A DNA stretch of 47,801 bases from the NCBI GenBank assembly GCA_023245215.1, contig JAHFKS010000005.1, positions 1 to 47,801 of the forward strand. The letters are read 5' to 3'. Below, piece after piece: positions 1 to 47,801 of the stretch (position 1 is its first letter; every line of letters begins with the position of its first letter). The notes below the pieces were generated by a model. That model was not told where the DNA came from. It made no database searches and worked only from the letters and a program-made list of their open reading frames with translations. The translations under genes and the position numbers were made by a program. The DNA is from Candidatus Microgenomates bacterium. Lineage in GTDB: Bacteria > Patescibacteriota > Microgenomatia > UBA1406 > GWC2-37-13.

Positions 1-1621
1 GTTCGAAGTAAGTTTTTAATAGTTCCTTGGCAAGCGGCCCGGCGACGTCAGATCCCTGGCCACCCTCTTCGATGATAATAGTTATAGCTATCTCAGGATT
101 TTTGTCAGGCGCATAGACTGTAATCCAGGCGTGGGGCATCCCTGATTTAGCCTGTGTTGATTCGGCTGTTCCTGTTTTGCAGGCGGTTTGGACGGGTCCG
201 TTCTTTGTTTTGAAATCAAAAAGCGGCCAGCCGGTGCCACCGGTTGAACAGGCTTGTTTCATCCCTTCATGAAGGAGGTCAAGCGTTTTCTGGGAAACCG
301 GAAGCTTGTGACAGTTGGGCCTAGCGCCTTTTAATAACTGTGGTTGGCAGAGCGATCCGTCATCGGCAATAGCCGAAGTCATCATGGCAATCTGCAAAGG
401 TGTCACTCCGATATATCCCTGGCCGATTGAAAAATTATAAGTGTCGCCTGTATACCAATGGTCTTTTAGGGTTTCTTCTTTCCAGAATGTCGACGGGATA
501 ATGCCTTCGGTCTCTTCAAAACCGATATTCGTTGTTCTTCCTAAGCCAAACAGATCGGCCCATTTTTTCACTTTATCGACGCCGGTCTTTTCACCAATGG
601 TATAGAAAAAAATATCATTCGATCTTTTTATAGCTTTGACAATGTCTACCATGCCTTCGGTTTTTCCGTATTGGAGAAAATACCAGTTGCCGAAAGTAAG
701 TGCTCCTGCGGTTAAGATTCCTTTATCTTCAACCTGGGTTTTTTCATCAATGGTTTTTTCCTCTAAGGCTGCGGTCGCCGTCATTAATTTAAAAATCGAG
801 CCGGGAGGATATGTAGCTTCGGTAGCCCGGTTGAACAGTGGCTGATTTTTGTCGGTGAAGTATTTTTTTAAGTTAACAGTGTTGCCGTTTTCAAAATCCT
901 GCGGGCTGAAAGACGGGGAAGAAGCCATGGCCAAAATCTCCCCGGTTTTGGGAATAGTCGCCACGATTGCGCCCTTTTTGCCTTCGAGGAGCTGGTAGGC
1001 TTTTTTTTGCAGCTCCCAGTCGACAGCCAGCTGGACGTTTTCGCCGTTGGTGGGAGGAATCACCGTTATTGTCCTCAAAAATTTACCTTGGGCATCGGTT
1101 TCTATCAGTTTTTTTCCCGGCTGGCCCTTTAATAGACAGTCAAAAACTTTTTCAGCGCCTTTTTTTCCGGTTTTATCGCCCGGTTTTAATTTATAAGGAC
1201 AGTCATCCTGTTTAATGTCGCGGTCGTCAGCCAGCTGTCTGTAGCCGACAAGGGGGGCGATTGCTTCTGGCGTTTCATAAATCCTTTTTGAGATTATCCG
1301 ATCATTGTCTTTCTTGATTTGGTTGATTGCCGTTTCAACATTAGGATTGAGGTTTTTTACCATTGTATAGCCTTTTCTATCAAGTATCTCGCCTCTTTTT
1401 GGCTCGATTAAAAACTCCCTGATCCGGTTATTTTCAGAAAGGCTCAAATAGTATTGTCCTTTGACAATCGTCAACTGAAATAGTCTTAATACCAAAGCAC
1501 CCACAAAAAAACCAACAAAAATTAAAAAGGCAAAAAAAGAGACCTCGGTGAGCCGGTTGTTTTCAGAGGAAAAACCCATTCCCCGCGAATCGCCCTTTTG
1601 GAAATAAGAAAGCTTGTTCAT
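1..1621 (-). CDS. mrdA: Penicillin-binding protein 2-type transpeptidase (partial, C-terminus off the left edge)
   Basis: Reverse complement starts MNKLSYFQKGDSRGMGFSSENNRLTEVSFFAFLIFVGFFVGALVLRLFQLTIVKGQYYLS (single N-terminal TM) and reads QTACKTGTAESTQAKSGMPHAWITVYAPDKNPEIAITIIIEEGG near the edge: KTGT box of transpeptidases. Absent from the ORF track because it has no stop in the window. Confidence 0.9.
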   Translation of the reverse strand, partial: MNKLSYFQKGDSRGMGFSSENNRLTEVSFFAFLIFVGFFVGALVLRLFQLTIVKGQYYLSLSENNRIREFLIEPKRGEILDRKGYTMVKNLNPNVETAINQIKKDNDRIISKRIYETPEAIAPLVGYRQLADDRDIKQDDCPYKLKPGDKTGKKGAEKVFDCLLKGQPGKKLIETDAQGKFLRTITVIPPTNGENVQLAVDWELQKKAYQLLEGKKGAIVATIPKTGEILAMASSPSFSPQDFENGNTVNLKKYFTDKNQPLFNRATEATYPPGSIFKLMTATAALEEKTIDEKTQVEDKGILTAGALTFGNWYFLQYGKTEGMVDIVKAIKRSNDIFFYTIGEKTGVDKVKKWADLFGLGRTTNIGFEETEGIIPSTFWKEETLKDHWYTGDTYNFSIGQGYIGVTPLQIAMMTSAIADDGSLCQPQLLKGARPNCHKLPVSQKTLDLLHEGMKQACSTGGTGWPLFDFKTKNGPVQTACKTGTAESTQAKSGMPHAWITVYAPDKNPEIAITIIIEEGGQGSDVAGPLAKELLKTYFE

Positions 1622-1622
1622 A

Positions 1623-2762
1623 TTAAGAAACGAAATAACCCTGCCCGAAAAGACTAAGAATTAATATGTGTAATAGAAAAAAAATAATTGCGGCTCCGGT
1701 CTTGATCCATCTGTTTTTTATTTCCGATAAAAAAAGAAAGAAAGACAAAGAAAATAAAGCGTAGCGGGGGATAGAAGAAAGAGTGCCGGTTAGAGTTGGC
1801 AGCAAGATGTTGGCCAAGGAGAATAGATTTAAGCCGAGTCGATCAAAATTTCTAATTTCAAATTTCAAATTCCTAACCAATTTCCAATTTTTAATTCCTA
1901 AATTTTTAAATAAATCTAAAATCAGAACAGATAAAACTAAGAAAAAAATAATAAATTCAAAGACAGAAACAAAATATTGGTAGTTGTGGGAAGCGGTTAT
2001 GAATATTTTTACATATCTCCAAACAACCTGAGGAAGAAAGATTAAATGAGTCGATCTGTTGGCTCCAAAAATAGGCTGGGAAGTAAGAAAAAAGAACGGA
2101 TCTCCGGTACTTTTGAATAAGTAATAACAATATATCCCGAGACCCAATAGAGGAGACAATATCGCCGAAATTTTTACTTTTGACTTTTGAATAAGATGGA
2201 ATACTATCGGAATTATCAAAAACACTCCGATTAGTCTGGTCAGTGAAGCCAGAACGGCAAACAGGCCGACTAATAAATAATTTTCTTTTTTCAAAAAATA
2301 TAATGTCAAGACAAAAAGCAAAAAAAACAACCCTTCAGTATAAACAGCTCCGAAAAAGAAAGACGTGGGGAAAACCAGTAAAAAAATTAATACCCAAAAA
2401 TTATCATTTTTATTATAAAGTTTTGTAAACAACAATATTGCTATCAAAAAGGAAAAATTAGAAATAATCAGGGCGGAAATTAACCCGTTATCAAATACAG
2501 GCGTAAGAAACTTGATAAGTAGGGGATAGAGCGGGAAAAAAGCCTGTTCCCATTGGGCATATCCCCGGTTGGCAATCAAAAGATAGTGGATTCCGTCAAA
2601 ATTACCCAGGGCAGACGATACCTGCGGCAAGCCGAAGTCGAATAGTTCGTGCCCATAAGGAAAAAAACCGAGATAAGGAACTATTTTTGAAGAAATATAC
2701 AAAATCCAATAATCAACCGTCCTCCAGATGAGAAAGATTAAGGGTAGAAAGGTAAAGACCAT
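1623..2762 (-). CDS. Multi-TM glycosyltransferase, PIG-V-like mannosyltransferase family
   Basis: 379 aa, many TM segments, motif FDGIHYLLIANRGYAQWEQAFFPLYPLLI typical of PIG-V-like proteins. Confidence 0.65.
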   Translation of the reverse strand: MVFTFLPLIFLIWRTVDYWILYISSKIVPYLGFFPYGHELFDFGLPQVSSALGNFDGIHYLLIANRGYAQWEQAFFPLYPLLIKFLTPVFDNGLISALIISNFSFLIAILLFTKLYNKNDNFWVLIFLLVFPTSFFFGAVYTEGLFFLLFVLTLYFLKKENYLLVGLFAVLASLTRLIGVFLIIPIVFHLIQKSKVKISAILSPLLGLGIYCYYLFKSTGDPFFFLTSQPIFGANRSTHLIFLPQVVWRYVKIFITASHNYQYFVSVFEFIIFFLVLSVLILDLFKNLGIKNWKLVRNLKFEIRNFDRLGLNLFSLANILLPTLTGTLSSIPRYALFSLSFFLFLSEIKNRWIKTGAAIIFFLLHILILSLFGQGYFVS

Positions 2763-2810
2763 GAAGTAAATTATATCACCAAGCCCGGAGCGTTAGCTTA
2801 TAATAAAGCA

Positions 2811-4514
2811 ATGAAAAATAGAGTAATTATCCTGGCTGTTGACGGGCTTGACCCGAAAATAATCGAAAAAGGTTTTAAAAAAAATTTCCTGCCCAATTTG
2901 AAAAAACTCCAAGAGTCTGGCGGTTATTCAAGACTGGCAACGGTCGAGCCACCTCAGTCTCCTGTCGCTTGGGAGAGCTTGATAACAGGTAAAAACCCTT
3001 CAGAACACGGAATTTTTGACTTTATAGTCCGCGATCCAAGGAGCTACCAGCTCGATTTGGTTTGGCGGCCCGGTTTCAGAAATTCATATAAAGCCGAGCC
3101 TTTTTGGAAAGGTTTTTCAGAAAAGAAGATTCCTTTGGAAATATTATTCTTGCCGAATACTTTTCCGGCGGTCAAAGTATATGGAAAAATGATTTCTGGT
3201 ATGGGGACTCCTGATGTTTTGGGAACGGCCGGAAGACATAGTTTTTACACAACCGGAGAGATTAAAAAAGACAGCCGGGGTAACCAAATAAAGATTCCTA
3301 ATAAAAAGGTCATCGAGACAAAAATTTTCGGGCCTGAACAAAGTTTGGTTCCTTTGAAAATTGAAAGAGGTAATAAAAAAGTAACAATCACTGTTGCTAA
3401 TCAGAAAATTGTTTTAAAAAAGGGTAGTTTTTCCGAATGGGTCAGGTTACAATTCAAATCCAACCGCGGGTCAATTAAAGCTATTGCCAAATTTTATTTA
3501 AAAAAAGCAGATTCCAGACTCGAATTTTATCTAAGCCCGCTCAACATCGATCCGGAGTCTCCAGGTGAATGCATAAGCTACCCAAATAATTTTTCAAAAA
3601 AGCTTGTCCAAAAATACGGATCATTTTATACCCAGGGTCTTCCCCATGATACTTGGGCTTTAGAAGAAAACGTTATGACAGAAGAAGCCTTTTTGCAAAA
3701 TGCCGGCTCTATTTTTGAAGAAAGGCGGAAAATATTCTTTGGAGAGCTCGATGAGTTTCCAACAGGCGTTTTTGTTAATTATGTAGGAATTACCGATACG
3801 ATACAGCATATGTACTGGCGTTTTTTAGATAAGAAAGAAAGCAGACATTCAAACGTAATAATGGATTACTACAAAAAAATCGATAGTTTGGTCGGAAAAA
3901 CATTGCTCAAACTAAAAAAAGACGACTATTTAATCGTTTTGTCCGACCATGGTTTTGCCGGATTTGACCACGAATTTAACCTAAACGGTTGGTTGAGGGA
4001 TAATGGTTTTTTGAAGCTAAAATCGGGAAGGATAGGCAGACCAATGCTGGATAATATTGACTGGTCAAAAACCAAGGCCTACGGCATAGGCTACAACGGA
4101 ATCTACCTCAATATAAAAAACAGGGAAAAAGAAGGGGTAGTTAAGTTAAAAGACGTCTTCAATATTAAAAAAGATATAAAAACAAGATTAGAAAACTTGA
4201 TCAATCCCTATACCAAAACCAGAGTGGTAAAGAAAATTTATTATAAAGAAGAGTTGGCAATAAGTGAGAAAGATACCAATGCGCCGGATTTATTTGTCGG
4301 TTACCATACTGGTATAAGGGCTTCCTGGGACAGCGCTGTCGGGGCCACAGCCAAAGAGGTCTTTTCCAAAAGGCAGAGCAAATGGAGAGGGGACCATTTA
4401 TTCGATGCGACAGATGTCCCCGGAGTTTTCTTTATCAGTAAAAGGGTAGCGTTGAATAATGTAAAAATTACTGATATTATATTCATTGTTAGGGATTTGA
4501 TAAAACCGTCATGA
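2811..4514 (+). CDS. Type I phosphodiesterase/nucleotide pyrophosphatase family (alkaline phosphatase superfamily)
   Basis: VIILAVDGLDPKIIEKG, TVEPPQSPVAWESLITGKNPSEHGIFDF, DYLIVLSDHGFAGF, GDHLFDATDVPGVF. Confidence 0.8.
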   Translation: MKNRVIILAVDGLDPKIIEKGFKKNFLPNLKKLQESGGYSRLATVEPPQSPVAWESLITGKNPSEHGIFDFIVRDPRSYQLDLVWRPGFRNSYKAEPFWKGFSEKKIPLEILFLPNTFPAVKVYGKMISGMGTPDVLGTAGRHSFYTTGEIKKDSRGNQIKIPNKKVIETKIFGPEQSLVPLKIERGNKKVTITVANQKIVLKKGSFSEWVRLQFKSNRGSIKAIAKFYLKKADSRLEFYLSPLNIDPESPGECISYPNNFSKKLVQKYGSFYTQGLPHDTWALEENVMTEEAFLQNAGSIFEERRKIFFGELDEFPTGVFVNYVGITDTIQHMYWRFLDKKESRHSNVIMDYYKKIDSLVGKTLLKLKKDDYLIVLSDHGFAGFDHEFNLNGWLRDNGFLKLKSGRIGRPMLDNIDWSKTKAYGIGYNGIYLNIKNREKEGVVKLKDVFNIKKDIKTRLENLINPYTKTRVVKKIYYKEELAISEKDTNAPDLFVGYHTGIRASWDSAVGATAKEVFSKRQSKWRGDHLFDATDVPGVFFISKRVALNNVKITDIIFIVRDLIKPS

Positions 4515-5728
4515 TAATGGAGAAATTTAAAACACTCGTTTGGGACCTTTTACTGCTAGTTTCGGCTTTTGCCCTGGCCTTTTTTTTGCTAAACGCCGCC
4601 AACCAGAACTATAACCTGGTTTTGATATCGGTCGATTCATTGCGGCCTGACTATTTGAACTCACCCAACATTGACAAACTGGCTTCTTCTTCTACAGTTT
4701 TCAGCAACAGCTATTCGATATATCCGTCATCAGTCGGTTCGTATTACACACTTTTTACAGGCAATAACTATTTGATAGGAAATGAACTGGCGATTTTGAA
4801 ATATATCAACGATTTTGACAGCACAAAAAGCAGCGATTATTCCAATTTGACGACACTGCTGAAAAAAAACGGATTTAACACGGCGGCTTTTGTGAGCAAT
4901 CCTAAACTGCAAAAAGAAATCTTCAAGACGGGGTTTGACGAATTTGTTTTTGACAGTGATAATGCCTCTTTGGTTGATAAGGCAAATGCCAAGATTAAAT
5001 TACTCGCCGACAGAGGTTTTTTCGTGTGGGTTGATTTTAATTTGGCGAAGGAAAATTTAGTTACTTGCCCGGTTGGGGCTTGGACACAAGATGAATATGA
5101 TAAGACAGTCAAAGAATACGACCAGAATGTCAAAGAAGTTGATTCACGTGTCGGCCAGTTGGTTGATTATCTCAAAAAAGTCGGGCTGGACAAAAACACT
5201 GTTGTCGTTTTTTACAGCGACAAAGGTGAGAATTTTGACTCAAGATTTTATAGTTTAAGCAAAACTTTAGACAACGCTGACATTAAGTCAGTCTTAATGG
5301 TAAAACAGCCGCAGAAACAAGCAAAAGAAGTCGTCAAAGAAGCGATTGACAACTCAATGGTTTCCAGCCTTATATTAAATCAGATAGGTTATGCTCGCCC
5401 TTTGAAAAATCTCCAGAAGTTTGTCAATAAGGGGTTGACTTTTTTCCGCTTGAGCTACGGAAAGAACCTTAAAATAGGCGTCACCGACAGTAAGTTTAAA
5501 TATGTCTACAACTTGACTACAGATGGTTGTTTACCCGAAAAAGACAGCCAGGCATTTTATGACTTGATCGCCGACCCCGAAGGTAAAAATAACCTTATCG
5601 ACGACCCGGCAAATGTAGAAATGATTGGAAAATTCAAAGAAGAACTGTCCAAAGCGACAAGAGTATCAATTCAAAAGCCCGGCGAGCCGGTTAATGTTTT
5701 AGAGAAGCTCAAAAGTCTGGGTTATTAA
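4511..5728 (+). CDS. Membrane-anchored sulfatase-like protein (alkaline phosphatase superfamily), degenerate metal motif
   Basis: N-terminal TM then NLVLISVDSLRPDYLNSPNIDKLA; 4-nt overlap with the upstream gene; GDHGE motif replaced by SDKGEN. Confidence 0.7.
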   Translation: MIMEKFKTLVWDLLLLVSAFALAFFLLNAANQNYNLVLISVDSLRPDYLNSPNIDKLASSSTVFSNSYSIYPSSVGSYYTLFTGNNYLIGNELAILKYINDFDSTKSSDYSNLTTLLKKNGFNTAAFVSNPKLQKEIFKTGFDEFVFDSDNASLVDKANAKIKLLADRGFFVWVDFNLAKENLVTCPVGAWTQDEYDKTVKEYDQNVKEVDSRVGQLVDYLKKVGLDKNTVVVFYSDKGENFDSRFYSLSKTLDNADIKSVLMVKQPQKQAKEVVKEAIDNSMVSSLILNQIGYARPLKNLQKFVNKGLTFFRLSYGKNLKIGVTDSKFKYVYNLTTDGCLPEKDSQAFYDLIADPEGKNNLIDDPANVEMIGKFKEELSKATRVSIQKPGEPVNVLEKLKSLGY

Positions 5729-5736
5729 ACTGCCAA

Positions 5737-5810
5737 CGGGGCGTAGCTTAGATGGCCAAAGCGTCAGGCTGGGGGTCTGAAGACCGTGGGTTCAAGTCCC
5801 GCCGCCCCGA
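5737..5810 (+). tRNA. tRNA-Pro (anticodon GGG), no encoded CCA
   Basis: Cloverleaf folded by hand: acceptor CGGGGCG/CGCCCCG, A73; anticodon stem TCAGG/TCTGA with loop CTGGGGG (anticodon GGG at 5771-5773); T arm GTGGG-TTCAAGT-CCCGC. C1-G72 and A73 fit bacterial tRNA-Pro. Confidence 0.93.
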
Positions 5811-5811
5811 C

Positions 5812-6273
5812 ATGAAAAAACTCACTTCTGATGTTACAGTAGAACTCCATGTGCCTGATTTTGAAATAGCAATAAAATTCTACAACGATCTTGGTTTTGA
5901 AGTTGTTTGGGAGAGAAAAAAAGGGGACCCAAGTGCCAGGTTTTTGGTAATGAGAAAAGGCGAGAGTATTTTGAATTTTTTTGGGGGCGACGAAACCGTC
6001 TACGAGCAACATTACTTTAAACGATTCCCTCGGTCAACCCCGAGAGGTTATCAAGTTGAAATTACTATTCCTATTGATGGTTTAAAGGAATTCTACGATG
6101 ATATTAAAGAAAAATATAAAAATTCCATTGTCCGTCCGCTTGGAGAAAAGACCTTTAGAGCAAGAAAAAGACAGGATTTTCGCATCGTTGATCCGTTTGG
6201 TTTTTACCTGTGTTTTGTCGAGCGTTATAACTGGGTTGACGGTAGAGATAAACAAGGAAATCCTTTAAAGTAG
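5812..6273 (+). CDS. Glyoxalase/bleomycin resistance (VOC) family protein
   Basis: MKKLTSDVTVELHVPDFEIAIKFYNDLGFEVVWE...FRIVDPFGFYLCFVE. Start moved from ORF-track 5752 because that start lies inside the tRNA. Confidence 0.8.
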   Translation: MKKLTSDVTVELHVPDFEIAIKFYNDLGFEVVWERKKGDPSARFLVMRKGESILNFFGGDETVYEQHYFKRFPRSTPRGYQVEITIPIDGLKEFYDDIKEKYKNSIVRPLGEKTFRARKRQDFRIVDPFGFYLCFVERYNWVDGRDKQGNPLK

Positions 6274-6274
6274 T

Positions 6275-7066
6275 TTATACCAATAAGTCCGTCTCCATAT
6301 TAAATAATAAATAATACGACAATACTGCTGAAGATCCTAAAATAGTAAAATATAGAATCTCTTCAATTGGAAGAAATTTTTCTGCAATATAAAAGCCATT
6401 AATATAAACGCTTGAAGTTCCTGGGAAAGACCATAACCCCAACTTTAAAGCTACGAACTCATATAATGAGCTCAAAAATAGAAAATACACAGCTGTTTTT
6501 AGTAAGGAATTTTTCATTTTAGGAAATTTTATAAGCATAATAAGTATTGGCAAAATAAAGATAATTATTCCAGTCGACATATAAAGATAATAATTATCTA
6601 GAGACGACGGAAAAGAAAATTTAATAAAACGAGTAAGAACAAAAGCTATTAAAAAAATTAAACCTAAAAAAATCATTTTATTATCTAAGAAGTGCCTCGA
6701 CTTTTTAGGAAAGAAAAATTCGTAGAAAGATACTATTAAATAAATAAAAAAAACACCCCAAATAAATTGTTCTGGTGATACTTCTAAAATTTTAAAACTA
6801 AAAATACTTTTTACATTCCAAACGTGACTATATGAAGCAATAGGATCAATAATTAAAGTAGCAAAAAAACCGCAAATAATTGAAAACGACAAAGCTCTAA
6901 TGCTCTTTTTGCCAATTCTTATAGTTAACCATAGAGAAGGAATAATAAAAAAGAAAATAATTGAGGTTAAAAAATTGACTTTAAAGTATAAAGTAAAAAC
7001 AGCCCCAAGAATTGGCAAAAAACAAAGTAGTAACAGACCAAACATATATTTGTTAAAATATACCAT
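6275..7066 (-). CDS. Multi-TM protein, lycopene-cyclase-domain-like
   Basis: 263 aa with multiple TMs; C-terminal LGLWSFPGTSSVYINGFYIAEKFLPIEEILYFTIL resembles the W-x-[YF]-P...lPiEE.lFF signature of heterodimeric/fungal-type lycopene cyclases. Confidence 0.5.
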   Translation of the reverse strand: MVYFNKYMFGLLLLCFLPILGAVFTLYFKVNFLTSIIFFFIIPSLWLTIRIGKKSIRALSFSIICGFFATLIIDPIASYSHVWNVKSIFSFKILEVSPEQFIWGVFFIYLIVSFYEFFFPKKSRHFLDNKMIFLGLIFLIAFVLTRFIKFSFPSSLDNYYLYMSTGIIIFILPILIMLIKFPKMKNSLLKTAVYFLFLSSLYEFVALKLGLWSFPGTSSVYINGFYIAEKFLPIEEILYFTILGSSAVLSYYLLFNMETDLLV

Positions 7067-7068
7067 AT

Positions 7069-7554
7069 ATGAAATTCTTAAACATTTCTATAGAAAAACC
7101 AGAAGAAATTAATTTTATTTTGGCCCAATCTCACTTTATCAAGACGGTAGAGGATAGCTATGAGGTTTTGGTCGAGGCAGTCCCCGGCCTCAAGTTTGGT
7201 CTGGCTTTTTGTGAAGCCTCAGGAGTAAAAAAGATAAGGAAAGCCGGGACCGACCAAGAAATGATCAATTTAGCCGTGAAAAATGCCAAAAAAGTCAGCG
7301 CCGGCCACTCTTTATTCATATTTTTAAAAAATGCTTTTCCGATTAACGTCCTAAACCGGATAAAAAACCTATCAGAAGTCGTGAACGTCTTTTGCGCCAC
7401 TGCCAATCCGGCAGAAGTCATCGTCGCCGAGACAAATCTCGGCCGGTCGATCCTCGGAGTCGTCGACGGCAACTCCCCTGCTGGAGTTGAAAACGAAAAA
7501 GAGGAAAAGGAAAGAAAAGATTTTTTGAGAAAGATTGGCTACAAATCTTCGTAA
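7069..7554 (+). CDS. Adenosine-specific kinase family protein (PF04008-type)
   Basis: LKFGLAFCEASG, SAGHSLFIFLKNAFPINVLNRIK, VVNVFCATANPAEVIVAETNLGRSILGVVDGNSPAGVE, FLRKIGYK: family-diagnostic motifs. Confidence 0.88.
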   Translation: MKFLNISIEKPEEINFILAQSHFIKTVEDSYEVLVEAVPGLKFGLAFCEASGVKKIRKAGTDQEMINLAVKNAKKVSAGHSLFIFLKNAFPINVLNRIKNLSEVVNVFCATANPAEVIVAETNLGRSILGVVDGNSPAGVENEKEEKERKDFLRKIGYKSS

Positions 7555-7575
7555 ACTTTGTTGTAAAATAAACCC

Positions 7576-7881
7576 ATGGCAAAAAAAAATCTCACTAGGG
7601 AAGACATTCTTCACATCGCAAAATTGGGGAATTTGACTTTGAACGAGAAGGAAATAGAGCTGTTTAAAAAACAGCTGTCGTCGGTGATAGATTACATCAA
7701 CAAGCTGCAAGAGGTAAACACCGACAAGGTTGAACCTTCGAGCCAAATCACCGGTTTGACAGATGTTTTAAGAGAAGACAAAGTCGATGACAAAAGGACA
7801 TTAACGCCTGATCAGGCGTTAGCAAACACAAAATCTAAGGAAGGCAGTTTATTCAAAGTTAAAGCGATATTGACTGAATAG
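7576..7881 (+). CDS. gatC: Asp-tRNA(Asn)/Glu-tRNA(Gln) amidotransferase subunit C
   Basis: 101 aa; LTREDILHIAKLGNLTLNEKEIELFKKQLSSVIDYINKLQEV; directly upstream of gatA. Confidence 0.9.
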   Translation: MAKKNLTREDILHIAKLGNLTLNEKEIELFKKQLSSVIDYINKLQEVNTDKVEPSSQITGLTDVLREDKVDDKRTLTPDQALANTKSKEGSLFKVKAILTE

Positions 7882-7883
7882 TT

Positions 7884-9314
7884 ATGAATTTATTAAGCCT
7901 GACGATAAAAGATGCTTCGGAAAAATTAAAAGCCGGTGTTTTTTCTTGCCGTGAATTGGTGGTAGAGTGTTTTTCCAATATTAAGAAGCACGATAAAAAA
8001 ATCAACGCTTTTTTGACTTTGAATGAAGAAAAAGCTATAAAAAAAGCCATAGAATATGATGGACTGATTAAAAAAAACAAAGACATTTTTGCCGAAAAAC
8101 CACTTTTAGGAATACCGGTTGCATTCAAAGATCTTTTTACAACCAAGGACTTAAGAACAACTGCCGGCTCAAAGATAATCGGCGGCTACACTCCTCCCTT
8201 TGACGCCACGGTTGTAAAAAAACTGGTTGATGCGGGAGTAATTATCATAGGCAAAACCAATCAGGATGCCTGGGGTCACGGATCTTCCGGTGAAAATACC
8301 GATTATGATGCAACAAGAAATCCTTATGACTTGAGCCGCGTTCCCGGCGGGTCTTCAAGCGGTTCAGGGGCAGCAGTCTCCTATGGTGCCTCTTTGGTCG
8401 GGACAGGCACTGATACAGGAAGTTCAGTCAGGCTGCCAGCCGGATTTTGCAATCTCGTCGGTTTGAAACCAACCTATGGCAGGGTTTCCCGTTACGGAAT
8501 CATTGCTATGGCATCCAGTTTCGACACGATCGGCCATATGACAAGAACAGTTTACGACAACGCCAAGGTTTTGGAGGTGACTGCAGGAGTAGATCCTTAT
8601 GACGGCACGACCGTTCCGGTCAAAGTCGATCAATATACAAAAACATTGGGCCAAAGCATAAAAGGTTTAAAAATAGGTTTGCCCAAAGAATATTTTGTCA
8701 AAGGCTTGGACGGAAAAGTTGACAGCTCGATTAAAAACTCTTTGAAAGTCCTGGAAAAGTTGGGAGCAACAGTTCACGAAGTTTCCCTTCCTCACACCGA
8801 TTATGCCATGGCGGCCTATTATATTTTAGTTCCTTCAGAAGTTAGCTCGAATCTTTCCAGGTACGACGGAGTCAGATACGGATTGACAAGGGAGGTCTTT
8901 GGAGCCGAGGCAAAAAGGAGAATAATGCTAGGGAGCTATACTCTGTCTTCAGGTTATTACGACGCTTATTATTTGAAAGCAGCCAAAGTAAGAACTCTGA
9001 TAAAAAAAGACTTTGAAGACGCTTTCAAAACCGTTGACGTCTTGGTCGTTCCCACCTCCCCTTCTTTGCCTTTTAAAATCGGCGAGAAAACCAATGATCC
9101 TTTAAAAATGTATCTTTCCGACATTTTTCTTTGCCCAGTCAATCTAGCCGGAATCCCGGCGCTGAATGTCCAGAGCGGCTTTGCCGACGGCCTCCCGGTT
9201 GGAATGCAGATAATCGGCCCGCAATTTTCAGAACAACTGCTTTATAAAGTGGCTTATCTTTTTGAGCAGGAAACCCAGTATTACAAAATTAGGCCGGAAT
9301 TCAAAAATGGATAA
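7884..9314 (+). CDS. gatA: Glutamyl-tRNA(Gln) amidotransferase subunit A
   Basis: Amidase signature GGSSSGSGAAVSYGASLVGTGTDTGSSVRLPAGFCNLVGLKPTYGRVSR. Confidence 0.97.
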   Translation: MNLLSLTIKDASEKLKAGVFSCRELVVECFSNIKKHDKKINAFLTLNEEKAIKKAIEYDGLIKKNKDIFAEKPLLGIPVAFKDLFTTKDLRTTAGSKIIGGYTPPFDATVVKKLVDAGVIIIGKTNQDAWGHGSSGENTDYDATRNPYDLSRVPGGSSSGSGAAVSYGASLVGTGTDTGSSVRLPAGFCNLVGLKPTYGRVSRYGIIAMASSFDTIGHMTRTVYDNAKVLEVTAGVDPYDGTTVPVKVDQYTKTLGQSIKGLKIGLPKEYFVKGLDGKVDSSIKNSLKVLEKLGATVHEVSLPHTDYAMAAYYILVPSEVSSNLSRYDGVRYGLTREVFGAEAKRRIMLGSYTLSSGYYDAYYLKAAKVRTLIKKDFEDAFKTVDVLVVPTSPSLPFKIGEKTNDPLKMYLSDIFLCPVNLAGIPALNVQSGFADGLPVGMQIIGPQFSEQLLYKVAYLFEQETQYYKIRPEFKNG

Positions 9315-10641
9315 AAAATATACGCCAATCATTGGAATGGAAGTTCACGTTGAACTGAAAACCGCTTCTAAAATGTTTTGCAGCTGTAAAAATGATCCAT
9401 TTCACGCTTCCAAACCCAACATCCATACCTGTCCGGTTTGTTTGGGTCTTCCCGGCGCTTTGCCAGTCGCCAACAAAAAAGCCATCGAATGGACGATTAA
9501 ACTGGGTTTAGCTTTGGGATGCAAGATAAACACTTTGAGCAAATTCGACCGAAAACACTATTTTTACCCCGACCTGCCAAAAGGCTATCAAATAAGCCAG
9601 TATGATATGCCGTTTTGCTTTGGAGGAAAAGTGAAAACTTCTTTTGGCGACATTGGAATTACTCGGGTTCACCTGGAAGAAGATACGGGAAAACTAATTC
9701 ATCAAAAAGTCAACGGTCAAAACGTTTCCTTGATAGATTTTAACCGTTCGGGAGTTCCGCTTGTTGAAATCGTCAGCGAACCGGAAATATTTTCTTCAGC
9801 CCAGGCCAAGGAGTATGCGAAAAAACTGCGTCAGATTATCCGCTATCTTGATATATCCGATGCCGACATGGAAAAAGGCGGTATGAGGCTTGAAGCCAAC
9901 ATTTCTTTGCAAAAAAAGGGTGAGAAAACCCTACCAAATTATAAAGTCGAATTAAAGAATATTAATTCTTTTAGATATCTGGAAAGAGGGATTGAGTATG
10001 AAATGAAGAGACAGGCGGAAATATTAGACGGTGGTGAAACGCCGGTTCAGGAGACGCGAGGATATAACGCCGAAAAAGACGCTACTTTCACCCAAAGAAT
10101 CAAAGAAGAAGCTGCCGATTACAGATATTTTCCTGAACCCGACCTGCCGCCAATCAAAATCAGCGACGAGTGGTTGAAAGAGATTAAATCTGATTTACCT
10201 CTATCACTGGACTCTGTTTTTAAGTCTTGGAAGGAAAAACACCAACTCAACTCCGATTTAGCAGAGTTATTGTTTGAGACAGCAAGCGAATTGTTATGGC
10301 TAAATAGATTATTTGAAGAAACCGCCAAAGCCAAACTTCCGGTTGATAAACTGGTCAATCTTTTAGTCCATAAAAAATTAAAAGCCGAACTTTTTAAAAC
10401 AGAAGTTGATAAAATTATTGAGCTTTATAAAAAAGAAACCGTTATCAGCGACATAAGCGATGACGAATTGAAAGAAGTAATCGGGAAAGTGATTAAAAAT
10501 AATCCCAACCCGGTTGCAGATTTTAAGAAGGGTAAAACAACGGCCGTACATTTTATGATCGGCCAGGTAATGAGGGAAATAAAGAGAAAAATCGATTTCA
10601 AAAGACTGGAAAAATTAATAATTTCCGAATTATCAAAATGA
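9307..10641 (+). CDS. gatB: Asp/Glu-tRNA amidotransferase subunit B
   Basis: MDKKYTPIIGMEVHVELKTASKMFC...DFNRSGVPLVEIVSEP...YRYFPEPDLPPI. ATG at 9307 chosen over the ORF-track start 9262; overlaps the gatA end by 8 nt. Confidence 0.95.
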   Translation: MDKKYTPIIGMEVHVELKTASKMFCSCKNDPFHASKPNIHTCPVCLGLPGALPVANKKAIEWTIKLGLALGCKINTLSKFDRKHYFYPDLPKGYQISQYDMPFCFGGKVKTSFGDIGITRVHLEEDTGKLIHQKVNGQNVSLIDFNRSGVPLVEIVSEPEIFSSAQAKEYAKKLRQIIRYLDISDADMEKGGMRLEANISLQKKGEKTLPNYKVELKNINSFRYLERGIEYEMKRQAEILDGGETPVQETRGYNAEKDATFTQRIKEEAADYRYFPEPDLPPIKISDEWLKEIKSDLPLSLDSVFKSWKEKHQLNSDLAELLFETASELLWLNRLFEETAKAKLPVDKLVNLLVHKKLKAELFKTEVDKIIELYKKETVISDISDDELKEVIGKVIKNNPNPVADFKKGKTTAVHFMIGQVMREIKRKIDFKRLEKLIISELSK

Positions 10642-11090
10642 AAAAACCAAGTTGGGACGAATATTTTATGAGATTGGCGGAAGTTGTTAAAGACCGAGCC
10701 GATTGTACCAGGAGACAGGTGGGAACAATTATCGTCAGGGACTTCCGGATTATTACAACGGGCTATAACGGGACTCCCCATGGGATTAAAAACTGCAGTG
10801 AAGGCGGCTGTTTAAGATGTCGGCGGAGGGATAAAGGCGAGATAAACAGTTTTGAATATGAGGAAAGCTGCATCTGCATCCACGCCGAGCAAAACGCCAT
10901 TATCCAGGCGGCTTATTTGAGCGTTTCGACAAAAGGCTCGACTCTCTATTCGACGACTAATCCTTGTTCGAGCTGCGCCAAGATGTTGATCAATGCGGGA
11001 ATCGTCAAAGTAGTTTGTAAAATGGAACACCACGATAAAGAAGGCATTGAACTACTTAAAAAAGTGGGTGTGAAAGTGGAAATAAAATGA
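10638..11090 (+). CDS. dCMP deaminase / ComEB-type cytidine deaminase family
   Basis: CTRRQVGTIIVRDFRIITTGYNG...CIHAEQNAIIQAA...TTNPCSSCAKMLINAGI; ATGA overlap with gatB. Confidence 0.9.
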   Translation: MKKPSWDEYFMRLAEVVKDRADCTRRQVGTIIVRDFRIITTGYNGTPHGIKNCSEGGCLRCRRRDKGEINSFEYEESCICIHAEQNAIIQAAYLSVSTKGSTLYSTTNPCSSCAKMLINAGIVKVVCKMEHHDKEGIELLKKVGVKVEIK

Positions 11091-12733
11091 AAAAAATCCT
11101 AGTTATTTTAGTTGCTCTATTTTTTTTGCCTAATTTTGTATCCGCCTCAGCGCCTAATAATATTTATGGCATTCATCTGGCCCAGCCTCAATCTCAGGAT
11201 ATCCAGGCAGCCTCGGATTTAGTCAATAGTAACGGCGGCAAGTGGGGTTATGTGACGCTTATAATCCAGGAAAATGACCGGAACCGGGAAAAATGGCAGG
11301 GAATTTTTGACCAAATGCGGGAATTACACTTAATTCCCATTATCCGTTTGGCAACCCAGCCGGAAGGGGAAAACTGGCGCCGGCCGGAAGAAAAAGACGC
11401 AAAAGATTGGGTGGATTTTTTGGATTCTTTAAACTGGGTAGTGAAAAACCGTTACATTATTATTTTCAACGAACCAAACCACGGGTCAGAATGGGGAGGC
11501 GAGGTCGATGAAAAGAGTTACGCCAAAGTAACTTCTGTTTTTGCTAAAGCCTTAAAAGAGAAAAATCCGGATTTTTTCGTTATGCTATCCGGATTTGATG
11601 CATCAGCGCCTTCGTGGTGGCCTGGTTTGGAGGATGAAGAAGTTTTTTTAAAGAACTTTCTTAACCAGTCGGAAAAAATTTTTGATTACATTGATGGGTG
11701 GTCGAGCCATTCGTATCCCAATCCCGGATTTGCCGGTTCGCCGTGGGACTATGGCCGTGGAACAGTGCGAACTTATGACTGGGAGCTGGGGGTGCTTCGT
11801 CAATTAGGTATTAGTAAAGAGCTTCCGGTGTTTATTACGGAAACGGGCTGGAAAAGAGGCAGCGAAGATGGTATTGCCAACAATTTCCAAGCCGCCTTTC
11901 AATCAGTCTGGGAGCAGGATCCGCGGGTCAAAGCGGTCACCCCGTTTGTTTTAGACTACCAAGGCCAGCCTTTTTTGGAGTTTTCCTGGAAAAAATACCA
12001 AAGCGACAGTTTTTATCAACAATATTATAGCGTCCAATCTCTTTTAAAGACAAAAGGCGAGCCGGAGCAGATTGAAAAAGGACAGATTAATTTTGATCTG
12101 CCCGGAGAGTTGGTCGCCCAGTCAAAATATAATTTCAGGATAAGCCTTGACAACCAAGGCCAGGCGATTTGGGATAAGGATGACGACTATGAACTGCGGA
12201 TAACCAATGACGGATTAAAAAGTACAGAGACTCTGGTTTCTGACGTCAAAGACATCAAACCCTATGAGGAAAAAACTGTTGATTTTTCCCTGAAAACCAG
12301 CCAGGAAAATGAAAGCCAGGAGATTAAATTTATTCTGGCTAAAAATAATAAAAACGTACTTGAATCAAAACCATGGCGGTTTAAGGTTCTGCCGTTGCCT
12401 GATTTGACGATTAAGGTTAATTTTTGGCCGATAGGACGTGGTAAAGGTGATAATTTTGAAGTCCAGATTTTTGATGTTGACGACAGGCTGGTTTTTAAAA
12501 AGAAAGGCGTTAAAGTCAAAGATGGAAAAGGGTTGATCAAAAATATCCAAAACGTCGCCATCGATGAGCTTTACCGGGTGGTAGTTTTGAAGTCTGGCTA
12601 CCTTCCGAGACAAACATACATTGTTTTTAAAAGTCGCGATAATATTGCCCAGTTCAAATCCATGCTGCCTTTCGACTTGAATAACGACGGAAAATTTGAC
12701 CTCAAAGACTTTCTCAAATTGCTCGGTCGTTGA
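11087..12733 (+). CDS. Secreted glycoside-hydrolase-like protein with C-terminal dockerin-like EF-hand motif
   Basis: Signal peptide MKKILVILVALFFLPNFVSASA; TIM-barrel-like YIIIFNEPNHG and PVFITETGWKRG (putative catalytic Glu residues); C-terminus FDLNNDGKFDLKDFLKLLGR. Confidence 0.7.
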   Translation: MKKILVILVALFFLPNFVSASAPNNIYGIHLAQPQSQDIQAASDLVNSNGGKWGYVTLIIQENDRNREKWQGIFDQMRELHLIPIIRLATQPEGENWRRPEEKDAKDWVDFLDSLNWVVKNRYIIIFNEPNHGSEWGGEVDEKSYAKVTSVFAKALKEKNPDFFVMLSGFDASAPSWWPGLEDEEVFLKNFLNQSEKIFDYIDGWSSHSYPNPGFAGSPWDYGRGTVRTYDWELGVLRQLGISKELPVFITETGWKRGSEDGIANNFQAAFQSVWEQDPRVKAVTPFVLDYQGQPFLEFSWKKYQSDSFYQQYYSVQSLLKTKGEPEQIEKGQINFDLPGELVAQSKYNFRISLDNQGQAIWDKDDDYELRITNDGLKSTETLVSDVKDIKPYEEKTVDFSLKTSQENESQEIKFILAKNNKNVLESKPWRFKVLPLPDLTIKVNFWPIGRGKGDNFEVQIFDVDDRLVFKKKGVKVKDGKGLIKNIQNVAIDELYRVVVLKSGYLPRQTYIVFKSRDNIAQFKSMLPFDLNNDGKFDLKDFLKLLGR

Positions 12734-12778
12734 ATTTTTTTCTTTTTGGTAATATAATACGCTCATTATTATAATGAT

Positions 12779-13822
12779 ATGAGTAGTTTAGAGCTTCGTG
12801 GTATGAGATTAGAGTCATGGAATAATCCGCGGCTTAAAATTGATCAAATAAGCACTTCAAAAGACATCGCCATATTTACCGGAACGGCCAATATTCCTTT
12901 AACTCGAAAAATTTCTAGAATTTTACGGGAAGATTTTGGCATTGCAGCGGGCAGATATGATGAAGGAGAAGTTGGCGTCCAACTTCCAAATTCGGTTGAC
13001 GGTAGAGACGTTTTTATAGTTCAGCCCACGAACCCATCTGCTGACAATCTTCAAGAATTATATTTAATGATTGATGCATGTAGAAGAGCTAGCGCTTCAA
13101 GAATTAATGTAATAATTCCTTATTTTGGTTATGGTAGAAAAGACAGAAAAGATAGGCCAAGAGCTCCTATATCTGCGGCTTTAATTGCAAGATTATTAGA
13201 AGAAGATGGTGTTGATTCTATTTCAACGGTGGATATTCATGCGGATCAGGAATTGGGCTTTACTTTAAAACCATGGAATGATGTACATTCTAGCCAAGCT
13301 CAAAGAAAGGAATTAGAAAAACTTAACTTGCTTAAACCTTGCTATGTTACTACTGATATTGGAGGTGACAAAAATATTAGAAGATTTGCGGTAAGCGTAG
13401 GCGCCAATCCAGAATCTGACGTGGCGACTGTTATTAAGGAAAGAGTCAATGGAACAACAAGACCAAAATATATTCAAGGCGATATTAAAGGGAGAGATGT
13501 TGTATTTGTTGACGACATTATTAATTCTGCTGGTTCATTGACAGGTGCCGTTGAGTTGGCAAAAGATCAGGGGGCCAGGGATATTTATGCAATGATAACT
13601 CATGGGATGATGTTTAATAGAAAAGGTCAAGTCGATAAAGCAGCTTTAAAAAGAATCACAGAATCATCAATTAAAAAAATATTTATAACAGACACTGTTA
13701 AACAATTACCAGATATAATTCATCATCCTAAAATACAGATTATTTCCGTTGCGCCACTTTTAGCAGAAGTAATTAAAAGAATTCATACGGGGCAATCGCT
13801 ATCTCCAGATTTAATTGATTGA
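12779..13822 (+). CDS. prs: Ribose-phosphate pyrophosphokinase
   Basis: FTGTANIPLTRKI, VFIVQPTNPSADNLQELYLMIDACRRASASRINVIIPYFGYGRKDRKDRPRAPISA, DVVFVDDIINSAGSL. Confidence 0.93.
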   Translation: MSSLELRGMRLESWNNPRLKIDQISTSKDIAIFTGTANIPLTRKISRILREDFGIAAGRYDEGEVGVQLPNSVDGRDVFIVQPTNPSADNLQELYLMIDACRRASASRINVIIPYFGYGRKDRKDRPRAPISAALIARLLEEDGVDSISTVDIHADQELGFTLKPWNDVHSSQAQRKELEKLNLLKPCYVTTDIGGDKNIRRFAVSVGANPESDVATVIKERVNGTTRPKYIQGDIKGRDVVFVDDIINSAGSLTGAVELAKDQGARDIYAMITHGMMFNRKGQVDKAALKRITESSIKKIFITDTVKQLPDIIHHPKIQIISVAPLLAEVIKRIHTGQSLSPDLID

Positions 13823-14992
13823 TTACTTTCTTATTTTCTCACAGAATTTTTCCAGTCGGTCTAAACCTCTTTTTATATGTTCCATGCCGGTGGCGTAGCT
13901 CAGGCGGATGAATCGGTCGTCGCCAAAAGCAATGCCGGGGATCGCCGCCACATATGCTTCTTCCAACAAATGAGTGCAAAAATCCAGCGATCCTTTGATT
14001 TGGTCATCATAATAATCAGAGATATTGGCAAAGATATAAAAAGCTCCATCAGGTCTGCTGGCATAGATTCCCTTTATCCGGTTTAAGCGCTCGACCATGA
14101 AATCGCGCCTTCTTTTATATTCCCAAACCATTTTTGGTATGTGGTCCTGCGGTCCGGTTAGAGCCGCCAAGGCGGCTTTTTGGGCGATCGAAGAAGGATT
14201 TGAAGTCGAATGGTCCTGGATTCTTGTTGCGGCCTTGATGACTTCTTCCGGGCCGGCGGCATAACCGATTCTCCAACCGGTCATGGCGTAAGTTTTCGAA
14301 ACGCCGTTAATGACAATTGTCAGGTTTTTAATTTTGTCATTGATAGAAGCAATGCTGTGATGTTTTTTTCCATAGGAAATTTTTTCGTAGATTTCATCGC
14401 TCAAAACTATGACATTATGTTTTACGCAAATTTGGGCGATTTGCTTCAGTTCTCTTTCTTCGTAAATGACTCCGGTCGGATTGGCGGGTGAATTCAAAAT
14501 CAACATCTTGGTTTTTGGCGTGATGGCTTTTTCAAGCGCCTGCATGTTGATTTTAAAATTGCTGGTTTTTAAGAGGACACATTTACCGCCGGCAAATTTT
14601 ACCATCTCGACATATGAAACCCAGTAAGGAACCGGAATAATTACCTCATCTCCTTCGTCTACCAATGTCATAACCATATTAAAAAGTGACTGTTTGGCTC
14701 CGGTCGAAACCATAACTTCTTTTGGTTCATAATCGAGCCAGTTTTCTCGCCTCAATTTCATACAGATGGCTTCTTTTAGGGGAGTGATGCCTGAAGTGGC
14801 TGTATACTTGGTAAAGCCTTCGTCGATTGCCCTTTTAGCTGCTTCTTTGATGTTAATCATCGTATCAAAGTCAGGTTCTCCGGCGCCGAAGGAAACGACG
14901 TCTAGCCCCTGCTTCTTCATTTCTTTGGCTTTGGCAGTAATTGTTAAGGTGAGGGAGGGATGAATGTTTTGAGCTCGCTTTGAGATTTTCAT
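13823..14992 (-). CDS. Pyridoxal-phosphate aminotransferase class I (aspartate aminotransferase-like)
   Basis: VVSFGAGEPDFDT, ILNSPANPTGVIY, VLSDEIYEKISYG, VINGVSKTYAMTGWRIGYAAG. Confidence 0.92.
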   Translation of the reverse strand: MKISKRAQNIHPSLTLTITAKAKEMKKQGLDVVSFGAGEPDFDTMINIKEAAKRAIDEGFTKYTATSGITPLKEAICMKLRRENWLDYEPKEVMVSTGAKQSLFNMVMTLVDEGDEVIIPVPYWVSYVEMVKFAGGKCVLLKTSNFKINMQALEKAITPKTKMLILNSPANPTGVIYEERELKQIAQICVKHNVIVLSDEIYEKISYGKKHHSIASINDKIKNLTIVINGVSKTYAMTGWRIGYAAGPEEVIKAATRIQDHSTSNPSSIAQKAALAALTGPQDHIPKMVWEYKRRRDFMVERLNRIKGIYASRPDGAFYIFANISDYYDDQIKGSLDFCTHLLEEAYVAAIPGIAFGDDRFIRLSYATGMEHIKRGLDRLEKFCEKIRK

Positions 14993-16536
14993 ATTTTTGG
15001 TCCGGAATTAATAATTGATTGATAAACACCCTGATATTTTTTCATGTTGTCTATAAATAATCTACCTAATTTTTTGGCAGTTTGTAAATATTTGTTTTTA
15101 TCAGGCCAGGAGGCAGAAGGGTCAAGAATATCTGCCGCTACTCCCGGGACAGCCAACGGAACATATAAGTTGAAAATCTTGTCGTGGCGGCATTCAACCG
15201 CGTCGAGTTTTCCCGTAAGAATGGCATTAATAATTGCCCTGGTTTCCTTGATTGGGATGCGGTTCCCGACTCCGTAACCGCCTCCGATCCAGCCGGTGTT
15301 GACCAAAAACACCTTAGTTTCGTTTTTTTTCAGGTATTTTTTCAAAAGGTTAAGATAGACCATTGGTTTTAAAGGCATAAAAGGCCCTCCGAAATAAGCG
15401 GAAAAAGTCGGGACGGGGTGTTTAATTCCCCGTTCTGTCCCGGCCAGTTTTGAAGTGTAGCCGGACAGAAAATGATAGGCAGCCTGGTTCAGAGTCAGGT
15501 GGGCGATCGGTGGGAGGACGCCAGTGGCGTCAGCTGTCAAAAAAATTACGTATCTTGGTTGCCTGCCGACTCCTCCAGCCACGGAGTTTTTTATAAATTC
15601 CAACGGGTAGACTGCTCTGGTGTTTTCAGTGAATTTGTCCGAGTCAAAGTCAAAGTCACCATTGGGTTTCAAAACGACATTTTCCACCAATGCTCCTTTT
15701 CGGTGGATAGCCGACCAGATTTGCGGTTCTGACTCTTTTTTAATTCTGATGCATTTGGCGTAGCAGCCGCCCTCGAAGTTAAAAATTCCCTGATTTGACC
15801 ACCCATGTTCGTCGTCACCTATCAACCGCCTTTCCGGGTCGGCCGAGAGGGTCGTTTTCCCGGTGCCGGACAGTCCAAAAAATAGAGCGGTAGTTTTACC
15901 GCTCTTTTCAATATTTGCACTGCAGTGCATAGGAAAAATTTCCTTTTGAGGAAGGAGAAAATTCATGTATGAGAAGACTGATTTTTTTATTTCTCCCGCG
16001 TATTTGGTAGCGCCGATCAAAATGGTTTTTTTGTCGATGTTTAAAACGATAAAAGCTTCGGAATTGGTGCCGTCGGTAGCCGGATCTGCCAAAACAGAAG
16101 GAGCACAATATACAGTCAAGTCGGGCTTGAAGTTTTTTAACTCTGCTGCGTTGGGCCGGCGGAAAAGATGCCTGGCAAAAAGAGCCTGGTAAGCATACTG
16201 GCAGTAGATTCGCAGCTTTATAGAGTGTTTTTTTTGAGCTCCTACAAAGGCGTCAACGACATAGATTTCTTTTTGGGTGGAAAAGAAACCGGCGGTTTTT
16301 TTATTAAGTTTTTCAAAGTTTACAGGAGAAATCGGGACGTTGACCTTGCCCCAGTTGATTTTATCGTGGATTTTTGGAGTATCGACGATGAATTTGTCAT
16401 TGGGTGAACGTCCGGTGTATTTACCTGTATAGACGACTAGGGCTCCTGACTTAGATTGGATAACTTCTTTATTCGAGAGGGCTTTTTTTACCAAAGCGTC
16501 AACGGAAAGATTGCTTAAGATAGAGCCGTCTTTCAT
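14989..16536 (-). CDS. pckA: Phosphoenolpyruvate carboxykinase (ATP)
   Basis: YTGRSPNDKFIVD, FFGLSGTGKTTLSADPERRLIGDDEHGW, GGYGVGNRIPIKETRAIINAIL. Confidence 0.95.
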   Translation of the reverse strand: MKDGSILSNLSVDALVKKALSNKEVIQSKSGALVVYTGKYTGRSPNDKFIVDTPKIHDKINWGKVNVPISPVNFEKLNKKTAGFFSTQKEIYVVDAFVGAQKKHSIKLRIYCQYAYQALFARHLFRRPNAAELKNFKPDLTVYCAPSVLADPATDGTNSEAFIVLNIDKKTILIGATKYAGEIKKSVFSYMNFLLPQKEIFPMHCSANIEKSGKTTALFFGLSGTGKTTLSADPERRLIGDDEHGWSNQGIFNFEGGCYAKCIRIKKESEPQIWSAIHRKGALVENVVLKPNGDFDFDSDKFTENTRAVYPLEFIKNSVAGGVGRQPRYVIFLTADATGVLPPIAHLTLNQAAYHFLSGYTSKLAGTERGIKHPVPTFSAYFGGPFMPLKPMVYLNLLKKYLKKNETKVFLVNTGWIGGGYGVGNRIPIKETRAIINAILTGKLDAVECRHDKIFNLYVPLAVPGVAADILDPSASWPDKNKYLQTAKKLGRLFIDNMKKYQGVYQSIINSGPKI

Positions 16537-16543
16537 AGCGTTA

Positions 16544-17209
16544 TTATACTCCTTTGGTCTGATTTTTAATTGATTCTATGACTTGTTTGACTTCATCATC
16601 ACCAGCTAAATAATAGTGTTTTAGCGGTTTTAAATTATCGTCAAATTCATAAATCAAAGGTATGCAGTATGGAATGCTGACATTAACAATGTCGTCATCT
16701 GAAACATTGTCTAAGTATTTAATAATGGCGCGGAGGGAGTTGTGGTGGCCGGAAAGGATGACTTTTTTGCCTTTTCTGACTTCTCCCAAAACCACATCTT
16801 TAAAATAGGGGACGGAGCGGTTATAAGTGTCCCGAAGGGATTCGCCTTGAGGCGGGGCGACGTCATAACTTCTTCTCCAAAGCTTGACCTGCTGTTCCCC
16901 GTATTTTTTTACGGCTTCAGCTTTATTCTGTCCTTGCAGGTCTCCGTAGTTCCGTTCGTTGAGACGCCAGTCTTTGATAATTGGAATATTTTCCTGGCCT
17001 AAAACTTGGAGGGCAATCTCTAAAGTTTTGATGCCTCTTTTTAAAACCGAAGTATAACCGATATCAAATCTAAAACCTTTTTCCTTCAAGCGCAGCGCGT
17101 ATTTTTTCGTCATCTCGGCGCCTTCGGGCGCGATGTCAATGTCAGTCCATCCGGTGAAACGGTTGGACCACTCTGTGAGGCCGTGGCGGATGATTACGAA
17201 TTTCTGCAT
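16544..17209 (-). CDS. gpmA: 2,3-bisphosphoglycerate-dependent phosphoglycerate mutase
   Basis: FVIIRHGLTEWSNRFTGWTDIDIAPEG, RLNERNYGDLQGQNKAE, VILSGHHNSLRAIIKYL. Confidence 0.93.
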   Translation of the reverse strand: MQKFVIIRHGLTEWSNRFTGWTDIDIAPEGAEMTKKYALRLKEKGFRFDIGYTSVLKRGIKTLEIALQVLGQENIPIIKDWRLNERNYGDLQGQNKAEAVKKYGEQQVKLWRRSYDVAPPQGESLRDTYNRSVPYFKDVVLGEVRKGKKVILSGHHNSLRAIIKYLDNVSDDDIVNVSIPYCIPLIYEFDDNLKPLKHYYLAGDDEVKQVIESIKNQTKGV

Positions 17210-18463
17210 TTATAGTCTGTTTTCAATCTCAATTAATCTGTTGTATTTGGCCAGTCTTTCGCTCCTTGCCGGGGCGCCGGTCTTCAAAAAGTCGGCGGCA
17301 GCTGCATAGGCCAGGTCGGCGATGAATGAGTCTTCGGTTTCACCGCTACGATGAGAAATAATCACTGCCCAGTTATTTTTTTGGGCAAGCTTAATTGCTT
17401 CAATCGTCTCCCAGATTGTACCAATTTGGTTGGGTTTTATTATTACGGCGTTGGCAGATTTTTTCTCCTGTCCAGTTTTCATCCGTTTTACATTTGTACA
17501 AAAGAGGTCGTCACCGATTACGAGCGACAGTTTCTCATCAGTGACGAGTCTTTTCATAAAATTCTGCCAATTGGGCCAGTCATCTTCCTGAAATACATCT
17601 TCGAATGAGTAAACCTGGTATTTTTCTGCCAATGACAGATAATATTTGATCAAATCTTCACCGCTTATCAGACGATTATCCTTTTTTAGTATATATTTGC
17701 CGTCTTTAAAAAATTCCGAAGCAGCAGCATCAATCCCCAACTTAAAGTCTTTTTCGTTTTCATATCCAGCCTGTACGGCTGACTCAATAATCAACTGGAA
17801 TGCTTCTTGGTTGCTCTTTAGAGCAGGAGAAAATCCGCCTTCGTCTCCGACGAGAATCGAAAGATTTTTTTCCTTGAGGTTTTTTTTAATAGCTTGATAT
17901 ATTTCTGCCCCGACTTTTATAGACTCTGATGCCAGTTGGCGTTGGGGGATGACGATAAATTCCTGGATGTCAAAGTTCCAGTTGGCGTGTTTGCCTCCGT
18001 TGACGACATTAAACATGATTTTCGGAAAAGCTGGTTTAATTTCGGAGAAATAATATTGGTTAATAAACTGCCAAAGTGGTATTTTTTTAGATGCTGCTAA
18101 AGCTTTGATTAGAGCTTGAGAAACTGATAAAATCGCATTGGCGCCGAGGCGGGATTTATTTTCGGTTCCATCCAATTCGATCATTAATTTATCCAATACA
18201 TCGAGTTTAACGAGTTCCAAGTTAATGAGTTTGGGAGCAATAATACTACTGACATTGTTAATTGCGTTTAAGACTCCGTTTCCGCCATATCTTTTCGGGT
18301 CTTTGTCACGCAGTTCGACGGCTTCGTGGGAACCGGTTGATGCGCCTGAAGGAATAGAAGAAAAAGCAACCGTTCCGTCGTCCAAAATGACAAAAGTTCT
18401 CAAGGTCGGATTGCCCCGGGAGTCAAGGATTTCAATTGCTTTAATGGTTTTTATTTTAACCAT
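17210..18463 (-). CDS. eno: Enolase
   Basis: IKAIEILDSRGNPTLRTFV, SGASTGSHEAVELRD, VGDEGGFSP, IKPNQIGTIWETIEAIKLAQKNNWAVIISHRSGETEDSFIADLAYA. Confidence 0.97.
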   Translation of the reverse strand: MVKIKTIKAIEILDSRGNPTLRTFVILDDGTVAFSSIPSGASTGSHEAVELRDKDPKRYGGNGVLNAINNVSSIIAPKLINLELVKLDVLDKLMIELDGTENKSRLGANAILSVSQALIKALAASKKIPLWQFINQYYFSEIKPAFPKIMFNVVNGGKHANWNFDIQEFIVIPQRQLASESIKVGAEIYQAIKKNLKEKNLSILVGDEGGFSPALKSNQEAFQLIIESAVQAGYENEKDFKLGIDAAASEFFKDGKYILKKDNRLISGEDLIKYYLSLAEKYQVYSFEDVFQEDDWPNWQNFMKRLVTDEKLSLVIGDDLFCTNVKRMKTGQEKKSANAVIIKPNQIGTIWETIEAIKLAQKNNWAVIISHRSGETEDSFIADLAYAAAADFLKTGAPARSERLAKYNRLIEIENRL

Positions 18464-19118
18464 GGGTATATTCTAACAAATAATCTACGTGCTCTTTTAG
18501 TTTATCAGTTTTTGCCAAAAAACTTCCCGGACAGATAAAATCTGGCCGGTGTTTAAGAGAGCTGATTAAGGGTATAGTTTTGTCATTTACAGCTCCGTCA
18601 AGAAATATTTCCTTCCTATAGTCTAATAACCTTAACTGTTCAATTTTATTGAGTGTTTCTGGCATAAAAGGTTTTCCTTGAGCTCCAGGAATAACTGACA
18701 TTATTTGGACACATGAGATATTATTTAGATTGTATTGTTTAGATAAATCATCGATTTGATCTTGAGGATTGAGAACTAAACCTATAGGAAAAGTGTATTT
18801 AGCGGTCACTACTTCGTATTTAGGAGATAAATCATAGTGGATAAACACGTTTTTTATATTAATTATTTTCTTTAAGGCTTCAAGTTTTGTTAAATATGTT
18901 TCATATTCTTTAACCATGAGATGAAAGTCCAAGGTTAGGCCGTTAAAAGTCACAGGGTCAATAATTTTTATGAAGTCGTCCAGGCCGGCTGTTTTGCTAT
19001 TGACGTAGACACCGTCGGAAAAGTCAATTTGGAGGTATTTATAGTAAGGCGAAAGTTTTTTTATTGTAAGAAGATAGTCTTCTGCTTTGTATTCCAGAAT
19101 CGAAGGACAGATTTGCAT
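18456..19118 (-). CDS. rpe: Ribulose-phosphate 3-epimerase family
   Basis: ICPSILEYKAEDYL, LQIDFSDGVYV, LDFHLMVKEYETYL, IMSVIPGAQGKPFMPETLNKIEQL, EIFLDGAVNDKTI. Confidence 0.75.
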   Translation of the reverse strand: MQICPSILEYKAEDYLLTIKKLSPYYKYLQIDFSDGVYVNSKTAGLDDFIKIIDPVTFNGLTLDFHLMVKEYETYLTKLEALKKIINIKNVFIHYDLSPKYEVVTAKYTFPIGLVLNPQDQIDDLSKQYNLNNISCVQIMSVIPGAQGKPFMPETLNKIEQLRLLDYRKEIFLDGAVNDKTIPLISSLKHRPDFICPGSFLAKTDKLKEHVDYLLEYTHG

Positions 19119-19204
19119 AAATATAATTTTACCACGGAAAACTATCGCAATGGCTATGGAGATAATCTTCCTACAGCAAAGCTCTAAAAAGTATGCATTG
19201 TAGT

Positions 19205-19221
19205 TTATAATCTATAGACAA
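19205..19221 (+). promoter_or_regulatory. dprA promoter -10 plus putative operator (TTATAATCTATAGACAA)
   Basis: TATAAT at 19206-19211 overlapping palindrome TCTATAGA; 16/17 match to the XRE-gene promoter motif at 28833-28849 (opposite strand). No -35 consensus 17 nt upstream. Confidence 0.6.
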
Positions 19222-19224
19222 CCC

Positions 19225-19253
19225 ATGAGTCTAATGGGTCTAATTAGACTCAT
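19225..19253 (+). repeat. Perfect 11-bp inverted repeat (7-nt loop) abutting the dprA start codon
   Basis: ATGAGTCTAAT-GGGTCTA-ATTAGACTCAT then ATG at 19254; alternative smaller stem CCCAT/ATGGG at 19222-19238. Confidence 0.9.
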
Positions 19254-20339
19254 ATGAATGATCTGCTGTATTATATTGCGTTTTCACACTGTATTGGCAT
19301 CGGGCCGATGAAGTTTTCTTTGTTAAAAAAGCGCTTTAGAACAGCTAAAAAAGCCTACTTAGCGAGTAGAAGGGAGTTAATTGAAGTGATTGGAGTTTCT
19401 CTAACAGAAAAATTTCTGGATTTTAGGAATAGATTTGATCCAGTGAAAAAATTGGAAGAATTAAAAAGAAAAGAAATAACTGTTTTGACAATTGATAGCA
19501 AAGATTACCCAGAGTCCGTAAGAAATATTTCCGATCCGCCGATTTGCATTTATTTGAAAGGCTTCACATTAAAGGTGTTTGCGCCTTTTTTGACATTTGC
19601 CATCGTTGGCACTCGTCAACCGACTCCGTATGGCGTCCAGGTGGCGCGGAAATTTGCCTATGAACTGGCCAGTGCGGGGTTTATTATCGTTTCCGGAATG
19701 GCTTATGGCATTGATACGATAGCTTATCAGGCCTGCCTCGAGGCGAATGGTAAAACCATTGCTGTTTTGGGCTGCGGAGTTGACGTTGTCTATCCGTCCA
19801 GTAACCGTTTGCTGTATGAAAGGATTATAAAAAACGGAGCGGTGATTTCCGAATTTCCTCCCGGGCAGTTTGTTTTGAAAGGGTTGTTTGTCGCCAGGAA
19901 CCGGATTATTTCTGCGTTTTCCCAGGGAGTGATGATTGTCGAGGGGACAAAAGACTCAGGTTCTTTAATAACAGCCCGCTATGCCGCCGAACAGGGAAAA
20001 GAGGTCTTTGCACCGCCCAATCCTATTACTTCAATAATGTCGGCCGCCCCGAATATTTTGCTCAAAGAAGGCGCTAAACTCGTGACGAAAGTAGAAGATA
20101 TTTATGAAGAATTTAATTTGAGGATTACTCCAAAGAAAAAAGAAGACATTGTCAAAAAATTAAATAATGAAGAAAAAAAGATTTTTATCTTATTGAATAA
20201 AAAGCCGTTATTAGTTGATGGTTTAGTTGCGGCATTAAAAAAACCTATTGGTTTGGTGTTGAATATAGTTTCTCTTATGGAAATAGACGGAATAATCGAA
20301 AAAAATAATGATAATAAATACCAAATCAAACTTCATTGA
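19254..20339 (+). CDS. dprA: DNA-processing protein DprA
   Basis: AIVGTRQPTPYGVQVARKFAYELASAGFIIVSGMAYGIDTIAYQACLEANGKTIAVLGCGVDVVYP...GSLITARYAAEQGKEVFAPP. Confidence 0.95.
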   Translation: MNDLLYYIAFSHCIGIGPMKFSLLKKRFRTAKKAYLASRRELIEVIGVSLTEKFLDFRNRFDPVKKLEELKRKEITVLTIDSKDYPESVRNISDPPICIYLKGFTLKVFAPFLTFAIVGTRQPTPYGVQVARKFAYELASAGFIIVSGMAYGIDTIAYQACLEANGKTIAVLGCGVDVVYPSSNRLLYERIIKNGAVISEFPPGQFVLKGLFVARNRIISAFSQGVMIVEGTKDSGSLITARYAAEQGKEVFAPPNPITSIMSAAPNILLKEGAKLVTKVEDIYEEFNLRITPKKKEDIVKKLNNEEKKIFILLNKKPLLVDGLVAALKKPIGLVLNIVSLMEIDGIIEKNNDNKYQIKLH

Positions 20340-20736
20340 CTAGGCGGTCGGCTTCGGCGTTCTGTTCGCGGGGGACAAGATGGTAGGTGATTGGCAGTTT
20401 GATTTCCTGTTCCAATACTCTAATCTTCAATATATATTCTTTAATCTTGCCGTTTTTCACCTTGAACATCCCCTTGACTTGATTAACCATCAATCTCGAA
20501 TCGCTATAAAATTCCAGTTTTGAGACTTGAGCTGTAGATTTGAGATTTAGGATTTGAATTTTGACATTTTCAAGCGCTTTTATCAGAGCCGTATATTCGG
20601 CATCATTATTGGTGGCGGTGCCAATGCTTTCTTTGTGCTCAAATACTAGCTTTTTGTCTAAATAGAATACCATTCCAATTGATGCCGGACCAGGATTGCC
20701 TTTTGACCCGCCGTCTGTAAAGATCTTTAAGATCAT
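20326..20736 (-). CDS. Ribonuclease HI-like protein
   Basis: IFTDGGSKGNPGPASIGMVFY, TNNDAEYTALIKALE, LEFYSDSRLMVNQVKG; 14-nt tail-to-tail overlap with dprA. Confidence 0.88.
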   Translation of the reverse strand: MILKIFTDGGSKGNPGPASIGMVFYLDKKLVFEHKESIGTATNNDAEYTALIKALENVKIQILNLKSTAQVSKLEFYSDSRLMVNQVKGMFKVKNGKIKEYILKIRVLEQEIKLPITYHLVPREQNAEADRLVNEV

Positions 20737-20737
20737 A

Positions 20738-21508
20738 TCAATAAGTTGTTACGAAGAATTCGGCGGGAATTTGCGGATAAGACTGGAAAAGGGTGACTTT
20801 TTTGGAAACTCCGCTATCAGTTTTCACATCAGAGAAAGCCGTCCTTCCCTGGATAGGGAAGTTGGAAGCGCGGGTAAAGATGAGTTTTGTCGGATTGTAC
20901 ATAACTCTGGCATAGAGTAGCTTGCTGTCGGTGCTTATGTCAGCTGCCGGGACCGTATAAGAATAGTCATAAGTGCTGTCGGCCGAGCAGACGCCGGCAC
21001 TTGCCGCTGCATTACTGATTCTGCTTCCCGGGTCGACGACATATTTTTTCACGCTGTTGTCTTTGACTAAGGTCAGTTCAAGAGCCGGGTTGGTGGTAGC
21101 CGCTTTAAAACAGACAGTGACATCCTGGCCCGTTGAGGTTCCAGTAAAAGCTTTGGTGTCGGGGTCATAGTCGGCCATGTAAAAAGTATAGGCGGCGTCT
21201 TTGGCAACAGCTGGTGTGGTGAAAGTATTAGTAATGAGATTTTCAACCGTAGCCGTACCGGTGATTCCGGTGAAAGAACTAAGTTGGCCTTCACCGATAG
21301 TGACATTCTGGTTGGTCTGCAAGGCAGATTCAAGGGCGGCCTCGGCAGCAGCCAAAGCTTTCTGAGATTCCTGCTCTAATTTGGTGGTTTTTGATTCGTT
21401 GGTTGACTTAAAAGTAATGGCCAAGACGACAGTCAGTATCGTCGCGAGAACCATAACTGTTATCAATAATATTTGTCCTTTTTTTGTTTTCATAAGAAAT
21501 TTTATCAC
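20738..21508 (-). CDS. PilX-N-like pilus-associated protein
   Basis: N-terminus MKTKKGQILLITVMVLATILTVVLAITFKSTNESKTTKLEQESQKALAAAEAALESAL: single TM plus AEA motif as in PilX N-terminal domains. Confidence 0.55.
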   Translation of the reverse strand: MIKFLMKTKKGQILLITVMVLATILTVVLAITFKSTNESKTTKLEQESQKALAAAEAALESALQTNQNVTIGEGQLSSFTGITGTATVENLITNTFTTPAVAKDAAYTFYMADYDPDTKAFTGTSTGQDVTVCFKAATTNPALELTLVKDNSVKKYVVDPGSRISNAAASAGVCSADSTYDYSYTVPAADISTDSKLLYARVMYNPTKLIFTRASNFPIQGRTAFSDVKTDSGVSKKVTLFQSYPQIPAEFFVTTY

Positions 21509-22809
21509 TGCTGCTGCTGCCAGTCATAGTTGGCAACTGATAAATATGGCAAAAGATCAAGATATATATTCGGCTTAAAGACGGTAAATAATGATGGCCT
21601 ATTCAAATTCGCCCATTTTCTTCCGTTAGTTGTCGTGTTATTAACAAGCAAATTTCCGTCAATCTTCAATCCTTGATCAGCAGTTGTCCCAGTGTCAGTT
21701 GCTATAGAAATAAAAATTCCTTTAGCTTCAGTTACCGTGGAAGCAAAATTAATAGTAGGAGATAGTATTGCCAGCGATTTTGCCGGTAGAAAGGTTCCGG
21801 TGACATTAATATTAACAGGCGTTTCACTAACAAGAACTACATTGTATTGATCAAGAGTTGGAGGAACTGATGTAATGTCCAAGGCTTTATTACTTTCATA
21901 TAAATAGATTCCGTTACCATTAATTTGGTTTAGATCACTGATAGATTTATTTTCTTTTCTCCCTTTAACATAGTCTAGATATCCCTTAGGATCCATCGAT
22001 GGAGGAATCGAGTCATATGATCCATCCTTCCAGTCGGAAGTATTGGCTTTAGCAGACGAATTAAGACCAGTTATAGCAAGGCTGGATGAAGAGACAACTC
22101 CGCCGTTGCCAACTATAAAATAAGATTGAGTTGTGTCGTCGCTGTCATAGGCAACCGGGCTGGCCGGGATCAAACTTTCCAATCTCTCACCAGATATAAA
22201 GGATGAATCTTTTATTTTACTCCAAGGCCCAGGTACCGGAACAGGGGTCGGCGTCGGAGTAGGAGTAGCTGTCACCCAGGTGATAGTCGGTGTTCCGCCA
22301 CCGCCTCCACCACCGCCACCGCCTCCACCATAAGTTGTAATAGGTACAAAAAACTTTCCTGCGATATCTAAACCGGGACCTCCCGTACCTGTATAACCTG
22401 AGGAGTATCCAACTTTATTAAATTGATTACCTGGGGTATTTAAGGCTCCTTTATAAAAACAACCATTATTCACACAAGCTACAAGAGGTAAACTTGGATT
22501 ACCATTTGCATCAATCGAATAAGCCATTCCAGAGATATAGCCAGTTTGACCTGGTTTAAGACTATCGCTAACACCGTATGAAGCATCGTAAAAATTTGTT
22601 CCACTAACTTTATTATAGAATTTTCCTGCAATAGGATTACCATTGCTGTCTTTTGATTGTGCTATATCACCTGGAGGAACATACGAATTCCTGGAACAAC
22701 CTTTTCTACAGCCATAGGCTGGGTTCCATTTTTCGCCATATTTAGCATCGACGGTAAGAATAGATGCGAAAATAAGAAAGAAAAATAATCCGAGAAGAAT
22801 TTTCTTCAT
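21505..22809 (-). CDS. Secreted protein with poly-Gly and TPTPTPTP linker, probably surface/pilus associated
   Basis: Signal peptide MKKILLGLFFFLIFASILTVDA; GGGGGGGGGGGGTP...TPTPTPTPVPVPGP; ATGA overlap with the PilX-like gene. Confidence 0.6.
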   Translation of the reverse strand: MKKILLGLFFFLIFASILTVDAKYGEKWNPAYGCRKGCSRNSYVPPGDIAQSKDSNGNPIAGKFYNKVSGTNFYDASYGVSDSLKPGQTGYISGMAYSIDANGNPSLPLVACVNNGCFYKGALNTPGNQFNKVGYSSGYTGTGGPGLDIAGKFFVPITTYGGGGGGGGGGGGTPTITWVTATPTPTPTPVPVPGPWSKIKDSSFISGERLESLIPASPVAYDSDDTTQSYFIVGNGGVVSSSSLAITGLNSSAKANTSDWKDGSYDSIPPSMDPKGYLDYVKGRKENKSISDLNQINGNGIYLYESNKALDITSVPPTLDQYNVVLVSETPVNINVTGTFLPAKSLAILSPTINFASTVTEAKGIFISIATDTGTTADQGLKIDGNLLVNNTTTNGRKWANLNRPSLFTVFKPNIYLDLLPYLSVANYDWQQQQ

Positions 22810-22896
22810 TAATACTAATATAATACTACTTGCTTTCCAGTGTCAAGGGATAATAAGAAAAAGTTTAAATCAATTTAAGAATCATTTAAAAAGGTA

Positions 22897-23743
22897 AGAG
22901 ATCTTACCAAACGAGTACCCAAACTTTGCCGAAGTCTGCCGGGTTAAAAGTACCATTTTTGATTGCCTGAATCATTTCGTTTCTTTTTGCCTGCATCGGT
23001 TCAGCCATAAATTTATTAAAGTCGACAAAATTTGCAAACGGCCAGTTAAAATCCGGGTTACTGCCTTCTTGTCTGCCAAGGTTAAATTTTGGAATATATA
23101 ATCCTACACGAGTTGAGCCATCAATTTTTGAAAGTTGTATTTGTGATTCGTTAGAAATTCCGCTCGTATCATTTCTATCAATATCAAAAGCAGAAAACAC
23201 AGGTGTAACATGGAGAATGCCTTGAGTATCATAGTAGTAGAGTCTGTTTGATGTTAAAAATCTTGAGGCGTTTCCGCTTGAATCAACTACTTTAAACTGT
23301 TCATTTGATCTTCGTACAGGTGAATTATCACTATTATTACCCGATTTAATAAAATCCGTATGATTACCACCGACGTTTTCCCAATCTGCAAAGATAAAAC
23401 CATTAAATTGAGAGATATTAGTTATGGTTAACTGCCATTGTTCAGGTTTTATAGGCTGAACTCCAGGAGGTAAGATCACATTACCATTGGCATCGTAGAC
23501 GCCAAGTTCAGGATGAGCTTTCCAAAAAGCATCAACCGTATTTGCAAGTTTACCAGAGCTTACATCATGATTTTGTTCTTCATTAATACTAGGCATAACA
23601 TCAACAACGTAGGGATTAAATTCAGTTATCATTGGTTTATCGAGCTGCAAAACCGGAGCGGATTCGGTTGCCGTTGACGGAATAGCTGTTGGTTCAACAG
23701 TAGGAGGAGGAGCTGTTTCCGTGATAGAAATCACCGGTGGAGT
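22897..23743. repeat. Direct repeat copy 1 (~847 bp, offset 1091 bp to copy 2)
   Basis: Encoded protein segment PPVISITETAPPP...KVWVLVW identical in both ORFs; boundaries read at both ends (gagatcttacc... to ...caccggtggagt). Confidence 0.95.
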
Positions 23744-23911
23744 GTTAACGGGTCCACAACCTTCAAGAGCCATGGCGAGAACAGCGAGAGTGCCGCCGAC
23801 TTGAAAAACTTCCTTTTTTGTCAAGAGAGGACGAACAATTATATTAGGTAATTGTGGTACCGCTCCTTTATATTTTGCTCCAACAGACTTTACTACAGAA
23901 GTTTCTGGCAT
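22904..23911 (-). CDS. Putative lipoprotein B (short paralog)
   Basis: TKKEVFQVGGTLAVLAMALEGC lipobox-like signal; C-terminal ~280 aa identical to the 23995-25662 product. Confidence 0.75.
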   Translation of the reverse strand: MPETSVVKSVGAKYKGAVPQLPNIIVRPLLTKKEVFQVGGTLAVLAMALEGCGPVNTPPVISITETAPPPTVEPTAIPSTATESAPVLQLDKPMITEFNPYVVDVMPSINEEQNHDVSSGKLANTVDAFWKAHPELGVYDANGNVILPPGVQPIKPEQWQLTITNISQFNGFIFADWENVGGNHTDFIKSGNNSDNSPVRRSNEQFKVVDSSGNASRFLTSNRLYYYDTQGILHVTPVFSAFDIDRNDTSGISNESQIQLSKIDGSTRVGLYIPKFNLGRQEGSNPDFNWPFANFVDFNKFMAEPMQAKRNEMIQAIKNGTFNPADFGKVWVLVW

Positions 23912-23987
23912 ATCTTTAATACAAATTAAGCTTATAGTATATCAAGAAGAGAGAATTAAAGCAATTTGAGAGACTTTTAGGAAGCTG

Positions 23988-24834
23988 AGAGATCTTACCA
24001 AACGAGTACCCAAACTTTGCCGAAGTCTGCCGGGTTAAAAGTACCATTTTTGATTGCCTGAATCATTTCGTTTCTTTTTGCCTGCATCGGTTCAGCCATA
24101 AATTTATTAAAGTCGACAAAATTTGCAAACGGCCAGTTAAAATCCGGGTTACTGCCTTCTTGTCTGCCAAGGTTAAATTTTGGAATATATAATCCTACAC
24201 GAGTTGAGCCATCAATTTTTGAAAGTTGTATTTGTGATTCGTTAGAAATTCCGCTCGTATCATTTCTATCAATATCAAAAGCAGAAAACACAGGTGTAAC
24301 ATGGAGAATGCCTTGAGTATCATAGTAGTAGAGTCTGTTTGATGTTAAAAATCTTGAGGCGTTTCCGCTTGAATCAACTACTTTAAACTGTTCATTTGAT
24401 CTTCGTACAGGTGAATTATCACTATTATTACCCGATTTAATAAAATCCGTATGATTACCACCGACGTTTTCCCAATCTGCAAAGATAAAACCATTAAATT
24501 GAGAGATATTAGTTATGGTTAACTGCCATTGTTCAGGTTTTATAGGCTGAACTCCAGGAGGTAAGATCACATTACCATTGGCATCGTAGACGCCAAGTTC
24601 AGGATGAGCTTTCCAAAAAGCATCAACCGTATTTGCAAGTTTACCAGAGCTTACATCATGATTTTGTTCTTCATTAATACTAGGCATAACATCAACAACG
24701 TAGGGATTAAATTCAGTTATCATTGGTTTATCGAGCTGCAAAACCGGAGCGGATTCGGTTGCCGTTGACGGAATAGCTGTTGGTTCAACAGTAGGAGGAG
24801 GAGCTGTTTCCGTGATAGAAATCACCGGTGGAGT
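23988..24834. repeat. Direct repeat copy 2 (~847 bp)
   Basis: See copy 1 at 22897-23743. Confidence 0.95.
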
Positions 24835-25662
24835 ACCTGTAGGAAGGCCTTGGGCGTGGGCGACATTCGCGTCTAAACTCAAGACTTTCCCGACCAAATC
24901 AACTAAAGTACTTTTTCCATCGCCATTAGATTTCTTTAGCCAAGAGATAGCATTTGGAGAAGTTTGGAAAGGATTACCGATAATAAATCTGCCAACGTTT
25001 TTCTGAGCCAGCTGTTCTTGGACCAATTTTTCTAAAGCCGGCTGTTTTACTAGACTGACATCTTGTACTTCAATCTTCCCATAGTTTAAGAACATGAATG
25101 TCAATTCCGAATTACCCTTGTTGTCGCCGACAATAGAATAAGTAGATATGACTGTTCCATCATCATAAACCAGGATTTTTGACTTGACTTCACCAACTAC
25201 ATTAATCGAACCATCAGGAGCAACTTCATAAGAAATTTTTTCCTTATCTAAAGTTTTTTTTAATTCGGGTGAAGCCTTAAATGAACTATAAGTTTTTCCG
25301 TTTTCCGTCCCGAAAAGGTCAAAAGATATCTTTTTTGCATTATTTTGGTTTGAATCTACTTCAAAGGAACCGTCGCTGGATTGGTTAGCTTCAAGTGTAT
25401 AACCGTTGACGATTTTACTTCCAGAGCGGGTTTCTACGGCTGATTTTAAATCAGGATTAATCTTAGAAAGATCAATTGGTTTAGCCTCCATTGGTGCGGC
25501 TGAAGCAGGCGCGCAACCTTCAAGAGCCATGGCGAGAACAGCGAGAGTGCCGCCGACTTGAAAAACTTCCTTTTTTGTCATTAGGGGGCGCGCCGCAGCA
25601 TTTGGAAGATGGGGAACGGCTCCTTTAAATCTTGCAAGAGTCTTTCTGACAATTTCTGTCAT
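23995..25662 (-). CDS. Putative lipoprotein A (long paralog with extra ~220-aa middle region)
   Basis: Same signal/lipobox TKKEVFQVGGTLAVLAMALEGC; unique central region; C-terminus identical to paralog B. Confidence 0.75.
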   Translation of the reverse strand: MTEIVRKTLARFKGAVPHLPNAAARPLMTKKEVFQVGGTLAVLAMALEGCAPASAAPMEAKPIDLSKINPDLKSAVETRSGSKIVNGYTLEANQSSDGSFEVDSNQNNAKKISFDLFGTENGKTYSSFKASPELKKTLDKEKISYEVAPDGSINVVGEVKSKILVYDDGTVISTYSIVGDNKGNSELTFMFLNYGKIEVQDVSLVKQPALEKLVQEQLAQKNVGRFIIGNPFQTSPNAISWLKKSNGDGKSTLVDLVGKVLSLDANVAHAQGLPTGTPPVISITETAPPPTVEPTAIPSTATESAPVLQLDKPMITEFNPYVVDVMPSINEEQNHDVSSGKLANTVDAFWKAHPELGVYDANGNVILPPGVQPIKPEQWQLTITNISQFNGFIFADWENVGGNHTDFIKSGNNSDNSPVRRSNEQFKVVDSSGNASRFLTSNRLYYYDTQGILHVTPVFSAFDIDRNDTSGISNESQIQLSKIDGSTRVGLYIPKFNLGRQEGSNPDFNWPFANFVDFNKFMAEPMQAKRNEMIQAIKNGTFNPADFGKVWVLVW

Positions 25663-25670
25663 ATCGATAT

Positions 25671-25699
25671 ATTATACGCCTATATCCTTAATTTGTCAA
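25671..25699 (-). promoter_or_regulatory. Consensus sigma70-type promoter TTGACA-N17-TATAAT for lipoprotein A
   Basis: Minus strand TTGACA AATTAAGGATATAGGCG TATAAT ATATCGAT ATG; lies over the 3' end of the SecA-like gene. Confidence 0.85.
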
Positions 25700-28507
25700 A
25701 AAACTATATCTTTGATTGAAAATATGAAAACTTTTTTCCGACGTTTGTTTTTTTATCATATTTTCTAACTTATTTGAGCCTGAAACAGTTAAATAGTTGC
25801 CAGAGTTATCATAGATTAGATAAACCTGGCCATCTTTTCTATAGGCTATGACATCGGTCAATTTACCCAGTCCGGAGAAAACCTTAGCAAAACCCCAATT
25901 TATATTAGCAAACCTTGGGTCAACGCTTTCCGTAAAAAAATAGAGAATATTATCGGGAGAAACTGGAATATGAAAATAACGATTTCCTCCCTCACTAGTT
26001 GTCTTTAAATGTTTTTCCAATACTCCTTCGCGATGTTTATACCAATCGGTGGCGGAATTGGAGAATTCAGAATCTTTTAATAAATATGAATATAGTTCGG
26101 TAAAAAAAGATTTAGCGTCTTGTAATCTGGCCTCTTTAGTAATAAGAGTGGATCTTTGAGTGATAAATTCTTTCATCATTTCCGGCAATCCCATAAAGTA
26201 ATTATAGAAAAATGCCTCATTTACGGGCTTCTCATTTTTGATTTTGTCTTCCAATTCCTTGCTTATTTTCTCGCCCAAGCGGTTAATCAAGTCATCAAAA
26301 AGTATGGCTATTTCGTCACCTTGAGCCTCTTTTTGTTCAGACTGTTTTAATATTTCCAACATAGTTTTCCTAATTTGCTCCGGATTGTTTTTTGCATTTT
26401 TTAATCTGTTTTTGACTTCGATTTGATCTAGCTTGCCTAGAGCATGTGCCATCATGCTGACTTTATCATCAAAGAACATAATGTAGGGTTCGAGAAACTC
26501 TTCGCTGACGAACCAGGAAAAATTGTCTCCCTCTGCCCGGCGCCTCCCTAAAATCTGCATCAGCTGAGCCCTGTTGGCTGGTAAATCATGTAATACAATA
26601 CGGAGATCCGGAAAGCTGTCATCGTTTTTGACGATATTTACACCGAATCCTGCCGCTCCGGAGGAAACGGCGATTTTTACTTTTCCTTCGGCCAGGTCAC
26701 GATAAATTTGCTTAGTTTTTTCTTGATATTCCAATAGCGCTTCTGGGTCAGAAGGTTTACTCGGAATATAGACTACTTTTGTTTTCCCGAACTTTTCGAC
26801 TAGTCGGTCAAATATTTTTTGGCTGTTTTCAATATGATAGCTGACGATTAAAGTCGGCCCTTCATCTTTGACAGAACCAACTAATCGGTCAATCGTTTCT
26901 TCTTCGCTTTCAAACACTTCAGGATTGGGAACGGTTTTTATCTGCGGAGTAGTAATTATTTCAATGTCGCTACCAGTGGCGTCTTTGAGAAAATTTGCGA
27001 ACGTGGAAGGGAGGATTTTTTTTGTTTCCGGGTCAGGAAACATCAAGGTTCCCGAGGCAAATCTCAGTTTATCTTTTAGATGATTGACAAAAGTTTGGAA
27101 AGTTGTTGTCTTAAATGCTACCGGGTTGAGGGGGACAAAATCGAAAATTCCTTCAATAGCTAAAATACTTGCCTGGTCTTCGCGGGAGAACTTATGGTCG
27201 CTCAAAAACTGGTCAATGTAAGAATCCCTTACTTGTGGTCCATGTTCACTTAAATTATACAGCAGGCCCTTTTTTTTATATATTTTAGCCATTTTTTCAC
27301 CGATATCCTCATATAAATATCCTTCATTAGATTCAAAAGCAAAGTGATTATTAATTAATTGCATAGATAGTTGGTTTGTTTGTTCAGCTCCCAAGTCCAG
27401 TTTTTTAGCAATAATTCCGATACCTTCTTGAAAAGCACCAATTACCTGATCGTCTGATTTTTCCCCCGGCCGGTATTTTTTTAGATGTTCTGACATATTC
27501 AATCGCCCTAGTTTTCTTTTGATGTTATTTGAGAGAGTAAAGCCTCCCGCCTCAGGACGGTAATTTTGTGGTTCCAATTGTTTGTATATAATGAACCGTC
27601 TAAGCCAGTCAGCGGTTGAATCGATAATCTCTTCGGGCGAATAATATTGATTTTCGTTGATTTTTACATATGGTGACCGGCGATTGTAAGGAACGTCGGC
27701 CTCGTCAAAATAAATATTGCCGGTTTCTTCGTAAAACTTATTTGGATTTTCTTGATATTTGAATACAAGGTCGCGGTCAGTGGCTAAAATAATTGAAGGT
27801 TTTTTGGGTTTTTTTTCAACCGACTGATCGGCATTTACTTGATCTTGCCAATAGCTGTCGCGGATTTCTTCTTCAGTCTTTTTAGAATATCCACCGGTTA
27901 GCAGTGTTTCTTTCATCATTTTTTCTCTTAATTCTTCGGATAACCCTTGAGGGGTGGCTTCTTCTTTCATTGACTCTTTGTTTAAAGAGAAACCTGGTAT
28001 TGATTTTTCAAGAGTTCCCGTAAAAAAGTCAATATTAGTTTCTAACTCTGCGAGCAAAGATTCATCAGTAGTTACCATCACTGAAGTTTCGTCGTCAGAA
28101 GTCAATGCTTCGACGACATTAACTATCGGGAAGACGACTGATGTTTTTCCTTCTCCAGTACCCATTTGGACGTGTTTTCCAGCGAGTAAGGAAACAACTG
28201 CTTTTATTTGTCTTTTTTCTTTTTCAAGGTCGTAAGCTTCTTTTTGGAATCTTTCACGGTTTTTGAAAAAAAGAAAAGCGGTCAAGATGTCTCCGAACTG
28301 TTCTTTTAATTCTGGTCTTTCTCGGGATTCGGCATATGATTCCCTAAAATGTTGATATAAAGATGTTTTGTCAGAATAATTTTTCTGAACGAATTTTTCT
28401 ATCAATCCTTGAATTTTTAAGATTCTTTTGCTTTCTGACGAAGAGAAAAGATTGCGTTCGATTCTGGTAAGAATTGGTGATAATCGTCGTTGTTCCTGGG
28501 GATTCAT
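25688..28507 (-). CDS. Divergent SecA-like DEAD/helicase ATPase
   Basis: Walker A QMGTGEGKTSVVFPIVNVVEAL, DEAD-like NIYFDEADVPYNRRSPYVK, motif VI-like AGFGVNIV...DLPANRAQLMQILGRRRAEGDNFSWFVSEE; no obvious C-terminal zinc motif. Confidence 0.75.
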   Translation of the reverse strand: MNPQEQRRLSPILTRIERNLFSSSESKRILKIQGLIEKFVQKNYSDKTSLYQHFRESYAESRERPELKEQFGDILTAFLFFKNRERFQKEAYDLEKEKRQIKAVVSLLAGKHVQMGTGEGKTSVVFPIVNVVEALTSDDETSVMVTTDESLLAELETNIDFFTGTLEKSIPGFSLNKESMKEEATPQGLSEELREKMMKETLLTGGYSKKTEEEIRDSYWQDQVNADQSVEKKPKKPSIILATDRDLVFKYQENPNKFYEETGNIYFDEADVPYNRRSPYVKINENQYYSPEEIIDSTADWLRRFIIYKQLEPQNYRPEAGGFTLSNNIKRKLGRLNMSEHLKKYRPGEKSDDQVIGAFQEGIGIIAKKLDLGAEQTNQLSMQLINNHFAFESNEGYLYEDIGEKMAKIYKKKGLLYNLSEHGPQVRDSYIDQFLSDHKFSREDQASILAIEGIFDFVPLNPVAFKTTTFQTFVNHLKDKLRFASGTLMFPDPETKKILPSTFANFLKDATGSDIEIITTPQIKTVPNPEVFESEEETIDRLVGSVKDEGPTLIVSYHIENSQKIFDRLVEKFGKTKVVYIPSKPSDPEALLEYQEKTKQIYRDLAEGKVKIAVSSGAAGFGVNIVKNDDSFPDLRIVLHDLPANRAQLMQILGRRRAEGDNFSWFVSEEFLEPYIMFFDDKVSMMAHALGKLDQIEVKNRLKNAKNNPEQIRKTMLEILKQSEQKEAQGDEIAILFDDLINRLGEKISKELEDKIKNEKPVNEAFFYNYFMGLPEMMKEFITQRSTLITKEARLQDAKSFFTELYSYLLKDSEFSNSATDWYKHREGVLEKHLKTTSEGGNRYFHIPVSPDNILYFFTESVDPRFANINWGFAKVFSGLGKLTDVIAYRKDGQVYLIYDNSGNYLTVSGSNKLENMIKKQTSEKSFHIFNQRYSFLTN

Positions 28508-28516
28508 AATCAGATT

Positions 28517-28798
28517 TTAGCAGAAATCGAAGAGCTGGGGATTGTTATAAAAACACAAAGAAGCCACAAAGAAAACTAGGCATAGATTTCTCAACAATTG
28601 GTGCAGTTTGACTCTAAGCGCCGTGGCGATTTTTTGCAGGATTTTGATTGTCGGGTTGGCGTGGCCTTGTTCTATTCGGGAAATATAAGTCCGGTCGACG
28701 TCACAGCGGAAGGCGACCTGTTCCTGGGAGAGTTGCTTTTTCGCCCTGGTTCGACAGATACATTGTCCGAGACGGTCGTAAAAAAAGTTACCGCGCAT
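28517..28798 (-). CDS. XRE-family helix-turn-helix transcriptional regulator
   Basis: CRTRAKKQLSQEQVAFRCDVDRTYISRIEQGHANPTIKILQKIATALRVKLHQLL; 9 nt upstream of the SecA-like gene. Confidence 0.88.
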   Translation of the reverse strand: MRGNFFYDRLGQCICRTRAKKQLSQEQVAFRCDVDRTYISRIEQGHANPTIKILQKIATALRVKLHQLLRNLCLVFFVASLCFYNNPQLFDFC

Positions 28799-28832
28799 GA
28801 TTTGTCAAAAAGAATAGAGAATTGTAAGAAGC

Positions 28833-28849
28833 TTGTCTATAGACTATAA
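28833..28849 (-). promoter_or_regulatory. XRE-gene promoter -10 plus putative operator (TTATAGTCTATAGACAA on minus strand)
   Basis: Perfect 10-bp palindrome GTCTATAGAC (28835-28844) overlapping -10 TATAGT; matches the dprA upstream motif 16/17. Confidence 0.6.
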
Positions 28850-28892
28850 CCAACTAAAGTACATAGATAGGGCTTGGGAGTAGGAAAAAAGT

Positions 28893-29330
28893 TTATTTAT
28901 CTAGTTTTTCTATTCTGCGCAGGTATTTTTTCTCGGTTTTGGGAGAGGACGCCAAAAAAGTATCGACGATTTTTTTGGCGGTTTCAATATCGGTGTAGTC
29001 GCTGGCCAGAGACAAAACATTTGCGTGGTCGTTTTCCCGGATGTGAGCGGCCTGGTTTTCATTCATGGCGATTCCTGCCCTAATACCTTTAAAGCGGTTG
29101 GTGGCGATAGTGACGCCGCAACCCGACCCGCAGATGACAATTCCCAGGTAATTCTCCGAATTCTGCAGGACAGCCTGGGCGACTTTTTGGGAAAAATCAG
29201 GGTAGTCGTCTTCGCCATTGTATTCATAAGCGCCTAAGTCTTCGATGCGGATATTTTTTTCGTGAAGATATTCGATAATGGCGTTTTTCAGCTCAAATCC
29301 TCGGTGGTCGGCACCGATGAAGATATTCAT
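28893..29330 (-). CDS. rpiB: Ribose 5-phosphate isomerase B
   Basis: MNIFIGADHRGFELKNAIIEYL...IVICGSGCGVTIATNRFKGIRAGIAMNE; start set at MNIFIGADHRG rather than 29378. Confidence 0.93.
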   Translation of the reverse strand: MNIFIGADHRGFELKNAIIEYLHEKNIRIEDLGAYEYNGEDDYPDFSQKVAQAVLQNSENYLGIVICGSGCGVTIATNRFKGIRAGIAMNENQAAHIRENDHANVLSLASDYTDIETAKKIVDTFLASSPKTEKKYLRRIEKLDK

Positions 29331-29357
29331 ATTATAAATATACCATATAATAGACCT

Positions 29358-30212
29358 ATGTTTGACACTCACTGTCATCTGAATTTTCAGGCTTTTGAAG
29401 GAAAGTTAGAGACGATTATTAAAGACGCGGAAGCAGTAGATGTTAATCAGATTGTTGTTCCCGGAACTGATTTGGAGACGTCGAAAAAAGCAGTGGAAAT
29501 AGCGGAAAAGTTTAAAGGGGTTTACGCAGCAGTGGGAATTCACCCGCATCATGTATTTGAGATTTATTCCAAAAGCTCGGTATCGAAATTTTTTAACTCC
29601 AGTGGGTCCCCTAGCCGTCTTCGACGGCAGACATCCCAAGTCGTAAAAAATTTAACACCTTCGCTTTTGTCAAAAAAAACCGTTGCTGTTGGTGAAGTTG
29701 GCCTTGATAGACATTATTATCAAAAAACAAAACACGAGGATTATAAAGTCGATGAGGAGTTTGTTGAATTGCAAAAGGAATTCTTAAAAGAACAGATTAA
29801 GCTGGCGGTAAAGCATGGTAAAAGCTTAATCCTCCATAATAGGGAAGCAAAACATGACATGCTGAAATTATTAAATGAGGTTTGGGACAAGAGATTAGAA
29901 GGTCGGGCGGTTTTCCACTGCTGCGAGCCGGATGAAGAGCTTTTGGAATTTGCCAAAGCTCACAAGATGTTTATCGGCGTTGACGGCGACGTAGTTTACT
30001 GGCAGGAGAAACAGGGTTTTATTAAAAAAGTTCCTCTGGAAATGCTCGTTTTTGAAACTGATTCACCTTATCTTTCTCCGTTGAGGAAGTTTCCCAACGA
30101 GCCGAAAAATATCAAAGTGATTGCCGAGTTTATTTCTGAATTAAAAAAGGTTTCTTTAAAGGAAGTTGAGGAAAAAACTACAGAAAATGCTAGAAAGTTA
30201 TTTAATATTTGA
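29358..30212 (+). CDS. tatD: TatD-family DNase/hydrolase with an in-frame insertion
   Basis: MFDTHCHLNFQAF...YAAVGIHPHH...VAVGEVGLDRHYY...LILHNREA...VFHCC...VFETDSPYLSP; start set at 29358. Confidence 0.92.
   Translation: MFDTHCHLNFQAFEGKLETIIKDAEAVDVNQIVVPGTDLETSKKAVEIAEKFKGVYAAVGIHPHHVFEIYSKSSVSKFFNSSGSPSRLRRQTSQVVKNLTPSLLSKKTVAVGEVGLDRHYYQKTKHEDYKVDEEFVELQKEFLKEQIKLAVKHGKSLILHNREAKHDMLKLLNEVWDKRLEGRAVFHCCEPDEELLEFAKAHKMFIGVDGDVVYWQEKQGFIKKVPLEMLVFETDSPYLSPLRKFPNEPKNIKVIAEFISELKKVSLKEVEEKTTENARKLFNI
29577..29654 (+). repeat. Hairpin-forming dispersed element, copy A (inside tatD)
   Basis: tcggtatcgAAATTTTTTA...agtgggtcccctaGCCGTCttcGACGGCagacatcccaag...TAAAAAATTT; matches copy B at 47440-47510. 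Confidence 0.8.
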
Positions 30213-31220
30213 CAAAAACTCTTTTTTGAATTTTTTTGGAGAAAAGAACTTACTTCTTTGTAAAGCCTTGGAGGAAAAAGCGTTTCTTGTTTTTTTGTTG
30301 AAATAGAGCTCACCGATTTTGTCGGCGATATCATTGGGATTTTCCGGGTCGGCGAATAAGGTATTGCCAGCAGAAATCTCTTTTAAAACAAGAATGTCCG
30401 AAAGAACTGACGGACAACCTTGTGAGGCGGATTCAAGGTATGAAAATCCAAAGCCTTCGTCCCTTGAAGGCAAGACGTTTAGCTTAGCTTGTTGATAAAG
30501 TTTTAACAGGTCGGAGTCGGGTAAAAAACCCTTGAAAATGAAGCGTTTGTCGTCCTTTGTTTCCATTAAAAATTGCTTATATTCTAGTAACCATTTATTA
30601 TTTTGCGAGTCTACGAGTTTTCGAGTTTGCGAACCAAAAACATTGCCGACGAAAACACACGTTACATTAATGATTTTGATGGCTTGAACAAGATTAACAA
30701 GGTTTTTATTCCAGGTGGCGTCGCCGACATAAAGACAAAAATTTTCATTCAAGTCTAAATTTTCAATTTTCAATTTTGAGAACGATTTAGGAAGACATGG
30801 ATAGATGACTTTGATTTTGCCTTCTTCGATATGAAGGATATCTCTAATGTCTTTCTTTGAGGCTTCAGAGTCAGTAATTATCAAGTCATAATTTTTTAAC
30901 GCCTGTGTATTTAAGAATATATTAATGTTTCCTCTGATGCCGGCTGGATAATGGGCAGGATATTTAAGAGGTATAAGGTCATGGATGACGGCAATTTGTT
31001 TTTGGGAAAGGTGTTTAAGAGTAAGAGGGGAGGCAAGGAAGTTAAAAAAAGGATTAATAAAAACAGAATCTTTGGAATTTTTAATACTTTTTAAACTGGA
31101 AGTAAAAGTAAATTCTTCGGCAAAGTTTTCTTTGAGAATCTGCAGGTATCGGCCGACGCCGCGTACGGAACTTAGTTTGTCCGATGCGGTCGGGTCAAAA
31201 ACGAAAACCTTTTTTGCCAT
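30198..31220 (-). CDS. Glycosyltransferase family 4-like
   Basis: VFIGNVFG-like core, FIFKGFLPDSDLLKLYQQAKLNVLPSRDEGFGFSYLESASQGCPSVLSDI. Confidence 0.88.
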   Translation of the reverse strand: MAKKVFVFDPTASDKLSSVRGVGRYLQILKENFAEEFTFTSSLKSIKNSKDSVFINPFFNFLASPLTLKHLSQKQIAVIHDLIPLKYPAHYPAGIRGNINIFLNTQALKNYDLIITDSEASKKDIRDILHIEEGKIKVIYPCLPKSFSKLKIENLDLNENFCLYVGDATWNKNLVNLVQAIKIINVTCVFVGNVFGSQTRKLVDSQNNKWLLEYKQFLMETKDDKRFIFKGFLPDSDLLKLYQQAKLNVLPSRDEGFGFSYLESASQGCPSVLSDILVLKEISAGNTLFADPENPNDIADKIGELYFNKKTRNAFSSKALQRSKFFSPKKFKKEFLSNIK

Positions 31221-31225
31221 GATTT

Positions 31226-31233
31226 ATTATAAT
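31226..31233. promoter_or_regulatory. Palindromic bidirectional -10 element ATTATAAT
   Basis: TATAAT on + (31228-31233) and on - (31226-31231) within the 20-bp spacer between divergent start codons at 31220 and 31241. Confidence 0.65.
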
Positions 31234-31240
31234 ATCTTTT

Positions 31241-32011
31241 ATGAATAAAATTATTCTTACTTTAGACAATGTCGGTGAGCTGGTTAGGGAAAATAGATAC
31301 AAGGTTGTTCCTGAAAAAAAATTCTTAAGCCGTTGTATTGATGGTAGGTATTCCAATAGTGAAGACCTGCCGGCACTGGCATTTCCAGGCGCGGATGTCG
31401 GCGAACTGGCCTTGATTTTTGCCACAGCCAACAGCTATGGATTTGATGTCGATAAAGAAAAAACTCTTAAGTCATTAGTGGAAGTATTTGGGGGAAAAGA
31501 AAATTTCCGCCTCCATACTGATCTGCATGCCGATCCTAAAGTAAAGGCCGGCGGATGCGGTCATTGGAAGCAGATTAATTTGGATATGAAAGCTTATAGC
31601 CTTGAAAGCAAAGATATTGATTTTATCAATAAAAATCTCGGCATCGGCAAACAGGTTGTATTGGAGGGCGAACACATGGAGGGAGCCGTATTAATGATAA
31701 ATGGAAACTGGGGAGTCTATCCGCAGGCCCGTTTGGAAACAGATCAGGGAAAAAGATTAGCGGAGGTTTTTATTTACCACCAGAGTCTAGTTGACGAAAG
31801 GCACCGGGCCCTGGCAAAATTATTAATAAAAAATAAAACAGTTGTTTTTAGAAACGGTGAAGACGAAGAATGGCTTTATAATGCGTTTTCTGATGTTTCG
31901 GAAATTCATTTGATGGAGACGGCGAGAAGGTTGGCAAAAGGGCTGCCGATTTATAAAGTGACATTTAAAGAAAGCGGAGACTTCAGTATTGCACAAGAAG
32001 GAAACGTTTAA
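31241..32011 (+). CDS. Carbonic-anhydrase-like protein (possibly cadmium-carbonic-anhydrase-like)
   Basis: FLSRCIDGRY...FPGADVG...FRLHTDLHADPKVKAGGCGHWKQ: C-x-D-x-R and H...GCGH metal-site-like motifs. Confidence 0.5.
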   Translation: MNKIILTLDNVGELVRENRYKVVPEKKFLSRCIDGRYSNSEDLPALAFPGADVGELALIFATANSYGFDVDKEKTLKSLVEVFGGKENFRLHTDLHADPKVKAGGCGHWKQINLDMKAYSLESKDIDFINKNLGIGKQVVLEGEHMEGAVLMINGNWGVYPQARLETDQGKRLAEVFIYHQSLVDERHRALAKLLIKNKTVVFRNGEDEEWLYNAFSDVSEIHLMETARRLAKGLPIYKVTFKESGDFSIAQEGNV

Positions 32012-32059
32012 TATAATCTAAAAGCTCAATACTGAAATTTTTTCGCTTTAAAAAATCTT

Positions 32060-32602
32060 ATGATACTTGGACCTAAAAAATTACTGCGTTTAGTTAAGAC
32101 AAAAAAGCTGGTGGAAAATCTGGCAGAGAGGGAACTGACGACTCCGGAAGGGGCGGGATTTGATATCAGGTTGGGTGAAATCCACAAGCTCGACGGCGGA
32201 AAAGCCTTCCTCGGAGTCACGCACCGCGAAACTCCAAAAATAAAAACTGTTGCCAAATTTAATCCGAAAAAAACCACTTCATATAAAATCAAACCTGGTG
32301 AATTCTGTCTGATGTCATCGATGGAAACTTTTAACATCCCTTTGGATATTACAGTTAATTTCAAGCCGAGGACGACTACTTTCAGGAGTGGGTTGATAAT
32401 CCGGACGGGTAATGTCGCTCCCGGATACAAGGGGAAAGTTACATTTGCCGCAAAAAATGAGGGAAATATTCCAATAACCATGGAGCTTGGCTGCCGCTTT
32501 GCCCACGCCCAGTTTGAGTGGGTTGACGGCGGAGGGAGCCAATATAAAGGCCAGTGGCAGGGAGGCAGAGTGACGACGAAGAAGAGAGAAAAGCAAATTT
32601 AA
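32060..32602 (+). CDS. dCTP deaminase / dUTPase-superfamily protein
   Basis: GAGFDIRLGEIHKL, RSGLIIRTGNVAPGYKGKVTFAAKNEG, AHAQFEWVDGGGSQYKGQWQGGRV. Confidence 0.75.
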   Translation: MILGPKKLLRLVKTKKLVENLAERELTTPEGAGFDIRLGEIHKLDGGKAFLGVTHRETPKIKTVAKFNPKKTTSYKIKPGEFCLMSSMETFNIPLDITVNFKPRTTTFRSGLIIRTGNVAPGYKGKVTFAAKNEGNIPITMELGCRFAHAQFEWVDGGGSQYKGQWQGGRVTTKKREKQI

Positions 32603-32640
32603 TTTTCAGTTTTCAATTTTCAATTTTCATTGAATTTTCA

Positions 32641-33906
32641 ATGCTTCAAATTAAAACATTTGTTCAGGCGGAGGCTTATTTAAATCTTCATATCCGCCGG
32701 GGGTCAGTGCAGATATTCCAGGGGGAGTTTGGATTGGAAAGGGAGCGTTATTTCTTAGGACTTTTGGGTTCGCCGCAAAACCAATTAAAAGTCACCCATA
32801 TTGCTGGAACAGCTGGAAAAGGCTCAACTTGTTATCTCATAAGCACTCTTTTGTCGGCCCATGGATTTAAAACTGGACTTCATCTATCTCCACATCTCAC
32901 GGACGTGAGAGAAAGATTCCAGATAAATAATAAAATCATCAGCAAAAAAGAGTTCATTTTTTATCTTAATAAAATTATTCCTTTCATTGAAGAAGTAAAG
33001 AAATCAAAGTACGGGGATTTGAGTTACTTTGAACTTTTGGCTGGTTTGGCTTTTCATATCTTTAAAGAAAAAAAAGTCGATTATGCCATAGTCGAAACAG
33101 GTTTAGGCGGATGGTATGATGCGACAAATATTGTCGATAGAATAGATAAAGTTGCAGTTTTGACAAAGATAGGATTTGACCATATGGAGATTTTGGGCAG
33201 CACATTAGGGAAAATTGCTTTTCAAAAAGCCATGATTATCAACGAAAACAGCCAGTCGATTTCCATTGACCAGTCGGATGAAGCAAAGAAAGTAATTACC
33301 AAAGTTGCTAAAGAGAAACACGCGGAAATGAATTTTGTTGATAAGCAAGAAATAAAACTTGCTCTGATTGGTGAATACCAAAAAGAAAACGCTAGCCTGG
33401 CATTAAAAACAGTCGAATTATTAGCCAAAAGAGACCATTTCAAATTAAGCAAAAAAAAGGTCGGCGACGTTTTTAAAAAGGCCCATTTTATCGGACGGTT
33501 TGACGTCAAAAAAATTAATGGTAAAACCGTTGTTTTGGACGGCGCCCACAATCAGCCAAAGATGAAAGCTTTTACAGGAGCTCTAAAAATCCAATATCCG
33601 AAGAAAAAGTTCCATTTTTTGATTGCCTTTAAGAAAGGCAAAGACTATTCGCAAATGCTTAAATATATTGTTCCTTTAGCCTCAAAAATCACTATTACCA
33701 GCTTTTTTAGTGACAATCAGGACTTGATCCATCTTTCAGAAAGACCAAACACCATTGTTTCGAATTTAAACAAAATGGACTTCAAAAATTACCAGATTTT
33801 TAATCAACCGAAAGATGCCTTTGAGTCGGTTTTAAAAAAATCTCAAACGATTATAGTTATTACGGGGTCGTTGTATTTGCTGGGAGAAATTTATAAAATA
33901 ATGTGA
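32641..33906 (+). CDS. folC: Folylpolyglutamate synthase / dihydrofolate synthase
   Basis: VTHIAGTAGKGSTCYLISTLLSAHGFKTGLHLSPHLTDVRERFQIN, VLDGAHNQPKMKAF; start at MLQIKTF (32641). Confidence 0.92.
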   Translation: MLQIKTFVQAEAYLNLHIRRGSVQIFQGEFGLERERYFLGLLGSPQNQLKVTHIAGTAGKGSTCYLISTLLSAHGFKTGLHLSPHLTDVRERFQINNKIISKKEFIFYLNKIIPFIEEVKKSKYGDLSYFELLAGLAFHIFKEKKVDYAIVETGLGGWYDATNIVDRIDKVAVLTKIGFDHMEILGSTLGKIAFQKAMIINENSQSISIDQSDEAKKVITKVAKEKHAEMNFVDKQEIKLALIGEYQKENASLALKTVELLAKRDHFKLSKKKVGDVFKKAHFIGRFDVKKINGKTVVLDGAHNQPKMKAFTGALKIQYPKKKFHFLIAFKKGKDYSQMLKYIVPLASKITITSFFSDNQDLIHLSERPNTIVSNLNKMDFKNYQIFNQPKDAFESVLKKSQTIIVITGSLYLLGEIYKIM

Positions 33907-34877
33907 AAATGAAAAACCATCCTGAATACCAATATTTAGATTTAATGAATGATATCTTAAAGAACGGCGTCCGTAAGGTAGACCGGGGGACGACCGATGC
34001 CTCATACAGCGTCTTTGGCCGGCAGATGAGGTTTGATTTATCTCAGGGTTTTCCCCTTTTGACGACAAAAAAAGTCTACTGGAAGGGTGTTCTTCACGAG
34101 CTTTACTGGTTCTTATCCGGCCAGTCGAATATCAAGTATCTGGTCGATAACAACGTCCATATCTGGGACGATTATCCTTATAGAAGATTCAAGATTTTAG
34201 ATTCAAGATCCAAGATATCTAAGGAAGAGTTTATAGAAAAAATCCGCACGGATAAAGAATTTGCCGATAAATGGGGAAATCTTCCAAGAATCTACGGAGA
34301 ACTTTGGCGGAAGTGGCCCACAAGCAAAAAGGGAAAAACTATTGATCAGTTAAAATGGGCGATTAACGAAATAATTGAGGATCCGGCCTGCCATAATGCT
34401 ATTGTCACTTCCTGGAATCCGGAATATCTTTACACAATGGCTGATTATAAAGACACTTCCCATTTCCCGATTTGTCACAACATGTATCAGCTGAATGTTA
34501 ATAATGGGAAACTTTCCCTCCAACTCTATCAGAGAAGCGCCGATATTTTTTTGGGAGTGCCTTTTAACATCGCGAGCTATGCTTTACTGGCCTTAATCAT
34601 CGCAAAAATTGCCGGTTACAAGTCAGGCGACTTCATCCATACTTTCGGAGACGTCCATATCTATGAAATCCACCTTGATCAGGTAAAAGAACAGCTGAAA
34701 AGAAAACCGCTGTCTTTGCCGAAAGTCAGCTTCAGCCACAATTTTGAAACAATTGAAGGCTTTAGACCGGAATATGTAACCTTGGAAAATTATCAATCCC
34801 ATCCTCCGATCAAAGCCGCCTTGAGCGTCACCGGAGGATATTTTGGTAAGAAAAAGAACATTTTTGATGTTAAATAA
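33903..34877 (+). CDS. thyA: Thymidylate synthase (GTG start at 33903 or ATG at 33909)
   Basis: RTTDASYSVFGRQMRFDL-like N-terminus, FPICHNMYQLNVNNGKLSLQLYQRSADIFLGVPFNIASYALL, DVHIYEIHLDQ. Confidence 0.95.
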   Translation: MKMKNHPEYQYLDLMNDILKNGVRKVDRGTTDASYSVFGRQMRFDLSQGFPLLTTKKVYWKGVLHELYWFLSGQSNIKYLVDNNVHIWDDYPYRRFKILDSRSKISKEEFIEKIRTDKEFADKWGNLPRIYGELWRKWPTSKKGKTIDQLKWAINEIIEDPACHNAIVTSWNPEYLYTMADYKDTSHFPICHNMYQLNVNNGKLSLQLYQRSADIFLGVPFNIASYALLALIIAKIAGYKSGDFIHTFGDVHIYEIHLDQVKEQLKRKPLSLPKVSFSHNFETIEGFRPEYVTLENYQSHPPIKAALSVTGGYFGKKKNIFDVK

Positions 34878-34881
34878 AAAC

Positions 34882-35364
34882 ATGATTTCAATAATTGCTG
34901 CAATTGGAAAAAACCGGGAGCTTGGAAAAGACAATAAACTTCTCTGGCACATATCCGAGGATATGAAAAGATTTAAAAATTTGACAACAGGGAACGTTGT
35001 TATTATGGGAAGAAAAACCTACGATTCCATCCCGGAAAAGTTCAGACCTCTTCCCAACAGGGTGAATATTGTCGTCACCCGTGACAGTAATTACCAGCAA
35101 AAAGGAGCCATAGTCTGTCATTCAATAGAAGACAGTTTGGAAAAAGCCAGAGAATTTAATAAGGAAATATTTATTATCGGCGGAGCCAGCATCTATGAAC
35201 AGGGAATAAAATTCGCTGATAAACTTTATCTTACTCTAGTGGATAAAGAATACTCTGATGCCGATGCTTTTTTCCCGGACTATTCAGAGTTCAAAAAAGT
35301 AATTTCAGAAGAAAACCATTCTTCAGGAGAATTTCAATTTAAATTCATTGAAATTGAAAAGTAA
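34882..35364 (+). CDS. folA: Dihydrofolate reductase
   Basis: MISIIAAIGKNRELGKDNKLLWHISEDMKRFKNLTTGNVVIMGRKTYDSIP...IFIIGGASIYEQ; start set at 34882. Confidence 0.95.
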   Translation: MISIIAAIGKNRELGKDNKLLWHISEDMKRFKNLTTGNVVIMGRKTYDSIPEKFRPLPNRVNIVVTRDSNYQQKGAIVCHSIEDSLEKAREFNKEIFIIGGASIYEQGIKFADKLYLTLVDKEYSDADAFFPDYSEFKKVISEENHSSGEFQFKFIEIEK

Positions 35365-35387
35365 TCTGTGATATTCTTAGTCTAAGT

Positions 35388-36197
35388 ATGGATAACTTTA
35401 CTCCACTAAAAACTAAACCAAAAAAGGGCAAAAATAAATTGATGATTTTTTCTACATTATTTTTATTTTTGATTTCAATTTTTTCTATCGGTTATTACTT
35501 GCGGACAGATTTGATTATGTTTATTGGTAGAGCTAATCCTGCGCCACCTAACTGTGGTGATACAAGAAGTTGTAGTTGTGGTCGATCTGAACCGGGAAAC
35601 CGGGCTGGAGCAAACAGACGACCTGGTGATTATAGAAACGAATGTGTATGTGGAGGACATTATTGTGTTGAAAGCGTAGATACTACAAATCGAGGTGGTG
35701 GAGATAATGGTGGAGGAACAACTACTGTAGCAAGTAATCCAACAAATACGCCGACGCCAACAAGTTCTCCCACCCCGACACCGATTGGTGCAACACCTAC
35801 AGAAGCAATAACAACTCCGACAGAAGTGCCGACTGCAGTTCCTACAGAAGTACCTACAGAAGCGCCAACAATAAAACCGACTGAAAAACCAGGCCCGACG
35901 GCAACGCCGATTCCGGTCCTTTGCGGCACCAAGGACTGTGACGACAAGACTAATCCGTGTCGTTCAGGATATATCTGCGTCCAGGCGCACGATGGAAGTA
36001 ATTACTGCACTTCAGCGGATTTTGCCAATGCCTGTAAAGCTAATCCATCATATAACAGCTGCTGCACAGCGCCGGGCGCGCCAACGGCGACACCGACAGG
36101 TGTCACAGCTACACCAGCCGCACCAGTGTCGGGAAGAGCAGCGTGGTGGATGTTTACGATTCCATCGTTTATAATATTGGGGAGTTTGCTTTTATAA
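35388..36197 (+). CDS. Cys-rich secreted/cell-surface protein with TP-rich linkers and C-terminal TM
   Basis: N-terminal TM, CGDTRSCSCGR...CVCGGHYC, TPTPTSSPTPTP / PTEVPTEVPTEAPT repeats, C-terminal hydrophobic segment. Confidence 0.6.
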   Translation: MDNFTPLKTKPKKGKNKLMIFSTLFLFLISIFSIGYYLRTDLIMFIGRANPAPPNCGDTRSCSCGRSEPGNRAGANRRPGDYRNECVCGGHYCVESVDTTNRGGGDNGGGTTTVASNPTNTPTPTSSPTPTPIGATPTEAITTPTEVPTAVPTEVPTEAPTIKPTEKPGPTATPIPVLCGTKDCDDKTNPCRSGYICVQAHDGSNYCTSADFANACKANPSYNSCCTAPGAPTATPTGVTATPAAPVSGRAAWWMFTIPSFIILGSLLL

Positions 36198-36215
36198 ATT
36201 TTCTAAAATACTATT

Positions 36216-36701
36216 ATGGCAAAAGCCAAAACAGACGGAGCTGATGTAAAAGGAGCTTTGTCTAGTCTCGAGTCGACTCTAAAAGTTTATCTGGTGGAAA
36301 AAGCGCCTGCTTTACCCACTCAATGGCGGGAGCTTTTGGTCAAATTTGCTCCTTATTTGGCTATCATCGGCGTTGTCGTCGGGGTTCCGGGTGTCTTAGC
36401 CCTTTTTGGTCTTGGAGCTCTTGTTGTTCCTTTTGGAACTATTGGCGGCATTGTTACCGGTAAGCCATTTTTGGGAGTAGGATATTTATTTAATGTCGTC
36501 TTTTTAGCGCTGATGGTTTTACTTGAAGCGCTGTCAATCCCAGGACTTTTTGGCCGCAAGAGAGCCGGTTGGAATTTTATGTTTTGGGGAACTTTATTGG
36601 GAGCGGTGCAAAATGTCGTCAGTTTTAATATTGGCGGATTGATAATCGGAACTTTACTGTCTCTTTATTTCCTGTTCCAGGTAAAAGAGTACTATAAGTA
36701 A
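36216..36701 (+). CDS. Small multi-TM membrane protein
   Basis: 161 aa, about 4 hydrophobic segments (LAIIGVVVGVPGVLALFGLGALVV etc.). Confidence 0.6.
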   Translation: MAKAKTDGADVKGALSSLESTLKVYLVEKAPALPTQWRELLVKFAPYLAIIGVVVGVPGVLALFGLGALVVPFGTIGGIVTGKPFLGVGYLFNVVFLALMVLLEALSIPGLFGRKRAGWNFMFWGTLLGAVQNVVSFNIGGLIIGTLLSLYFLFQVKEYYK

Positions 36702-36702
36702 G

Positions 36703-37752
36703 ATGGATTTGAATCAATACGATTATTTTTTGCCGGAAGAAAATCTGGCTTTGAGTCCGGCTGTTCCTCGTGATTCTTCCAAGCTTTTTGTCTATAAAAC
36801 AAAGACAGATGAGATTATTTTGGATCATTTTTATAACCTGGATAAATATCTGCCTAAAAATTCTTTTCTGGTTTTGAATAACACTAAAGTATTACCTGCC
36901 CGGGTGACTATGAAAAAAGAGACAGGGGGGAAAGTCATCGTATTATTTTTGGTTAACGAATTAACTAGTTCGGGGATTGTTAAGGTGATGGCTGATAGAA
37001 AAATAAACGTCGGTAATTTTCTTTACTTCAATAAAAAAGAATTTCTACAGGTAGTTGGTCAAAAAGAACACATTTTTGAACTCAAATATCTATTTTCCAA
37101 AGAAAAACTATTCAACCTTCTCAAAAAATATGGAACAATGCCTATTCCTCTTTATTTAAAAAAATCCCCCCTGAAACGAGACGAACTGATGGAAAAATAC
37201 CAGACGGTTTTCGCCAAAAAGGAAGGATCGTCGGCTGCCCCAACAGCATCTTTGCACTTCACAGACAGGGTTTTTGACAGATTAGACAGAAAAAGAATTA
37301 ATAGATGTTTTGTCACTCTTCATGTCGGCCTTGGGACATTCGCACCATTGACAGACGAGAATTTAAAAACAAAAAAACTCCATGAAGAATATTTTGAAGT
37401 CAGTAAAAAAGCGCTAGAAGATATTAAAAGAATGAAAGCATTAGGAAAAAAGCTGATAGCTGCCGGGACAACTGTAACGCGAACGTTGGAAACGTTCGCG
37501 AATTTAGAAGTTAAAAGCAAAAAGTTAAAAGTTTTTGGGAAAACTGATTTGTTTATCTTTCCTCCTTATGATTTTAAAATGGTTGATATTTTGATTACCA
37601 ACTTTCATCTGCCAAAGTCGTCTTTAATGATGTTGGTGGAGTCATTTTTGCAACATAAACATTCGAAAAAATCGCTAGTGCAACTATATAATATAGCTAT
37701 TAAAAATGATTTCCGCTTTTATTCGTTCGGCGACGCCATGGTAATTTTATGA
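36703..37752 (+). CDS. queA: S-adenosylmethionine:tRNA ribosyltransferase-isomerase
   Basis: YDYFLPEENLALSPAVPRDSSKLFVY, LHVGLGTFAPLTDENL, LFIFPPYDFKMVDILITNFHLPKSSLMMLVESF. Confidence 0.95.
   Translation: MDLNQYDYFLPEENLALSPAVPRDSSKLFVYKTKTDEIILDHFYNLDKYLPKNSFLVLNNTKVLPARVTMKKETGGKVIVLFLVNELTSSGIVKVMADRKINVGNFLYFNKKEFLQVVGQKEHIFELKYLFSKEKLFNLLKKYGTMPIPLYLKKSPLKRDELMEKYQTVFAKKEGSSAAPTASLHFTDRVFDRLDRKRINRCFVTLHVGLGTFAPLTDENLKTKKLHEEYFEVSKKALEDIKRMKALGKKLIAAGTTVTRTLETFANLEVKSKKLKVFGKTDLFIFPPYDFKMVDILITNFHLPKSSLMMLVESFLQHKHSKKSLVQLYNIAIKNDFRFYSFGDAMVIL
37478..37500. repeat. Perfect 10-bp inverted repeat inside queA
   Basis: CGCGAACGTT-GGA-AACGTTCGCG. Confidence 0.9.
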
Positions 37753-38870
37753 ATAATTTTTTTAAAGTTCTCCATAAATCAAAAAAGTCAAAAGCCAGAA
37801 TAGGAGAGATTAAGACAAGTCACGGGATAATTAAAACGCCTTCTTTTGTGGCGGTCGGTACAAAAGGTACAGTCAAAGCTTTGACACCGGAATTAGTTAA
37901 ACAAATCGGAACTCAAGCTGCTTTTGTCAACACTTACCATCTTGTTACCCATCCGGGTGCAGAAATAATTGAAAAGGCCGGAGGGATACATAAGTATTCG
38001 AGATTGAACATGCCATTGATGAGTGATTCTGGAGGATTCCAGGTGTTTTCTCTGGCGAGGGAACAAAGGAAAGCTGATATTCGGGGTGAAGAGCAGCCTT
38101 TGGTGGTGAAAATATCTGATGACGGAGTAAAGTTCCGTTCGGCGTTTGATGGGAAACTGATTGAGTTTACACCGGAGAAGTCGATGGAGTACCAGAGGAA
38201 AATAGGGGCTGATATTAATATGGCTTTTGATGAGTGTACGTATTATCCGGCGACGCATGAGTACGCGGAAAAGGCAATGGAAAGAACGCATGAATGGTTA
38301 ACACAGTGTATTAAGTTTAAAGAAGACTCGTCTTCATTAAAACAATATCTATATGGAGTCATTCAAGGTGCAACTTATAAGGATCTAAGAAAAAAATCCG
38401 CCGAGTTTGTCGTCAGCCAAAACACTCCAGGGGTGGCGATTGGCGGAGTGTCTGTAGGTGAGAGCAAAAAAGAGATGCGCGATCAGGTGAAATGGGTGGC
38501 TGATTATCTGCCAAAAGACCGCCCGGTTCATTTATTAGGGGTTGGACAGGTGGATGATATTATTGATTTGGTTAAATACGGCATTGATACTTTTGACTGT
38601 GTCGAGCCGACAAGATTGGCTAGGATGGGAGTGATTTATCAAGTTCGGGGTGAAATAGATATTACTAAAAATATATATAAGAATAATCTGGAAAAAGTCG
38701 ACGTCGATTGTAATTGCTACGTCTGTACTTATTTTACAAAGTCTTATCTCCACCATTTATTCAAGCAGAGAGAAATCCTCGGTTATACACTGGCAACTTA
38801 CCACAATCTTTGGACAATGGAAAAGCTGTTCGAGCGGCTGCGGGATTTAATAAGCAAGGATCTTGTATAA
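37749..38870 (+). CDS. tgt: Queuine/preQ1 tRNA-guanine transglycosylase
   Basis: LMSDSGGFQVFSLA, GVAIGGVSVGESK, HLLGVGQVDDIIDLVKYGIDTFDCVEPTRLARMG, zinc site CNCYVC...H. Confidence 0.96.
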   Translation: MNNFFKVLHKSKKSKARIGEIKTSHGIIKTPSFVAVGTKGTVKALTPELVKQIGTQAAFVNTYHLVTHPGAEIIEKAGGIHKYSRLNMPLMSDSGGFQVFSLAREQRKADIRGEEQPLVVKISDDGVKFRSAFDGKLIEFTPEKSMEYQRKIGADINMAFDECTYYPATHEYAEKAMERTHEWLTQCIKFKEDSSSLKQYLYGVIQGATYKDLRKKSAEFVVSQNTPGVAIGGVSVGESKKEMRDQVKWVADYLPKDRPVHLLGVGQVDDIIDLVKYGIDTFDCVEPTRLARMGVIYQVRGEIDITKNIYKNNLEKVDVDCNCYVCTYFTKSYLHHLFKQREILGYTLATYHNLWTMEKLFERLRDLISKDLV

Positions 38871-38941
38871 AAAACCACAAACAGAGCCTCAAATGGTCAT
38901 TTTTTATGGTATAATATGTCTTTAGAAGTCTTTGTTATTAT

Positions 38942-40138
38942 ATGACTCAATTAAGAAGAATAGAACAAGGGCAACCGTCTCCAGAATTAAGAATCACTCC
39001 TCAGAGTCTACTTAGATATAACCAAACAGAAAAAGCTATCCACAACCGCCAGGAATGGAGAAGAACTAAGGAAGCCAGAGACGGCCAGATGACTTTATAT
39101 ATTGTCTGCGGTGATGCCAGAATCGTTACCGCAGAAATATTTGATGGCCCAAAAATAGTTTCCATCGCTTCAATTGCTAGTTCTGGCGACTTGGAGCATT
39201 TTAAGCATTTACTGCGCCACGACTATGTAGGTCAGATCGTTGTTGTCGGCCATTTTGACCATGAAAAAATCAACGAAACGGGCCATATGGCAGGATGCGG
39301 AGGAATAGACAATAGCAAAAAACTAAAAAAAGGAGAAGTGAAAATAGAAAATGAAGAATTGGAAAGTTTTCTTGAACAGAGAGTCTCGCCAGGTTTTTTT
39401 TCCAGTGTCAAAAAGACTGTTGAAGAAGCTGGTATGTTATCAGGAGGAAAGCCTGTTTTGGGAGTATTGGTTGACCATCTCACCTACGGCGCTTTTCCAA
39501 TAATGGAGTTGATTGGGAGCAGACTGATGAAATATCCTGAAGGTTATTTAAAAGCGTTTCAAAAAGGGCAGATAACCAATATTCAAGACCTATTAACTTT
39601 AGACAGCGGCGTGTTTCCTGAGTTAAAAATAACAGATCTCGACCCAGTTTTTCGGAAGATAATTAAAAAAAACAGGGAAAAGGCCAGAAAAAGAATAGAA
39701 AAAGACCCGGATTTTATGAAAAGACAGAAGGTCCAAAATCCATCAACAGTCGCCATCTCAACCTGCCCGATGCCGATGGCTTTGAGATATCCTGAACCTT
39801 TTGGTGTACCAAATAAAGTTTTTGTCATCCGCCAACCATTTATAAAAAGAGATGAATTAAAAAGTTTAAGCTTCGAAGATGTAGATTTTAAGTCAGTTGT
39901 CGGCCAACTTTATTTTCCTTTATCAAACGCCCTAAAAAACGATCCTAAAAAAGGTTTTACAGACACAAGAGACCTTTTAATAGAAACCCCTAACTTGGAA
40001 CTGTCTGCTCAAATCGCTAATAGGTTAAAAACAATCCAATTCGTTAAAGACTGGATTGCCCAAAGAGGAGGAAAAATAATTATCGCCGAAGTAAAAGAAG
40101 ACGAAACAACCCGAGCTCAATTTTTTTCCGAGGATTAA
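38942..40138 (+). CDS. Beta-carbonic-anhydrase-like protein with expanded metal loop
   Basis: LYIVCGDARIVTAEIFDGP...QIVVVGHFDHEKINETGHMAGCGGID. Confidence 0.45.
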   Translation: MTQLRRIEQGQPSPELRITPQSLLRYNQTEKAIHNRQEWRRTKEARDGQMTLYIVCGDARIVTAEIFDGPKIVSIASIASSGDLEHFKHLLRHDYVGQIVVVGHFDHEKINETGHMAGCGGIDNSKKLKKGEVKIENEELESFLEQRVSPGFFSSVKKTVEEAGMLSGGKPVLGVLVDHLTYGAFPIMELIGSRLMKYPEGYLKAFQKGQITNIQDLLTLDSGVFPELKITDLDPVFRKIIKKNREKARKRIEKDPDFMKRQKVQNPSTVAISTCPMPMALRYPEPFGVPNKVFVIRQPFIKRDELKSLSFEDVDFKSVVGQLYFPLSNALKNDPKKGFTDTRDLLIETPNLELSAQIANRLKTIQFVKDWIAQRGGKIIIAEVKEDETTRAQFFSED

Positions 40139-41112
40139 AAAACTTTATACGCTTTATTAAAAATCTCGAAGTCCACTTCTTTCTTTCCTTCCAGCTGGAC
40201 ACGAACAATTTTCAATTTCCCATTTTCAATTTTCATTTCTGTAATTTTCAGCCGTTTGTTATTTGGCAGTAAAGTCCATATGCCGGGCCAGGGATACAAG
40301 CCTCGAAAATAGTCGTAGATAATCTTCGGGGAATTTCCAATTTTCGATTTCCAATTTTCCAACAATTTATATTTATATAAATAATCAAACAAAAGCTTTG
40401 GAATTTCAAATTCTTCTAAAGACTTTCCTGCTAAAGCTTTTATTAAAGTCAGAAGAGGGATAAAGCCGTCTTCTTTTGTTGGAAACCTTCCATAAGTCGC
40501 CTGGCTGTGGTTTTGAGGCGTCAGTTTGATTTTATTTCTGACGAGATCTCTTATTTTTTTGACGGAAAACTCATAAGAAAGTTCTCCGAGCCGTTTTGCC
40601 AATTCGTCTCTTTTCTCTTGAGGGCTAATCTTGACTTCCAGTTGTCCGACTAAATATCCGTGGTCGATTTTTTCGTCGGTTTGAACAAGAGAAACAGCTG
40701 TTTTTTCATCTCCGAGAACCAGTGAGTAGGCGGCGGGAGCCGGACCTTTTAATTTGGGTAAGGCGGAGAAATGGATGTTCCAGAAGCCGTGTTTAGGCAC
40801 AGAGAGGATGTTTTTGGGAATGATTTGTCCGTAAAAGTATATTAAGGCCAGATCACAGTTTTTAATTTTCAATTTTAAATTTTCATTCAAATCTAAATTT
40901 TTAATATCTAAAATTTCTAAGCCATATTTTTTTGCGACCGTTTTAACAGGCGTTGGAGTGAGAATTTGCTCGCGACCGACTTTTTGATCGGGCTGGGTAA
41001 TAACCAGTTTTATTTCTGCAGTTTCCTGGATTGATTTATCTGTAAGAAATTTCTCCAAAAATTCCGCGGAGAATTGAGGCGAGCCGAAATAGGCAATAGT
41101 CAATTTTTTCAT
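40135..41112 (-). CDS. fmt: Methionyl-tRNA formyltransferase
   Basis: TIAYFGSPQFSAEFLEKF, YGQIIPKNILSVPKHGFWNIHFSALPKLKGPAPAAYSLVLGDEKTAVSLVQTDEKIDHG. Confidence 0.92.
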   Translation of the reverse strand: MKKLTIAYFGSPQFSAEFLEKFLTDKSIQETAEIKLVITQPDQKVGREQILTPTPVKTVAKKYGLEILDIKNLDLNENLKLKIKNCDLALIYFYGQIIPKNILSVPKHGFWNIHFSALPKLKGPAPAAYSLVLGDEKTAVSLVQTDEKIDHGYLVGQLEVKISPQEKRDELAKRLGELSYEFSVKKIRDLVRNKIKLTPQNHSQATYGRFPTKEDGFIPLLTLIKALAGKSLEEFEIPKLLFDYLYKYKLLENWKSKIGNSPKIIYDYFRGLYPWPGIWTLLPNNKRLKITEMKIENGKLKIVRVQLEGKKEVDFEIFNKAYKVF

Positions 41113-41378
41113 TATTTTATTTTAAATAAAACCGCCGGAGCAGTGGCGTCTTCTTTTATTTCCAGATTCGCAGGATACGTAAATTTCAGCCCCCATTTTT
41201 TGCTTTTGAAGTCTTTGTATTGGATAGGCGGAGTCGGGGAAGGCGAACGAGTTGGCGTTATCGATAACATAAAGTCAACTGCTTTATTGTTTTTTTCCAC
41301 TCTTTGCCCATAGCGGAAGCCCAGGACAAAAGCCAAGACTAAGATAAGAAAAAAAATAAACAAAAAGGGCTTGCTCAT
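41112..41378 (-). CDS. Small membrane-anchored extracytoplasmic protein
   Basis: N-terminal TM then TPTRSPSPTPP linker; 1-nt overlap with fmt. Confidence 0.6.
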   Translation of the reverse strand: MSKPFLFIFFLILVLAFVLGFRYGQRVEKNNKAVDFMLSITPTRSPSPTPPIQYKDFKSKKWGLKFTYPANLEIKEDATAPAVLFKIK

Positions 41379-41401
41379 AGTTAAAAGTATAACAAATTGA
41401 A

Positions 41402-41430
41402 TTGACTTTAATTATAAAGTTAACTATAAA
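41402..41430 (+). promoter_or_regulatory. Promoter TTGACT-N17-TATAAA, leaderless for the 41437 gene
   Basis: Followed by TTTAAT (6 nt) then ATG at 41437. Confidence 0.75.
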
Positions 41431-41436
41431 TTTAAT

Positions 41437-43176
41437 ATGAAGAAGTTTTTCTTTCTGTTTTTTTTATATCTTTTTATTTTTTCCGCTTTTTCTTATGCTC
41501 AAACGACCCCAGCAAATACATCAACTGATTTGAAACCTCCATATGTAATGGAATGTGTTACTGTCAACGGCAAAGACGGAGGTTGGCCGCCTAAGGTTGA
41601 TACAGTGACTTTTTCTGGTACTTGTAGCTCTGATAGCCCGTGTGATATAGGAATTTGTTTAGGTGATAATTGTACTGTCTATAATGCTGAAAAAGATACC
41701 AGATATTTCGGCAAACCAGGAACAGGACTCCCAAACGTTACGGTTAGCGGCGGAGGCGATCCGCACAAACTGCCGCCAGGTCAATTCACAGATATTCAAG
41801 GTTCAATTTCTAATCCCTCAGACCATGTTTGGTATTCAATTTATGCCATTCACGAACCCTTAGCTTTAAGCTTGGGCGGAGAAGGTAAGGATCCGTCTCA
41901 ACAGTTAGGCAAAAATGAGTTCCAATTGGCTGGATCGATGGGAAAATGTCTGTCTGTCTATTGGGATCCTTATGGCCGTGTTTTTGACTCTCAATCGCTT
42001 GAACCTTTGGGAATGAATGAAGCCAGAGTGACGCTACTTGATGAAGCAGGTCAGATTGTTAACACTCCATCAAACAATACCCCGATTGATGATTTAGGAA
42101 AATATAATATTTTTCTTCAAACTGACGGAAAATACAAACTCAAGGTAGACTCGATGGTGAACCATGATTTTATTCCAGTCGCTCCAAATTCCCGATATTC
42201 AGAACTTTATGAAAAAATCTATGTTTCCGGCGACCCGGCATTTGCCGAAAGTAAAAGCAACCCGCAGCGGTACGACATTCCGGTTAAACCAAGATCAACT
42301 CCTTATCATAGAGATCCGGTAACTATTTCCAAAAATCAAGACATAGTTTGGAATTTGGGCCAGGAATACGCAAAGATTGAGCTAAGAGTATCTCATCCGA
42401 TGACAAGAGTAATCACAAACATCAATAGCAGTTGGACCTGTGATCAGACAAACTCAGTTTATACAGACAAAGAAGGATTTTGCACAATAATGGTAAAAGC
42501 ATCAGAGATACCCCAAGAAGGGATTGATATCAATTACGCTCTTGATAGTAAATATTATCCGCTGGCGACTAATTTAATAAACAGACTTTTTGATAAAATA
42601 ATCTCTCTCTTTGTAAAAAATGTCAGTGCTCAACAAAAAATTAGAATTGATGATACTTCTGTCGCTAATAGCGTGCATTTTGATCCAATATTGCGTTATA
42701 TTGAGGGTCTTGCTTATGACGCCAATAAAGAACCAATCGCCAAAGCAAAAATAAATGTAAGATTGATTAATAAATCAATTTTCTACTCGACTGTGGCTGA
42801 CGATCGGGGATATTTTGTCATATACAAAAACAGCCTTCCGCCTCTAGAATTTTATCTAGAATATGTTGATCCAAAAACCTCCCAAATCATTAAAAAAACA
42901 ACTTCAGAGTTCGTCAGTGATAATCAGTCGTTTCTAAAAACAGAAAAAATAAATTTGATGGCGGCGACAAAATTTAACCAACCGGTTGTCGACCCAAAAA
43001 CAGGAAAGCTGAATGAAATCGTAAAACCACCCGTTTCCACTATTGCAGCTTCTCCCATTAACGGCGCAAACGGCGGCAAGGCTACGTTAGCAATCATAGT
43101 TTTTGTTTTAATCGTGTTAGTTTTGGTTGCTTTAGGAGTAATCGTCTATATAAAACAGAATAAATCTTTTACTTGA
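41437..43176 (+). CDS. Secreted multi-domain protein with carboxypeptidase-regulatory-like domains and C-terminal TM
   Basis: Signal peptide MKKFFFLFFLYLFIFSAFSYAQ; YIEGLAYDANKEPIAKAKINVRLINKSIFYSTVADDRGYFVIYKN; C-terminal TM then KQNKSFT. Confidence 0.65.
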   Translation: MKKFFFLFFLYLFIFSAFSYAQTTPANTSTDLKPPYVMECVTVNGKDGGWPPKVDTVTFSGTCSSDSPCDIGICLGDNCTVYNAEKDTRYFGKPGTGLPNVTVSGGGDPHKLPPGQFTDIQGSISNPSDHVWYSIYAIHEPLALSLGGEGKDPSQQLGKNEFQLAGSMGKCLSVYWDPYGRVFDSQSLEPLGMNEARVTLLDEAGQIVNTPSNNTPIDDLGKYNIFLQTDGKYKLKVDSMVNHDFIPVAPNSRYSELYEKIYVSGDPAFAESKSNPQRYDIPVKPRSTPYHRDPVTISKNQDIVWNLGQEYAKIELRVSHPMTRVITNINSSWTCDQTNSVYTDKEGFCTIMVKASEIPQEGIDINYALDSKYYPLATNLINRLFDKIISLFVKNVSAQQKIRIDDTSVANSVHFDPILRYIEGLAYDANKEPIAKAKINVRLINKSIFYSTVADDRGYFVIYKNSLPPLEFYLEYVDPKTSQIIKKTTSEFVSDNQSFLKTEKINLMAATKFNQPVVDPKTGKLNEIVKPPVSTIAASPINGANGGKATLAIIVFVLIVLVLVALGVIVYIKQNKSFT

Positions 43177-43201
43177 CAAAAGCATTTTACCTTTATATAC
43201 T
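43173..43201 (+). promoter_or_regulatory. Promoter TTGACA-N17-TATACT upstream of putative ncRNA
   Basis: Exact -35 consensus (containing the TGA stop of the upstream gene), 17-nt spacer, near-consensus -10. Confidence 0.8.
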
Positions 43202-43207
43202 TCTTTG

Positions 43208-43394
43208 TAGATCCTCCTAATGGGGAGAGCAGATTTAAAACTTTTTCTCTACGCAATTTTAAACTTGGGTAAACTCGATGTTTACATCGGGCAATAAGAT
43301 GACTTTCCTGTCCCGCTTTGCGGCACGGGAGGCATTCACCCCAACTCGCTTGAGGGAAAAAGCGAAACTAACCCCGTCTCGGAGGATCCTCTAT
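43208..43394 (+). ncRNA. Putative structured ncRNA or long 5' leader of rho (~185 nt)
   Basis: 283-bp ORF-free gap; ends pair as GATCCTCC (43210-43217)/GGAGGATC (43381-43388); internal stems TTTAAAA/TTTTAAA, CGATG/CATCG (alternative GTAAAC/GTTTAC), TCCCG/CGGGA, TCGCTT/AAGCGA; promoter immediately upstream. Confidence 0.6.
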
Positions 43395-43459
43395 TACTTC
43401 ATGGAAGTTACTTTCGAGAATTAATAAGGTGTTTTTCTAATTAATAATTTTTTATTTTT

Positions 43460-44764
43460 ATGGTATTGTCAAAAAAAACCAAGACGGAAGAAGATAAACC
43501 GCTTGATGTTTCCTCTCTGATTGAAAAAGTTGAGGAAAAGCCGATTATTCCAGCCAAAGAATCGCCGATTGTTAAACCGGCACCGGCAGCTCCTACGAGA
43601 ATGAGTAGGGAAATTCCCCTAGAGGAAAGGTTGAAAGAAGACCTGAAGATCAGTTATGAAGCTAAAGGTGTACTGGATATAACATTCGGTGGTTATGGAT
43701 TTTTACGCAAAAATTATGTCTTATCTCCTGACGCTGACATCTATGTTTCGACATCCCAGATCAGGCGATTTTGGCTGCGCCGGGGCGATGAAGTTGAAGG
43801 CCTGGCCCGGCCTCCAAAAGAAGGTGAAAGATTCCATTCTCTTCTTTTAATAAAAAAGATAAACGGCGTTGAGATGACAGAAGAAGAAAGCGCCAAACGG
43901 AAAAATTTTGACCAGCTGACTTCTCTTCACCCAAACAAGCAGATCAAACTGGAAACAGATAAGGACGTTCTTTCGACAAGAATTATTGATCTGGCGTCGC
44001 CTATAGGTTTTGGCCAGAGGGCATTGATTGTTTCCCAGCCAAAAGCCGGCAAGACGACCTTTTTGAAAGAAATCGCCCAGGGCATCTCAGAAAATTACAA
44101 AGACGCCTATTTAATGGCAATTTTAATCGGGGAGCGGCCCGAGGAAGTCACCGAAATAAAAAGATTTATTCATGGTGAAGTAGCGGCTTCGAATTTTGAC
44201 GAATCACCTCGACAGCAGATAAAAGTCGCCAATCTGGCGCTTGACAGGGCAAAAAGATTAGTAGAAATGGGTAAGGATGTCATCATTCTTTTGGATTCAG
44301 TTACCAGGCTGGCAAGAGCCCTCAACCTGTCAGTGACAGGGACAGGAAGAAGTCTGTCCGGTGGTTTTGACCCGTCCGCCCTTTATCCTGCTAAGAAATT
44401 TTTAGGGGCGGCAAGAAACTGCGAAGAAGGTGGCAGCTTAACTATTATCGGGACCGCCCTGGTCGGTACTGAATCAAGGATGGATGACCTGATTTATGAA
44501 GAACTTAAAGGCACCGGCAACATGGAAATCCACCTTGACCGGAACCTCGCCGACAAGAGGATCTATCCGGCCATCGATGTGGAAAAATCAGGCACCCGCC
44601 ATGAAGAACTGCTTTATGACAAAGAAATCCTCAATAAAGTAGGCACTTTGCGCAGAATGCTGGGCTTGCTCAACGGAGAAGAAAGACTGACGGCCTTGAT
44701 TGAGAAGTTGTCGAAAACAAAAGACAATAAGGCATTTTTGGAATCTTTGAGCAAAGGGGTTTGA
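43460..44764 (+). CDS. rho: Transcription termination factor Rho
   Basis: [102 protein letters not shown]. Confidence 0.97.
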
Positions 44765-44776
44765 CATTGAAATTAA

Positions 44777-46177
44777 ATGAAAACCTTTATCTACTTTATT
44801 ATTGCGGTTTTTTTGATCGGTTCAGCCTATTTTTTTTTGCCGAAAAAGAACGTCATTCGGATTATTCCTCTAATCAGCCTTCCCGACGTCTCTATGGTAA
44901 ATAAAGAAGACAATAGTCAGCCTTTAAGCGTCATACCCGAGCTGGAAAAAGCCGACAAGAAAGTTATTTTGGTTAGCATAGATACTTTAAGAGCTCAAAG
45001 CTTAGGAGCCTACGGATATGACAGGAATACTAGTGAGAATATCGATAGTTTTGCCAAAGATAAGGACGCGACGGTTTTTGCAAATGCTTATACACCAATA
45101 CCGGAAACAGTTCCCGCCCATGTCGCTATGTTCACTGGTTTGTATCCGAATAAGTCCGGATACCGGACTAACGCCAATAAAAAAAAAGAAACTTTGCCGA
45201 CTATTATTAAGATCTTTGCCGACAATGGTTATTCAACCGCTGGTTTTTACAGCTCGACAATATTCAGTTTGAATGACAATCTAGACTTTGGCTTCCAGAC
45301 TTTTGACCCGCCGATTACATATAACTGGTCTGACAGGGCGGAAATAAGCGCGGCCGAGACTAACGACAAAGTATTTAAATGGCTGGACAGCCATTTTCAA
45401 GATGATTTTTTCCTTTGGGTCCACTATTATGAACCCCACAATCCTTACACCCCTTTTTGCACCAAAGATCTTTATAGCAAAGGCCTGGAACCGTCCAATA
45501 GAGAATATTTGGATGGGGCGATTAAGATATCAGACAGAAGACTTTGGGAAAATATCACCAACAACGATGACAGCTATCTTTTGGCCAAATACGATGAGGA
45601 AATATACTGCTATGATAAGGAGTTCAACAGGTTTATCGACAAATTGAAGTCCCTTAATATATATAAGGACGCGACGATTATCGTCGTTGGCGACCACGGC
45701 GAGAACTTCGACCATAAATCATTGTTTCACGGAACAAACTTATACCGATCAGCTGTAAGAGTTCCCTTTATTATCAAGAGTCCGCTTATCAAAATTAACG
45801 ATAACCAGGACAATGTTTCTCTCGTCGACATATTCCCGACGCTTTTGAGCTACTTCCGGCTGAAGAATAATGTCAATTTGGAGAATTTAGACGGGATAAG
45901 CCTGGAAAGGTTGCAGAGGAATAAAAATAGAGTTTTAAATATGGAGACTCCCTTGCCTATATCATTGACTGATAGTTTGACCACAGATAAACTTACTTAT
46001 GCAGTTTTGTATAAAAATTTTAAATTTATTAGAACGACACAAGGCCTTGAACTCTATAAAATAGATACTGATATCAAAGAAGAAAACAACTTGATTAATA
46101 AAAATACCAAACAGTCAGAACAAGTAATAAAGCTAAATAGCCTTCTGAAAAAATACGCCTCCTCATTTAATAATTGA
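44777..46177 (+). CDS. Membrane-anchored sulfatase-family hydrolase/transferase
   Basis: VILVSIDTLRAQSLGAYGYDRNTSENIDSFAKD, PETVPAHVAMFTGLYPNKSGY, IIVVGDHGENFDHKSLFHGTNLYRSAVRVPFIIKSP. Confidence 0.85.
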   Translation: MKTFIYFIIAVFLIGSAYFFLPKKNVIRIIPLISLPDVSMVNKEDNSQPLSVIPELEKADKKVILVSIDTLRAQSLGAYGYDRNTSENIDSFAKDKDATVFANAYTPIPETVPAHVAMFTGLYPNKSGYRTNANKKKETLPTIIKIFADNGYSTAGFYSSTIFSLNDNLDFGFQTFDPPITYNWSDRAEISAAETNDKVFKWLDSHFQDDFFLWVHYYEPHNPYTPFCTKDLYSKGLEPSNREYLDGAIKISDRRLWENITNNDDSYLLAKYDEEIYCYDKEFNRFIDKLKSLNIYKDATIIVVGDHGENFDHKSLFHGTNLYRSAVRVPFIIKSPLIKINDNQDNVSLVDIFPTLLSYFRLKNNVNLENLDGISLERLQRNKNRVLNMETPLPISLTDSLTTDKLTYAVLYKNFKFIRTTQGLELYKIDTDIKEENNLINKNTKQSEQVIKLNSLLKKYASSFNN

Positions 46178-46202
46178 CATTTTATTCCCTATACTCTATA
46201 CT
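46174..46202 (+). promoter_or_regulatory. Promoter TTGACA-N17-TATACT for the CsoR-family gene
   Basis: -35 overlaps the sulfatase TGA stop (46175-46177); CTATACT tandem repeat and ATACT-N7-AGTAT inverted repeat around the start. Confidence 0.75.
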
Positions 46203-46212
46203 CCTATATAGT

Positions 46213-46449
46213 ATGTTAGACGCAGACTTATCCAAAAGGATCAACCGTTTGATTGGCCAGCTGAAGGGGATAGAGAAGATGGTTGAGCAGAAAAGAGAGT
46301 GCCACGAGGTTTTACAGCAGATATCGGCTGTAAAAAAGGCGATTGATGGTTTATCCAAGGAAATTGTCGTTTCCGACATCTGCCGTTTGATTCCTGACGC
46401 CGATACAAAAAGGGTCAGCCAGATGGTGGAAAGAGCGATTAACCTATGA
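46213..46449 (+). CDS. CsoR/FrmR-family metal- or thiol-sensing transcriptional repressor
   Basis: RINRLIGQLKGIEKMVEQKRECHEVLQQISAVKKAIDGLSKEIVVSDICRLIPD; start set at 46213. Confidence 0.85.
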   Translation: MLDADLSKRINRLIGQLKGIEKMVEQKRECHEVLQQISAVKKAIDGLSKEIVVSDICRLIPDADTKRVSQMVERAINL

Positions 46450-47432
46450 ATGTTGAAAATGTAATCATCATCGGTGGTGGCCCGGCCGGTTTGGCCGCGG
46501 CAATTTATAACGCCAGGGCCGGCTTAAAACCCCTGGTTATTGCTGGTTCGCCGCCTGGCGGTCAGCTGACTTTGACTTCGGAAGTAGAAAACTATCCCGG
46601 CTATGAATCTATTTTGGGCCCGGAACTAATTATGAAAATGCGCAAGCACGCCGAAAAGTTTGGCGTCAGATTCATAGACAAGAATGTGATTAAGATAGAC
46701 ACCAATCTGTCTAATGGGACTCATAAGACTTATTGGACAGATGGGAATTCTGAATCTCGCGCCATCATCATTACGACCGGCGCCAAAGCGCTCTGGCTTA
46801 ACTTGCCTTCGGAACAGCGCCTACGGGGAAAAGGCGTCTCTGCCTGTGCTACCTGTGACGGTTTTTTCTTTAAAGAAAAAATTGTTGCCGTTATCGGCGG
46901 CGGCGACACAGCTATGGAAGAAGCATTAACCTTGATAAAATTCGCCAAAAAAGTATATATTATTCACCGACGTGACAGTTTTCGCGCATCAAAGATTATG
47001 CAGGAAAGAGTCCTAAAAAATCCGAAGATTGAAGTAATCTGGAACAGTGCGGTAGAAGAAATCCTTGGCAGTCTTAAAGTAGAAGGATTAAAAATCACTG
47101 GTCGGCAATTAAAGGTCGATGGCGTCTTTATCGCCATCGGTCATAAACCCGACACTGAGGTATTTAACGGTAAAGTAGAGATGGATAAGAAGGGCTACAT
47201 TTTAACCACAGATAGGGTAGCGTTGGAAAATTTAAACATTGGAAATTCAATGAAAATTGAAAATTTAAAATTGAAAATTCCGAAATTTGATTTAAATTAC
47301 GCATCGCAAACTTCGGTTAAAGGTGTTTTTGCCGCCGGAGACTGTGTTGACTATATCTATAAGCAGGCAGCCACGGCTGTCGGAATGGGAGTGGCAGCGG
47401 CATTGGAAGTTGAAAAGTATTTATCAATTTGA
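46446..47432 (+). CDS. trxB: Thioredoxin reductase
   Basis: IIIGGGPAGLAAAIYNARAGLKPLVIAG, CATCDGFFFKEKIVAVIGGGDTAMEEALTL, GVFAAGDCVDYIYKQAATAVGMG. Confidence 0.95.
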   Translation: MNVENVIIIGGGPAGLAAAIYNARAGLKPLVIAGSPPGGQLTLTSEVENYPGYESILGPELIMKMRKHAEKFGVRFIDKNVIKIDTNLSNGTHKTYWTDGNSESRAIIITTGAKALWLNLPSEQRLRGKGVSACATCDGFFFKEKIVAVIGGGDTAMEEALTLIKFAKKVYIIHRRDSFRASKIMQERVLKNPKIEVIWNSAVEEILGSLKVEGLKITGRQLKVDGVFIAIGHKPDTEVFNGKVEMDKKGYILTTDRVALENLNIGNSMKIENLKLKIPKFDLNYASQTSVKGVFAAGDCVDYIYKQAATAVGMGVAAALEVEKYLSI

Positions 47433-47439
47433 AAAAGGT

Positions 47440-47510
47440 TCGGTACCGAAATTTTTATGCTTAGTGGGAGCCCTCCGTCTTCGACGGAATCCCAAGGCGC
47501 AAAAAATTTA
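47440..47510 (+). repeat. Hairpin-forming dispersed element, copy B (trxB-gdhA intergenic)
   Basis: tcggtaccgAAATTTTTatgcttagTGGGAgccctCCGTCttcGACGGaaTCCCAaggcgcAAAAAATTTa. Confidence 0.8.
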
Positions 47511-47556
47511 GTACTCTTACCTTTTTATTAATAATTTATAATTTTTTCTAAAAAAT

Positions 47557-47801
47557 ATGGATAATTCTCCAGGAAAAAAGATGCTTGAATCGGCACAAGC
47601 TTTGATTCGAAAAACCGCCGAAAAAATGAAGTTGGATGAAGAGATGATAAAACAGGTGATTGAACCCGAGTTCGCCCACGAGTTCGCCCTGACAATTGCC
47701 ATGGACAATGGCAAGAAAAAAGTCTTCAAGGGTTGGAGGATTCAGCATAATAGTGCGTTAGGACCTTATAAAGGAGGCATCCGATTTCACCCCGAGACTG
47801 T
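47557..47801 (+). CDS. gdhA: Glutamate dehydrogenase (Glu/Leu/Phe/Val dehydrogenase family), N-terminal part, runs off the right edge
   Basis: [81 protein letters not shown]. Confidence 0.85.

Follow-up and report, generated by a model that had tools for sequence, protein, structure and literature searches.

A family of palindromic elements dispersed between genes and in frame within genes of Candidatus Roizmanbacteria

The hairpin-forming element found in the tatD gene of a Candidatus Microgenomates genome proved to be one copy of a family dispersed in Candidatus Roizmanbacteria, which we take, with a probability of roughly 0.75, to consist of non-autonomous palindromic mobile elements whose movement we infer from comparisons. 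The copies share a conserved, covarying hairpin and lie either between genes, often immediately after a stop codon, or in frame inside mostly conserved ones, and some orthologous sites are empty. The original prediction had likened the tatD segment to the Rickettsia palindromic elements (RPE), which also insert in frame, but in a different lineage. The likeness is supported by the dispersal, the in-frame copies, the empty nadE sites and the compensatory changes described below, and the lineage is indeed another one: the nearest named relatives of this TatD come from Candidatus Roizmanbacteria and other Microgenomates MAGs (Patescibacteria), which are unrelated to Rickettsia.

The window, i.e. 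the whole stretch of 47,801 nucleotides that was analysed, carries tatD on the plus strand at 29358-30212. The open reading frame is intact and matches the TatD_DNase family (Pfam PF01026) from end to end (residues 2-283 of 284, E=3e-64). The DNA initially reported as the element was found at 29577-29654 (plus strand), but these bounds were too narrow. The outer stem AAAAGC/GCTTTT also belongs to the element, since it is common to other copies or covaries in them, and the full element therefore covers 29571-29668 (98 nt, plus strand), encodes KSSVSKFFNSSGSPSRLRRQTSQVVKNLTPSLL in frame, scores 98.7 bits with the covariance model (E=3.9e-23) and folds as single-stranded DNA with z=-4.8. Its 5′ outer arm AAAAGC (29571-29576) pairs with GCTTTT at 29663-29668; in other copies the arms covary as AAAGC/GCTTT, AAAGGT/ACCTTT or GGAGGT/ACCTCC. 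The 5′ inner arm AAATTTTTTA (29586-29595), with its partner TAAAAAATTT at 29644-29653, is near-invariant across all copies, and the core hairpin GCCGTC-TTC-GACGGC (29614-29628) is the variable core module of the family.

A blastn search with the tatD copy, using the whole genome (819 kb in 36 contigs) as search space, gave E values of 8.8e-22, 7e-17, 2.3e-10 and 1.3e-3, the first for the copy in miaB and the third for the intergenic match at 47440-47510 that had been noticed at the outset; the copies thus resemble each other far beyond chance. The covariance model found five copies with E<1e-18 (next match 0.39), although it was built from six sequences, namely all five copies of this genome and one from a relative, so that the blastn values are the independent ones. 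Three copies are in frame (tatD, miaB and nadE) and two are intergenic. The window contains two of the five, the one in tatD and the one at 47434-47524; of the rest, contig C6 has its copy in a gene for a miaB-family methylthiotransferase and C21 in nadE, and the fifth is on C35, flanked by a glycosyltransferase gene and metK, both of these last names coming from reading of the translations. The intergenic copy in the window (91 nt, plus strand; 90.9 bits, E=5.2e-21; z=-3.9) begins 1 nt after the stop codon of a pyridine nucleotide-disulphide oxidoreductase gene (46446-47432, plus strand; Pfam PF07992, E=7e-49). As single-stranded DNA all five copies folded with z between -3.9 and -5.0, and none of 200 shuffles was as stable.

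Across the family the element is a stem-loop of 57-104 nt. The outer stem of 5-6 bp varies in sequence from copy to copy while its complementarity is kept; inside it, a conserved unpaired TC faces TTC, followed by a variable stem of about 5 bp, the near-invariant AAATTTTTT/AAAAAATTT stem and, innermost, a variable core of several types. Compensatory changes between copies are abundant. In an alignment of 121 distinct rows, 22 of the 25 pairs changed on both sides, and 387 double-changed cells were counted against 110 in shuffles (0/500 shuffles reached 387), the counts being inflated by related rows in an alignment that was fitted to the model and contains some copies in both orientations. Sliding the pairing partner by 1-3 columns collapsed the signal, and the unfitted six-sequence alignment agreed, with 8 covarying pairs and 14 double-changed cells against 4.8. 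In three copies (L067 1501-1602, L320 1501-1604 and L322 1501-1602) a second palindrome of the CTTTCGACA(T/A)GCTCAGGA type is nested in the core.

We examined 97 distinct copies with fetched flanks and called genic those that have 25 or more residues of an open reading frame on either side. By this measure 39 copies are in frame inside open reading frames and 58 lie outside them. The host genes are unrelated to each other and come from more than 12 named gene families. The inserts add about 22-36 residues. HMM searches gave names to most hosts: MiaB-family methylthiotransferase, NadE, TatD, QueA, DprA, IleS, LeuS, transketolase, glutamate dehydrogenase (gdh), pyridine-nucleotide oxidoreductase, a heavy-metal P-type ATPase and an amidohydrolase, as well as Tgt at three different sites and LepA at two; the hosts at L087 and L069 matched no named family. 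The element is read in two main frames, one SVSKFF-like and the other RNFL-like, and in both orientations. Annotators of these bacteria should be aware that mobile DNA can account for loop insertions in genes for tRNA modification and tRNA synthetases.

Insertion at dispersed sites is supported by nadE, whose orthologs in G002 (L253) and G016 (L252) have the site empty. The occupied nadE orthologs carry differing core types, the reverse orientation in G009 and apparently two elements in tandem in G008 (L245). In miaB the loop is short in G007 and G015 and holds other insertions in other species. The miaB loops of L274 (G008) and L280 (G005) contain a PASVIPNEVRDL peptide that seems to stem from another repeat family, so that unrelated insertions of several kinds enter one and the same loop. 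Three species of the genus, and two further genera, have the element at the Tgt site after ERTHEWLKRC. The same protein loops are targeted across species and genera; as many host loops vary in any case, the empty state is deduced for some genes.

The 58 non-genic copies are mostly intergenic, and the median distance between the nearest gene 3′ end and their start is 2 nt. This position after the upstream stop codon would fit a functional RNA or DNA structure, the intergenic copies being selected bidirectional terminators or stabilisers of mRNA 3′ ends and the genic copies strays. Between tandem genes 31 of 39 copies are oriented with transcription, and a hand count puts 28 of 38 closer to the stop side than to the start side. 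The outer arms of intergenic copies are mostly (A/T)AAAGC/GCTTTT, whereas those of genic copies are diverse, and the ends of intergenic copies are richer in T (5.5 of 10, compared with 3.5 of 10 in genic copies). We nevertheless regard this explanation as unlikely, since it does not account for the 39 in-frame genic copies, the patchy presence in relatives or the five copies between divergent genes, and the siting after stop codons could come from the purging of insertions near start codons. A terminator role for intergenic copies is possible, and so is such purging. Intergenic copies contain a mean of 1.28 forward open frames (0.57 in shuffles). In three convergent gene pairs the stop codons overlap both ends of one element (L117 2001-2068, L128 1312-1378 and L074 1813-1904), as if the element had supplied or replaced both gene ends.

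Arms and cores behaved differently when copies were compared within and between genomes. Cores are more alike within than between genomes (identity difference 0.129, P<5e-4), whereas genic arms are not homogenised (0.010, P=0.22), and two same-site pairs, nadE in G013/G014 and tgt in G009/G019, share arms (0.83) and differ in core. Palindrome arms may stay complementary through template switching. These data would suit old sites that change in place, with site-specific arms and a core overwritten by gene conversion or template switching, so that the element would be homogenising and not jumping. This, too, we consider improbable: it leaves the dispersal to unrelated sites unexplained, and apart from the two pairs, same-site arms are hardly more alike (mean identity 0.63) than those of unrelated copies (0.60). 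The low likeness favours repeated insertion or fast turnover and led us to reject the view that shared sites are generally due to vertical inheritance. The arm/core boundary was set at fixed positions, which makes the modularity reading tentative; it may point to an exchange of cores or to favoured loops being entered repeatedly. Copying of the outer arms from the host flank was not supported either, because complementarity rarely extends past the element ends (only 0-1 bp in 87 of 97 copies) and same-site arms differ.

Genic copies follow the orientation of their gene (35/39, P=3e-6), though open frames are almost as numerous on the reverse strand, and orientation is constant within contigs (68 of 75 copies with the contig majority). 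The orientation of the element was shown (STATISTICALLY) to follow the replication strand as read from GC skew. The sign of the skew over up to 20 kb is followed by 64 of 77 copies (P=3e-9; 13 against), and where skew and coding majority are in conflict, 14 of 17 copies follow the skew (P=0.013), with the qualification that coding direction is partly confounded with skew and that copies close together are not fully independent. Gene strand was therefore rejected as the cause of orientation, and replication seems to be the underlying variable. In G009, a genome of three contigs, the skew is negative at 5-53 kb of contig C3 and every copy there is on the minus strand; on C2 it is positive and the strong unpaired copies are on the plus strand. 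Much of both regions has genes on either strand, and the two strong exceptions are members of inverted pairs. Neither a target-site duplication (TSD) nor a target motif was detected (genic mean 0.28 nt, shuffled 0.31).

Bacterial miniature elements (MITEs) such as ERIC/RU-1 and Correia/NEMIS are small and non-autonomous, and some are fused in frame to genes (PMC2229807). The Roizmanbacteria element, being short, palindromic, non-autonomous and dispersed, could be one of them, derived by deletion from a DDE-transposase element and mobilised by a full-length relative that shares its terminal inverted repeats. MITEs, however, have terminal repeats and usually a TSD, whereas the outermost six pairs of the element vary between copies unlike fixed terminal repeats, a TSD is absent and the orientation tracks the replication strand, all of which makes a classical MITE very unlikely. 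Among the loci inspected, no full-length relative came to light.

At the position of the element, TatD orthologs (30 aligned, together with PDB structures) have a variable loop, and the stretch between the flanking blocks has about 39 residues in this TatD and about 17 in PDB 2gzx. The extra segment was thus confirmed by alignment, but it is no one-off, since the loop is variable family-wide and is a recurrent insertion site; other palindromes occupy it in several related species. That loop variability is all that speaks for an ordinary native protein segment with a chance likeness to intergenic DNA, a reading practically out of the question and refuted by the near-identical DNA in unrelated genes and spacers, the blastn and covariance model matches, the covariation of the hairpin and the distant TatD proteins in the PDB, which are without the segment. 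An AlphaFold2 model of TatD with the insert gave a confident fold (mean pLDDT 93), the start of the insert falling in blocks of pLDDT 61-73 and its end being modelled as a helix. The position in this predicted model agrees with a tolerated surface loop, the model being silent on activity. In another genus (L025), the TatD loop holds a palindrome related to the CTTTCGACA(T/A)GCTCAGGA type.

As to how the mobile family may move, the orientation together with the absent TSD suggests insertion into single-stranded DNA at replication forks. IS200/IS605 transposases insert into the lagging-strand template (PMC6006769), and the element is likewise tied to the replication strand and lacks a TSD, so that a single-strand mechanism would be its natural reading. 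It is conceivable, if somewhat short of probable, that the element spreads as a single-stranded DNA hairpin intermediate into single strands exposed at the fork, mobilised in trans by a Y1/HUH transposase (RAYT or IS200/IS605-like) or a similar enzyme. Genic copies would survive only if they offered a stop-free frame in phase with the gene and lay in a surface loop able to accommodate additional residues. Most likely the element is selfish and merely tolerated by its host. The strand-orientation clue makes the mechanism of palindrome movement testable.

No Y1 transposase matched in this genome. Y1 transposases are present in 33 of the 40 family genomes that carry the element and in 20 of the 33 that do not (P=0.06), and none of 30 Y1 loci was flanked by a confident match to the element; with co-occurrence so weak and no locus flanked, RAYT linkage as the mover was rejected. 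Many open reading frames of about 220 aa (L133-L162 and a family-wide search) match only the C-terminal part of Y1_Tnp and are RAYT-like; they occur in 15 of 20 genomes of the genus. We also entertain, as rather doubtful, a bolder proposal: a replication-coupled hairpin of two modules, with site-specific arms and a core overwritten genome-wide, which would act in minimal genomes as a recurrent in-frame loop-extension mutator, re-entering the same loops of housekeeping proteins across species and genera and moved by an unrecognised enzyme.

RPEs were reportedly described by Ogata et al. in 2000 and 2002, and the Wolbachia palindromic elements (WPE) by Ogata et al. in 2005. RPEs are hairpins of about 100-150 nt that lie between genes or fused in frame inside conserved genes; they form several families, are non-autonomous and have no established TSD (PMC2229807, PMC10969869). 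The Roizmanbacteria family has the same type of hairpin, the same intergenic and in-frame genic siting and the same lack of autonomy, but it is shorter and belongs to another phylum. Replication-strand orientation and arm/core modularity are described here for the Roizmanbacteria element, and we know of no report of either for RPEs. WPEs are stop-free in-frame palindromes in conserved genes, e.g. addA, addB and priA (PMC4224334); the Roizmanbacteria element shares this property in another lineage, with no homology detected in the NCBIfam and Rfam searches. Five encoded peptides had no match in NCBIfam, and nothing in Rfam came near the gathering threshold, so that a known RNA family was rejected as the identity of the element.

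With the REP/BIME/REPIN sequences and their RAYT (TnpA-REP) enzymes the element has in common the hairpin, inverted adjacent pairs and a single-strand style of orientation, and in-frame REP insertions have been reported inside tnpAREP genes (PMC6006769). Several inverted pairs 1-4 nt apart occur, for example at L103 (2001-2080/2084-2174), L092, L050 and L081, most copies being single. Unlike REPs, the element has no REPtron, is present in 1-28 and not in more than 100 copies per genome, and often lies in housekeeping genes. By eye, no conserved 5′ GT[AG]G foot stood beside the hairpin in the 97 copies; several core types contain GTGG, but the CGGAAAACAACAAACCG type does not, and the motif is not at the hairpin base. 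Judged by its lineage and by the NCBIfam and Rfam searches, the element is a separate, new family that acts like the protein-coding palindromes RPE and WPE. Searches of open-access full texts for CPR palindromic elements and Roizmanbacteria hairpin repeats turned up no description of it. Most of what is known about protein-coding palindromes comes from Rickettsia and Wolbachia, and a 2024 review considered the palindrome-to-protein process only conceivable in other prokaryotes (PMC10969869); the streamlined Patescibacteria provide an independent instance, with many copies in tens of genomes.

Within the genus the element was found in 17 of 20 genomes (197 matches), and within the family in 40 of 73 genomes and 19 of 34 genera. 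Beyond the family it is rare: when the class was sampled evenly, a match at E<=1e-5 turned up in just two genomes from outside the family. Copies are clustered in G009 (about 0.94 Mb), with about ten in 48 kb (C3, 5-53 kb) and six in 37 kb (C2, 143-180 kb). Two elements at equal spacing, L100 2001-2098 and 3400-3502 in G019 and L327 1501-1598 and 2900-3002 in G030, look identical although the two genomes are placed in different genera; recent horizontal transfer or cross-binning of a contig may be the reason. In the window itself, neighbouring genes on the minus strand contain direct repeats of 300 nt (22865-23164 and 23956-24255, 97% identical) and 77 nt (23757-23833 and 25514-25590, 95% identical), which suggest a recent tandem duplication.
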